From Chelydra serpentina (Eukaryota > Chordata > Testudines > Chelydridae), in the NCBI GenBank assembly GCA_037349315.1, contig JBAIAC010000006.1, positions 54,556,501 through 54,620,500 of the forward strand: DNA of 64,000 nucleotides, in the 5' to 3' direction. Shown here piece by piece: positions 1 to 64,000 of the stretch (position 1 is its first letter; each line of letters starts with the position of its first letter). The notes under the pieces were generated by a model. That model saw nothing but the letters and a program-made list of their open reading frames with translations. It searched no databases and was not told the DNA's origin. Made by a program: the position numbers and the translations under genes.

Positions 1-1948
1 CCCATGAAAGGCAAATGGGGTGGCTGTAAGGTGTTGATAATTTCATTACAATCTAAAGGAAAAAAATCTCATTTCCCCCACTTCCCATTCACTCGGATCC
101 TTTATGGTTAAGTATTATCGGTTATCCACTTGATACACACATACATTATATATGTGTATCAGTATTAGCATTGATAAAATTCTTTAACTCTGACTTTAAC
201 AGTAAATGTAAAGGGATCATGATTTTTTTTTTAAATTTTATTTCAAATAAGGGCTTATCAACCTGAAAAGATTGAAAAACACTGCTATAGCTCAAACAGA
301 AGTTATGGGCTTGATGCAGAAATTACTGGGTGAAGTCCTAGGGCTTGTTTTAAGCAGGTCAGGCTAGATAGTAAAAATGGTCTCTTTGGCCTTAAAAATA
401 TCTATGAATCTATGTAATGTTCTTTTAGAAGGCAGAATATAGAATAGGGACTTTATTATCATCTTATCTGCCCATCACTTTGGTATCTGAGCATATCTTA
501 TTTTCTGCAGCAATGAGGGTGCCTAGTATGTAGTCTTTATTTCTTGTTGCTGTTTAAATATTTGGCTCTTTTGCATAAGAAATACGTATAGCTTTATTTC
601 CCTGTGTGTCTTGTGGGAATCCCATTAATGACACTATGGTATTGGTAAACATTTAGTTTAGTGCTTGTGATTTACAGAAGGGTGAGAGGAGTGCAACATT
701 TTGTTCCTTCTGCAAGTTAGTCAAACTACAATTGAGATCTAGTACTTTGGGGTCCTCAATTTTTATGACTGTGAGCAATAGGACTCTTAGGAATAAAAAG
801 CATGTTGTTATTTTAGGTTCTGCTACTGCCTTTGGCTCTCTCTTGGCTTCTTTATATTCTCTTTCTGGCTTATAAGAAGTTATAAGAAGTTGGTTTTTGG
901 TCACGTTTGGATCAGTGTTGTCTTGGATCTTGCCTGTCAATTCTGTATTTTGAGAGGATGGACATCTTTTTTTCATTTTTCTGGGTACTATTGTTACCTC
1001 ATAAACGCCGATATTGCTTTCTAGATACTGGATCTGCCATATTCCCAGCCCACCCAAAAACCTGCTTTCCCAGTATCAAAAAATAAAACACATCTTTACC
1101 TTTTAGCTCATATAAATAATTTAGTTGCCTAATCTATAATCCTGCCATATTCTTGGAAGTCAATAAAATTGTGTAAGACTTCACAATGCAAATATTTTCC
1201 CTAAATTATGTGAATTATTGCATAGGAAACAAAGTGAAAAAATACACTTCATCAGTTCTACTAACGGTGTTCGTATTTTTATTTTTCTATATATTTGCTC
1301 TCCTTATTCTGATAAAATATGTGCCTTTTAATCTAAGTTTACCAATAGTATATATGTGAACTACATGCAGGGATTCAGTCACTCAAGTGCCTTACCAAAA
1401 ATAAACTTCCTGATGCTTCTAAGTAATAATTCCAAACTTCTGATAACAGGAACATTGAGTGCAGTTTTATGGTCCTTGCGGTACTTTTTTTTGGATACTT
1501 TAAGCAATGAATTATAAATAGTGAATCTTCCATTTCCTTCTTTCACAGGCTATCCCGAGCCATATTCTGCCTTTTACTGTGCCAAAGCTATTTTGGATTG
1601 TTGTGTTACTTAAGTGAAAGATATGTTGTAAGGCTCTGTCATTTCAGTTATTCAAAACTAGTATTTTACCTTATATATTTTAGCATTTAGCCAACAAAAA
1701 TATAGCATTTAGAGGGACTTCTCCAGATAAAATGAAATAAACCAAAGGTGGCCAGGAGCACATACAAAGGAATGTAAGTTGATCAAAAACATAAAGTTAT
1801 ATAGATTCATAGCTTTTAAGTACCTCTGGCACAATGGAACTCTCAACATAACGGTAAAGCTCATCTGAGTGAGAAACAGACCTTTCTACAGAATGGTCTG
1901 AGACTGTGGAGTAAACTCCCTAATTAAAAAAGTTACTACCTGCTCTGT
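1..1948. other. AT-rich intergenic DNA
   Basis: No gene is supported. An open frame of 134 codons on the - strand (653-1057) has no recognisable domain and lies in ordinary AT-rich sequence, so I treat it as chance. A short alternating purine-pyrimidine stretch lies near 130-160. The only recognisable repeat is listed separately at 265-422. Confidence 0.6.
265..422 (+). mobile_element. CR1/L3-like LINE 3' tail
   Basis: The stretch ends in the tail seen in old amniote CR1/L3 copies: a 'caggtcaggctagatagt...atggtctctttggcctt' type block followed by ATCTATGAATCTATG. The same block recurs near 50720-50800 in this window ('ggaggtcagactagacgatcacaatggttcc'). It is a 3' fragment without coding content. 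The family name comes from memory of the consensus, not from a search. Confidence 0.5.
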
Positions 1949-2126
1949 AACTGTTCTTCTTCAAGATGTGCTGCACATGTCCATTCCACTTCAGGTGTGC
2001 AAGCATCAAATGTCTGAATGTTGGAGACTTTTTCCTTAGTGGTACCCATTGGGGCAATGCGTGCACACCCCCAACTGCTTCATGCTGCTGTGCCCGGAAT
2101 AAAGGACAAAGCCACCCCAACAACTT

Positions 2127-2420
2127 TCAGTTCATTTTTACTGGACAGACTCTGATATCATAGAATCCAGGACTGCCCCTGTAAACTCTTTTCTTTGAAC
2201 AGAGAAGACTGACTTTTCCTCGTTGATCAGAAACCTCAGCACCCTGAAGATAGACTGGATCTTGATCACACTGAATTCTACCTGGCTCTTGGAACTGACC
2301 TCTCACCAACCAGTTATACAGGTATAGAAATACTTGAACTCCTGTTTTCTTTAGGAACACAACCACCATTGCCATGCATTTTGTAAATACTTTCAGGGTT
2401 ATGACTAGGCCAAAGGGAAG
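2127..2420 (-). pseudogene. DIRS-type reverse transcriptase fragment
   Basis: Read on the - strand, the frame gives FRVLPFGL, then VFTKCMA, then VFLKKTGVQVFLYLYNWLVRG. This is the pattern of the DIRS reverse-transcriptase core, where the catalytic motif is normally YLDDWL. Here the second and third positions of the motif read Y and N rather than two aspartates, so the metal-binding pair is lost and the copy cannot be active. Downstream coding is broken within about 80 codons. The match to DIRS is from recognition of the LPFGL...YLDDWL spacing. An LTR-retrotransposon RT is less likely because of the LPFGL and WLVRG context. Confidence 0.6.
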
Positions 2421-3310
2421 GACTCTAAACTGATAGAGCTAGGGTCAACCAATCCCACCGAGGAATCTCCTATGGATTTGATATATTGCCACATGGAAAT
2501 GTGTGTCCCTCAAGTCAAGGACAGCTACAAGCTGGACCCAGGGAGAGGATAATGGATGCTGAAGTGGCCATATATATTTGTTTAGCTCTCACAGGTCTAA
2601 TATGGGTCTGAGACCTCTTTTTGCCTTTGGAATTAGGAAGTGGTGTGAATAAAACCCTTTCCCTCTGTGTAAAGGAGGAACCTCCTCAATGGCTCCCAAC
2701 CAGAGGACAGACTGGACCTCTCACAGGAGGCCCTCCTCATGAGTGTGGTCCCTGAAGAGGGACTGGGAAAGAGGTGGGGAGGGAGGGATAGAATTACACT
2801 GAAGGCTGTATCCCAGTTCCACCAGGCTTAGGACCCACTGGTATGTACTAATATTGGTCCAAACACTTAGGAAGTGGGATAGAAACTGGGATAAGAGAAG
2901 CTGGCATAGGGAAAACTGCTAAACAATCCTTGACAAGGCAGTCAAACATACCACTTGGCATTCCCAGACTGTTTGGATGGGCTTGCTGCAGACAGAAAGT
3001 TAGGTGGTGATCTCCTCCTATGACTCTTCCCTTTCCCCCTCGACTGGACAGATTGCTTAGGCATAAAGGGCTGGTAATGGTGGAATGATGGAGGGTGAAA
3101 TCATACCTCCGCACCAAAGCTTGCTGGCTCAAGATATGAAATTTTAGTTCTGCCTTAGAATAAATTATTTTACTGTAAAGACTGAGTTTCTTTGCCTCTC
3201 TTGACTTTGAAGTAGAAGCAGGAAGGAGATGCTCCTTCTTGTTCAGTGCCAAAACCACCAAAGATCCAGTGTATATGTACATGGAGGAAGCCACCCTCAT
3301 GGCTAGACAA

Positions 3311-3382
3311 GACGCGATAAATCGAACCCAGAACATCGATCCAACGCCTCCGATGCGACAGGTAAGTGTAGACCTACCCTGA
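3311..3382. mobile_element. Harbinger-type terminal fragment
   Basis: About 70 bp ends in AGTGTAGACCTACCCTGA, whose reverse complement TCAGGGTAGGTCTACACT resembles the terminal repeat of the Harbinger element at 20652 (GGGTACGTCTACACTAC). Like the ends of that element it carries TCGA motifs (ATCGAACC and ACATCGATCC). Only one end is visible. It lies inside the DIRS-like copy, so it was either captured or inserted and then truncated. Confidence 0.45.
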
Positions 3383-4387
3383 GTCCTGCAGAGGTCTCTG
3401 CTGGTGTCTTTCTCAATACTGGGAAAAGAGAATGATGCTGAGATTCTGCAATGCCTGGAGGAGCCGCCTTACAGACTTAGACATGCTCAGTGCCCACCCC
3501 AAGCAGGAAGGCTCCATAGGTTGACTCAGGGCAGCCTCCATGAGGTAGTGATGAAGCCCCATCTCCCTATCATTTTTGGTTCAGGGCTTAACATCTCTGC
3601 AGATCTGGCACCAATCTCACACATGAGCCTCACCAAGGCACTTCAAACACTGATATCAAGGGTGACTCAATGACAGATTTTCTGCAGCTGATGCAAGGCT
3701 TAAAGCCTGGAGACTGAGGCATTCCCTGATACCTGGTGTTGGTACCCAGGACAAGCAGGAATGGACATATATGCTTACCTACAAGACAAATAAGAAATGA
3801 AACCTATACTAAACTAGCTATAAACTACAAAAATGAGTGAAAACTATATACAAGAGAAACAATTTCCTTAAAAGGAGCAAATAACAAACACTTGCAGAAG
3901 CATTCTAGCACACACCAACCTCTGACCACGGATGGTAAGAAGGAACTGAGGGGGGTCAGGGGCAGCTTTGTCCTTTATACCATTGTGCAGCAGCAGGAGG
4001 CTGCAGAGAGCACTACCCCCAAAGGATACTGCTAAGGGGAAAAATTCTGATGATGGCACACTGGATGCACACAGATCTGAAGTGGAATTGACATGTGTAA
4101 TCACTCAAAGAAGAACTAAGAACCCTCACAACACTCACCACTTTTCACTTCAGTGCAATGCACATTTTTTGACCTTCCCTTCTTCAATGTAAAAACATAA
4201 CAGATATATTTATAATAATTAAACCAAACTAAAAGAAGCCTACCAAAACAGGACAATTCCATTGCACGTGCGTCTACCTCTGGGGAGAGGATGAAAGAGC
4301 AAATACTACATGACTGATGTTGTCACATTGTTTATGCACTGCTGGAAGCTGTTCAGGAACTATGATGAGAGTGGTATAAAAACCTAT

Positions 4388-4800
4388 CTAGAATAGAATT
4401 AAAACCAGAAGGAACTATTATGATAATCTAATCTGAACTCCTGCACAACACAGGCCATAAAATTCACCCATCTCGCCGAGTAATTTATGATTTAACTATA
4501 CACATCTTTTAGAAGGAGTTTTTAAATCAAGACTGGATCTCTACATGATGGAGAATGTATCACATCTGTTCCAAATGTTAATTACACTCACTGTTAACAG
4601 AAGTAATTGCAATTTATTTCCACCTTGAATTTTGTTGACTTCAACATCTAGCCACTGGATCTCGTTATGCCTTTGACTACCAAGTTAATGAGCCTTCTAG
4701 TAAATGATGTCTTCTCCCTATGTACATTATAGATCACTTAACTTTTTCTTCAGTAAACTAAATATACTGACCACTTTTAGTCTCTAATAAGGTGTATTTT
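4388..4800 (-). mobile_element. CR1/L3-like LINE 3' fragment
   Basis: Read on the + strand it begins 'gaaggaactattatgataatctaatctgaactcctgcacaacacaggcc' and runs through 'gatggagaatgtatcacatctgttccaaatgttaattacactcactgttaa', the reverse complement of the 3' part of old CR1/L3-like LINEs. It is heavily diverged with no open frame. Strand is set by the 3' terminus lying at the low-coordinate end. Confidence 0.55.
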
Positions 4801-7348
4801 CCATATTATGAAAGGAACCACTAAGATTATTCCCATCTATAAACAAAAGCCTAGTGCTCCAAATCTGTGACATTAGATTATACAGGGAACAACTTGCAAA
4901 TTTAAATATCTGCTTAAAGCAGCTTGGAATTTGCTTCATAAATGATCAGAGTAGTCCTGCACTTTCAAGTATTTATTGGTGCACTGTTCAACCCACAAGG
5001 GTATTACACTGAATTTATACAGAATTTTAACACAATATAAAAATCATCTTGTATGTAACACTAAAATGAAGCTGACTTTCCTAAATCTCATTCTAAAGGG
5101 CCAGAAGAATGAACAAAAGAATTCTGATAAAGCTGATAAATGACCCTTTTAAATCACATGCAAAGGATATAGCAAATAATATTGCAAGCATTGTTCTTCC
5201 TCAATAAAACAAAAGTTTCATTTTTGAGTTTCATCTCGTGCTGTAACAAGAAGCAAGCTACGAGGTGGATGAGGACCTGATAGAACATCTTTTTCATTGT
5301 TCATTGCTGCTTAATTCTATTTGGGCTAGTTAATCCCATACTGGTTTTGAAAAATCAGACAAGTTAGCTTCATTGAAGTTATTGCAACAGTGATTTACTC
5401 TACCTGACGGTCTAGCCACCTATCTTTAAAAAGGCTTAATTTCTCTTTATCATGTTCTCTTCATTAGATCAAGCAACTTGCAGGTAAGTCCAACTTACTC
5501 AAATGAACATTTATTTTTTATTACTTAGTTCATAATATGAATGTAAGCAGAACCAGGGAAAGGTTCATTTCCTATAGCCCTGCTCTTTATTGCAGCACCA
5601 ATGCTGCATTCTGACATCACCTGGGTTTTCTTTGGATGCTTCCATTCAAATGGTGACCAGCTCCCACACGCTTTGTTTCAGATATTTGAGCTCACCATCT
5701 AACATCATAGGGCTACCGTAGAACAGATTTTGTTGGATGAAGCCTAAATGCACTTCAACACTTATGGATATGTCTACGTTGTGGCTGGGGGTGTGAATGG
5801 CAGCTTGTATAAATATACACTAACTGTACTCTAGCTAAACTTGCTAAATATAGAAGCAAGGACACCACAGCACAGGCCTCAACACCGGCTACATAAGCCT
5901 GCCTGCCTTCTCCTCAACCCCAGAGCTACTTACTCACTTGTGCAGCCATCACTGAAGCCTGCACCACAGTGTCTTCATTTCTATTTTTACCAAGTTAGGT
6001 AGAGGACAGCTAGTGCAGGTACCTTTACAGAAGCTGCCATTCACTGCTCCAGCTACATGTACAAATTCCCTATGTGCCTGATTCTGCTATGGTTCAATTG
6101 CTGGGGAGAAATGTTTAATCATTTGATTAGTTCATTAGCTTCAGTGGATTTACTCAAGGTAGATGTGAGGGCAGAATTTGGGTCAGAAATCTCTTTTCAG
6201 ATATCTGATTACTTATACTACAATAATATTAGTTTTCTCATAGTAGCCTTTTAGTGAAAAGGGGTTATACATTAATATGCCTATCAAGAATTCATATTAA
6301 AAATATCTAGGCTAAGTTCTTGCAAATCAACCTAGGTAAGCACCTGCCTGAAAATCTGCACCCAGCAAGGGTTTCCCCAGTTTGGAGAAAGTATCTTGGC
6401 TCCCTGAAAACTCAGGACACTATCCTTCAGACAGGCGTCACAGAGGTGCACTCCAGCTCCAAAGGATACAAGAGTGCTCTACACATATACCTGTGCATAG
6501 GCTGTTTATGTTCTTTCCAAGAATAATCTGTGTGCGTTGACAAGGCAGAGGAGAGACTCAGTAAGGATGAGAAGGGTGGAGAGGGTATTCAGAATACAGG
6601 CACACTTTCATATTTAGGGGGCATTTATGCATGAGGCTAGAATTTGGCCTTTTGCTTTACTCTGTTCTGTGCGATAAATTCAAGAATATAATCTCCATGA
6701 ATTATCAAAGAGACACAGAATTGGTTTAAGTATAAAGAAGGGAGGAGCATATGTACGTTAACTTGTGAATCTGTCAAACTGTTCTACAAACATTGGGCCC
6801 TCTGTTTTCCATTTACCACTGTATCATCCTATTTTACATTTTTTGTTTGGTTAGGGGGAAGATTCTGCTTATGTACTTCTTACTACTTCCTATTTAACAA
6901 TCTGGGGAGCACTAGTGAAGGGAATTAAATTGTAGTTGCCTTCAATTGCATGCATATGTATGACTTTTCAGTGGTTTTCAAAAGTGAAAAGCATCTTTCA
7001 CAACATCGTCCAAATAGCAATACTATTTGGAACATAGTGCTCAAAGTGCAATTTACAGGAAAGGATAGAGATAGCATTGGGGTTTTTTATTGCCTAGAGA
7101 GAAAGGCCAGGAGATTTAAAATTAGTATCAACAAATGTAAAAGAAAATAGGAAATAAAACCTTTTATTGCTCCAGAACCCATTATATTGCCCTTACTTTT
7201 CCATACTAGCGTATGATCCTTCTGTATACTTTGGCACTAAACCCATAAAACATAAAACTACTCCTGCAAACAGCAGGGGGTTTGTATCTTTTAAAACATA
7301 TTGTTTGGAAAGTATCATCTATATAAAGCAACTACTCCCATAGTCATT
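4801..7348. other. AT-rich intergenic DNA
   Basis: No gene or clear repeat boundary was found. Around 5765-6050 there is a somewhat GC-richer block beginning 'atatgtctacgttgtggctggggg', which resembles the start of reptile MITEs with a GTCTAC terminus, but I could not find a matching other end. Confidence 0.4.
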
Positions 7349-7356
7349 AGGATAAC

Positions 7357-7729
7357 CAGGGCCGGCGCTATCACTAGGCGACCTAGGCAGTCGCCTAGGG
7401 CACCAGGATTTGGGGGACAGTGGGAGGCAGCCACGGCGAGCCGCCCCCCTGCTGAGCGTGGAGCCGGGAGGCAGCTGCAGCGAGCCGCTCCCCTGCCTCC
7501 CCGCTCAGCGGAAAGCTGGGGAGGCAGCCGCAGCAAGCGGGGAGGCAGGAGGCAGCCACGGCGAGTCGCCCCTCTGCCTCCCGGCTCCCCGCGCAGCTCC
7601 CGCGGCCTGCGGGCGGGGAGACTGGCTGGGGCGGAGGGAGCTGGCTGGGGTGGGGGCGGCGTTAGCTGGGGGAGGGCGCAGGGCTGGTGCAAGGAAGTTT
7701 CGCCACGAAACTTCCTTGCACCGGCCCTG
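7357..7729. mobile_element. hAT-type MITE, 373 bp
   Basis: The element begins CAGGGCCGG and ends CCGGCCCTG, and is flanked by a perfect 8-bp duplication AGGATAAC at 7349-7356 and 7730-7737. An 8-bp duplication with CAG...CTG termini is the hAT signature. The interior is GC-rich and CpG-rich with no transposase, so it is non-autonomous. The same 5' sequence (CTAGGGCACCAGGATTTGGGGG) opens the copy at 15778. The 3' 47 bp form a long hairpin. Confidence 0.85.
7681..7727. repeat. 22-bp stem hairpin at MITE 3' end
   Basis: GGGCTGGTGCAAGGAAGTTTCG is followed by a 3-nt spacer and then its near-perfect reverse complement, with a single mismatch that would be a G-T wobble in RNA. It forms the 3' end of the hAT MITE. 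The motif with the arms swapped is not found at the 5' end, so this is a terminal foldback and not the terminal inverted repeat itself. Confidence 0.8.
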
Positions 7730-8410
7730 AGGATAACAGAAAAAGTTATAATATTTTGGGGCTGAATTCTCTGTATGCATCTCCCTTTGACTACAACAAA
7801 ACCTGCAGAGCTCATCCAGAGAAGAATTTGGCTCCAATAAAGAGATGGGGATAGAAGATAATGAATCAGTCCCCATTTTTTGTATCAATATTCTAAACCT
7901 ATTGAATCCTTATTATCTATTATGTACTCCTAAGAAAAAAGGAAATGAGTAATCATCCACTTAGTAAATCTCTAGCTTTTCTAGTGTGATGTTGCTCAGA
8001 GAACCCCTCTGGAACAAAACATAACATGCATGACTCTGACAAGCTCACTAACATGATTGGTCTCTAAGCTGTCCCTTTTGGGCAAGTTCATTGAGAAGGA
8101 AGCCCTGACAGTATCTGAAGTACTTAGAAGTCCTTGATCCTTGTAAATTAGGTTTCACTCCTAGGCATACTATGGAAACTGAACTAGACTGATTGCTGGG
8201 AGATTCTCCACCAACAAACAAATTTGATCTGCACAGTGCAAGACTGCAGTGTTATGGGTATAAAAACAAGGTAAAAAATGGTGAGCAGAGGAATATGATT
8301 CCACATTAACAAGACCACTGCTGAACATCTAGCAAATCACCCCTGGCTTGAAGCAGAAATAAGAGCAAATAGGGAACTGTGTACCTGAGTGCCTCATTGT
8401 ATATTGAGGA

Positions 8411-8907
8411 ATACACTTCAGAACATAGGACTGGCAGGGACCTTCTGGGTCACTGAGTCCAGTCCCCTGTTATAGCAGGCAACCCTGTCATATAATCCCA
8501 TTCATAAATTTTTGAAAGTCTGTCTTAAAAACTAGCTAGGTTTTTTGCCCCCCACGACTTCTATTGGAAGGCTGTTCCAGAGCTTCACTCCTCGGATAGT
8601 TAGAAGCTTTCTTCTAGTTTCCAGCCTAAATTTATTCACAGCTAGTTTATACCCATATTGTGCCAGCACTGTCCTTTAACTTAAATAGCACGTCTCCCTC
8701 CCAGCTGTTTGCCACCCTGGTGTATTTGCAGAGAGCAATCCTATCCCCTCCCAGCCTTCATTTTGCTAGGATAAACAAGCCAAACACTTCTAGTCTTCTC
8801 TCATAAGATAGCCTCCGCATTCCATCCCCTGACCATGTTAGTAGCCCTTCCCTGCACCTGTTCCAGTTTGAACTCCTTTCTTGGGACTGGGTGACCAGAA
8901 CTGTATA
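8411..8907 (-). mobile_element. CR1-like LINE 3' fragment
   Basis: Reverse complement of a CR1-like 3' end. The + strand starts 'gaacataggactggcagggacc' and continues with 'ggaaggctgttccagagcttcactcctcggatagttagaagctttcttctagtttccagcc'. The copy at 41480-42490 has the same blocks in the same order and shares the same 3' terminus. It is truncated at 5' and not coding. Confidence 0.65.
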
Positions 8908-9425
8908 TAGTAAGAGTTATATACACTGATACTTCAGATCCTAAGAGCCTATGTCACTTTTGAAAACGGGACGTAGCTGTTTAAGTCACTGTAGGTACTG
9001 CTCCATTCAGCATTGCAAGTCCTAAATACTTTTAAAAATCTGGGCCTACCTATCTAAAGAAAAGTCTCAGGAATCTCTTGAAATACACATTTTAAATGAT
9101 ACTCAAAACTCAGGAAATGCAAGCTTCATATATTTTTTCCCCACAGTTATTGGATCTCTAATTTTACTCTATTGTACTATTCACTGGCTTAAGCATGACA
9201 TTTCTTCAGCAAACAGTGAACTTCCTTCTAACCAGTCTTGCCTCCTCACCCATCTCTCTGTAGCAGGCACTAAATTATTTTGCCATGTTTTCTGCATATT
9301 TTGTTTCATTAAGGACAGTTTGCTTTCTCAACCTTAAAGAATGCCTTCTAGAAAGTAGAGAACATAATTTTCTCATTTATTTCAATTATTCTTTCCTCCT
9401 TTTATAACAAAAACATCCCCTAAAT

Positions 9426-9888
9426 CAGTAATCCCCAAACTTTTTCAATTGCGCCCCCCTTTGCCCAGTCTGTGCCCCCTGGGAGTCAGGGCTGGGAGAT
9501 GGAGGGTGAATGGGGCAGGACAGGGGAGGGCTAGCCACTCTTGGGACAGGACGGGGGAGCTGCCGGTATCTCTTGCATTGGAGCCATCCCTGAGTGTTCC
9601 TCCAGGCTCCAGCAGCAGCAGCTACTGCTCTTCCTGCCCCCGCCTCCCAGTGGCAGAGGACTTTCTGATAAAAAACTGGCACCTGGCAACTCTAACTGCT
9701 GGGGCTGGGGGCCACAGCTAGGAGCAGGGGCGGGGAGTAGAGCCATAGTTGGGGCGGAAATGGAGGCAGAGCAGGGCTGGGTGATGCTCCCTCCCTGCCC
9801 CCTAGGGTGTTGGCCTAGGCCCACCACACCCCATGGACGTCCCTCTGTGCCCCCTAAGGGGGCGCACCCCACAGTTTGGGGACCACTG
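9426..9888. mobile_element. hAT-type MITE, 463 bp
   Basis: Starts CAGTAATCCCCAAACTTTTT and ends with AGTTTGGGGACCACTG; the two ends are imperfect inverted copies (consensus CAGTGGTCCCCAAACT). Flanked by CCCTAAAT (9418-9425) and CCCTAGAT (9889-9896), an 8-bp duplication with one mismatch. The interior is GC-rich and has no transposase; overlapping open frames on both strands are composition artefacts. Confidence 0.8.
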
Positions 9889-9896
9889 CCCTAGAT

Positions 9897-12039
9897 CATA
9901 CATTAAGTGCCTGCTGCACAGCTTACTCTTGTATGTTTCACAGGGAGAGTACTAAGAGGTTGCCAGCAAACAACAACCATGGAGAGGTATCACCACTATT
10001 CCTGTGGTGAGCTACAAACTGCTTTCCCTTCAGAAAAGAAGGGAAAAAGTCAAATACCTGAATATCATAATGGCACACTCTGGAATAGACTCAGAGTAGA
10101 ACAATGTATGTATGACATTGCATAAATAAAACAATCATTCTGAACACAGAGTGCCAAAGTTCAGAAGCCTGATCTGAGCACCTTCATCCAGGAAATTACC
10201 TGTATAATTCTCCTGTAGATGAAGGGTGGGGTATTCAGGGAAGGGTATGGGGAGCTGGTTATGTCTAATTAGTGCTTTATAAAATAAAAAATGCACAAAA
10301 CTCGCTGCTAGCCAAAAGGTAGAAGAATCTGAAAAAGAAAAGAGTCCTATATCCTTTAGCTAAAGTTTTAGGTTGAGTTTGGCCTGTTCTATCAACCCAT
10401 AAGCCCTCAAACCGTAGAGAAGCGCCATGAAATAAGAAGAGGAAGTGGTAAAAGGGTGGGAAAAGGAAGAAGGGTGAAAAAGAAAAAGACTTAGAATAGA
10501 CAAGAACAGAAACCACACCGGACAATGAAAGGTTCAGTCAGCACACTCTGAAATAGCACGGCAGGAGTAAAAATGCATCAATGATGAGAATAATATAAGA
10601 ACCTAAATAAACAACCTCTTGTGATAAATTACTTTCTGTTGTTGTGGAATCTGTTTGGCTCACTCTGCATGCTGTTATGAAAAGGTCCAACCAGTCAAGG
10701 AACAACAAAAGTTCTTTAGCACAAGAGTTTAAGCTACAAGCCTTTACTGGATTTGAGGTTTATTCTCCCCATTTGTAACAAAAACAGAGGCTTTCACCGG
10801 GGTGCTGGAACAATTTGCATAGTGGGCGTCCTGAGAGCCACTGAACAAAACTGTAAACCTTGTCTATGATGGACACCACTTTAAGCCAAGGGTGAAGCTA
10901 TACCCACCCAAAATAATTGAAATAGTTCATTTTGAAACTTTCAAAACAAAATTGACCCTGGGAGCCCAAGGCTCCCAGCCCTGTGACAAAGAGCCTGAAA
11001 GCCCTGAGAGTCCCGAAGCTTCCAGGCTCCCTGGAAGCCAAACCCTTATTAGATGGCAACTTGGAATCTGGAAGCCCTGGAGCCCCTGGTCTCATGCAGT
11101 CTACACATGATGGGAGTGTCTTGGAGCGACAGAGCCTGGGATCCTCAGAAACCCACCACACAAACTGGTAGGAAAACAAGCAGGGTTCTGATGGAAACCC
11201 GCCTGTGGTTTGTAGGAAGTTCTAGGAACCCAATATGTTTCCACAAAACATTTTGGATTTGACAAATCAGCAATTTCCAATGAAACCCTATTTCATCTGA
11301 AAATTCCCAGCCAGATGTAGTTACAACCACTCTCTGGGAAAGCAGTTGTGTGTGAAATGTACCATACAAGTGTTGTAAGCTCAAAGTATTCCATTTGTTT
11401 AGGTTTCGTTTTGGTTTAGGGTCTTTGGCAAGAAATTAACTCCCTGTCCATTTGCCCATGCTCATGTAAGTGCTTTGCATCCTGCCACACTTGGAAACAG
11501 CAAATAGGAGGTATCTCAACTGCAGTAGGAGCAATCCCCACAATCTTTTTAGCTAGTACAGACTAAAATATGCAACTAAAAGGAAACAACTGCTGCCTTT
11601 GCAGATTACAATGTAGCTCCTTTCTCAGATAAGGGGCTTCAGGGAAGCAACTCCGAGTTGCTCCCACAGACAGCAGCACAGAACTAGAGACTGGAATGGA
11701 AACTGAGATTTGCCTGTTTTCCTTGTGCCTGAGAGAGACAAACAGCTTCTGGGGACTGGATTATACAGATGACTGACAAGCAGGGCAAACAAATGCCAGC
11801 CCCAGATATCCTTCACCTGGCTGGAACTTTCCAGACTTAAAAACTGAGCAAGGACAGATACCATATTTGGGAGGAGTTTTCAGGTCAGAGCCCATATGAC
11901 ATGCCTGGGCAACAACTGCAGGCCCTGGAGAGCCTGGGACTGCCCTAACATGTGAGCCAACCCTGGGTGGCGTCCGGAATCAGGGCCTTCAGCTCGCTGA
12001 CTTCTTAACACTCGTGCCCACCACTATGCCTGCCCCTGC
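9897..12039. other. Intergenic DNA with uncharacterised GC-richer repeat-like block
   Basis: No gene is supported. A block at about 10935-11330 is GC-richer and full of short near-palindromes (CCCTGGGAGCCCAAGGCTCCCAG) and looks like a repeat, but no termini could be fixed. The rest, including 11630-11960, shows no recognisable feature. Confidence 0.35.
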
Positions 12040-12186
12040 CTTACTGTGTTCCTACTGCTCTAGCCTTACCTCTGTCCTGCCCTTGCCTTGAACCCCTCCT
12101 TGAACCTGTTACCCTGCTTGTTCCAGCTCCTTACCTCTGGTTTGACCTTCAGCTCTAGCTCCTATTGACTCTGGCTTGACCCCCTT
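12040..12186. repeat. Minisatellite-like CT/GA-rich tract, left part
   Basis: The tract is built of variants of a unit of roughly 30-36 bp resembling 'ggctctggttcctgactctggcttgacc'. It is interrupted by the hAT element that follows and resumes at 14381. Units are too diverged to give a copy number by eye. Confidence 0.45.
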
Positions 12187-14380
12187 CAGTGCCGGATTAA
12201 CACACAAGGTAACTAAACTACAGCTTAGGGCCTCACAATATCAGAGGTCTCTAAAAAAGAAAAAAACTGACTCCATTTCAAACTGTATCAAAATCGGTTG
12301 ATAAATAAAGAAGATTCTCTCTAAATATAGACATTATCATTCAAATATGACAAAAATATACACATCCAGCTACACAAATACCCTTACCCTTCACTAATTG
12401 TTCATTATTGACAGGTGGGAGGCCAGCGCTGAGAAAAATAATAATAATTGGACATGTAAAATTAGTATTTCTATGAGTAAGTCTGCTATCAGTCTCCTAA
12501 GGCAGAGTTTTGCTGGCCAGCTGCTACTGGTAAATTTCTGATGGTGCCTTCATAACTTATTTAAATAAATAAATACATAAATAAATAATCTCACTGCTGA
12601 TAAAATTGGGGGGAAATATGAGGTCAGAGGCGGCAGTATCGTGAAGCAATCCTGCCAAGCTCATACTCCCATGTTAGTATGTTCTTTCTTCTTTTGATCT
12701 GTACATATGTACAATTGTGTATTCTAGTGCACACACCGTTTCAGCTTCATGCGCTATCCATGCCTCACATGATTGGACTTGGGTCAAGAGGAACTTCAGG
12801 AGGATACATTTGTGTTGGCTTCCCTCTGTCAGTTTTGGGAACCTTCACAGTAAATATCAGAGTGCGCTGACAAAAGGATAAATAGAGGGTTTTGAGAGAA
12901 GTGAAGGAAGATATACATATAACACAAAATATTCTGAGTGAATAAGTTATTTCAAACTATGTGCATATATGATTTATAGGCTAGTAAAGCCTATCCTATT
13001 CATTATATATGCTTGAATATAGGTTAGTTTTTCTCACTTTCTCAATACCTGTCTAGAGATTACCAGTCTTTTTATTGGTATATTCTTTCTGTTTCACACA
13101 TATAGTTTGTTGTCACTCTGTGTCCAAGGTGTTTACTCGAGATTAGTTAGTGGTCCTGGGGGAGACAGAGGATAGAGAAATGAATGCAAAGAGAGATGTC
13201 TGCCTAGAAAAAAGACTGGGATTTTCTGCTCGGCGGGTTTGGAGCACGCAATTATACCTATAGTTTTATTTATACCTATTTATAATAATATATAAATATT
13301 ATAATAATATTTTATTTTAGGTAGTATGCTATGTAAAAATTCTTATATAGACTTATAAATCAGATATCATATGCATAATACATTGTATTTTTATAGTGTG
13401 GCAAAAGAGAAATCCCAACAATTCATTGTTTCGTAGTGAAAATTAAATCGGAATAAACATTTGTAAATATATTGTCTGGATAAACTTCGTATTTCCCTAA
13501 CCAAATTCATCAAACATTTTTTCCTTTATTCATATGAAAAGAAGGATAATTTTCCTTATTCGTGGTGTAAAAAAATTATATATCCTCTTTTGTTTTCCTG
13601 TGAGAACATAGACAAAATAGCACTAACTTTCACAGAAATATCATGGTAAAATAGCACAGGTTTTTGGCACACATGTTAATTAAAATATTATTTGTTGTTG
13701 TATAGATATATAAATCTCAATATTTACAATACAAAATTAATTTTTGTACTTGTTTCAATAAAATCTTTCTGCTACTAATTTTAGTACCAATGTTAGGTAA
13801 TTCAGCATAACCTTCTATAAAAACAAAACAAATCAATTTATTAGAAAAATACAACCCGCATACAATTTTCTGATTGTTTGCTTATTACCTGGGTGTAATT
13901 CATATCAATATAACTAACAGGTGAGCTTTAAGCTTTTGGGTTATCTGCATCCTATATCTTCTATTGCCATCTTATATCCACTAAGAGTCTCATTGCATAT
14001 TCAGACAAGGAATTCCACAATTTAGATGCCCCAACAGAGAAGAAAAATGTCCTGAGAACTCTTCTAGTAAATTGTATTATTTACTGTTTTTTTATTTTGT
14101 ATTTTTATATTGTATTGTTTACTTACATATGCAATTAGTTCAAATAATTCGTCTAAAATTTATTTCTGTCATGATGTCATCCTTGCAGAGATAACTACTG
14201 AAAATGAAGATTATTATTCTATTTTTACAACTTCTCCTTTGTATAAATGCCAACATAAAGCTTTCGTGTTTATAAATTCAATGTCCTTTCTGTGAAAAAA
14301 ATAAATTATTTTTTGTTATGGCATGGGGCCTCTTACACTTGACACAGTTTAGGACCTCAGAATGTCATAATCCGGCCCTG
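12187..14380. mobile_element. hAT-type element, 2.2 kb, non-coding
   Basis: Termini are CAGTGCCGGATTAAC and ATAATCCGGCCCTG (inverse: CAGGGCCGGATTAT), and the flanking 8 bp are ACCCCCTT (12179-12186) and ACCCCCTG (14381-14388). This is a hAT insertion into the minisatellite-like tract. The interior is very AT-rich with a TAAA-type microsatellite near 12558-12590. I could find no transposase reading frame, so it is either a long deletion derivative or fully decayed. Confidence 0.8.
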
Positions 14381-14560
14381 ACCCCCTGGCTATGGTATCC
14401 AGTTCCTGCCCTCCCGGTTTGACACTAGGCTCTGGCTCCTGACTCCAGACTGACCCTTGGCTCTGGTTCCTAGTTTCTGCCTCTTGGTTTTACCCAGGAC
14501 TTTGGCTCCCAATGACTGACTACAGCTCTGACCCTAGCCACTAGGTCCGCTGTCCACTCT
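14381..14560. repeat. Minisatellite-like tract, right part
   Basis: Continuation of the tract at 12040-12186 after the hAT insertion, with repeated 'ggctctggctcctgactcc' and 'ggtttgac' blocks. The duplicated ACCCCCTG at its left edge is the target-site duplication of the hAT element. Confidence 0.45.
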
Positions 14561-15769
14561 GGCCACTAGGCTAGAGCACCCTCATCCTGGTCAGCCAACA
14601 GGTGGGCACTCTGTAGACAAAAATCTGGATGCAAGGAGCAGCAGAAGGGGATGCAGCTCCTGAGTTACTTTCTGCTGCAGAAAACCTGATACTCTAGTTT
14701 GTCTCCTGAACAAGCAGGCTGCCTGCCAGCTGAGCGTAATAGAGCTGCCTTCCCCTGGCGAGTCAGGGCACAGACAGGTCTTGAGGCCAACAGGAGCAGC
14801 CCACTCCACAAAGGAGAGACTGAGCTTGATAGGCCTCCCCTGCACCAGAAACAAGGGGATGACCAGGGCTTGTGACAGCCTGGGATCCATTCCACCCAGA
14901 AGAGAGAAATATCATCTGCCCAGAGAAGAGCACCACACCCTTTCTGTGAGCTCCAACTCCATCAAATAGCCAAGGTCTGTGAGGAGACATTGGGGAGAAT
15001 TCTTATTACTTAAATTGTGGAGATTTGAGTATCTAAGGGAGGGAATATTGAATTACTGTTGTGTGATTTGGTTTGTCATTCATTTAGTTGTAATCCTTGA
15101 CTCCCTGTCTTTCCCCATAGTTCCTGCTCTTGCCTCATATTTTTCCTGGATTGAAATGTTGTTTATCCTTATCTGTTGACCTTTGATTTCCCATGACTAT
15201 AATTTGTAATGTCCTAGTGGTCTTAGGGGTTGTCTACTAGTTTATGTCCCCCAACAACTAGGTACAGGCACCAAGTGCAAAAAACCCAGAGCCCTTTTGG
15301 ATCCTATAATAAGGGTGAAGCTGGTCTCTGCATGAGATGGAGAACTTCCACAGGAACTAAGGGCCATCACAAACCTCACCACCTTCCTCTCCAAATGCAA
15401 GGCATGCTTTGTTGACCATCTCTACTGTTAGCATATAGCAACATGTACATAAACAAACCCAATAAAGCTCTATGATAACAATTTTTACTGCACACACAAT
15501 TTGATCCCTGGGGAGGTGATGAGAGAGCACACCAAATATGAGAAATTAGTCATATTGCTTAATGCACTTTAAGGCGGGTCACCAAGACCCCGAGGACAAT
15601 AAATGTTTTATTATTAATAATAGTCTTTAACCTCATACCGGAACTTATTCTTTCTCTAGCAACAAAATAAACATCACACAAAAGCCATAGCCCATGATAA
15701 TAAATCAAAAGATACTGTGGTATTTGGGATCTCCAGTCTTATAGACAGATTGGAGAGAGCATCCCATAG
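14561..15769. other. Intergenic DNA, no gene seen
   Basis: About 14600-14970 is GC-richer than its surroundings and has overlapping open frames on both strands, but no domain or terminus is recognisable. It may be an old retroelement piece. The remainder is AT-rich. Confidence 0.35.
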
Positions 15770-15777
15770 CATGGAAT

Positions 15778-16036
15778 CAGGGCCAGTGCTACCATTAGGC
15801 AACCCTAGGCGGTTGCCTAGGGCACCAGGATTTGGGGGTGGCATTTTAGGTCCCTTGGCGGCCGGGGCTGGAGAGGCTGCTGCCGAAATGACGCCGAGAT
15901 CCCCGGCAGCCAAAGGAGAGGCCGCTGAACTGCCACCGAGGACCCCAGCGGCACTTCAGCGCCCGCTTCTTTGGCTGCCGGGGACCTCGGCGGCAGCCTC
16001 TCCCGCTGCCGCCGCCTAAGGTGGCAAAAAAGCTGG
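15778..16036. mobile_element. hAT-type MITE, 259 bp
   Basis: Starts CAGGGCCAGTGCTACCATTAGG, shares the GCCTAGGGCACCAGGATTTGGGGG block with the MITE at 7357, and is flanked by a perfect CATGGAAT duplication (15770-15777 and 16037-16044). The 3' end (AAAAGCTGG) only weakly matches the 5' terminus. The interior is CpG-rich with GGCAGC/CCGGGG repeats and has no coding potential. Confidence 0.8.
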
Positions 16037-16044
16037 CATGGAAT

Positions 16045-17054
16045 AAGAATAATAATACACCTAAACATAAATAATTTGAGAAATAATAAACCCACCTCAA
16101 ACTATTTGAACAAATTGTAAGAGATTTTTAAATGGTCAATTCTGAAAAGTATAGAATAAAACAGAATCTCCTATATGGTTTAGAAAAGTACAAAGAGAAC
16201 TAGTTTTCCAATTATCATCAAGCTGCCCACCTAAACTACATAATAGACAGTATATACACAGTTTGCTTGTGCGTGAAAAAATCCAACCTTTTGAAAATGC
16301 TAAAGTCTATACCCTTCAAAGATCCCACAAAGAATAAAACACATTACAAACTAATATGGGTCAAATATACCTTAAATATTTAGAAACTCATTCATAAAAT
16401 TGGACATGAAATTTCCCTATCCTATTTAATAATTTGAAAACTTTCCCAACAATACTGTCTTCAAAGATCAGAGTTTTATGAATACCAATGTATGAAATTA
16501 CCTCCACACCAGAACAGATTGAGCACAAGTTTGAGCAAGAATTTAAAAAAGGTGAATTAAATTGTCATTCTCTATGCAGCTTCAATAGGCAAGTTATCTT
16601 ATATAAGAGAAGAAAGGAAAGCCAAACCAAGATACAGTAGAAGAGATTACAGGGTAGACCCTCCAGAATGCCTATTCTACCACCTACCCACTATCATGAA
16701 GAGAATTCTTACAGAAAGTAAACAACTTTGTTCTATAACCCAATAATGGCCAACTAAATGAAATCAAACTTCCTCCAGCCTTCACCAATACTAAATAGAT
16801 GCAGCATGGAAATGCATCACCATATTATTGCCCATAAGAAGAAATCCCACAATCATTTTTATAAGCAGTATGGATATGAGAAATTGTACTTGTGAACAGA
16901 ACACAGCTCAGATTAAACTGTCAAGATCCAAGATGAGTTTATGGAACACTGGGCTTCAGCCAATGAGCTACATGTTAAATGCAAGAAAAAAGACAAACCA
17001 TGATGACCTCAAACTAAAATGTTATTATAGTATAAGTAGAAAGATGTCAAATTA
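16045..17054. other. AT-rich intergenic DNA
   Basis: No gene, repeat boundary or RNA structure was recognised in this kilobase. Confidence 0.5.
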
Positions 17055-17056
17055 TA

Positions 17057-17273
17057 CAGGTTTCTCGCGTCTTACGCGCATTTAACATGCGCGATTTCAG
17101 CTTTGCGCGGTTGGCAAAACTAGAAAAAAAAAGAAAAATAACAATTTAAAACCGGAATCGGTACTGCGGGCGATTCCGTCCGCCATTCAACTCAATGGCG
17201 TTTCAGTATACACGGTTTTCGCTTTACGCGCTCAGCGCAAAACGGAACCCCTGCGTAAGACGCGAGAGATCTG
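17057..17273. mobile_element. Mariner/pogo-type MITE, CpG-rich
   Basis: Termini CAGGTTTCTCGCGTCTTACGC and GCGTAAGACGCGAGAGATCTG are inverted copies, with TA on both sides (17055-17056 and 17274-17275). TA duplication with long inverted termini fits a Tc1/mariner, pogo/Tigger-like MITE. The 217-bp interior is non-coding. CpG density is unusually high compared with the AT-rich flanks. Confidence 0.7.
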
Positions 17274-17699
17274 TATCTGCTTGTGTACCTATTAAGGTAT
17301 AATAATGATGCAGCAAATATATACATGCCACAAACACCTGTGTTCTTACCTTCATATAAAACTGCCTCAACAAAAACTGAAACTTATTTGTTTATTTTAC
17401 ATATGTTTACATAAATATTCATACAAAAACTTGCTGAATACACCAGTAGTTAACCGGTGTTACATCTGTACCAACATTATATTGATACATTGTATAGTGT
17501 TCTGTCTCACTGATTTTTGCATTAAAACCATCGTGTACTTGTGCCCAAATACATTTTTAAATGTCCATTAAGAATTTGGTACCCACACCCTTTATTATGA
17601 ATTTATCCTGCACTATCTAAAGATGTCACTTGTAGCAAATATTGTAATCTATATAATATCTTTGTAACCAGATATTCTTGGTTCATAATCTTGAGCTTT

Positions 17700-18150
17700 T
17701 CTTTTAAGCAGGTGTTGTCAGACGGCTACCGGTGTGGTGCTCTGCTCTGTTCAATGTTGATATCAGTCGGCTGCGTGCATGTTCCCTCTGTGTGCTACCC
17801 CAGCTCTGCACATATAGCTAACACAGCAGACTCGAGAGAACCCCCAAAGACCACAGACTCTAGTAAGGTACGAAGGCACGTCAGCCAGGTTTATTGTCGA
17901 AGAGAAGCACAGTGATAGTTTCCCATAGACTCTACAGGACATACTATGGAATTTGTGCCCCCTGGCAATGGACCGGCTCAGTCAGTGGCGGGACTTTCCA
18001 CTGCCCCCTAGGCCAGACAAAGACAACTCCTCGGGGGTGAATTCTTATACACAGTGTGACAAAGTTCCTCCTCTACCTTGGTGAGTCCTGCGCTTATTGG
18101 CGGATTTTGATCGCCTCAGAGATCTTCCCCTCTTGCTGAGTAGAATTACT
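17700..18150. mobile_element. LTR-like fragments
   Basis: The stretch differs in composition from its flanks. It contains a 'tgtgacaaagttcctcctctaccttgg' start at 18056, which I recognise as the beginning of a common turtle retroelement LTR, preceded by another LTR-like piece with 'gactctacaggacatactatgg'. No duplication, primer-binding site or open coding region was found. Both pieces appear truncated. Confidence 0.35.
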
Positions 18151-18418
18151 CATTTCATGAATTTACTGCTTTGTTTGGGAAAGCTGTACAAAGCGTAGAT
18201 TCAAGTTTCTATGGGAATTTTAGAGGCTGGCAATTTATCCTACAATAATGAAATATTAATGTTTAAGATATCATAGAAGTAATAGAATAAAAAGCAAAAG
18301 AGGTATTAATTTACCATACATTGCTGCAAAATGTAGTAGATTGGATCTCACTCTTAATTTAATCTAAAAATAATATTCCAAAGATATACGTTTGGAGTAA
18401 ACACATTTAAGTCTAGCT

Positions 18419-18690
18419 CAGTGGTTCTCAACGAGGTGTCTGGGGTCCCCTGGGGGCCTGCCAAGCAGGGCTAGCATTAGACTTACAGGGCCCCTGAGCC
18501 CTGCCACCTGGGGCTGAAGCCAAAACCTGAGCAACTTAACTTCATGAGGCCCACTGTGGTGTGAGGCCCTGGGCAATTGTCCTGCTTGTTACCTCCTAAT
18601 GCTGTCCCTGGCTTTTATATGCAGAAAAACAGTTTTTATACCATGTTTTGAGTGCGGGGAGCTCAGAAAGAAAAAGTTTGAGAACCCCTA
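18419..18690. mobile_element. hAT-type MITE, 272 bp
   Basis: Begins CAGTGGTTCTCAACGA and ends GTTTGAGAACCCCTA, an inverted pair typical of hAT elements. It is flanked by a perfect 8-bp duplication GTCTAGCT (18411-18418 and 18691-18698). Non-coding. Confidence 0.88.
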
Positions 18691-18698
18691 GTCTAGCT

Positions 18699-20648
18699 AA
18701 TAACATTCCCCTCCAAATTTTAACTGACCTCAGCTGCTTGATCTTAAGCTTTGGTTACCTAACATGACATGACCTGTGGTCATGTGTGTGTCAGCTGAAG
18801 CCAATGTAAATAAGGAAGAATACAGTGCAGAATAAAAATGCCTGAAAGCACCCTGATTATCTTTGGAAAGTTTAATGAGTCACTTCCTACCCCTATTTAT
18901 GTCAGATTACATCACATTTGGTATGGGGGGAAAAAGCCAGAATAAACATAATCCTGCCTCAGAAAGGCTTATGTCTAATAGCAGACAGGGATTTGCTAAT
19001 GCAGTCGTGCTTTCTTTTTTTACTCAGACATATGCCATGCCAATGGTATGGAACCAGCAAAATGCAACATTATAGTATAATGAGTCAAAATACCTGCTTT
19101 GCTTATTGGGCCTAGTTCTATAAGCACTCCATAGGTGAAAGAACAGTAAAGAACTATATACCACCTAAACCCTCCATATAGGGCCTAAATTGGACTTCAG
19201 TGGTGCATAGACTTAGTGATCCGATGCTTTAAAAAGGGATGAATTTCAGCCCTCACACAAAATTCTCACTGAAGTAATTAACAAAATGTTCCAACATGCC
19301 TGAGCATTGAGGGACATAATGTAGCTTTCACTCATCTGTGACTGATTTTGCTTTTGGTGTTTTCTATCAAACTTTCCATTCTCTTAATACAGGACCAGAT
19401 CCCTTGCTTAGTAAAGCCAACAAGAGAAGATTAAAGGGTGAGAAAACATTCATTAGACGTGTGTGGAAATGTGAATTTATTAGATTAAGGCTAAAAAGGA
19501 TAAACATCTGTATAACTTCAAGGATTATATCTTCTGTTCACATATGTCAACGTCACAAATAAAGAGTTTAAAGGTTGGAAAATCTTCCTCCTGAATCATT
19601 CCATTGGGGGTTGCCTATCCAGTCACACACAGAACAGGCTACCATTCTGCTCCCAAACTTTATGAACTTCCTGGATTTAAGGAAGCAAGGGTCACACCTG
19701 TGGAGAAGCTGTTCCTTGAGTTGGTCTGCAGATTGTCATCCCCTCTCTGTTCCTTGGTACTATACAACAGCGCCAATGGATCCTATTACTTGGATCTCCC
19801 CTAACTGCATTTGCCCTAAATAGCCCCACTAAAGGGAAGAGTTCCGTAACACAGAGAGGCACCATGGAAATGATTTTAAAAATGCCAATCTCTTTTACTT
19901 TCTCTGCTTTATCTTCAGGGACTTGTGGGGGTACAATGTCTTAACCCCTCCTGAGCCCAATGCAGCTTTGCATTCATTAGCTGGGAACAACGGTAAGGGT
20001 GGTGCTATTTACTCACATTAGGGAGTCTTGGCTCCACTCTACATTTTAAAAATAGAAAAGTCATTTTTCAGTAACAAAATAAAAACCCCTAATATTTTTA
20101 TTTAGGCTCATATTTTAAAATAAAATAAATACTTAATTTTAAAGTGCCCTAAACATTTTGGGCCTAAATTTGCTCTCTGTTAAGGGTGAACCAATGAGAG
20201 TTACACACCTCTGTGGCTGAGGGCAGAATTAGATCCTTTATTCATAGGATAAGCCACTGGGTTTTGAACTGTGCCTGAATAAGGACTGTAGGATTGGTCC
20301 ATTGTAGGTTCATGTCTGATAGATATTTACTCACAAAGAGCTATCATAGAAACTGGTAAACTGAATAGTCTTTGCTAAAGAAAGTCTGAAGGATTGTAGT
20401 ATTATTAGTAGAGATATACTCATATGGCAATATTTGGACCTTAGTCAGCCTAAAGTGCAACAACAACTGATTCCAGGATTTTTGCTTGTGCCATTATAAA
20501 GATGGGGGCCATATGCAGAAGTTCTAACTGGAAATGAATGTTAAACACTCTCAGGGTTTGAAGTTATTCATCTCCAGAGTCTTGGTTGAGGCCCACTTCT
20601 AGTTGTAAGACAAAACTTTACTGCACTGGAAGATTGGTAGATGGAATC
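18699..20648. other. Intergenic DNA, no gene seen
   Basis: No supported coding region. Short open frames at 19338-19823 lack recognisable domains, and there is no splice-framed exon I would defend. Confidence 0.5.
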
Positions 20649-20651
20649 TAA

Positions 20652-20687
20652 GGGTACGTCTACACTACAGAATTAGGTCGAATTTAT
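20652..20687 (+). repeat. E1 left terminal inverted repeat
   Basis: Pairs with 25680-25715. Identical core TCTACACTAC and AGGTCGAATTTAT; the outermost bases (GGGTACG against GCCCTGG) differ. Confidence 0.9.
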
Positions 20688-20802
20688 AGAAGTCGATATT
20701 TTAAAACCCGAATTTATGGAATCGATTGTGTGTGTCCCCACTAAAGAGCATTAAGACCATGAGGTCGATTGACTGTGTCCACAGTAGCGGGGCTAGCATC
20801 GA
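20678..20802. promoter_or_regulatory. E1 left subterminal TCGA cluster
   Basis: Five TCGA sites lie at 20678, 20693, 20722, 20765 and 20799, most in the form GTCGAT or ATCGAT. A matching cluster lies at the right end. Subterminal repeats in PIF/Harbinger elements are known or presumed binding sites for the transposase and its Myb-like partner. That function here is inferred. Confidence 0.5.
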
Positions 20803-20960
20803 CTTTCGGAGCATTGCATGGCGGGTAGCTATCCCACAGTTCCCGCAGTCTCCACCGCCCATTGGAATTCTGGGTTGCGATCCCAAAGCCTGATGGGGCA
20901 GAAAACATTGTCGCTGGTGGTTCTGGGTACGTCGTCAAGCCATCAAACGTCCCTCCCTCC

Positions 20961-20993
20961 CTCCGTGAAAGCAATCTTTTTCGCGCCTTTTTT
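20961..20993 (+). repeat. Duplicated leader block, copy 1
   Basis: CTCCGTGAAAGCAA followed by CGCGCCTTTTTTC. The same two blocks recur at 21670-21722 (CTCCGTGAAAGCAA, then CGTGCCTTTTTTC). The 709-bp offset matches the extra leader length of E1 compared with E2. Confidence 0.75.
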
Positions 20994-21103
20994 CCGGGGT
21001 TTGCTACGGAAGCCTGCTCAGCTCACAATTACCGTACATCTCCAGCGTACGCCTGGACATTAGGTCTAGTGGGGATTCAGTCACACTATAATACGGGCAG
21101 AGG

Positions 21104-21170
21104 GATAGCTCAGCGTTCTGAGTGTTGGCCCGCTAAACCCAGGGTTGTGAATTCAATCCTTGAGGGGGCC
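21104..21170 (+). repeat. tRNA-like cassette, copy 1
   Basis: GGGATAGCTCAGCGTTCTGAG carries a degenerate Pol III box A, GCCCGCTAAACCC looks like an anticodon arm, and GTTGTGAATTCAATCC carries a degenerate box B. It closely matches copy 2 at 21471. The anticodon-loop region resembles tRNA-Ser(GCU), but the arms do not fold as a proper tRNA, so this is a tRNA-derived (SINE-like) sequence. A hairpin and T7 run follow about 250 bp downstream. Confidence 0.6.
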
Positions 21171-21212
21171 ATTCCGCCTGAGGCTGGTAGTCGCGGGACT
21201 ACACAGCATAAG

Positions 21213-21247
21213 CTCCTTGCCTTCTAGCTGCAGATGGTGCAATATGC
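21213..21247 (+). repeat. Leader repeat d1
   Basis: CTTCTAGCTGCAGATGGTGC followed by AATATGC. A direct copy (d2) lies at 21285-21319 and two inverted copies (i1, i2) at 21561-21593 and 21613-21643. Confidence 0.75.
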
Positions 21248-21284
21248 CATAAATGGTCGTGGTCACGGGACCATACAGCAGCAG

Positions 21285-21319
21285 CTCCTTGCCTTCTAGC
21301 TGCAGATCGTACAATATGC
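21285..21319 (+). repeat. Leader repeat d2
   Basis: Direct copy of d1, 72 bp downstream, also preceded by CTCCTTGC. Confidence 0.75.
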
Positions 21320-21391
21320 TTGAAATTTGTGTGCTCCTGGCCGGCGGCCTATGTTGTGGCTGGCCGGGGGCGCTTGGACATAAATGGGAGT

Positions 21392-21423
21392 GACCAGAGT
21401 GACTCTGGTCATTCTCTTTTTTT
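21392..21423 (+). terminator. Hairpin plus T7, possible Pol III stop
   Basis: GACCAGAG-TGA-CTCTGGTC is a perfect 8-bp stem with a 3-nt loop at 21392-21410, followed within a few bases by seven T residues (21417-21423). A T run of four or more is a Pol III terminator in vertebrates, and it lies downstream of the first tRNA-like cassette. That it terminates a Pol III transcript is inference. Confidence 0.4.
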
Positions 21424-21470
21424 ACGTTTTGTTTAAGGGAAATTCAGTACTGCCTGGAACACGGGCAGAG

Positions 21471-21537
21471 GGATAGCTCAGCGGTCTGAGCGTTGGCCCG
21501 CTAAACCCGGGGTTGCGAGTTCAATCCTTGAGGGGAC
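21471..21537 (+). repeat. tRNA-like cassette, copy 2
   Basis: GGGATAGCTCAGCGGTCTGAG has a good box A (TAGCTCAGCGG) and GAGTTCAATCC is a good box B (consensus GGTTCRANYCC). It is better preserved than copy 1 at 21104, 367 bp upstream. The shared ACGGGCAGAGGG 5' flank shows that the pair arose by duplication and not by two independent insertions. Confidence 0.65.
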
Positions 21538-21560
21538 CAGGAGATGATGATGGATATCAA

Positions 21561-21643
21561 GCATATTGTACCATCTGCTGCTAGAAGGGAAGGCGCCTAA
21601 CCCTTGCTCACCGCATATTGTACCATCTGCAGCTAGAAGGAAA
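21561..21643 (-). repeat. Leader repeats i1 and i2, inverted copies
   Basis: GCATATTGTACCATCTGC at 21561 (i1) and at 21613 (i2), each followed by AGCTAGAAGG or TGCTAGAAGG, are reverse complements of d1/d2. A transcript across 21213-21643 could fold d1 or d2 onto i1 or i2. Confidence 0.7.
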
Positions 21644-21811
21644 TGAGCCTAACCCTTGCTCCCCCTTCCCTCCGTGAAAGCAACTGAGGGGGGAGCCAAA
21701 AATCCTTTCGTGCCTTTTTTCATGCGGGCGCCATATTGCTGACACCATTGTTATCCACCCGCCGCTTCTGTTCCCACTCTGCTGTCCTGCAAACAGCATA
21801 CCAGGGAAAGC

Positions 21812-23107
21812 ATGGAGCACGATCAGATCACCGCAACTGTTATCGCCATTATGAACATCATGCGCATTGTCCAGGAGTATATGGAGAACGAGAACCAGGA
21901 GCTGCTAGAACTACAGCAGGCAAGGACGCGACAGCAGTGCCCTGAGGACAGTGATGAGGACATGGACACAGACCTCTCTCAAAAAAGGTCCCCCCGCAAG
22001 GTGGACATCATGGTGGTAATGGGGCTTGTTGATACAGTGAAACGCCAATTCTGGGCCCGGGAAACAAGCACAGACTGGTGGGACCACATAGTGCTGCAGG
22101 TCTGGGATGAATCCCAGTGGCTGCGAAACTTTCGCATGCGTAAGGGCACTTTCATGGAACTTTGTGAATTGCTTTCCCCTGCCCTGAAGCGCCAGAACAC
22201 CAAGATAAGAGCAGCCCTCACAGTAGAGAAGCGACTGGCAATAGCCCTGTGGAAGCTTGCAACGCCAGACAGCTACCGGTCAGTCGCGAATCAATTCGGA
22301 GTGGGAAAATCTACAGTGGGGGCTGTTGTGATGCAAGTAGCCAGGGCGATCACCAAGCTGCTGGTACCAAGGGTTGTGAGTCTGGGAAATGTGCAGCTCA
22401 TAGTGGATGGCTTTGCAGCAATGGGGTTCCCGAACTGTGGAGGGGCGATAGACGGAACCCATATCCCTATCTTGGCACCGGACCACCAAGCCAGCGAGTA
22501 CATAAACCGAAAGGGTTACTTTTCAATAGTGCTGCAAGCACTGGTGAATCATAAGGGACATTTCACCAACATCAATGTGGGATGGCCGGGAAAGGTACAT
22601 GACGCTCGCATCTTCAGGAACTCTGGTCTGTTTCGGCTGCTGCAGCAAGGGACTTTCTTCCCAGACCAGAAAATAACCGTTGGGGATGTTGAGATGCCTA
22701 TAGTTATCCTTGGGGACCCAGCCTACCCCTTAATGCCATGGCTCATGAAGCCATACACAGGTAGCCTAGACAGTAGTCAGGACCTTTTCAACTATAGGCT
22801 GAGCAAGTGCAGAATGGTGGTGGAATGTGCATTTGGGCGTTTAAAAGCTCGCTGGCGAAGTTTATTGACTAGGTTAGATCTCAGCGAAAACAATATTCCC
22901 ATTATTATTACTGCTTGCTGTGCGCGCCACAGTATCTGTGAGAGTAAGGGGGAGACATTTATGGCGGGGTGGGAGGTTGAGGCAAATCGCCTGGCCCCTG
23001 GTTATGCGCAGCCAGACACCAGGGCTATTACAAGAGTACAGCAGGGTGCGTTACGCATCATGGAAGCTTTGAAAACCAGTTTCATGAATGGCCAGGATGC
23101 TGTGTGA
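21812..23107 (+). CDS. PIF/Harbinger DDE transposase of E1 (HARBI1-like), 431 aa
   Basis: The frame is uninterrupted. Residues about 86-125 (ETSTDWWDHIVLQVWDE) lead into a helix-turn-helix at about 140-180 (ALTVEKRLAIALWKLATPD, then SVANQFGVGKSTVG). The catalytic triad of the DDE_Tnp_4 nuclease reads D214 (GGAIDGTHI), D264 (KVHDARIFRN) and E338 (VECAFGRLK), so all three acidic residues are kept. The protein would excise and insert the element at TWA sites in the nucleus, normally with a Myb/SANT partner that binds the ends and aids nuclear import. Length is usual for active Harbinger transposases. The first ATG of the frame is used; an acidic stretch (EDSDEDMDTD) follows near residue 50. It is about 73% similar by eye to the E2 transposase in the catalytic part but unrelated at the N-terminus. 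Confidence 0.93.
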   Translation: MEHDQITATVIAIMNIMRIVQEYMENENQELLELQQARTRQQCPEDSDEDMDTDLSQKRSPRKVDIMVVMGLVDTVKRQFWARETSTDWWDHIVLQVWDESQWLRNFRMRKGTFMELCELLSPALKRQNTKIRAALTVEKRLAIALWKLATPDSYRSVANQFGVGKSTVGAVVMQVARAITKLLVPRVVSLGNVQLIVDGFAAMGFPNCGGAIDGTHIPILAPDHQASEYINRKGYFSIVLQALVNHKGHFTNINVGWPGKVHDARIFRNSGLFRLLQQGTFFPDQKITVGDVEMPIVILGDPAYPLMPWLMKPYTGSLDSSQDLFNYRLSKCRMVVECAFGRLKARWRSLLTRLDLSENNIPIIITACCARHSICESKGETFMAGWEVEANRLAPGYAQPDTRAITRVQQGALRIMEALKTSFMNGQDAV

Positions 23108-23213
23108 AAGTTCTGTTTTTCCCCAGTAATGAAAAGCACCGCCCCTTCATTCATCTACTTCCCTTTACCCAAACCACCCTGCCCTCCCCCCCTCGGTCAC
23201 CGCTTGCAGAGGA

Positions 23214-23219
23214 AATAAA
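23214..23219 (+). promoter_or_regulatory. Poly(A) signal of E1 transposase
   Basis: AATAAA 107 bp after the transposase stop. The opposing signal of the convergent gene lies 28 bp further on. Confidence 0.7.
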
Positions 23220-23247
23220 GTCATTGTTGCTTAAAAATCATGCATTC

Positions 23248-23253
23248 TTTATT
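23248..23253 (-). promoter_or_regulatory. Poly(A) signal of E1 Myb/SANT gene
   Basis: AATAAA on the - strand, 132 bp beyond the stop at 23385. With the + strand signal at 23214 it makes a compact convergent terminator. The same arrangement is present in E2. Confidence 0.65.
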
Positions 23254-23384
23254 AATTCGTAAAACACAGAGGGGGAACTATGGGGGTAACTGCCACAGTC
23301 TCCCAGGCTAGGTGGTGGAGGAAGGGAAGCACCAGGATGGGTGGTGGAGGAGGGGATGAGGGAAGGACAAGGACACACAGCACT

Positions 23385-23884
23385 TTAAAACTTATTGAAT
23401 GCCAACCCTTTCTTGCTTGGACTGTTCTCTTGGCTTGAGTGGTTGGGTGCACGGAGGCCGCCCAAACGCGTTCTTGGGCGTCTTGGGGATGAGGTTATGG
23501 GACTCGGGAAGGAGGGCTGTTGGTTACACAGGGGCTGTAGCGGTGGTCTGGGCTCAGGCGGCCTTTCCTGAGCCCTACGCCTTTCCTCAGCCAAAAGCCA
23601 GAGGATTTCTGTTTGATCCTCCAGTAGCCTCAGAATTGCATCCTGCCTTCTCTCTGCACGCTGATGCCACCTACTCTCTTCATCACGCCACCTCTCCTCG
23701 CGATCAAATTCTGCCTTCCTGGACTCCGACAGTGTCTGCCTCCACGCATTTTGCTGGGCAGCTTCAGTGTGGGAGGATTCCATGAGTTCCGAGAACATAT
23801 CGTCTTGATTCCTTTTTTTGTTACTTCTAATCTTCGCTAGCCTCTGGGACGGTGATGAAAAGGGTGGCGTTGAAACATTTGCAG
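23385..23884 (-). CDS. Myb/SANT-like partner of E1, exon 2
   Basis: C-terminal exon. The acceptor reads CCTCCCGCAG just before 23884, and the exon enters in phase 1, which matches the donor at 24807, so exons 1 and 2 join in frame to 344 aa. This part encodes SPSQRLAKIRSNKKRNQDDMF and a long charged, probably coiled-coil segment (about 90 residues rich in R, E and Q, including REERWRDEESRWHQRAERRQ), then a proline/serine-rich tail. The coiled coil probably mediates self-association or contact with the transposase (inference from Harbinger Myb-like proteins). The E2 counterpart at 52899-53476 has the same order: SPAERLQRLRKR, coiled coil, P-rich tail. Confidence 0.8.
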
Positions 23885-24078
23885 CTGCGGGAGGAAACAA
23901 ACAGGACAGGAGTAGTTTAAAAGACACATATTAGAGAACAATGCTCCAAACATTACATATCACATGTGCATTTGGTCCAAGGTTGCACTTTGCCTGTTAT
24001 ATTGAGGGTCTGCCGGTTTGGTGTGAGAGATCACACAAGCAGGTCCGGTGGGCAACAGAATTCGGCTTGCAGGCAGCC

Positions 24079-24081
24079 ATG
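24079..24081 (+). CDS. Third Harbinger gene of E1, exon 1 start codon
   Basis: ATG at 24079-24081 is directly followed by GTAAGC, a good splice donor, so the start codon is the last codon of exon 1. E2 has exactly the same design at 53632-53634 (ATG followed by GTGAGT). After splicing to 24429 the start context becomes ATGG. Found by comparing the two elements, since a 3-nt coding exon is invisible to ORF calling. The upstream end of exon 1 is not known. Confidence 0.65.
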
Positions 24082-24428
24082 GTAAGCCACAGTCTATAGG
24101 CTTCTTTAACCTTCATAACATGTGGGAATGTTTTCAAACAGCAACCCCCTCATTTCCCATAACAAACAGCCTTTGGGCTGGCAATTTAAAACTGGTTGGC
24201 AATTGAAAAGGGAGGGGCGGCGGTTTTCGGGTTAACGTGCAGCGCGAACCTAATTGACCCCCCACACACACACACACACAGACACACATCCAAGATGTTC
24301 GCTGTTCCCCCTCCCCCCACCGCGTGGGTCACAGCGGGGAAGATTTCCGTTCAGCCACAGGCAAACAGTCCAGCAGGGACGGAGCCCCTCTGAATACCCC
24401 CTTAATAAAATTCCGCTATTTCAACCAG

Positions 24429-24725
24429 GTGACCATGAATGATATCACTCTTCTGAGGATAACACAGACAGATAAAGAACGGATGTTGCTTGAATGCCAG
24501 CAAACACCGGGACCATACGCCGCCATGCTTTGCAAAGCAATGATTCCAGACTACGTGCTACTGGCCTGGCGTGGTAGAGTGTGTTACCACGGAGCACGGG
24601 ATAAGGCTGCCCTCCCCAGAAACCTTTTGCACAGGCTTTGGGAGTACATCCAGATCATCTTTCTGGAGATGTCCCCGGAGGATTTCTGCTCCATCCCCGA
24701 ACATGTTAACAGAGTTTTCCAGTAG
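24429..24725 (+). CDS. Third Harbinger gene of E1, exon 2 (unknown 99-aa protein)
   Basis: Follows an acceptor (TTTCAACCAG) and continues in frame from the ATG at 24079: 98 codons plus stop. I do not recognise the family. The protein has an N-terminal NDITLLRI block, a PGPYAAMLCKAMIP block, a WRG block, AALPRNLLHRL and a hydrophobic C-terminal half predicted helical (WEYIQIIFLEM, then a D/E-x-F...HVN-x-F end). No signal peptide, zinc finger or long basic region is seen. The E2 copy has the same blocks (DISLLRV, PGPYAACLCAAMVP, QWRGHV, AALPMNL, ADFSDVIDHINALF) at roughly 45% identity, so it is conserved coding sequence and not a chance frame. It lies antisense within the Myb/SANT intron. Function unknown; an accessory protein for transposition or host interaction is possible. 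Confidence 0.75.
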   Translation: MTMNDITLLRITQTDKERMLLECQQTPGPYAAMLCKAMIPDYVLLAWRGRVCYHGARDKAALPRNLLHRLWEYIQIIFLEMSPEDFCSIPEHVNRVFQ

Positions 24726-24753
24726 CTGTAGCTGTACTGGCCGCGAATTAATC

Positions 24754-24759
24754 ATTAAA
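24754..24759 (+). promoter_or_regulatory. Poly(A) signal of the third gene in E1
   Basis: ATTAAA 28 bp after the stop of the third gene and still inside the Myb/SANT intron. E2 has AATAAA in the matching place at 56500. Confidence 0.55.
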
Positions 24760-24806
24760 CACGCTTGCTTATAAAACATGTATTAATTTAACAGAGGTAC
24801 ACTCAC

Positions 24807-25341
24807 CAGAGGTCCCTTCTCCTGCATCGAGCACGCCTTGGGTGGGTTCGTAGGGTACTGGCTCCAGGGTGACAAAGAGTTCCTGGCTGTCGTGGAAAAG
24901 GGCTTCTCCCCTTCCTTGCTGTGTCTGGGCGCTATTTTCAGCACCATTATTATCATCATGCTCCTCTGTGGTTTCTGATGATCCACATACGGAGTCATAC
25001 CACATGGGTGGGTCAGTGTTGGCTGCACCTCCTAGAATGGCATGCAGCTCATCATAGAAGCGGCATGTCTGGGGCTCTGACCCAGAGCGGCTGTTTGCAT
25101 CTCTGGCTTTTTGGTAGGCTTGCCTGAGCTCCTTAATTTTCACGCGGCACTGTTGCGCGTCCCTGTTGTAGCCTCTGTCCTGCATGCCCTTGGAGACTTT
25201 GGCATATGTATTGGTGTTTCTTCTTTTGGACCGTAGCTCTGCTAGCACGGTTTCGTCTCCCCAAACAGCGATCAGATCGCGTACCTCACGCTCGGTCCAT
25301 GCTGGAGCTCGTCTTCGGTTCTGGGACTCCATCATGGTCAC
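24807..25341 (-). CDS. Myb/SANT-like DNA-binding partner of E1, exon 1
   Basis: Start ATG at 25341; the exon ends at 24807 before GTGAGT, phase 1. Residues about 12-103 form a Myb/SANT-like (MSANTD/Myb_DNA-bind_4) domain: W15, W27 in LIAVWGDE, RRNTNTYAKVSKGM, CRVKIKELRQAYQKAR, and the closing CRFYDELHAILGG. An acidic linker and a SQELF motif follow (SQELF is also in E2). In Harbinger elements this second protein binds the terminal regions and brings the transposase to the nucleus and DNA; that role is from the family. The open frame runs past the donor to 24769, but the spliced form is preferred because exon 2 joins in phase. The gene reads inward from the right end and converges on the transposase. 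Confidence 0.85.
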
Positions 25342-25515
25342 CTCTGCTGATGAGATCTGCGCTCACCTGCAGCTCACCACGCTGGCCAAACAGAAAATGA
25401 AATTCAAAAGTTCGCGGGGCTTTTCCTGTATACCTGGGCGGAGCATTCGAGCTCAGACTGCTGTCCAGAGCGGTCAAATGTTGCACTGTGGGATAGATCC
25501 AGGAGGCCAATACCA

Positions 25516-25689
25516 TCGAATTGCATCCTCACTAAGCCTACATCGATTCGGCAATATCGCTTTAAGCGCTAATCCCCTCGTTGGGGGTGGAGTGGCGAGA
25601 TCGATTTTAAGAGCCCTAGAAGTCGATGTTAAGGGCTTCGTCGTGTGGACGGGTGCACGGATCAATCGAAATAACGCTAATAAATTCGA
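25516..25689. promoter_or_regulatory. E1 right subterminal TCGA cluster
   Basis: Six TCGA sites at 25516, 25543, 25601, 25623, 25676 and 25686, mostly in ATCGAT or GTCGAT context, mirror the five at the left end. Confidence 0.5.
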
Positions 25690-25715
25690 CCTAAACTCGT
25701 AGTGTAGACCAGGGC
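25680..25715 (-). repeat. E1 right terminal inverted repeat
   Basis: Inverse of 20652-20687, followed directly by the TAA duplication. Confidence 0.9.
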
Positions 25716-25718
25716 TAA

Positions 25719-28700
25719 CAGTGCTTAGCCATAATACCACCCCTTTTTGTCCCTCACATTCAGAAGTGCCAAATTTGCGACAAGCAAAACTACTAAAACA
25801 TAAAGGATACTGAGGATTTAGTTGTCAGAGTACAGAAGCCACAGAAAATGATTACTAGCATCCCATTATAGGGCATTACTCAAATGCAACATTCAAGAAT
25901 AAATCCCATGGTGAAGTATCATTAGATAATTGTATGAGTGACCTTTACTATTACTTTATTTTTAAGATTTTGTTGTAGTAAAGTTATTCTTATGGGTTTT
26001 TATATTAACTGTATATGTTATTAGTATTTTGTGCTTTCCCATACTTACTGAATTATTATATAGCACCACCTACTGATACAGCAACGTTCAAGAGAAGCTT
26101 CAGTGTGTATTTGGATTATATACAATTTGTGACCCTAGATCCTGAATAACCGGTTATATGATTTGTTTGCCACCTGACGAAAGACAGCAAAATTGGGATA
26201 CTAGCATTTTACACTGACCTTTAGAAAAAACTACAGTTCACATATTAGCTGTGATCTTCTGCTTTTCATAAAGTATATAATCTGTTACCACTAGATCAGG
26301 GAATCTGTAGGAAAGGGGAAATTCTTAAAAATAAGAAATTGTAACAAAGTTCTGTAAATATGTCACTATTACGTTTCTTATTTCTATGGATCCAATAATC
26401 ACAATTAATAAAACAAAAACTGTTAAATGTATGCATGACTTTCAGTCTTTGGGCTATGTAGAATATGCACATAACTAATAAGAAGGTAATTAAGTATTTA
26501 TCGTTTAAGCAGTAGAGTCCATTTTTTCACTGAATTGAGCTTCAAAATTAAAACAACTTCTGATAAGTTTATGGCATAGTACTACTATTTTAACACAATT
26601 GACAGAAGAATGCACTTATCATAGCCTCTGCCACACCCTTCTAAAAGTTTCTGAACATTATAGTTGGCTAATGAACTCAGAGTCAAAGAATGGAGATTGG
26701 ACACATTTCCAACATTTTTGAAAGTGCATAGAATAAAAATCCTCTCACCTCCAGAAAGACTTCTTCATGTGCAAGTAAAGTTAACAATAGCATATACAGG
26801 ATGTTTGTCAGTTGGACTTTATCATTGGGTAGTCTCTAGAAAATGGCTTACAGAATATTTTGATTCAGTTTAGGTTTAGATGTGGGGTGTACAGTGTACA
26901 ACAAAACAATGCATATTTTTGTGATACAGAGAGCTCTGGATTCAGTGAATAAGGCCAGTACAAATTAAACTTACCAGAAGAAGTAAGGACTGCATTGAAT
27001 AAATATCTGGCATAATTAATGCATTCTTGTTAGTTATTTAACCATTACCATGTTCAACTTGAAGATCAAAATAATAGATATGTAGCTTTGATTTGAATTG
27101 ACATTTCAATTAATGAAAACAAGAACTAAAGACAAGTTGCCATCTTAATCATAAAAAAATTCAAACATTTTAGCAACAGGGTTTTTGGTCTTTCCGATGT
27201 CTTGTCTCTGATATGTGAGCTCCATTTATTTTGGGGACATCTACACTGCCCACCACTGACAGCAGCATACGGTATGTGTAGCTACATGCCTCAGAGACAG
27301 CAAGCTGTATCCACATAGCAGTGTGTAGCTACACACAGTAGTGAAAGGCTCTGTAAGCGGGGAAGTAACAGGAAAAAAGGCTCCAACAGCTCCCTGCTAC
27401 AGCAGGGAAAGGCTCTTGCAATGGGACACTACACTGCTAAAACGAATATAGTGTAGAAGGGGAAGGCATTGCTTTGGCACATAGAGAGTCATGTAGGGTA
27501 CCTATCCATAGAGTTCAAGTGTATCTTTACTTGCCTAAGCAGCGCCTCACTGTCTACACTGCTATTTATACACATGCTAGGGGTGTGTGCTATGTATGTC
27601 AAATATATGTTAATCTCCCATTTAAAGCAAAGGGAGTTGTGTGAGGATAGAATGTGGCCCTTATACTATCCCCCAAATTGTAGTGGGACCAACATTTGCT
27701 GATATTAAGAGGTTCAAATTTTCTGTTCCTTTAATGGAGCAAAGATCACCATATACTCTTGACTGTTATATGCAGCACTACCAGCTAAGTTAAGGTTGCC
27801 TGACATTTTCCATTATAAGACCCTGTTTGAAGATTGGCAAAGTCATAAGAAACAATCCATTTGGGCTGAAATTTTCAGTGTATTGTGTCTGCCTCAGGCT
27901 GCATTATTTATTTAGAAAGTTCCAGCAAAAACAGCTCAGCTGTTTCCAATAACAAGATAGTGAAAAATACATTGTTATGCAATGTTTAAAAGATTCTGGC
28001 AATCTTTTCTTTGAGAAGCTCTAGGACCTCCAGGCTTAGGAGAAAGGGGATAAAATTTGACGCAGGTGGCCTTTGCCTAATGAACCTGCCTTATACTGTT
28101 CTATTGGAGAGAGGAGAGAACTCCCAAATTTGACCAAGTTATAACCTTTGAAGAATCTCAGCTTGTACATGCTCAATAAAGACTTGTTAGAGTTTGGCAG
28201 CAAAATTTTCTGAAGATTCCACATTTACTGGGCATGCACCATCATGGGGCTGTTTAGGTTGAGTAGGATTTTTAACTGTTATTGTTGCTGTAGAACCTGG
28301 CAGCAAAACTGAAAGCAGGAAGTCTCTCTCTCCTGTTTTCTCAATGCTCCACCTGCTGGCACCCAAGCAGCATGGAACGGGAAGTTGCCTGACTGAAATG
28401 CTGAGGGAAGAGCCAGATGGGGGTTCAATTTTGGAGACAAACACCATAAAAGAACATACAGAAGGATGAAAAGAAAATAGGAGCAGTTTGATGAGTTTAA
28501 TCTATGGTAGCTGATTAGGCTTCTTTTTGAAGCCGTTTCAACTCTTCTTTCTTCCTCATCTTGGTCATTCTTGTCAGCAGCTCTCTCATATATTCACAAG
28601 ACTGGGGAGGGGGTGAGAGGAAAAGCAGGAATCTTCAGTTTCAGAGTTCTCTCTCTCTCTCTTTCTGGGAGCAACATCACTGGGTAGATATATAAAAAGT

Positions 28701-28744
28701 TCATCAGTTCATAAGAGTTCCAGGATTACTATCTTACATATAGT
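25719..28744. other. AT-rich intergenic DNA
   Basis: No gene is supported. A stretch near 27235-27600 starts 'ggacatctacactgccc' and has several GTAGCTACA and AGTGTAG motifs, like a decayed Harbinger-type MITE, but both ends could not be fixed. A CT-rich microsatellite is near 28650. Confidence 0.4.
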
Positions 28745-28870
28745 TTGCATCCGAAGAAGTGGGTATTCACCCACGAAAGCTTATGCTCCAATACCTCTGT
28801 TAGTCTATAAGGTGCCACAGGACCCTTCGTCGCTTCTACAAATCCAGACTAACACGGCTACCCCTCTGAT
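28745..28870 (+). repeat. Interspersed repeat with degenerate hammerhead-like core
   Basis: GCATCCGAAGAAGTGGGT, then ATTC, then ACCCACGAAAGCTTATGC, followed by TTAGTCTATAAGGTGCCAC and CAGACTAACACGGCTACC. A second copy lies at 39112. This is a common reptile repeat; the family (Penelope-like or SINE) is not certain. The hairpin GTGGGT/ACCCAC is intact but the CTGATGA box reads CCGAAGA. Confidence 0.55.
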
Positions 28871-31770
28871 ACTCAGTAGGACTGAATTCTCATAAGTGGG
28901 ATTCATTCTTTGATTGGAATATTTATTTCAAAAACAATTTCAATAAGAAAAATGCAACTGTCTGTAGGAATTTGAAAGCTTCTCAAATGAGCAATGTGAT
29001 TATTTTGTCCTTGAGAAAAAACTGCCGATAGATGGATTAGCTGTAGTACAAATCTGCCCCCTAGTGTGAGACCAGAATAAAATCCTGCAATTTTAAAAAA
29101 GACTATCAAGAAATGAAAGGTCACCAGAAGGGAGATTGGAATTAAAGATGAGAATAATTAAACCATACCCCCATCGGCAGGAACCCTTTTGATGCGATTA
29201 CAGTGAATAAGAGTATTCATTAAAACTCAGAGATGGATTCCTGACACCTGTCACTGCAACAACTGTTGACTGTTCAGAATGAATGAGAAATGGTTGCTGG
29301 ATTTATTTCATCCTAATGTTACTAGCTCTTTGTAGACTGTGTAGGTCACAAAGTATGGTGGAATCAAATGGGGAAGCCATTTTTGTGCGCTTTGTGATGT
29401 TCCTAAAATTTTAAGAAACGTTTCACTAAGTACACTAGCAGAGATTTGACAGATTGTAAAGACTGATCATGCTATTTTGTAAACAAAGCTATGTAACACA
29501 CTGTGTACATGCCTCCACTTTATACAAATACAGGATTTGCAGTTGTAATTTAGGTGCCAGCCTCTGAAAAATTAGTTCTGAAAGAATAATTTAAAGAGAA
29601 AAATATCCCCTTCGCATGGAACTCATACTTCTGCCTATTATTCTGTATGTGGAAGTTTGAAAAGTCAGGGTGGCCACTGCTATTGATATCGAATGGAGCT
29701 CCTACAGCTCAATAATTCAAGCAGTCACTCAAGTTTAAGAAGGTTCCAGTTTCAGCTTCCCAAGTGAGTGAAAACTCAAGAGTGTAAAATGGCTTTTGTC
29801 AAACATATACTTCCAAGGTGCACATCCCTCAGAAAACCACAGATGGTAGATCTATCATAAACCAACCTATTCAGCAAAAAAGTCATTCTACTGCAGAAGG
29901 CAATGCCTAGTAATCCTGCCTCACAACTTTGATTGCCAGTTTCTGAGTTGATCAGAGTCTCTGGGACAAACTTGGAAGTTGTGGTTATTTATTAATATGG
30001 AGTGACATGGCATTGTGCCAAAATAGTTTTGTGGTATCTTACCATATGTTTATACTTCCCAGATCTTTGACTTGTGAACATCCCACAAAAGATGGTTGGG
30101 CGGGGGAGAGAGAGAAGGAGTGAGTCCCAGGGAAAAAAATTATGCAAGAAATACTAGAAAGGGTGTGTAATAGGATGCACTCTATTCCTGCCTTCAAGCA
30201 CCAGAGAAACAACCCCAACTCCATCGGTTGCGTAGCCACACGGCCATTTATTTGTTTCTTCCTCCAACATCTTTACAGTCCTATGCTGTAGTGCTATATA
30301 CAGTGTTCCCTGCACTTCCAGCCTTTTCCCCAGTGCCTGAGAGGAGCAAAGGTCTCCCTTTTCCAAGATCTGTAAGACTGGGTTCCAGCACCTGGCCCTG
30401 CTCCTCTGTCCCCATCACTTCCTTCCTGTGCCCTTTTTAATTAGGCTTGAGCTGATGGCCTAATTAATTCTTTAGATAATTAACTTCAGTTACTCCAATC
30501 AGCCTTCTCTAGGGGAACTAACTGGCATTAATGATCAGAGTGCAGCCTCACCGGTTGCCACCCATGACTGAATTAGAACTTACTCCCTGCACTTTATCCC
30601 TTTACAAATATGCAGCATGATATGTTACTATTACATGTTCACCTAAGCTAGGAGTAAGTGGACATCCCTTTGGGGTTGTTTGTTATGGGTTAATGACCCT
30701 TTTTATAGACTTGTTTCACATGCTATTTGTAATATTAAGAACATACAAGTTAAGCATAGAAATAGGTCCTGGAACACCACAATTCTAGAAGTCAGTAGGA
30801 CTACTTGTAAATGAAGCTTATATTGACTATGAGTAAAGGTGGTGAAATCCAAATGTTTATCAAGTATAGAATAATTACCACAAGTACATTTGGCCCAGGT
30901 GTTACAATGAATTTGACCTATTGGCTAATAAAAATAGGAACAGATTTTGAGTTGTCAATCTGATGTTTATCTTAATAAGAATTTTTAAATTTTCTATATT
31001 GAGCTTTATTTGTATTTAACTGTAGTCCCTATTGCATGATTATGCCTATGTATATTTGAAGAAATCTCTGTGAAGCCTGTCATAAATCCTTCTTTTCCTT
31101 GCTTGTGGGGTACATGAAAGAGGTAGTGACAGAGGTGTGTGTAGAAAAAAGGAGTTTGGGGAAGATAACAAAAGGATGGGTTTTTTTAGAAGTTATAACT
31201 ATATACTAGTAATAATAGCTATTTGTATTGTGGTTGTGCCTAGGGTCCTAGTACGTGACTAAAGCACCTATCCTACTAGGTCCTTTACAAACAGAACAAG
31301 TATGACCCCCACCACAAAGAGCCAACAATCTAAGATATTACAGTTTACTCCCATTTATCCAAAACCCCATTATCTGAATTCTCCAGGTTATCTAAATCCC
31401 TTCCTTATCCCCCAGCATGATATACATGCCCTTCGCAGCATGCTGGGGAACAAGGAAGGGTATCAGATTATGCAGAGGTTCAGAGCAGAGAACCCAGGCC
31501 AGAACTGCAAGGGGGAGGATGACAAGTCCCTAGACGTGGGGGAGGCTACTGCTAGATGTCTCATTCATCCCAACTTCTGATTGACCAAATAAAATCCATG
31601 TTCCCTCCATGCTAATGGGCAAACCAGGAACACACTGTGCTAGCCTTTCCCTCTCCCTTCCTGGAGAGCTCTCAGATGGAATGTGGGGCCCAAACATTCC
31701 ACAGCAGTTGGAAGTGACTGCTAGGCAGCAAAGGCACATGAGGAGAAATGCTAGGAGAGGTGGAAGGTAG
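28871..31770. other. Intergenic DNA with LTR-like and SINE-like pieces
   Basis: No gene. About 30225-30600 resembles a reptile LTR ('tttaattaggcttgagctgatggcc') without fixed ends. About 31195-31330 has a 'gtgcctagggtcctagtacgtgac...cctttacaaacagaac' block typical of an old amniote SINE. The rest is AT-rich. Confidence 0.35.
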
Positions 31771-32647
31771 TGTAGTGTACTCACCACCCGTAGCACCCCC
31801 TTGTGTCTGGGTGCAACACTACAAAGAATCCTCATCTCTGGCATCTCCTGCTGGCCAGCTGCCTCTCAGTGGGTCTTCCATAGCTCTACCCTTCAGCCAA
31901 GCCACACACAGTTCAGTCACCTTCTGGAGAAACAACAAGGTCCAGCTAAAAGTTAACAAGATATGCCAACACATACACACGCCCACCACAATCTTCAGCC
32001 CCCCTCCTGGGCTATTCTTCAGCCCCACCCAGGGCTCCATATTTCTTCCCTTGGACTTTCATGCCCTTTCCTCAGGGGCTGATAGGAGAGCACAGGCCCA
32101 TCATCTGCTCTAAATTCTGACCCAAGGACACCATATTAAAGAACTAGGTCTCTTCTTTTAGACAGGCTACTGTTTCCCTGGGCTACTTCCTACCTCTAAA
32201 GGCCTTTGTTACTTGCCTACAGCCTATACATAACACAGCCTCCTTTTGGTTCCTAGACCTCCCCCCTCTCCATGAGTCCACACAATTTCTTCCTTCTCTG
32301 CTGAATTAACCACTGTTTCACCCCACCCCACTCCACTAAAGTGCTTTTATTGACCCTATCTCAGGGTCTCTTCCACCATAGCCTAACCTACTTCCCATGG
32401 CTCCTTCTTGCTGATTTCCTGCCTATTTAAGCCCTAGCTCAGGATTCCTCTTAGAACCAACTCAAGCCTTGCTTTGTTTCAAAGTAAACCCTACCTCTAC
32501 TACAGTCCCTCCACTTCCTTATAAGGCACGAGTGCCTAATGATCCTTAGCTGTTTCCACCTCCTCTGGTCAGAGGTAATCAAACACAGGTGTACTAATGG
32601 GCTCTTAATCCCTTGTCTAACAGGTGATGGGAGTAAACCCCACCACA
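31771..32647 (-). mobile_element. Putative solo LTR
   Basis: A GC-richer block of about 870 bp. Read on the - strand it would begin TGTGGTGGGGTTTACTCCC and end GAGTACACTACA, with TG...CA ends, and it contains LTR-like sequence I associate with turtle retroelements. No convincing target duplication flanks it, so the boundaries are tentative. Confidence 0.35.
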
Positions 32648-35600
32648 AGAAGGAATATAATTAATTTATTCTGCCAATCTGACAGTTAAGTGTGAATGCT
32701 AGCCCCCAAGCCAAAAGGGGAAGCGTTCAGTTAGTAATACAGGAGGGGTCTCTTAGGAAATCTCACCGGGCAATTACCCTGGCACATCAACACTGTTTGT
32801 GCTCTCACGTGTTTTGCTAGATTTTTCTTTCTCCCTATGTAGATTGACCTTCTTCCTCAGCAACCTAGGAAAAACCTCACCAATGTCTGCCTCCTTCAGG
32901 CAGCTGTTGCTAACTTGTAAGTACTATATGAGAGTGAGATTTCATATTGTCAGTAGAAAAAGAAATGTGTGATGGAAAAATGGATCCCTCCTTCCCATGG
33001 AAACACGTTGTGTAAAAATGAGTTTGCTTTTGATCAGTCCTAAACTCTAGTTAGCTCAGGTACAGAGCTCACCATAGACAGGTCAGCATTCACTGCATGC
33101 TGATATGTAGGATACCACTATCCCCTTCTTCCTGGTAGAGGAAATGTTGCATTGTGGCAGCTTTTTAATGAGAGTAAAGGATATCTGCAAGATGAGCGAA
33201 GGCTGGGCTGGGATTCTGAAGTTCCACTTAAGGTAGGATTGCTGCTTCCTGGTACCCTTACTTGCCAGGCAGAGATAATTAGTGATTATTATTTCTCAAA
33301 GGGACTACTCCATATTTCAGATGGTTAACCTCTCTGATCTGGTGGGACTGACTGGTTGTGGTCAATAGAGTATGTGACATGATTCTGGGATTTGCTAGTG
33401 ATTGAATGTGTTGAGCGTGAGATTCCTTGTGAGCTAACAGTGGATGAGTGTCAGTTGTACCCACCTGTTTAACCACTATCAACTGCCAATATAGTCCCTC
33501 GGGCCTCACTATAGATCCATTTCATATAGAAATCTGAATTTTGGAGAACTGCATATGCTGGAGCACAACTGGGGGAATGTTCTGCTTTATTTCTCTTCTA
33601 TTATGAGTATGTATGTCTGTGTATATGGTATTCCTTGGTTTTGTTACCTACTTATACTAATTTAAAAACCCACTCCAAATGAGTCATCTTCCATTCAGTT
33701 TCCCAGAAGCAGTTGTATCACAATTCTTTCCAGTCTCAAATTGAATATAACAAGGGTACTATTATTATTATTTATTATTTTTAATTATTTCTGTTATTGG
33801 AACATCAAGGAGTCCTTGGAGAGTTACTACTAGAGAACCCAACTCTATCACTTTCTCTCACACCTAGTAGTACCTTACTCTGGGAATTGTCCCTTTGAAA
33901 TCAACCAGACTACTTTTGTAGTTAGATACTACTGGGGTGACAGAATTTGTGAATATATATCAAGAAACCTATACTTGCTTTCTACACTTTATTACACTTT
34001 CTATTAAGTTAGGGAGATAAATAACTAGTAGCATTATAAACATCTCAAAAATTCACTTACTAGTAAGATTCATTTCACTGATAATGTTATATATTTTCAT
34101 GTAAATCTTTAATACTAAATTACCTGCTGTTTTCAGTTATAGCTAAAACTTACATGTATGCAGTATTGCAACAAACCACAACTTCCTTTGAAATAATTGG
34201 AGAGAGATTTCTTTTCTCTATCCCTCTATAAGTATCTTATATATAAAACCAATGCTCTATTACTGGACAGTATGTTGCATTCTCTTCTCTAGCAATATGT
34301 GGTCATATAAGAAAAGACCCTATCAAGCAGACACAGGAGGAGACACAGTTAAGGTTGCCATGGGAACCTTAGCTCTAAATGGTCTGGCTTTTGTTGACTT
34401 AAAATCTCAAACATTACATTGCATTAATTATGGGTTTCACTGAATATATAATTATGTTGGATTTGCTGTTTTATTCTTTTATAAGGTTATGTATGAATGC
34501 AGAATTTGTAAAAACAAAATTACATGCACTTTCAAATACAAAAAGAGCAAAGATGTGTTTAACTATCAAAATTCTTTAGCATGCTGAATAAGATTATGCT
34601 TTATAAATAGTGATGGGAAGAATTCTTTTTTTTTTTTTATTCATCTAGATATATAGTAGCTATCAGTACCACCAAATACTGAATGTGGATCTTGGATACT
34701 GATTGACACTATCACAGTATGAGCTGCAGTAGTGGGGAGCCATGAGAGGAGAATCTGGAGCCAGGAATGGGGCAATAGCTGTGGGAGGGATGGCTTGGGG
34801 GAAATCTATGTCTCAGGCAGTGAGAGGGAGCTGGGCAATGGGAGGATGGGTAGAAGGATGCTGAGGACGGAAGCTGTCTGAAGGAAGGGAACCAGACAGA
34901 TGGACAGAGCAGGTAGAGGGTCTTGGGGGTGGTGAGAGAAAGTTGAGCAGTGACAGGCAGCAAGTTGAGAGACTGATTCTAAGGCAGGAGCAACAGGAAA
35001 TAGTGAGGCAGTGAGCGGAAACAAAGGGACTGTGAAGCTAAGGTGAGTCAAGCTGTGCAGTGGGAGGGAGTGAGATGGGAGCTGGACCACAATTGAACGG
35101 ATACTGTCAGTCATCATAGTAATTAGAGAGGTATAAAACCCTAAATATAGGATCAAATGAAATATCTGTAAGTTGTGTAAATACATTGAATCAAACTCCT
35201 ACCAATTTTAAATGGGCAATAAATAAATGAACATATATAACGTTATTCTATATAACAGAATTTGTACTTTATATACTCTAGCCTCTTTCATACTTCAGAT
35301 ATCTCAAAATACTTTACTAGGCAAAAAACAGCAATGCCTAACCCACAATTTTGAATACTACAATTTTTTTAATGAGAAAGGAAACATTGTGTAGGGCACG
35401 GAGTTTATGCCCTTCATTTTTCTGAAAGTACAATTTGATCATTTTCTTTTTCCTGGAAAGCCACTTATGGATAATGCATATGGCTTAATTTTCCTTCTTG
35501 TAAATTACATTATCTGTTCCCGAAGAGTTTATATTTCATCTGATAAACTTTCCCCAGGACAGTCACGATTTTTATTAATCTTTATGGGTGGCACAGAGTC

Positions 35601-36448
35601 TGGAGCTTTTATGATGAAAACTGATACAACACTTAAAAACTTTCCTGTCCTTTAAAATAATTCATTGAACTACAGGGTGGCAGCCACACCCCTGGTATTA
35701 ACAGTAGGATTATTAAATTGTACATGTTCTTATTTGAAAAAAAAAAAAAAGGCTGCTAACATTTCATACCATCTTAGCAACCTTTTGAAATGCCCTCATC
35801 GTCCTATTGCTGTTTCTTATGTTATACCATCATTTTACTGATACCTACCTGTTGTTCTCAAATGCAAACTGGCATGTTAAACATTCTGTTTACTTGTCAT
35901 TGTTTATGCTATGTTTTTAAATTTTGCATTTCTGTCAGTTTGGACAATGAAAATCAATTACTCCTTTTTCTCTTAGAAACCACAGGTGCAAATTAATAAT
36001 CTGGTTTACCTTACGAGTTTTCCCTTTATGTTGTGGCACCATCATAGGGCATTTATAGGTGTAATCATGAGGAAGAAGATTTTGGAAGCCCAGTTACTGC
36101 AGGAGTTGTGCTATCTAGGGACTGGTGGGAGCCAGTCAGTAGAGCAGAGGCATGGGGCATCTGTACTTCCTACAAATTCCTGATACTTCCTGCAAAACCC
36201 TTGTCATCTGTGGGTTAAGGAGGTTGAGGTGGAGGGGCAAACCCTGCTTCCATCTTCCATTCAGAAGAATTCCTGGGAAACTCTGAGTTAAAACTCAAAG
36301 TTTCTTCTCTCCTGTGTGGGTCTTTTTACATACCCTCTGTGGCAGGTATGCATTATTGGCTTAACTTTAGATAACACTGACTGCTATGAATAAAGTCTAA
36401 ATTTTAAAATCCCCTTTAAATATAAAGGAAGTTCTCAAAAAAAATTGT
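32648..36448. other. AT-rich intergenic DNA
   Basis: No gene. A purine-rich tract lies at about 34725-35100 (AGGGAGG, GGGAGC and similar), a TTA-rich microsatellite at about 33760-33800, a T run at 34627-34640 and an A run at about 35738-35751. Confidence 0.5.
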
Positions 36449-36523
36449 TGCCAGAAGTAGGATTTGAACCCATTCAGACACTTGTCCTTTAAGTCTACTT
36501 CCTAACCACCCACCCACCAGCAT
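36449..36523 (-). pseudogene. tRNA-Leu(UAA)-like pseudogene
   Basis: On the - strand: a box-A-like GTGGTTAGGAAG, an anticodon region GACTTAAAGG (UAA), a short variable arm, an exact box B GGTTCAAATCC and a TCTGGCA 3' end followed by an A/T stretch ending in eight T. This follows tRNA-Leu(UAA) (GTGGTTAAGG, GACTTAAGATCC, GGGTTCGAACCC), but the anticodon stem is broken by a deletion, so it is a pseudogene or a tRNA-derived repeat. Confidence 0.5.
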
Positions 36524-36631
36524 AAACTGAGAGAATAGCAGTCATGCACACTGAAAAATGTTATGGGTGGGTCCTTATATGACTGGCTTTGAGAAACTAA
36601 TTGAAAAGCAGTGGATTGAAGATGTAATATG

Positions 36632-36980
36632 GTGTAACAGGGTGGTCTGCCTCTCTAAAAGCCAGAGGGTCTAGGGCCAGCCAGTGCATTTTGATTATCA
36701 GAGCAAGCTGGGAAAGGGTCAGGTGTTTTCTATAAATTGCTGAGGGAGCTCAGTTGGAGTGCATGGCAGCAGGGAGATTAGTGCCTATGATTTATAGAGG
36801 AGGGTTGGCTCTGGGCCACTATAATGTGTGTTGGTTATAGCTTTATTTTCTGGTTGAATTAAGAAACTTTGTCCTGAGGAAAGGGCCCGAAAGAGACTAG
36901 AGTGGCCCTGAGTTTTAACTAGGGTGGTGAGGTGACCCACCAGCCTATATAAAGCAACTTTGAATAAAGAGATGATTTTA
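36632..36980 (+). mobile_element. LTR-like fragment, uncertain
   Basis: Begins TGTAACAGGGTGGTCTGCC and contains 'gccagagggtctagggccagcc', which resembles a turtle Gypsy LTR start, and a 'tatataaagcaactttgaataaagag' block that could be a TATA/poly(A) region. No duplication or 3' terminus was fixed. Confidence 0.3.
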
Positions 36981-39111
36981 CATTTTAAACATAAACTTCT
37001 TTATTTAAACATGCATTCACAAAGTGGATTGCATAAATATGGGGGAGAGAGGGAGATATATATATAATCTTTACCTGATACCATTGTCACCAAAGATGGA
37101 AATTACTTAAATTTGATACCTGAAGATTTAAAGACTAAGTTTTATGAAAATGGGGTGCAAGTGAGACTTTTAAAGCTGAGGCAACTGTTTTTATTTTAAT
37201 AGAAATTTTGGAGTATTCAGCAAACTTAACCTAGCCAAAATGTCTTCCCTTGGGAAATACCAAAATCTTGATATTTGCAGTTGATGGCAAACAATAGCCA
37301 GTCTGATTGTATAAAGCATACAATGGCCTCACAGTCAAATTAATTTTTAAATGCCAAGTTGTATGATTTATTGTAAACAAATGAAAGTAGACATTTTAGT
37401 CTAAAAGCTGTTTGGGGAAGGCACTTTTAATTATATGTACAATTGGTTGGGCTTCTAGGTGCTACTACAGTACAAATAATAATAAATCATAATATCTTTA
37501 AATATGTGTTAAACAGAAATGATAAAACCCTTGGATTAAATGAAAACAGGCACAGTAACTTTTTCCTGGTATTAAATCTTGAAATGGAAGAGCCAAGTCA
37601 AAGGGTGCCCAACGCATGGCTTTGGATTTTAACAGTTGGGATGGCTATGATGTTAAATTTGTTCAATACTCCATTATTTCTTTGAGCAAAATCAATTGCT
37701 TCAACCTAAAGTGTGATTGAGTGAAGAGTGTAGGTGTGAAAGGAATGAAGTTGTTAGGTACAGTTGGTTCAAGGCAGGTGTCTTTCAAGGGACCACATAA
37801 GTTGTTCAGTTAGTGAAGGCCTTATAAATGAGGACCACCTACTGTCTAGGGCCTGGTATTTTAACGAAGTCCCGCTATAGGTTTTGAGTTTGCAAATGAT
37901 GACCCTCTTCATTTCCGCTATAGTGAGGTTGGGGGCACATATGCTATTTTATACATGCCTCTAGCCATCAGGATTTTCCTTTTCTGTAACATTTCACACT
38001 AGGTTAAGTTGCTGAAATAAAAATGCAAAGCAGTTGAAGGACATGGAAAAAACCTTCTCTGTTAACTCTGTGTAACTTTGGGTCTTAAGAAGTGAGAAAA
38101 ACCATCATAATGCTCATCACCATATGAAGCTGTTTTAATGAACTGAATGATCTAGAGTCCTAAATACAGGTCAGATATCCAGGAACTTCTGAGTTCTAAT
38201 CTTGGCTCTGCCACATCATACTGTGTGCTTTGAGTATGTTCGTGTTCCTCAAGGAACTACATTAATCTGAATGGGGAATCTTTTAGTTCTCGACGGCAGC
38301 ATCCACATGAGGGAGTTACAGCGCAGCACTTTGATGTGCACTGCTATTCACACCCCATAATCTGAGCTGTGGGGCAATGTAGATGTGTTTTTCCTACTGC
38401 AACAGTTTAAACTACTAGCTACTGCTCACAGAGGGGTGATATTTCTTTGTTAATGCATGTAGTGCACTTTGAAAAGTGCTTCATGGAGTCTAGTTACTTC
38501 CTACAATTTCCTAAAGTTCTTCCAATAAATTATTATTAAACCTCTGTTGGATATTTAAATTTTCACAATAACAGTTACAGTTCATAAGCACCCACAAAAA
38601 TGTGTTAATAAAATAACATTACTAATAGCTTTATGAAGAAAAAATAGTTTCTTGAACCACAACGTAAATATTTTGATATTACTTTTCATCTATGCTTGGA
38701 AAAGGGGGTTATCTTTTTCATTTGGCTTATGTGGACAAATGAATATTAACTGTAAGTGAGCTTATATGTTTGCTCTGTGTATGTTCTATAAAATAGTCAG
38801 GCTTGGCAGAAAGACTTCAACGAGAAGCTGTTGAACTTGAATTGATATGAAAACTAGATACCATCAACTCAGGATTAAATAGAGACTTGGAATGGCTTGG
38901 CCATTACGTTAATTTAATCTATTTCCCTTAAATTAACGATCCTCATTCACACCTGTGTGTCAACTGTCCACATTGGCCATCTTGTTTATCACTTGAAAGG
39001 TTTTTCTTCCCCTGCTGTTATGGTTCCTCTCAATTAATTAGCCTCTTAAGGTTGGTTTATGCACTTCCACCTTATCATGTTTCTCTGACTGTATAAATAT
39101 CTGTCTACTGT
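36981..39111. other. AT-rich intergenic DNA
   Basis: No gene. A short block at about 38280-38400 ('ggcagcatccacatgagggagttacagcgcagc') looks like a decayed MITE. Confidence 0.45.
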
Positions 39112-39262
39112 ATGTTTCATTCCATGCATCTGATGAAGTGGGTTCTAACCCACGAAAGCTTATGCTGAAATAAATGTGTTAGTCTCTAAGGTGCCACAAG
39201 TATTTCTTTCTTTCTTATTTTCTTTTTGCTGACACAGACTAACACAGCTACTACACTGTAAC
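39112..39262 (+). repeat. Interspersed repeat with hammerhead-like core
   Basis: Second copy of the repeat at 28745. Here the box reads CTGATGA (39130-39136), followed by the hairpin GTGGGT-TCTA-ACCCAC and GAAA (39154-39157), then GCTTATGC, which can pair with the GCAT just before CTGATGA. Then come TTAGTCTCTAAGGTGCCAC and ACAGACTAACACAGCTAC. Confidence 0.6.
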
Positions 39263-41477
39263 CTTTAATTTTTTTTATAATTTTGATGGATAAATTTGAT
39301 TATTTGTAAACATTTTTAGATTTCTATCTATTTAAATTTTCATAGTTGTGGGAAATTATGGGAGGGTCAGACAATGTGGGGTGAAACGATAATAATTTAA
39401 TGATAGTAGATGTTGAGATTCAAAAAGTTAAAGCTTTATAACTTAAAATATAAATTGTCAACATCATATGTCAAAATATGAAAAATGAATAGCCTTAAAT
39501 CAAATTCTAATAAATTCTCCAACAGCATTTTTCTTACTTTGCCTACCTATACATTTTGATTATTAATGGAAATATTTTTTATTGGTTTGTGTGTGTATGG
39601 TGAAATAAACATTTGTTGATATTTACCAATAAAAATCTAATCCTTCCAAGTGTAAAAATAATGTTATTAAAACAAGTATGAGTGTGTGTTTTTGAGGGTG
39701 TCTGTGCATGTACTGCATGCATTTAGGTTGGTGTATATAGGCTTTATACATAATTGTAGGCATGTATGGATAAGGGAGTGTCATGATTGTTACCTTTGTC
39801 TTTTCTGAAATAATTATAATAAAATCATGTATGTGAACAAGGTTTTTTTTGTTTTTCTGCATGTGTATATTAAATTTTGTGTTTCTATTTATGTGTACTT
39901 GTACTGATTGAACTTGATGTTCATATTGCCCTTGTATATTTTTGCAAAATTTATAAACCCTGTCTGGTCGGTAAAATCTGCATGAATGTGCATTAAGTTT
40001 GGCACAAAGGCTGTCCTGCAGTTTTCCCCTAGGTTGTGAAATGGTAGTTCTATCAGAGTTTGACATAGAGGGGAAAGGAGTAGGGGGAGGAAGTGGTCTG
40101 TAAACTTATGTACTTGCTTTCATGCTTTGAGCCCAGAACTTTCTCTCTGACTCATAGCTTGAAGACAAGAAGTATTAGGATAGATGCAGCCTTACAGTTT
40201 TGGCATTGTTAGAAGAATTAATAGCAAGAAAGAAAACACAGTTTTCTGTGTATGGGCAGTTAGGCCTACTGGTTTTTGCGCGTTTTCTTTCATTAATTTT
40301 TTTTATTAGCCACAACTGAGAACAACATTTATTTCAGAAAGGAGGAGAGGGGGATGTCTGTGTTTGTCTCTCTAGCTAAGACTTTCATGATTTTGATTTG
40401 TTTTTATGTTTTGCTAAATAACTCAAATTAAGAATGCAGAATATTTATTGCTAAAGCATTTAAAATATGTTGAGAACATTTTATTTGTATTTTTCTGGCT
40501 TACAAATACTAAAATGTAGCTTCCCCTTATATTTCAAGGCTATTTTTATTGTAGTGAAATCCAAATCTAATTTTATGAAAATGGTTAAATTTCATTATTT
40601 AAAAGCACAATAAAATAAAACATCTGTTTGTACTTGGGTATCTGGGTACTTCATATTCTGAATGAGTTACAGTATTTAAGTTAAATAGGCACAGTTTGTG
40701 GAAAGAATAGTAAAGAAAATGTTACCTACTCCTTAACATAGAGTAGTTTAAGCAAGGCCTGCATTTTGTCTCATACTAAGAAAGGCACCATTGTATTAAT
40801 CAACTGTTCTCAAAGGTTAGCTAGATTGTAGCTTGGAGAGCAAATGTGCAGAATATAATTAAAATGTACTCTTGTTTCTCACATGGTTAAATTTCTTGGT
40901 CATCTCTCTTGAGGACAGGACAAGAGCAAGTTTCCTACCTGTATAGCTTTTAATTCTAATATTTTAAACTGTAACTATATTTATCCATTCATTATTATAA
41001 GTAAGTAATTTCTCCATTATTATAAAGATCATTATAAATATATCAAAAATATATATTTTGACAATCCAAGCATTTTCTTTTTTCACTCATGGTATTAAAA
41101 ACAGGTATAACTTTCTGGTCAGATGTTAGAAAATCTGTACAATAGTTATTTCAGGGGTTATAAACAATGACACGCCTATTTAGAATATTTATAACTGCAG
41201 TCAATAAGTGCATTTTATCACTTTGGGTGCAAAAATGTATACCTGCTATAGAACCAGAATAAAAGAATTAGGAGAAATGGAAATGCCTGTATTAGATTAA
41301 TAACTGAGCTATTTGAGGAAAGATGGGCTATGTGGGATAAAATTATTTATTAAAAATGGATACTAAAACAATATGAATACCTACGAGAATGAATATTCCA
41401 TGATGTCTTAGCTCTTTTGTATTTGCTCTTTCTTTTAATAATTATGTAAGGATATATGCACGATCAACAACTCTGTT
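39263..41477. other. AT-rich intergenic DNA
   Basis: No gene. A 147-codon - strand open frame (39623-40066) is rich in H, I, K and Q with no domain and overlaps TG/CA-rich sequence; treated as chance. Confidence 0.5.
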
Positions 41478-42490
41478 CCTAGAAATATAGGACTGGAAGG
41501 GACCTCCTGGGTCATTGAGTTCAATCCCTTGCTGTCACAGGCAATGCAATCATATAATCCCATTCATAAATTTATCTAGCTCTGTCATAACCTCAGATTT
41601 CCAATGCCCTGGGCTCTTGTAACTGCTACCATCTCCAAGCTGTAAACTTGGAAATTGTATACCATGTCACCCCTCACCCTGATACCTTTTTCCAAGGACT
41701 CTGTTCCCAGGAGCAGGGTGCTCGCTGATCAATATGACAGGAACTCTTCAGGGGTCACTGCAGGAATACCCACTATCCAACAGCTCTATTCCAGACTTGG
41801 TTAGCAAACTCTTACAATTGACTTACAGGTAAACCCATGGATGAATTCATTTACTGTTCATCTGGAGGTACCTTCTTTACCCTCTCAACACAGGAAAGCC
41901 TGCTACAGGTCCCAGTTCAGATTTCCTTCTCAGAAACGGTGGGGTCCTAAATCTTCCAACATGGATCTCAATGCTACCTTCTCAGTAACCTGGGCCCATA
42001 CAGTCCCTGGGCCTTGTCTCTGGTGTCCTGAGAGGCCAGTCCTAGCCCTTTAATTGAAATCCTGAAAAAAACCCACTTGTAGCTGGCAAGCTTCAACTCT
42101 CTCTTCTAATAGTCCATGCACCCCTGCTGACATTTGAATGAACATTCCATGGTGGCTCCTAGCAACTAAAGGGGCCTTTACAGAGTCAGCAGATGTTAAA
42201 TCACTGTCTCATGTCCTATCGCAGGTTTGACTTCCCACAATCCCATACACAAAATAACATTAACTGAACTCACCATATTATTCTCCACAAGCTTTGTCTT
42301 AAAACTAGTTAGTTTTTTTTGTCCCCACTTCTCCTATTGGAAGGCTGTCCCAGAACCTCACTACTATGATGGTTAGAAATCTACTTCTAGTTCCCAGCCT
42401 AAATTTACTCATGGCCAGTTTATACCCATTTGTTCTCATCTTGTAATTTATCTTTAAATTAAAGGTCTAGTAAAAGATATTACCTCACCC
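41478..42490 (-). mobile_element. CR1-like LINE fragment, split by a probable solo LTR
   Basis: The 41478-41582 part ('atataggactggaagggacctcctgggtc') and the 42290-42490 part ('cttaaaactagttagtttttt...ggaaggctgtcccagaacctcac') are collinear with the intact fragment at 8411-8907. The 707 bp between them are an insertion. Confidence 0.7.
41583..42289. mobile_element. Probable solo LTR inserted in CR1-like copy
   Basis: The inserted 707 bp start TGTCATAACC and end TTCTCCACA, with TG...CA ends. They are flanked by AGCTC (41578-41582) and AGCTT (42290-42294), a 5-bp duplication with one mismatch, both matching the uninterrupted CR1-like sequence. No coding remnant is present, so this is a solo LTR if the reading is right. 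Polarity and family are unknown. Confidence 0.55.
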
Positions 42491-45400
42491 ATATTGTCTC
42501 TTTCATATCCTGGGACTGACATGGCTACAATAACCTTACTTACTTGTTTATGTAACACCCTTAGCAGCAGATAACAGATTCCTCATTCATAAATGTTCAT
42601 AACAATAACAGGAAATCTTAGACAATAACCTTAATAGACAAACACCTAACAAATCAGTGTCTATTTTTACTTTAGGGTAAGATTGTGAGAAATAACAGCT
42701 TTTTTTTCAATGAAAAATATCAAGAAAACATTCTGAGCCATTCCCCAGTCTACTTAAGCCAAATGTCCTCTGACATCAGGGTTTGTAATACACTTTTTTT
42801 TCACATCTAGATTTTTCGACCTAATATTTGTGATGTGTCCTTATAAATTCTAACCAGTGTAATAATAGAGAAGAAAAAGAGCTGTTAGGTCATTTTTCCA
42901 GCTCAGGGGTCTCTCCAGGAGGCCTGTGCAAGAGTGCTCACTACAGTATATTACCAGCTGTATTGTAATACCAGGCAAAGCTATCTCAAATCACTTGTGG
43001 CATAGGAACAAGAAGTAAGCTTGATATTGCTTTAGAAAACACAATATGGTACATGTCAGTTAAGAGCAGCTCATCTGAGGATGGTAGAAAAGAAAGGAAT
43101 ATTGTAAGAAAAAAAAAGAGCTAGAGCACAAATAATGTAGAAGAAAAGTTCCTAAGAACACCCATGGAAAAAATGAAATATAAATTGCTCTCTACTTTGG
43201 GGGCTAATAATCTTAAAGGAAAAACTCAGGGGACAAATTCTGTGCTGATTTATACTCCATAGAATTCTGATAGTATTGGGGGTAAATCAATGCAGAATTA
43301 TTTTTATCAAGGTTTCTATACATTTCATAATACTCCTTGAATGGAATCTATGCAACTGCAGAAGGCAGGAAATATTGGCTGCAAAGGCACGGTAGCTAGG
43401 GTTGCACTATACTGTACTAATCAAATTATATTGTCTAGCCAGTGCAACAAAGCTTCTGTGGAACAGTGCTGTTCCTTTCCTTCTGTAGCTTTTGGGCTAA
43501 ACGTAACAGAAGACAAAGATATATAAAGATGATGGGAGCAAGCGGCAGAAAGACAATAAAAGGACAGAGACAGAAAGTGGAAAAGAAAGTGGGAAATATT
43601 TTTTTCACTTTGTCCTAATGCTTCTATCCAACATAATTTTTAGAATTCACAGTTCTGTAAGTAAAATTTTGTGTTTAGGTAGCCCACAGGACTACCATGT
43701 AATAAAAGAATTTATTCATTGTAGAAAGAGACAGGAAAAAAACAGAAGGGCTAAGCAGAAAGATTCCCTGATTAACACATGACTAATAAAGCCATAAGTT
43801 TTTCAAACTATAAAGGTGTCACTGAGATAGTCTTCCTGACTTGTGAAAGTCAGAAAGGTAGGGGAAACTTTTTTTGTTAATAGAAAATCATGAAGGTACT
43901 GAATGCACTGTCTGTATAGAACCTCCCTCCAACCCCACTCCATCAAAAATGTAAAAACTGAAGTGAGGGGCTCATGTCACAGATTGAGGAGCTGAACTGG
44001 CTTGTAAAAGACCATGCACCAGTGCAAACATATGTAAATTTATTAACATACACCAAGGATTATAAATAATCACCATGGGGTACAACATTGCCAAAGAAAG
44101 CTGCAGATGGTGGTTGCTGCTGCTGCTTTGTTTGTTTGAGCTGGCATTTAAGTTTCTTTCTGGAACTTTATCTTCAATCTTTCATATTTCTGCCTATGCT
44201 AACACTAACTGATCATACCCTCCTCCCACTTCGTGTTGAAGAAGGCTTTATATATCAGAGGTCCCATGCTGTTTTGGGCTCTGATCCTATAAATACTTGC
44301 ACACTTTATATCAATAGAACACATGCATAAGTATTTGCAGGATCAGGGCCTTAAATTATGCACCTGTAACTGTCAATCAGCCACAGCTGGGCTAGTCAGA
44401 CTCTAATGGCTGCTATTACTCAAAGCAGCTGTCAGATCTTTTCCTTCTCTTGGCTCAATCAGAGAGGACCATTTCAGGTAAGGAGAAAAGAGGAAATAAA
44501 ACCAGCAAATCTATAAGATTTCTTTATTAGGCTATACTAATCTTATCTTTTCTGACTCAATTAGCCCTCAGTTAGGGGAAATGGGTTTCTCTTTAATTTT
44601 GGGGGGAAATTAAGAGAATGCTGCAGAGATTTAAAAAGAGGATGAGGATAGTTAACAATCTTTTAAACTATATGGATTAAGTTCATTCACATACACATGT
44701 GAAAAATAACGTATAAAGTAGAAAAAGGACTAGTTGTGAAAAGAATGGCTTCAGGAGGGGAAGGAATGGGGCTAAATACTCCCCTTTCAGAACACTTTCC
44801 TTTCAGATATCTCTAAATAAATACATGAGATAGCAAAAAATGAATCTCTATTCTCTGGTATGTAATTTGGGAAGAGTCCTTCCCCAGAAAAAAGTAGACC
44901 TTAAACAACAAAATCTTCATAAGCAGACAGGATGCCTGCCGCAGCAGGACAGCCTAAAATCATGAGCACAACCAGTTTAATATCTGATGATTCCTATTGC
45001 TGAAGACAATCGTGTCCCCTTCTGGGGGGGTTACTCTTTAAATGGTTCATTTCATTTCAAACTACTTTGATGTCCACTCATTAAAAACAGTAGCAAAGAC
45101 TGGGACATATGGATTATGGAATTATATTTGCTGCCATTGATTTGGTCAATGAGGACACACTAGCATGTCATGCATTTCTTTTTTTATCAAAATAAAACTC
45201 CTAGTTTTGGAAAACAGTTTGTTAGATTTGAATCAAAAGTCTGGTCTCACTCAAGGGAGACTTCCTCCTTTTGAATTAACATTATAGTCCCAGACTTGCA
45301 ACTGGATACAAGTAGACCCTTATGCCCTCATGAGGCCACACTGAGGCATAGAGGTCTAGCTGCATGGATCCCATTGCAGGATCAGGGTCTTAGTGTCTCG

Positions 45401-46690
45401 CTCTCTCTCTCATGATAAAGAATTTTGTTGTTTAGGTTTCAATGAGACATTTAAAGTCTTTCTCATTTTAAACATAAATCCTATGCATTTATCTTGTTCT
45501 AGCTTGAACTTTGAATTTAATCAGCAATAAAATACCACCATGTCAAATTTTCTGATTCCTTTCTGAGCAAAACCTGTTTTTCTAAGACTGGCATTTTGCA
45601 GACTAATGATTTAGGCTTATCAGTACACTAAAACTTTCAGAGCATCCTTTCAGCAATCCCTTAGTTCAGGAATTGTAAGGTAGAGTTAGAGGAATGATAT
45701 AGTCTTTCTTCTTACATGCTATCCCTTATGCTTGGATAACTTCCTCATCCTATTTGTATGAAAATTGACTACTCTCTTCAAATATTTCCTTAAAACACAC
45801 TTATTTCCTGAAGTCTTTCAAAGATAATCTAGCAAGTAGGTAATATTTTTCTAGTGTGTTTTTTGTTTTTAAATCTGCATTGCTTTGTTTCTGGACCTTG
45901 AGTTATTTGTTTGGTGCATAATGTACTTCAATTTATGTCATTTAGGGCCTGATTCTGCAAACTCCCATTGAGTTCAATTGGAGTTTTGGATGTGCAAGGA
46001 ATGCACGACTTGTAAATTCACCTTGGCCCATGGACCACATCTATCTTTTAAAATTTGGGTGCTTTAAATTAGGCACCAAGAGCCCTGATTCGGCCATAAA
46101 TTTGTGCTGGTGAAATCCTTCTGTGCAACTGAGGGAGATTGGCCAGAGTCTCTCATATTTTTGTTCTTAAAGCCTGGGCTCATGTGATTGTGAGAAACTG
46201 TTTCCATTTTTAAACATATAAGTTTCTAACCCTCCTGCTTCCAGAGGAAAACTTTAAAGAGTGAACCCTAAAGGCTCAAAAACCAAATTATTTTGTACGT
46301 GTATTTTTAATGTCTCATGATTTTGACCGGCTTGACTCCTAATTTCTGAATGTTTGGTGTTGACAATATCGTGCATCAGTGTTTGCAGACTCCGCACCTT
46401 AAGCCCCTAAATAAGAATAGCGTCAGCGGGCTACTAGAGAATTGTAGAAACTAAAACAAATTAAATAAGCGTGGCCTTGGCTTTGTGCATGTGTTTGATT
46501 ATGACCTAGAAGGGGTTGGCAGGATTCTCGGCGCAGGATTCACTAATTGCCCCCTCAGTCTTTAAAGCACATTCATTTTTTGTAGTTCAACCACCTTTTC
46601 CCCCCAACAAGCGGAAGCCTCCTGAGCTGATAAAGGGGAGCGGCAGAGCCTTAGATATTTACCAGCACAGCCCTTGTGCGGCCATTTTAT
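42491..46690. other. AT-rich intergenic DNA
   Basis: No gene. A palindromic MITE is listed separately at 44276. Fragments like 'gggcctgattctgcaaactcccattgag' near 45943 resemble common reptile repeats but are too short to define. Confidence 0.45.
44276..44353. mobile_element. Short palindromic MITE
   Basis: GATCCTATAAATACTTGCAC on the left and GCATAAGTATTTGCAGGATC on the right are imperfect inverted copies around a short spacer. The 'gatcctgcaaatacttatgc' block is a well-known palindromic reptile repeat. No flanking duplication is obvious. Confidence 0.45.
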
Positions 46691-46699
46691 CATCCAGGG

Positions 46700-47780
46700 G
46701 ATAGGGAAATTAGAGTCCCCTTCCCTGGGGGCTGTGGGCTGCACGCCCTGGGGCTAGGGAAGGGGCTGTGCGGCGGGGCTGAGGGATGACTAGTTAAGTC
46801 CCAGGGAGGAGAAAAGGACAGCAGCAGGGTTCCTCGCTCCTGCCGCGGGGATACGTGCGGGACCCGCAGGGAGCCTCTGGGTCGGGCCCACTCACTCCCC
46901 CGCCGAGGTGGCAGCAGGCAGCTGCCAGGCCTGGCCTGGGCTGGAACGACTGAGGGCTGCCGGTGGCGGACACAATAAGGGAACGAGCCGACGCGCTGCT
47001 TCTTCCTCCCGCACGCGGGCCGGAACAGGCGGGGGAGCGTCGCTCGGCCGGTTGCTGCCGTGCACCGGGGAAGCGGCTCGGCGCTGGGTTGCCGTGCGGG
47101 AGGCAGAGCGCGCGGGCCGGGCAAAGGGCCTGGCCCCCGCCGGCGGAGCCTGGGCGAGCAACGCGGGCATGGAGTGAGGGGAGCAGCGGCAGGAGGAAGA
47201 TGGCCGGTGGCGGCGGCGGCTGCAGGGACAGCTTGTTTCTGGAAGGTGCGTGTGTGGCTGAGTGGGGAAATATGGCCCACGGGCGGCTCCTTCCTCCTGG
47301 CAACCGGCCGGCCAAGGGGCACGGACCGGAGGACGTGTGGGGGGAGAGCGGGTGCCGGGAGAGGGACGCAGCGAGAGGTGGCCTGACGTTGGGGGAAGGG
47401 TGAGTGTTTGTCGGGGCAGGTTTGGTTGGGGGGGGGGGGTAGGGAAGGTGGGTTGGTGGTGCGGGGAGAGGTAATGGGTGGAGGGAGGCAGAGGCAGGAC
47501 CGCGGGCGAGAGTTATCCGGGGCTGGCACGGGGTGGCTCGTTGCGCTGGGGTTAGCGGTGTCCGCTATGGAGGGGCGGTTTGCGGGAGGCTGAGGTGGGA
47601 GGTTAATGGTCAGGTGAGGCTTGATGCGGAGCGGGGTCTCGTCTCGGGAGCGCTGCCTCCGCTCGCTGCTCTCAGCCGCGCTCGGGCCCCCGGCCTACGC
47701 GGGTTTCTTCTCCTCTTCCCCTACCGTTGTAAAAGGCCGATCTGAAGAGTTGGGGAAGGGGAGGCTGGTGACATGGCCAG
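46700..47780. promoter_or_regulatory. CpG island, probable host promoter
   Basis: About 1.1 kb of GC-rich sequence dense in CpG (for example CGGCGGCGG, GCGCGCGGGCC, CCGACGCGC) sits in otherwise AT-rich DNA and shows little CpG decay. It is unique-looking rather than MITE-like and contains a candidate first exon (47200-47245). It has no TATA box near a clear start, as is usual for housekeeping promoters. A G-run of about 12 lies near 47430. Many overlapping open frames on both strands are composition artefacts. Confidence 0.75.
47200..47245 (+). CDS. Candidate first coding exon of an unidentified host gene
   Basis: ATG at 47200 has a strong context (GAAGATGGC) and overlaps a YY1-type AAGATGGC motif, common at start codons of CpG-island genes. 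Fifteen codons and one base follow, starting M-A and a glycine run and ending DSLFLE, then a donor AAG/GTGCGT at 47246 (phase 1). A two-codon upstream ORF lies at 47169. I do not recognise the protein from 15 residues. No continuing exon was found to the right edge of the window, so either intron 1 exceeds 16 kb or the call is wrong. Confidence 0.4.
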
Positions 47781-50174
47781 AGAAGACTTTTCTTCTGCTG
47801 GGGCTTCTCTCTTATGTTTGTGTCACTAGAAAGAGGGAGTTTGGGGGTTATTTTTAAAGCTTCCGGCTACTATTAGACATAGTTTTGGTTTTTGCATCTG
47901 TCTCTAATAATAATAATGCAGAAGTTAACTAAAAACAAATTAATAATGCTTAGAAATATTTACTCTAAGCCTTCATAGTATAATTAAATATTATATTCTG
48001 TTAATCTAGCCTTGCAAAATTGCCATAAAAATTGACCAGAATAGAGGCAGTGCACCTTACTTGCCCGCTTACCATGATGATAATGAAAATCACAGACATG
48101 AAAATACTCTGCTTGCATGAATAGCGTTTTGCATGTCTGTGATGGTATTGTTTTTTCTTTGGCACAGCATATTTTGCAGCATGTATATTGTATAAAGCAT
48201 GTACTGTACAGGTTTTCTTAGTTTTTTGGGGTTGTTGTATTTTAGAGGTTTGCATAGAGCAGAAATGTTGCCTTTCTGTGTGAATAAATACTTACTTTAA
48301 ATAGTTCATCTGAAATGCTGATGTTCTAAAGACCTATTTCTTAGCGGACGATGGCAGAAATTGTTTTAAGCGTATGGTGGTGAAATACTGGTACCTGTTC
48401 CACCCTCTTCCCTCCCCCATCCCTCTTCCTCCCCCCCGCAAAATCAGACCATGATACTACCATAAGAATAACAGGTCTGGTGACAACCAAATGATGAACA
48501 TTAGTTGTTTTGTGTGTGTTCAGTGGGTGGTATGCCACTCCTGTATGTTATACAGGTGGCAAGCAAAAATAAGTAGCATACATAATATTTCAAATATTAT
48601 AAATCCTGAGGGGCTCCCTCTCTAATAGCAATGGCAGATTGGCACTGTAATGCATGCTTGCTAAAATATTTGGTAGTCCTATGATCAATGGACAAAACAG
48701 GACATTAATTTAGTTACATCTATATTGTATTCCAGATTATTTGGGAAACCCATTGATCTTACAGGTGGTGTCCAATAATGGTGACTGTCTAAGTAGTCTA
48801 TATATGAGACTATTATGAGCTCTGTGAAGGAAAGCTTATACAGGCAATGGTGCTAGGAAAAAAGTTCATTTTCCTGAGCGCACCATGTCAGAGTTGCAGG
48901 CTATTAAAATAGCAGAATAGGCCTGTAACTGGATTATGGTGGGGTTAAATGTGAAACAAAAACATAAATGAAGCTTTGCAAACAAGGTACCATGACTACT
49001 ATATGTGAAAGTAAAAGCACAGGTGATGCAGATCTTTGTTTTTAGTGGCTAATGATATGGAATGGATGAGCACTTTAATGCCAAAGAACGATTTGGAGCT
49101 ATCATTGTTTAGAGTTCTGACTTTGGACAATTACAAAAGCAGGGGGTTGGAACAATGGTGAGAGAAGTGTGAGGTAGACAAAAATAGGAGTGAAGGTTTA
49201 TAGACAAGGAAGTGAAGTAACTCGTGTTCCTGAACCATGATTTGGCTTTGAGTCTAGCTCTGTGAAATTTGTAACTAAGCTGAGTAGAGACCGAAAGATG
49301 TTTTAAGACCTAATTAAAACATCAAGAACTTCAATTAATATAAAAACTCCTAAAACAAACCACCACCACCAACAAAAAAACAGTAAGGAATTCATCTTTT
49401 ATTAGGTTACTCTTTAAAAACAAAAAAAAATAGTGGGCAGACTTTTGAGAATTGCTGTTCCCCTCCCTGTCCCACATCAATACTTTTGGGAAACAAATGA
49501 GGTAGGAAATGTGTGTAGGTGTAGCGACTGATGATCTGTTAATTCTGGCCTCATAATTACATTGAGATAATACTTTTTTTTCTTTAAGTTAATGTGCATA
49601 TTTAATAGCTTTGTTTGGCTTATAGTAACAGTCTATCAATCAGACTATAAAAAAGGTAAAATATACAGTACAGAAGGAAAACGATTAAATTGTAAGCATG
49701 ACAGTTTTATAGGTTTAATATTGTTTTGGGGATCTCCATTAAGACATTTGTTTTCTTTCATTTGGTGTAATAAAGATTCAATTAAAATGCCTGTCGTTGT
49801 CTTAATGGTTAACATTCCTCTTTTTAAATTGAAATTATCCTAACAAAAATAGAATGGTTGATGTATGGAAAAACATTCCGTGACGGTTGTGTATATATTG
49901 CCTGTCTTGTTGTGCAATGTGGTGATAGTTATTTAGTTTTTGTTCATTTTCACCTATATAACATAGCATGTTGTCACTTAAAAAAATGTAGATTGTCTTC
50001 TTGGAAATGCAAGAATGATCCTTAGAATTTCCATGCTTGACTCTTTGAGGCTATGTATGATGATAATGTAAATAATGTAGAGCATTTATTAACCTGGCTC
50101 AGGGCTGAGCTTTCCTTGTTGACTTTCAGCTCTAGAGACTGTCAAAATACAGGTGGTATGGGAAAGATATTTAT
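47781..50174. other. AT-rich DNA downstream of the CpG island
   Basis: No exon or repeat boundary recognised. If the exon at 47200 is real this would be first-intron sequence. A/AC-rich runs occur near 49360-49430. Confidence 0.45.
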
Positions 50175-50802
50175 CTGTGTGATGCCAGTGGCCAAAGAGA
50201 GAACGTGATCCGTAGATGTATAAACGGGGAAATCGTGAGTAAAAATAGGGAAGTTACATTATCTTTGTATTTGGCACTGGTGTAACTTCTGTTGGAATAC
50301 TATGTCCAGATTTGGTGTCCAAAATACAAAAAAGATATCAATAAATTGGAAAGAGTTCAGAAAAGAGCCGCAAGAATGATTAAAGGATTCACAAACATGC
50401 CTTTATAGTAATTGAGCTCCTTGAGTCTCTATTTATCTCCCAAAGAGAAGGTTAAGGGGTGACTTGATCACAGTTTATAAGTACTTACACGAACAGAAAT
50501 TTGATCAAGTGCTCTTCAGTCTAGCAGACAAAGGTATAACAAATTTCAGTGGGTGGAAGTGAAGGTAGACAAATTCAGATTGGAAATAAGGTGAGGAAAT
50601 AATAAGGGTAGTTATTGAAAAAATTTAACAAGGATTATGGTGGAGTTTCCGTCACTGAACATGTTTAAATCAAGATTGGATGTTCTTCTAAAAGATACTC
50701 TAGTTTAAAGAGCAATTAATTCAGGGAAGTCCTGTGGCCTTTGTTATAAAGGAGGTCAGACTAGACGATCACAATGGTTCCTTCTGGCCTTGGAATCTGT
50801 AA
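50175..50802 (+). mobile_element. CR1/L3-like LINE 3' fragment
   Basis: Reads on the + strand through a decayed reverse-transcriptase C-terminal region: 'ctatgtccagatttggtgtcc' then 'aaattggaaagagttcagaaaagagccgcaagaatgatt' (YKKDINKLERVQKRAARMI), the same block as in the younger CR1 copies at 54300 and 63000, and ends in the untranslated 'gtcagactagacgatcacaatggttcc' tail. It has stops and frameshifts throughout. Confidence 0.65.
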
Positions 50803-51002
50803 AGCTTATGCTTTTAAAGCTAATTTTCAAATGGAATTAATATTTTTAATAGCATTAGTATGTGCAGAATGCAGTGTTCTAACTAGATTAATGAAAGCTT
50901 TCAACACATTAACAGACAATTCTGGGCCAAATTGTCACTTCCATGATAGAATGTTGCAAAAGGACAAGGAAGATCGAAGTTCCAAATGATGTAACTTCCT
51001 TA

Positions 51003-51032
51003 GGCCTTGGCTACACTTGCAGATGTACAGCG
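51003..51032 (+). repeat. E2 left terminal inverted repeat
   Basis: Pairs with 57428-57457; GGCCTTGGCTACACT is identical in both. A further partial copy (GGCTACACTCGC inverse) lies inside the right end near 57380. Confidence 0.9.
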
Positions 51033-51077
51033 CTGTTAGTTAAACCCGTGTTCGTACAGCTGAGTAGGGAAAGCGCT
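51029..51077. promoter_or_regulatory. E2 left subterminal AGCGCT palindromes
   Basis: AGCGCT at 51029 and 51072, inside CAGCGCTG or AAGCGCTG, with a near match CAGCGCAG at about 51113. Matched by three sites at the right end. The TCGA motif of E1 is absent here. Confidence 0.5.
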
Positions 51078-51384
51078 GCAGCCTGTCCACACTGGCAGCC
51101 GCCAGCGCAGTAACTAGCACTGACGTGGCTACATTTGCGGCACTTGCAGCGGTTTTGGGAGAGGTGCATTATGGGCAGGTATCCCACAGAACACCTCTTC
51201 CAATTCTGGCGCCGTGGGTTGTGGGAAGGGGGCGTGGGGTATGGTGCATTCTGGGTCCTGTCCCAACGCCCCGTGATGCATCGCTTCGCATCCCAGCAAT
51301 CCCTGTGTTTCCGGCCACAATTTGCGCCATCTTTCAACGGTTTCTTTGTATCGCGATCTGTGCTCCGTTTCGGCCAGCGGGAAA

Positions 51385-52626
51385 ATGGATCCCGACCTGG
51401 TGAGCAAAATACTGACGAGTCTCGCCAGCACGTCACGTTTGGCAGTCGAGCTGTTCCTTAAGATCCACAGTGACAGCGAGGAGTCCGACAATGAAATTGT
51501 CACGCAAAACGCGTATGACACTAACTTGCTTGTGGCATTCACGGACATGCTATGCACCGTGGAACACCGCTTTTGGGCTTGGGAAACCAGCACAGAGTGG
51601 TGGGATCACATTGTCATGCAAGTCTGGGATGACGAGCAGTGGGTGCAGAACTTTCGAATGAGAAAAGCTTCTTTCATGGGACTGTGTGAGGAGCTCGCCC
51701 CCGCCCTGCGGCGCAAGGACACGAGATTGAGAGCTGCCCTGACGGTGGAGAAGCGGGTGGCTATTGCAATCTGGAAGCTTGCAACTCCGGACTGCTATCG
51801 ATCAGTAGCGAACCAGTTTGGAGTGGGAAAGTCGACCGTTGGAATCGTGCTGATGCAAGTTTGCAAGGCCATTAATCGCATCCTGCTCAGAAGAACCGTG
51901 ACTCCGGGTAACATGCAGGACATTGTGGCTGGCTTTGAACAAATGGGTTTCCCTAACTGCGGAGGGGCGATAGATGGGACGCATATTCCTATTCTGGCAC
52001 CACCTCACCTAGCATCCGAGTACATTAATCGGAAGGGGTATTTCTCCATGGTTCTCCAGGCGCTTGTGGATCACTGTGGGCGTTTCATTGACATCAACAC
52101 AGGCTGGCCCGGAAAGGTGCATGACGCACGCATCTTTCGGAACACTGCCCTGTTCCGGAAGATGCAGTCTGGGACTTTTTTCCCAGACCGGAAGATCACG
52201 GCAGGGGAAATTGAAATGCCCACTGTGATCCTTGGAGACCCCACGTACCCTTTAATGCCGTGGCTCATGAAACCCTACACCGGGAGCCTTGACACCAGCA
52301 AGGAACGGTTCAACTACAGGCTGAGCCGGTGCAGAATGACTGTGGAGTGTGCTTTTGGCTATTTGAAGGGCCGCTGGCGATCTCTATATGGGAAGCTGGA
52401 CTTCGCCGAACACAGCATCCCTGGGGTTATATCCGCGTGCTGTACCCTCCATAATATTTGTGAAGGGAAAGGTGAAATATTCACTCAGGCGTGGACCTCA
52501 GAGGTTCAACACCTGGAGGCTGAATTTGCACAGCCAGAGAGCAGGGCTATTACAGGGGCCCAGCGTGGGGCTGCAAGGATCAGGGATGCCTTGAGGGAGA
52601 AATTTGAGGCTGAAAACCACCAGTAA
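51385..52626 (+). CDS. PIF/Harbinger DDE transposase of E2, 413 aa
   Basis: Open frame. I choose the ATG at 51385 (MDPDLVSK, context AAAATGG) over one 63 bp upstream because the upstream part has no similarity and this fits the family length. Domain order is as in E1: WWDHI block, helix-turn-helix (LTVEKRVAIAIWKLATPD, FGVGKSTVG), then the DDE triad D197 (GGAIDGTHI), D247 (KVHDARIF) and E321 (VECAFGYLK), all kept. It could catalyse TWA-targeted transposition in the nucleus, but its partner gene in the same element is broken. No stop or frameshift is present although the neighbouring Myb/SANT exon 1 has three stops. Confidence 0.9.
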   Translation: MDPDLVSKILTSLASTSRLAVELFLKIHSDSEESDNEIVTQNAYDTNLLVAFTDMLCTVEHRFWAWETSTEWWDHIVMQVWDDEQWVQNFRMRKASFMGLCEELAPALRRKDTRLRAALTVEKRVAIAIWKLATPDCYRSVANQFGVGKSTVGIVLMQVCKAINRILLRRTVTPGNMQDIVAGFEQMGFPNCGGAIDGTHIPILAPPHLASEYINRKGYFSMVLQALVDHCGRFIDINTGWPGKVHDARIFRNTALFRKMQSGTFFPDRKITAGEIEMPTVILGDPTYPLMPWLMKPYTGSLDTSKERFNYRLSRCRMTVECAFGYLKGRWRSLYGKLDFAEHSIPGVISACCTLHNICEGKGEIFTQAWTSEVQHLEAEFAQPESRAITGAQRGAARIRDALREKFEAENHQ

Positions 52627-52770
52627 TGTGTGCTGCCCTGCACGACCCTGAAGTGAAGTGGTTCCAATGTTATCAGTCATCTGTCTTTGCTAAGCTGATT
52701 TGTGTTTGCTCAGCTCACTTGCGTTGCCTGTTTCTTTCCTGGGCTAAGGTATCTTTTTTCCTTATGCAAT

Positions 52771-52776
52771 AATAAA
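52771..52776 (+). promoter_or_regulatory. Poly(A) signal of E2 transposase
   Basis: AATAAA 145 bp after the stop, facing the - strand signal at 52803-52808. Confidence 0.65.
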
Positions 52777-52802
52777 GACTGTTTGCACATCCAAAGAATC
52801 CG

Positions 52803-52808
52803 TTTATT
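52803..52808 (-). promoter_or_regulatory. Poly(A) signal of E2 Myb/SANT gene
   Basis: AATAAA on the - strand, 91 bp beyond the stop at 52899. Convergent pair with 52771, spacing 26 bp, as in E1. Confidence 0.6.
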
Positions 52809-52898
52809 ACAGAGAAAATACATGTATTAAAAAGAAACACAACTGCTTGTGAGACAGAAAGGGCAAGGGGGTGGTGGGTGGTGTGGGGAAGGGTTCAA

Positions 52899-53476
52899 TC
52901 ACAGGGTATGGTATGTCCTGCTTTCATACTCGGGCTTCCTGTCTGGAGTGCTGTGCAGTGAGTGCTGGACCTCAGGATGTCTATAATTCGGGATGGGAGT
53001 TGAGTGCAGTGGGTAAGGGTCATAGTTTCCAGGGCTGTCTGGTGAAGCTACAGGTGTTGGGGGCATCTGGTGTGGGCGATAAGAACCTGGATGTTGGGTG
53101 AAGTGGGCAGGTGGTGACATGGGGGCACAAGTGTTTTGGGACACTGGCTGCAGGGGGGGGTGGGGTGGGCGGGTGCGGTACTGCTCCGCCTGCATGGCGA
53201 CGAGCGCCTGGATAGAGTCCGCTTGGCGCGCCAAGATGCTAATCAGTTCCTTTGTGCTTTCGTGCCGGAGCTGCATGCTTTGCTGCCGCTGCGCTGCGTT
53301 TTCCTGGCGGATCCTGCTTTCACTCTCCCTCCACTCCCGAGCCTTTTGATTCTCTTTAAGAGACTGTTTCATAACTTCCTGCAGCATGTCTTCTTTTGTT
53401 CTTCTGGGCCTCTTCCTGAGCCTTTGTAGTCTCTCAGCCGGTGATAAGAAGGATGGCGGAGATCTCAAGGTTGCAT
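52899..53476 (-). pseudogene. Myb/SANT-like gene of E2, exon 2
   Basis: The acceptor CCTTCCAG precedes 53476 and the exon enters in phase 1, as in E1. It encodes SPAERLQRLRKRPRRTKEDML, a coiled-coil segment of about 75 residues rich in Q, R and E, and a P/S/T-Y-rich tail. The exon itself is open to its stop, but exon 1 is broken, so the gene is called a pseudogene. The similarity of block order to E1 supports the two-exon model. Confidence 0.75.
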
Positions 53477-53631
53477 CTGGAAGGCAAAATGCAACACTTA
53501 ACAGAGGCATCATTGTTTTATGCCAGACAGAGCAATGATTCCCCCACACTTAAGGAGGGCACACACAGTCTCCAAAACAGCACAATTTTCCCATCCCAAA
53601 CAGAGCGCACAGAACCCACGGGAGCCCCAAA

Positions 53632-53634
53632 ATG
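53632..53634 (+). pseudogene. Third Harbinger gene of E2, exon 1 start codon
   Basis: ATG at 53632-53634 immediately followed by GTGAGTAAG, a near-consensus donor. It corresponds in position and design to 24079 in E1. The intron is 131 bp, ending TTTTCCACAG at 53765. Confidence 0.6.
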
Positions 53635-53896
53635 GTGAGTAAGCACAGGGTAAAGGGGGACTGATTGTTTCACGGATGTACTGTCCGATGGATTTCTGTG
53701 CCTTGGGGAGAGCCAGCAGCTGCAGGGGGAACCTACACTGAACACTATCCCCACATTTTCCACAGGAGTTCGTCCTGGAAGATATCTCGCTGCTGAGGGT
53801 GTCCGGGGAATCATAGAATCATAGAATCTCAGGGTTGGAAGGGACCTCAGGAGGTCATCTAGTCCAACCCCCTGCTCAAAGCAGGACCAACCCCAA

Positions 53897-55714
53897 CTAG
53901 ATCATCCCAGCCAGGGCTTTGTCAAGCCTGACCTTAAAAACCTCTAAGGAAGGAGATTCCATCACCTCCCTAGGTAACCCATTCCAGTGCTTCACCACCC
54001 TACTAGTGAAAAAGTTTTTCCTAATATCCAACCTAAACCTCCCCCTCTGCAACTTGAGACCATTACTCCTTGTTCTGTCATCTTCTACCACTGAGAACAG
54101 TCTAGATCCATCCTCTTTGGAACCCCCTTTTAGGTAGTTGAAAGCAGCTATCAAATCCCCCCTCACTCTTCTCTTCTGCAGGCTAAACAATCTCAGTTCC
54201 CTCAGCCTCTCCTCATAAGTCATGTGCTCCAGCCCCCTAATCATTTTTGTTGCCCTCCGTTGGACTCTTTCCAATTTATCCACATCCTTTTTGTAGTGTG
54301 GGGCCCAAAACTGGACACAGTACTCCAAATGAGGCCTCACCAGTGCCGAATAGAGGGGAATAATCACGTCCCTCGATCTGCTGGAAATGCCCCTACTTAT
54401 ACAGCCCCAAATGCCGTTAGCCTTCTTGGCAACAAGGGCACACTGTTGACTCATATTCAGCTTTTCGTCCACTGTAACCCCTAGGTCCTTTTCTGCAGAA
54501 CTGCTGCCCAGCCATTCGGTCCCTAGTCTGTAGCAGTGCATGGGATTCTTCCGTCCTAAGTGCAGGACTCTGCACTTGTCCTTGTTGAACCTCATCAGAT
54601 TTCTTTTGGCCCAATCCTCTAATTTGTCTAGATCCCTCTGTATCCTATCCCTACCCTCCAGCGTATCAACCACTCCTCCCAGTTTAGTGTCATCTGCAAA
54701 CTTGCTAAGGGTGCAGTCCACACCATCCTCCAGATCGTTGATGAAGATATTGAACAAAACCGGCCCCAGCACCGACCCTTGGGGCACTCTACTTGATACC
54801 GGCTGCCAACTAGACATGGAGCCATTGATCACTACCCGTTGAGCACGACCATCCAGCCAGTTTTCTATCCACCTTACCGTCCATTCATCCAACCCATACT
54901 TCTTTAACTTGCTGGCAAGAACGCTGTGCGAGACTGTATCAAAAGCTTTGCTAAAGTCAAGAAATAGCACATCCACTGCTTTCCCCTCATCCACAGAGCC
55001 AGTTATCTCATCATAGAAGGCAATTAGGTTAGTCAGGCATGACTTGCCCTTGGTGAATCCATGCTGACTGTTCCTGATCACTTTCCCCTCCTTTAAGTGG
55101 TTCAAAATTGATTCCTTGAGGACCTGTTCCATGATTTTTCCAGGGATTGAGGTGAGACTGACTGGCCTGTAGTTCCCCGGATCTTCCTTCTTCCCTTTTT
55201 TAAAGATGGGCACTACATTAGCTTTTTTCCAGTCATCCGGGACCTCCCCCGATTGCCATGATTTTTCAAAGATAATGGCCAATGGCTCTGCAATCACATC
55301 GGCCAACTCCTTTAGCACCCTCGGATGCAGTGCATCCGGCCCCATGGACTTGTGTTCGTCCAGCTTTTCTAAATAGTCCCGAACTACTTCTTTCTCCACA
55401 GAGGGCTGGTCACCTCCTCCCCATAACGTGCTGCGGAGTGCAGCCATCTGGGAGCTGCCCTTGTCTGTGAAGACAGAGGCAAAAAAAGCATTGAGTACAC
55501 TAGCTTTCTCCACATCCTCTGTCACAAGGTTCCCTCCCTCATTCAGCAAGGGGTCCACACGTTCCTTGACTTTCTTCTTGTTGCTAACATACCTGAAGAA
55601 ACCCTTCTTGTTACTCCTAACATCTCCGGCTAGCTGCAACTCCAAGTGTGATTTGGCCTTCCTAATTTCACTCCTGCATGCCTGAACAATATTTTTATAC
55701 TCCTCCCTGGTCAC
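53897..55714 (-). CDS. CR1 reverse transcriptase region (ORF2 C-terminal part), 605 aa
   Basis: Non-LTR reverse transcriptase used for target-primed reverse transcription of CR1 RNA. Visible in order: the [14 protein letters not shown] and NYRPVSLTS fingers, the [14 protein letters not shown] block, [14 protein letters not shown] (motif A), [18 protein letters not shown] (motif B) and FADDTK (motif C, FADD at residues 339-342, catalytic aspartates kept), followed by the thumb with [18 protein letters not shown] and a C-terminal region ending KALAGMI. The true ORF2 starts further upstream; the same frame is open back to about 55812, where a one-base frameshift separates it from the endonuclease. 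The ATG at 55714 is internal to the family protein. Confidence 0.85.
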
Positions 55715-55811
55715 TTGTCCAATCTTCCACTTCTTGTAAGCTGCTTTTTTGTGTTTAAGACGAGCAAGGATTTCACTGTTAAGCCAAGCTGGTCGCCTGC
55801 CATATTTATTT

Positions 55812-56190
55812 TCTTTCTACACATCGGGATGGTTTGTTCCTGCAACCTCAATAAGGTTTCTTTAAAATACAGCCAGCTTTCCTCGACTCCTTTCCCCCTC
55901 ATGTTATTCTCCCAGGGGACCTTGCCCATCAGTTCCCTGAGGGAGTCAAAGTCTGCTTTTCTGAAGTCCAGGCTCTGTATTCTACTGTTCTCCTTTCTTC
56001 CTTGTGTCAGGATCCTGAACTCGACCATCTCATGGTCACTGCCTCCCAGGTTCCCATCCACTATTGCTTCCTCTACTATTTCTTCCCTGTTTGTGAGCAG
56101 CAGGTCAAGAAGAGCTTTTCCCCTAGTTGGTTCCTCCAGCACTTGCACCAGGAAATTGTCCCCTACACTTTCCAAAAGCAAGGAAGCAAG
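55812..56190 (-). pseudogene. CR1 endonuclease C-terminal fragment
   Basis: Frame upstream of the RT with LLDLLLTNREEIVEEA and GGSDHEMVEF, the closing part of the APE-type endonuclease including the catalytic SDH motif, then [13 protein letters not shown]. It changes frame near 55807-55818, where an A/T-rich run has gained or lost one base. The N-terminal endonuclease half is missing by 5' truncation. Confidence 0.75.
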
Positions 56191-56499
56191 GGAGGGTCTT
56201 CTACTGCAATGCGGCTTCCGCCCTGGCCCATATGCAGCTTGCCTGTGTGCAGCAATGGTCCCCCCGCGGCACAGTGGCGCGGACACGTTACCCTGACTGG
56301 GACAAGGACCACGGCGGCTCTCCCAATGAACCTGCGCAAGCGCATTGCCCACGTCCTGGCTGAGACTTTCGAAGAGATTACAGTGGCCGATTTCTCCGAT
56401 GTGATAGACCACATCAATGCGCTCTTCCGCATCTAGGCATGCATGCAGCCAAAACCCTCCTCGCCCAAGGACCCCACACCGAAAAAACTCCTTCCCGAA

Positions 56500-56505
56500 A
56501 ATAAA
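56500..56505 (+). promoter_or_regulatory. Poly(A) signal of the third gene in E2
   Basis: AATAAA 64 bp after the stop at 56436 and 10 bp before the donor of the antisense Myb/SANT exon 1. In E1 the equivalent signal lies at 24754. Confidence 0.55.
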
Positions 56506-56515
56506 AGCTGCTTAC

Positions 56516-57054
56516 CGCGAACCTGTTCTTCTCTTTCTCTCCCAGCGCGTACCGGCTGCTGCGACTGGCTCCCTTCCTCCTGGCTCGAGAAGAGCTCCTG
56601 GCTGCATGCACCCAGGGAGTCGGGTGTCTCCCCCAGCCACAGCACCCTCGCTTCTGTTTTCTTCAACCCCCTCCTCCTCCTCCTCCTCTCCCTCCTCCTC
56701 CTCATCCCGCTCTCCCATGTCCATGGTGGTGCTCGGAAGAGTAGTGGGGTCAACCCCAAGTATCGCATCCAGCTCTTTGTAGAATCAGCAGGTTGTGAGG
56801 GGAGCACCCGAGCGCTTGTTTGCCTCGCGGGCTTTGTGGTACGCACTTCGCAGCTCCTTTACTTTTATCCTGCACTGCATTGCGTCCCGGTCATGGCCCC
56901 TTTCAATCATGGCCCTTGATATCTGGCCGAAAGTATCGAAATTCCTCCGGCTGGATCACAGCTGGGACTGGACAGCTTCCTCCCCCCAAACAGTGATGAG
57001 GTCCAGCAGCTCGCCATTGCTCCATACTGCGGCTCATCTCACACGTGGAGGCAT
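56516..57054 (-). pseudogene. Myb/SANT-like gene of E2, exon 1, three TGA stops
   Basis: From ATG at 57054 the frame gives a Myb/SANT-like domain: WSNGELLDLITVWGEE, RRNFDTFGQISRAM, CRIKVKELRSAYHKAR, FYKELDAILG. It has TGA codons where a CGA/CGN arginine or TGC is expected: near the start, after VQSQL, and before FYKEL. All fit CpG-to-TpG decay. A frameshift follows in the CTC/GAG-repeat (poly-Glu) region near 56670-56700, after which SQELF and QSQQ read in another frame up to the GTAAGC donor at 56515 (phase 1). Dead gene, but its exon plan matches E1. Confidence 0.78.
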
Positions 57055-57341
57055 GGTTACCTGGAAAGATGCGCGGAGAGCACTCCACGCCTGGCTGAGC
57101 AAACAGGAAGGGGATATTTAAAATTCCAAAGGAATTTAAAGGGTCGGAGTGGCGGTTGGTCACCTGAGGCCAGGGCAGTAGAGTGCTAATTGATGACCAG
57201 AGTGGCTAGAACAGGCGTTGTGGGATACTTCCGAATACTTCTGGAGGCCAATAACAGCGCATTGGGTGACCACACTGTAGCCGCAGCGCACCAGCAGCAG
57301 CGCAACAAACGTTATTCCTCTGGAGGAGGTGGAGTACATGC

Positions 57342-57412
57342 AGCGCTGTACCCGAGGAGATGCAGCGCTGCACGTGCCTTGCGAGTGTAGCCAGTTAGTG
57401 AGTTACAGCGCT
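57342..57412. promoter_or_regulatory. E2 right subterminal AGCGCT palindromes
   Basis: AGCGCT at 57342, 57364 and 57407, each inside CAGCGCTG, with near matches (CAGCGCA) at 57256 and 57284. Mirror of the left-end sites. Confidence 0.5.
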
Positions 57413-57427
57413 GCAGGCAGTTTTATT

Positions 57428-57457
57428 GCGCTGTAACTCGTGAGTGTAGCCAAGGCC
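57428..57457 (-). repeat. E2 right terminal inverted repeat
   Basis: Inverse of 51003-51032, followed by the TTA duplication. Confidence 0.9.
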
Positions 57458-57460
57458 TTA

Positions 57461-59695
57461 CAGTTTATCACTGGAGGAACAGAGGTCAGAGTTCTTGCCA
57501 TGCTCTCACGTTTTAAAAGAGCACTGAGCTCCAAACTCTACTTAACTCAGAATCCTGGAGGGGGCAGAGGGCATGATCCCAGTTAGTCTACAGAAGACCA
57601 AAGAATTCACAGAGGCTCAGTGTGTCTGTGAATTCTTTGTTTCCAGTGGTAGCGCAGTTATCTCAGGAACTTATTCTTCATGGGATCCCTACTGATGGCT
57701 GTCCCAACTCACTTGCCTTTAGTGAGAGATCAGCAGTTGCAGGGGGAATCCACACAAGATCATTGTGTTGCATGGAAAATCCTATCTGGTTGGGCAGCTC
57801 CATTTTTTGTAGCTGAGAGTGGTCAATCTCCAGCATTATCCATTCATTACTAGAGCCATAATGTGGTGGGATGATGCGGAAAGGTTTACTCAGAGTTGGG
57901 ATAGGGAAAATGATTCAGTCCCTCCTTCCTACAGTAGAAATGGGGAAATCCCACTGTTCATTCTTTCTGCAAACATTGTAGGAACAGTGGTTATGATTTG
58001 GCCCCTCATATTTAATTTAGCTGCAAGGGGAATGTTTGTGCTGCTGTATGTCTCCTCCAGTCTCAATTTGAAGCTTTCACTTTCACAGTATCCTGGTAGC
58101 GTGTATCAGATACATTTGAAGCACTCTGAAATGCACACTGTCCGAATGGTAGACTTTGTTTTTGTTTTGTTTTTGCTTTTCTCTTTTATCTCCATCTCCT
58201 GGCTACTACAAGAACGTGTTTGGGGTCCCTGTCCCTTCCCAAGCTTCTTTTTTAGGGCCTCATCATGGGAATTTTTCCAAAGCTGATCTCTCAGCTGGTG
58301 AGCGCTTCCTAAGTAGCCGCAGAATGAAATAGATTCCTATTAATATCATGCTCGCCACAGATTTCTGACAATAAAAACTGACAAGACTGACTCTTAGCAG
58401 CAGCAGAGGTTTTGGACTTGTCTGCGGGAGGACTCTGGAAGACAGCACTTTATACTCAGTTCACACTTGGAGAATTCTTTGCAAATGCAAGGGCTGTAGA
58501 ATAGTGTATATATTTTTTAAATGAAATTTATATTCTGTAGAATCTGATGATATTTGTGTGGGAAAGTATCCTTTTTGCCCAGGTAGGTTAGATTTTTTTT
58601 CAAACTCTCACCATCAGAGGTAGGGGAGATGGTGGTAGTGGGAATTTTACTTGGGGTGGGATATGTGAGTGTAGTGTAGGATAGAGTGGAAAGAAGGAGG
58701 AGAGAGTGAAGCTTTTATCCACATGGAGAACTTTAAGCACTCTGCCTTCCCCCACTACCTCTCACCTTTTCTAAGCAAGTGAATAAAGGTTTGGTTTTAT
58801 TTTAAACAAAGTTAGCCAATTCCATTTGAAATGCTACTTATGACCTAGTGTATAAACGGTTTAAACTTGTGTAGCTGGTGGGGGTTAAATTGATTTTGGA
58901 TTGTAGGGGAATAGGTTTTTTTAAATCTAGGGAAGGCCTGTATTTTCTCAACTTTCAGATGCACATGTGCACCCCCCTTCCATGTCTTTTTCACACTGCT
59001 CTGTTTTATACTCTGATAAATGCTCTGTCATATCTCCTTCATGTCCAGGAATGTTCTGTCCCCTCCTCTTGCCTCCCTCAGCATTAGTCTCCCACTCTGA
59101 GAATGGGGAGCATGGCTCCCTTCCACAGTTTCATGTGCTTCCTGGTCCTCTGCTCCCATTCACTACCCCTTTCAAGCCCCAGCTTGCCAGTCCTTGTCTT
59201 TTCATGGTCCTCTGATCTACTGCACTTTCCCCTGATTTCCTATTCAATTTATGCATTTCATCTGTTTCCTGGAATCATTTAAGAAGTGGGTCGGTTTCTA
59301 TTAATAAAGACTGCTTTTCATACAGTTTAAAAAAAAAAACACAACCAAAATCAACATCAACAAACCTGAAAGCCACTTCTCAGCAAGAAACAAATCTGGA
59401 TAATATTTTAAAACTTTACAAAAGTGAACAGTTAATATTTCAAACTCTGTCTTATTTGCCAGTCTTCCCCAGGATGAAATGTGGCATGCAAAACTTCAGG
59501 GTGATGGGATTTTTTTTTAGGGTACTATGGGAGGTGTTTAAAATCGAATCTAAAAAGGAGCTAGCTTCAGCCTTAACTATGAAGTGGATGATGCTGTTCC
59601 ATGATTGTGGACAATGCAATAATTGGTGGTATTCTCTAAAATTCAATACTTTTAAGGAAAAATCGTATTCCGTATTACCTCCACGAGGACAAAGG
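57461..59695. other. Intergenic DNA, no gene seen
   Basis: A 155-codon frame at 57819-58286 has a hydrophobic C-terminal part (FVLFLLFSFISISWLL) but no recognisable domain, homologous block or exon signals. An A-run lies at 59330-59340. Confidence 0.45.
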
Positions 59696-59703
59696 GTTTT
59701 ATT

Positions 59704-61289
59704 TAGGGCTGTCGATTAATCAGTTAACTCACGTGATTAACTACAAACATTAATTGTGATTAATTGCAGTTTTAATCGCACTGTTAACAGTATACGAATT
59801 AAAATTTATTAAATATTTTAGATGTTTTTCTACATTTTCATATATATTGTGTTCTGTGTTGTAACTGAAATGAAAGTGTATATTATTTATAAATATTTGT
59901 ACTGTAAAAATGATAAACAAGAAATAGTATTTTTCAATTCACCTCATACAAGTACTGTAGTACAATCTTTGTCCTGAAAGTGCAACTTACAAATGTAGAT
60001 TTTTGTTGTTGTTACATAACTGCACTCAAAACCAAAACAATGTAAAACTTCAGAGCCTACAAATCCATTCAGTTCTTCTTCTTGTTCAACCAATCACTAA
60101 GCCAAACAAGTTTGTTAACATTTACAGAATATACTGCCCTCCTTCTTATTTATGTCACCAGAAAGTGAGAACAGGCATTTGTATGGCACTTTTGTAGAGG
60201 CATTTAAAGATATTTATGTGCCAGATATGCTAAACATTTGTATGCCCCTTCATGCTTTGGCCACCATGCCAGAGGACATGCTTCCATGCTGATGACACTC
60301 ATTAAAAAAATGTTAATTAAATTTGTGAATCAACTTCCTGGGAGGGAATTGTATGTCGCTTGCTCTGTTTTACCCCCATTCTGCTATATATTTCATGTTA
60401 TGGCAGTCTTGGATGATGACTGAGCACATTTTGTTCATTTTAAGAACACTTTCACTGCAGGTATCACAAAACGCAAAGACGGTACCAATATGAGATTTCT
60501 AAAGATAGCTACAGCACTTGACCCAAGAATCTGAAGTACCATCCACAATCTGAGAGGGACGAGTTGTGCAGCATGCTTTCAGAAGTCTAAAAAGAGCAGC
60601 ACTCCGATTCAAAAACTACAGAACCCGAACCACCAAAAAAGAAAATCAACCTTCTGCTGGTGGCATCTGACTCAAGATAATGAAAATGAACATGCGTTTG
60701 GTTTGTTATTGAGCAGAACCTGTCATCAGCATGGACGCATGTCCCCTGGAATGGTGACTGAAGGATGGTATGAATCTTTAGCGCATCTGGCATGTAAATA
60801 TCTTGCGACAGTGGTTACAACAGTGCCCTGAGAATGCCTGTTCTCATTTTCAGGTGACATTGTAAACAAGAAGTGGGCAGCATTATCTCCTGCAAATGTA
60901 AACAAACTTGTTTGTCTGAGCGATTGGCTGAACGAGAATTAGGACTGAGTGGACTTGTAGGTTCTAAAATTTTACATTGTTTTACTTTTGAGTGCAGTTT
61001 TTTGTACATAATTCTACATTTGTAAGTTCAACTTTCATGATAGAGATTGCACTACAGTACTTGTATTAGGCGAATTGAAAAATACTATTTTGTTTTTTTA
61101 CAGTGCAAATGCTTGTAATCAAAAATAAATATAAAGTAAGCACTGTATATACTTTGTGTTCTGTGTTGTAATTTTAATCAATATATTTGAAAATGTAGAA
61201 ATCATCCCAAAATATTTAAATAAATGGTATTCTATTGTTTAACTGCGATTAATCGTGCGATTAATTTTTTTAATCGCTTGACAGCCCTA
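59704..61289 (+). mobile_element. hAT element with very long inverted arms, degraded
   Basis: Ends TAGGGCTGTCGATTAATC and GCTTGACAGCCCTA. Flanking 8-mers GTTTTATT (59696-59703) and ATTTCATT (61290-61297) agree at six of eight positions, as expected of an old hAT duplication. The left arm (to about 60239) and right arm (from about 60770) are inverted copies of roughly 520 bp, sharing for example ACAAGTACTGTAGT, GAGAACAGGCAT and TTGTTTACATTTGC-like blocks. A remnant of the transposase C-terminus lies within the right arm. The middle is short, so this is an internally deleted copy. Confidence 0.78.
60781..60942 (+). pseudogene. hAT transposase C-terminal (hATC) remnant
   Basis: The frame reads HLACKYLAT, then a TGA stop, ECLFSFSGDIVNKKWAALSPANVNKLVCLSDWL. 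This is the hAT dimerisation region, where the family motif is ER-x-FS-x-G-x-I-V followed by R-x-x-L-x-P-x-x-V. The Arg of the ER pair reads Cys and the R before AAL reads W; with the in-frame stop this is dead. Upstream pieces (MDACPLEW) are collinear with hAT transposase but broken. Confidence 0.7.
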
Positions 61290-61297
61290 ATTTCATT

Positions 61298-62546
61298 GAT
61301 TATGAAGTACAGGATTCTGGGAGCCTGCCAACAACCCCTTTGTACTGCATTGTGTTCCATGTGGGATTTCTGAACCCAAAGGTGTTTTTTGTAGAGGGCC
61401 AATGGGTTGTAAGGAAATGGATCCTGATTGACTGAAACCACAACACACTATGTATCCCCATGTATGGATGGGTGAAGGGGGCCCCAAAAGACCATTGCCA
61501 GGGAGTGGCTATTCCTGCTCCACAATAGCGGAATATGCTGTCCTATGGATGCAGGAGTGGCTATCTAATTATTTTTGGGGGGGGGCAAAAAATTGCTTGC
61601 TCAAAATCCTTGCATAGCTTTCCAGGTAGTAAATTGGCAAACTAAACTATGTTGCGTATCAGGTAAGATCATGGAAGGCTGCATTCCCTCTATCCAAAAC
61701 ATTAAAATCGGAGAAATAAGAAATTAAAGGGAAAGACTTTTATTCTTTTCCACCATCATGTTGTCTACAACATTTGAAGTTGATAAATGTTGTGGGGGGG
61801 ATAAATGTTGGGGTGGGGAGGTCCTGACTTAAGATTGTTGAATGCTTGGTATTGGCAATTACACACTAGCTTTTCTAGAGGAAGGGATGGTTCTGAAATC
61901 CAACTGTTTCTAGGTAGCAACCCCCCCCTCCCCCCACCTTATTTAACAGTATTTCAGTGAAGTTCTTACACCCGTTAGCATGATGTGCCAAATATTTAAA
62001 CAGACTGGTGCATAGTCTGGTAAGGATGAAACAACATGAACATTTTGCAAGTGTTCTGAATACAAAGACATCAGATAGCATTGTAGTCAGCCAGTTGAAA
62101 TATTCTGAATATATTGTTTCATGTGTAAGTATGGAACACATCATGGATTGCTAGAAAGAGGCGTTATAGCTGTCAACAGTGTTGGCTCTTTCTACGTATG
62201 TGACCTCTTTCTGTATTAGTTTATCAGTGTCTACACTCACACACAATACCTGCTGTTCAAAGTTTCATCTGTTATACCTGAAGTCAACAGATGATCATGT
62301 TGCTTTGTGGTGGGTCCTAAAATGTGAAACTAATTACCTGACACTAAAAGACATCTTGTTTTTTCTCTTCAAAGCTCTTTCTAAAAGCAACAGTTTAGTA
62401 ATGATGGTGTTTAGCCCCATGTTTAACACCTTCCCTTTTAAAAATTGGACTTTTTTTCATTTGTATGTGTTTATTTTGTGTATGGAAATGTCTTTATTAC
62501 ATTTGTTGAATTCTTTTATAGAATGCCCAAACCGTTTTACTTGTCC
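61298..62546. other. Intergenic DNA, no gene seen
   Basis: G runs at about 61579-61586 and 61794-61800 and a C-run tract at 61921-61937 are the only notable features. Confidence 0.5.
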
Positions 62547-63499
62547 TGGGGCTGGTTTTGTTCATATCTTCATTAATGATCTGGAGAATGGCATGGATTT
62601 CACCCTCGGCAAGTTTGCGGATGACACTAAACTGGGAGGAGTGGTAGATACGCTGGAGGGTAGGGATAGGATACAGAAGGACCTAGACAAATTAGAGGAT
62701 TGGGCCAAAAGAAATCTGATGAGGTTCAACAAGGTCAAGTGCAGAGTCCTGCACTTAGGACAGAAGAATCCCATGCACTGCTACAGACTAGGCACCGAGT
62801 GGCTAGCAGCAGTTCTGCAGAAAAAGGACCTAGAGGTTATGATGGACGAGAAGCTGGATATGAATCAACAGTATGCTCTTGTTTGCCAAGAAGGCTAATG
62901 GAATTTTGGGCTGTATAAGTAGGAAAATTTCCAGCAGATCGAGGGACTTGATCATTCCCCTCTATTCGGCATTGGTGAGGCCTCATCTGGAGTACTATGT
63001 CCAGTTTTGGGCCCCAAACTACAAGAAGGATATGGGAAAAATTGGAAGGAGTCCAGCGGAGGGCAACAAAAATGATTAGGGGGCTGGAGCACATGACTTA
63101 TGAGAAGAGGCTGAAGGAACTGGGATTATTTAGTCTTCAGAAGAGAAGAATGAGGCAGGATTTGATAGCTGCTTTCAACTACCTGAAAGGGGTTCCAGAG
63201 AGGATGGATCTAGACTATTCTCAGTGGTACCAGATGATAGAACAAGGAGTAATGGTCTCAAGTTGCAGTGGGGAAGGTTTAGGTTGGATATTAGGAAAAA
63301 CTTTTTCACTAGGAGGGTGGTGAAGCACTGGAATGGGTTACCTCGGGAGGTGGTGCAAACCTTCCTTAGAGGTTTTTAAGGTCAGGGTTGACAAAACCCT
63401 AGCTGGGATGATTTAGTTGGGGATTAGGTCTTGCTTTGAGTAGGGGGTTGGACTAGATGACCTCTTGAGGTCCCTTCCAACCCTGAGATGCTATGATTC
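62547..63499 (+). mobile_element. CR1 LINE, 5'-truncated
   Basis: Begins within reverse-transcriptase motif B (CTGGGGCTGGTTTTGTTCA) and ends at CCCTGAGATGCTATGATTC, the CR1 3' terminus. Very close to the CR1 at 53808 in sequence, on the opposite strand. 5' truncation in the RT is typical of CR1. Confidence 0.85.
62560..63323 (+). pseudogene. CR1 reverse transcriptase C-terminal fragment
   Basis: Reads FINDLENG and FADDTKLGG (motif C kept), then RNLMRFNK and [15 protein letters not shown]. It shifts frame near 62880 (to [11 protein letters not shown]), again near 63040 (to [21 protein letters not shown]), and loses the C-terminus near 63200. At least two frameshifts, so non-functional; fingers and motif A are absent. 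Confidence 0.8.
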
Positions 63500-64000
63500 A
63501 CTTGATTGATAAACTGATTGTATATTGCTGTGATTCTGGGTGAATTAATACATTATTGATTGTTTAAGAATAATCAAGTGTCCCGATTTCAGAAAGAATA
63601 TTGTTTAAGTTAAAAGTTGATCTAAAAATAATTTAGTGTTAAATTAGTAAGCTAATGCTCCATGGACTCAATAAAAGGGGTTATCCTATTAGATTCCATT
63701 CTAATTGGCTATAACACTTATCCAATTGGCAAATCTAATTTATAAGATTTCAGCTTTAAAATCTGTCACCTCAGCAAATTTGTACAATTGACTACCTTTT
63801 CACAACATTTGGTTATTCTGCATGGGACACTGAAAATTTTACAGGTTCAGGACATTACTGAAAGATCCACATCTTGATTCTAATTCAGATTTGTTGTTGT
63901 TGATATTACTCACAAGAGGTGGTAGTTGGTTTTGACTTGCTTAGACTGTACTGGGCCAGTCAGAACATAAATACCTACAGAGTTCAAAGCTAAGTATAGG
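63500..64000. other. AT-rich intergenic DNA to window edge
   Basis: No gene, RNA or repeat boundary recognised. Confidence 0.5.

What the first reader, a model, noticed from the sequence alone, without database searches (positions are those of the whole stretch)
24079..24759. A nested third gene in PIF/Harbinger elements, antisense within the Myb/SANT intron
Seen in sequence: in E1 an ATG lies exactly at a splice donor (ATG/GTAAGC, 24079), and an acceptor at 24428 opens a 98-codon exon in frame with it, followed by ATTAAA. In E2, a different Harbinger family, the same plan occurs: ATG/GTGAGT at 53632, acceptor at 53765, matching coding blocks and AATAAA at 56500. Shared protein blocks include DI-LLR, PGPYAA-LC-AM-P, WRG, AALP-NL and a D/E-F...H-N-F end. 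Established: vertebrate Harbinger elements are described with two genes, a DDE transposase and a Myb/SANT-like protein. Inference: this is a third, conserved component of unknown function, possibly a modulator of transposition or a host-interaction factor. I know of no description of it.
Basis: partly seen in the sequence, partly recalled or inferred. Interest (0 to 1): 0.9.

Follow-up and report, generated by a model that had tools for sequence, protein, structure and literature searches.

The report
Hidden third gene in Harbinger transposons
A jumping-DNA family that is described as carrying two genes carries, in this animal's genome, a small conserved third gene tucked backwards inside an intron of the second one, perhaps coding for a small DNA-binding or adaptor protein.

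Summary
In E1 (20652-25715, TAA duplications) an ATG at 24079-24081 sits on a GT donor. It joins in frame across 24082-24428 to a 98-codon exon, stop at 24725, all antisense within the Myb/SANT intron. E2 (51003-57457) has the same plan, but a CR1 element interrupts its exon 2.

The host genome holds many more copies: all 150 scored of 13350 candidates (E1 query) and of 10832 (E2 query). E1, E2, a young subfamily E3 and an older family E4 encode it. E1 and E2 products are about 41% identical; 26 columns are invariant. The frame is under constraint: dN/dS 0.25-0.52 between E1, E3 and E4, synonymous sites saturated against E2, and no frame gaps against 15 intron gaps (E1-E4). Donor and acceptor survive in 65 and 66 of 68 loci.

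Pfam finds no family. Weak, uneven signs point to a BEN-like domain: NACC1-BEN is the best TM match of a poor model, and E1 and E4 resemble the host's BEND3 in register. This is unproven.

Passages seen in three papers describe two genes. I judge it a genuine third gene (about 0.9), probably an accessory factor of transposition. Splicing, expression and presence in other species could not be tested.

The parts
20652..25715 (.). PIF/Harbinger element E1, with TAA target-site duplications at 20649-20651 and 25716-25718
   Evidence: Ends and duplications read; TIR pairing 86.7% over 30 bases
21812..23107 (+). E1 DDE transposase gene (431 codons), AATAAA at 23214
   Evidence: Pfam DDE_Tnp_4 E=7.8e-36
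24807..25335 (-). E1 Myb/SANT gene, exon 1 (MMESQN...), donor TCTG|GTGAGT
   Evidence: Pfam Myb_DNA-bind_4 E=8.4e-22; splice site read; the joined frame is open for 342 aa
23385..23884 (-). E1 Myb/SANT gene, exon 2, acceptor CCGCAG|CTGCAA; the intron is 23885-24806
   Evidence: Open frame; splice site read; joined frame
24079..24081 (+). Nested gene, exon 1 coding part: a single ATG ending at the GT donor; 5' limit unknown
   Evidence: ATG|GT in 65 of 68 loci
24082..24428 (+). Nested gene, intron (GTAAGC...CAACCAG)
   Evidence: AG acceptor in 66 of 68 loci
24429..24725 (+). Nested gene, exon 2: 98 codons plus TAG; product of 99 aa
   Evidence: about 41% identical to the E2 product
24754..24759 (+). 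ATTAAA, likely polyadenylation signal of the nested gene, 47 bases before Myb exon 1
   Evidence: present in the E1, E3 and E4 sequences
51003..57457 (.). PIF/Harbinger element E2, with TTA target-site duplications at 51000-51002 and 57458-57460
51385..52626 (+). E2 DDE transposase gene, 65% identical to E1's
53632..53634 (+). E2 nested gene, ATG at the donor GTGAGT
53766..56436 (+). E2 nested gene, exon 2, interrupted by the CR1 element and out of frame downstream; AATAAA at 56500
   Evidence: intact frame in other copies

Best explanation
It is a genuine third, two-exon gene of these Harbinger families. It lies on the transposase strand and is nested antisense in the intron of the Myb/SANT gene. 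Exon 1 supplies the start codon and exon 2 a 98-100 residue helical protein that more likely than not has a BEN-like fold, a small DNA- and protein-binding domain. I think it most likely works as an accessory or regulatory factor in the transposition complex: a third contact to element DNA or to the Myb protein or transposase. Its antisense nesting probably also makes its transcription compete with that of Myb, so that activity is damped as copies accumulate. Shown: the gene plan, homology between families, constraint and survival of the splice sites. Inferred: splicing, expression, BEN-like fold and function.
Against: No RNA could be seen. Scans for the spliced junction of E1 and E2 found no retrocopy, and no positive control for that scan was answered. 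Pfam's BEN model does not match the protein; of 10 matches of that model in the genome I read 9 and none is the nested gene. Profile comparison with BEN sets is weak and depends on the set: 1 of 200, 1 of 200, 3 of 150, 6 of 200, 13 of 200, 31 of 150 and 55 of 200 shuffles reached the score. Against fly, BANP or the second host BEN alone there is no match, and the solved-structure profile search lists no BEN. The E2 product alone does not resemble BEND3 beyond chance (p 0.1 at best), and the E2 model finds no BEN among 34 matches. Both models are poor (pLDDT 44 and 47). Copies in the genome lists were chosen by protein score, which favours intact frames. No function was tested.
Confidence: 0.6

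Rival explanations
1. A real third gene, but with a fold and role unrelated to BEN, for instance a small inhibitor of the transposase or an antagonist of host silencing.
For: Coding evidence is the same. No Pfam family matches and BEN signals are weak and uneven.
Against: A structure search put the NACC1 BEN domain on top by TM-score and probability, and the match of E1 and E4 to BEND3 is colinear.
Confidence: 0.3
2. Not a separate gene but a downstream alternative exon set of the transposase transcript, so that the small protein is made from a long plus-strand transcript.
For: It is on the transposase strand, and its own promoter was not sought or found. A TTGCAG or TTCCAG precedes exon 1 in E1, E3 and E4, so an upstream exon is possible.
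Against: The transposase has its own stop and an AATAAA at 23214. The nested ATG lies in a good start context (GCAGCCATGG) at exon 1.
Confidence: 0.12
3. An antisense regulatory RNA of the Myb gene whose open frame is incidental.
For: Position antisense in the Myb intron, with conserved splice sites.
Against: Amino-acid conservation across saturated synonymous divergence, dN/dS below 1 and no frame gaps while the intron gathers 15.
Confidence: 0.05
4. A passenger: a host BEND3-like exon captured once and carried along without use.
For: Resemblance of E1 and E4 to host BEND3.
Against: It is kept in four families as divergent as 41% identity, with constraint similar to the Myb gene. A passenger should have decayed.
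Confidence: 0.05
5. A chance open frame.
For: Single open frames of about 100 codons do occur by chance.
Against: Homology at E=2.5e-13 in the window and four families with the same splice plan.
Confidence: 0.01

Closest known systems
Animal PIF/Harbinger transposons (Harbinger3_DR of zebrafish and relatives)
   Same: DDE_Tnp_4 transposase, Myb/SANT partner gene, 3-bp TWA target-site duplication, terminal inverted repeats
   Different: A third two-exon gene nested antisense in the Myb intron; the passages seen of PMC9179366, PMC4482050 and PMC9710019 describe two genes
ISL2EU elements
   Same: Same superfamily, with a second protein beside the transposase
   Different: Their second gene is a YqaJ nuclease in place of Myb (PMC9179366, passages), not a third nested gene
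BEN-domain proteins (BEND3, NACC1, Insv)
   Same: Predicted helix order of the E1 model and a colinear weak match of E1 and E4, closest to BEND3 BEN2 and BEN4 and to the NACC1 fold
   Different: No Pfam BEN match; about 99 residues standing alone; encoded by a transposon; E2 shows no significant match

Membership tests
PIF/Harbinger superfamily (the element) | DDE_Tnp_4-type transposase | tested here: met
   E1 7.8e-36, E2 8.2e-33
PIF/Harbinger superfamily (the element) | Second gene with a Myb/SANT domain | tested here: met
   E1 exon 1 8.4e-22; E2 51% identical to it
PIF/Harbinger superfamily (the element) | 3-bp TWA target-site duplication and TIRs | tested here: met
   E1 TAA/TAA, E2 TTA/TTA; TIRs
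[quoted passage not shown]
   Third conserved frame in four families
BEN domain (Pfam PF10523) | Score over the Pfam cut-off | tested here: not met
   No match up to E=10; a BEN-like string of my own making scored 75 bits as a control
BEN domain (PF10523) | Five-helix BEN fold (helix count recalled) | tested here: inconclusive
BEN domain (PF10523) | Significant profile similarity to known BEN domains | tested here: inconclusive
   1 of 200 to 55 of 200 shuffles reach the score, depending on the BEN set; no match to the fly set
BEN domain (PF10523) | Sequence-specific DNA binding | not testable with these tools
   Needs protein and a binding assay

The most novel reading that the evidence does not exclude
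Some vertebrate Harbinger transposons are three-gene elements: transposase, Myb/SANT factor and a BEN-like protein encoded antisense in the Myb intron. The nesting couples the third protein's expression to repression of Myb, giving the transposon a built-in brake or a third DNA-recognition factor.
Probability: 0.4. Interest if true: 0.82.

Novelty: new variant of a known kind. Interest (0 to 1): 0.72.

Why it matters
Harbinger transposition is modelled as a two-protein reaction, in which Myb brings the transposase to the nucleus (PMC9710019, passages). A conserved third protein would mean that the model is incomplete for families with at least 150 scored copies each in this genome (E1, E2 and E4). 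It would also supply a candidate regulator, and another possible source of domesticated DNA-binding genes beside HARBI1 and NAIF1. Frame-based annotation could easily miss it, as the frame starts with a lone ATG at a splice donor.

Tried and rejected
Chance frame: rejected. Known family by sequence: Pfam and the solved-structure sequences gave nothing convincing. The profile's best chain was an archaeal TATA-box-binding protein at E=0.034; I set it aside because the E1 model is helical there and that fold, as I recall it, has strands. The E2 structure model lists no BEN among 34 matches, and a fly BEN set gave no profile match. Retrocopies of the spliced RNA: none found for E1 or E2 with up to 3 mismatches. 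The tool warns that common words may be skipped, and my positive-control scans did not complete, so this absence carries little weight. A transposase majority sequence for E4 was too broken to give a fair dN/dS (172 codons, 0.57), so I do not use it. A first transposase alignment was misframed and replaced; regions cut one base off served only to place matches. A joined Myb translation started one base off; one search repeats it correctly.

Of my genome-search runs only 14, 28, 43, 50, 106, 111 and 134 were answered; the others met a busy machine.

Full report
What is in the window. E1 is a PIF/Harbinger element at 20652-25715, bounded by TAA duplications and inverted repeats. On the plus strand lies a DDE transposase (21812-23107; Pfam DDE_Tnp_4 7.8e-36). 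On the minus strand lies a Myb/SANT gene whose two exons (25335-24807 and 23884-23385) frame an intron of 922 bases with a GTGAGT donor and a CCGCAG acceptor; joined, they read open for 342 residues. Inside that intron, on the plus strand, is the nested gene. Its ATG at 24079-24081 is followed at once by GTAAGC. The acceptor ends at 24428 and exon 2 runs for 98 codons to a TAG at 24723-24725, with ATTAAA at 24754. E2 (51003-57457, TTA duplications) has the same plan: ATG|GTGAGT at 53632, acceptor at 53765, and exon 2 interrupted by a CR1 LINE and out of frame further on, with AATAAA at 56500. The transposases of E1 and E2 are 65% identical, so they are different families.

It is not chance. 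The E1 product finds the two E2 pieces at E=2.5e-13. The family products of E1 (99 aa) and E2 (101 aa) score 208 against a maximum of 52 in 2000 shuffles.

The whole host genome is held (2.28 Gb, unnamed). Its size, CR1 and Harbinger content fit a turtle, but that is my inference. Only the best 150 candidates per search are scored, and these are chosen by score, so intactness in these lists is biased, and the candidate totals are not copy counts. With E1, 150 of 150 scored (13350 candidates) matched and 148 had no stop. With an E2 piece of 53 residues, 150 of 150 scored (10832 candidates) matched without a stop. Through the transposase family I found a very young subfamily, E3, with a 482-codon transposase frame and many copies with identical scores; its nested product is 92% identical to E1's. 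I also found an older family, E4 (75 of 99 residues as in E1, 42 of 96 as in E2), of which many copies carry stops. Of 12 further regions picked by their transposase and not by the nested gene, 11 carry it, 8 of 12 with a full-length frame and stop. The twelfth (L054) is cut off by other sequence.

Constraint. Between family sequences the frame gives dN/dS of 0.25 (E1-E3; 8 synonymous changes in 62.5 sites, 8 nonsynonymous in 234.5; Fisher 0.0076), 0.43 (E3-E4) and 0.52 (E1-E4). E3 is one copy here, E1 and E4 are majority sequences of 8 copies each. Bootstrap shares at or above 1 are 0.017, 0.010 and 0.050, so single pairs are only moderately strong. The Myb exon between E1 and E4 gives 0.56 with 63% identity (111 of 177 codons), against 75 of 99 for the nested product: the third gene is at least as conserved as the second. 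Between E1 and E2 synonymous sites are saturated (pS 0.81) while pN is 0.43 (Fisher 3.5e-8). Between E1 and E4 the nested intron gathered 15 gaps and the frame none; between E1 and E3, 5 and none. The donor ATG|GT is kept in 65 of 68 loci read and the AG acceptor in 66 of 68. L058 and L062 are the same copy, and L024 and L025 share an identical middle; with each pair counted once this is 63 and 64 of 66. In E2, exon 2 has no ATG at the matching place, so the start must come from exon 1. This is the best sequence argument that the splice is used. No RNA was available. Scans for retrocopies of the spliced RNA found none, without a positive control.

How it may work (inference). In zebrafish Harbinger3_DR the Myb-like protein binds the transposase, and this is needed for both to reach the nucleus (PMC9710019, passages). 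A third small helical protein kept with them most simply serves the same complex, as a further DNA or protein contact or as an inhibitor. Transcription of the nested gene would run against Myb transcription across the Myb intron, and its ATTAAA lies 47 bases before Myb exon 1, so the two genes may interfere with each other and form a dosage brake.

What is known. I saw passages of three papers, and the abstract of the first: PMC9179366 (teleost Harbinger, 'two ORFs'), PMC4482050 (survey of 836 genomes, two ORFs with a Myb/SANT protein as the second) and PMC9710019 (two genes). Paper searches answered: (25 of 140 listed). I saw no third Harbinger gene in these listings and passages; only open-licence papers are held, and Repbase entries and the coelacanth paper (not held) were not seen. 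Passages of PMC9004415 concern protein fossils, not this gene.

Verdict. A genuine third gene of these Harbinger families: about 0.9. BEN-like: about 0.55. Role in transposition: plausible, untested.

Noticed in passing
window 53811-56180: A CR1 LINE (its reverse-transcriptase frame open for 639 codons at 53897-55816, minus strand; named CR1 from recall) is inserted in exon 2 of the E2 nested gene.
   Followed up: partly
L049 and the list: Subfamily E3 has a 482-codon transposase frame with many copies tied at exactly the same score, which suggests a very recent burst of Harbinger activity in this genome.
   Followed up: partly
L058, L062-L069: An older Harbinger family (E4) whose copies often carry TGA stops in the nested frame, as expected of CpG decay, yet whose majority sequence keeps the nested frame and open Myb exons.
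   Followed up: partly
window 24030-24081 and L049, E4: A stretch upstream of the nested ATG (GCAACAGAATTCGG) is conserved in E1, E3 and E4 although it seems non-coding; it could be promoter, 5' UTR or an upstream splice acceptor (TTGCAG/TTCCAG).
   Followed up: no
L075 (G000 C10:55217000-55218800): Host BEND3-like gene with four BEN domains in one 750-codon frame, the closest to the nested protein among the BEN domains compared.
   Followed up: partly
L024 and L025 (G000 C158): Two E2 copies about 239 kb apart share an identical 600-base middle and equal flank counts, so the region is probably duplicated, in the genome or in the assembly.
   Followed up: no
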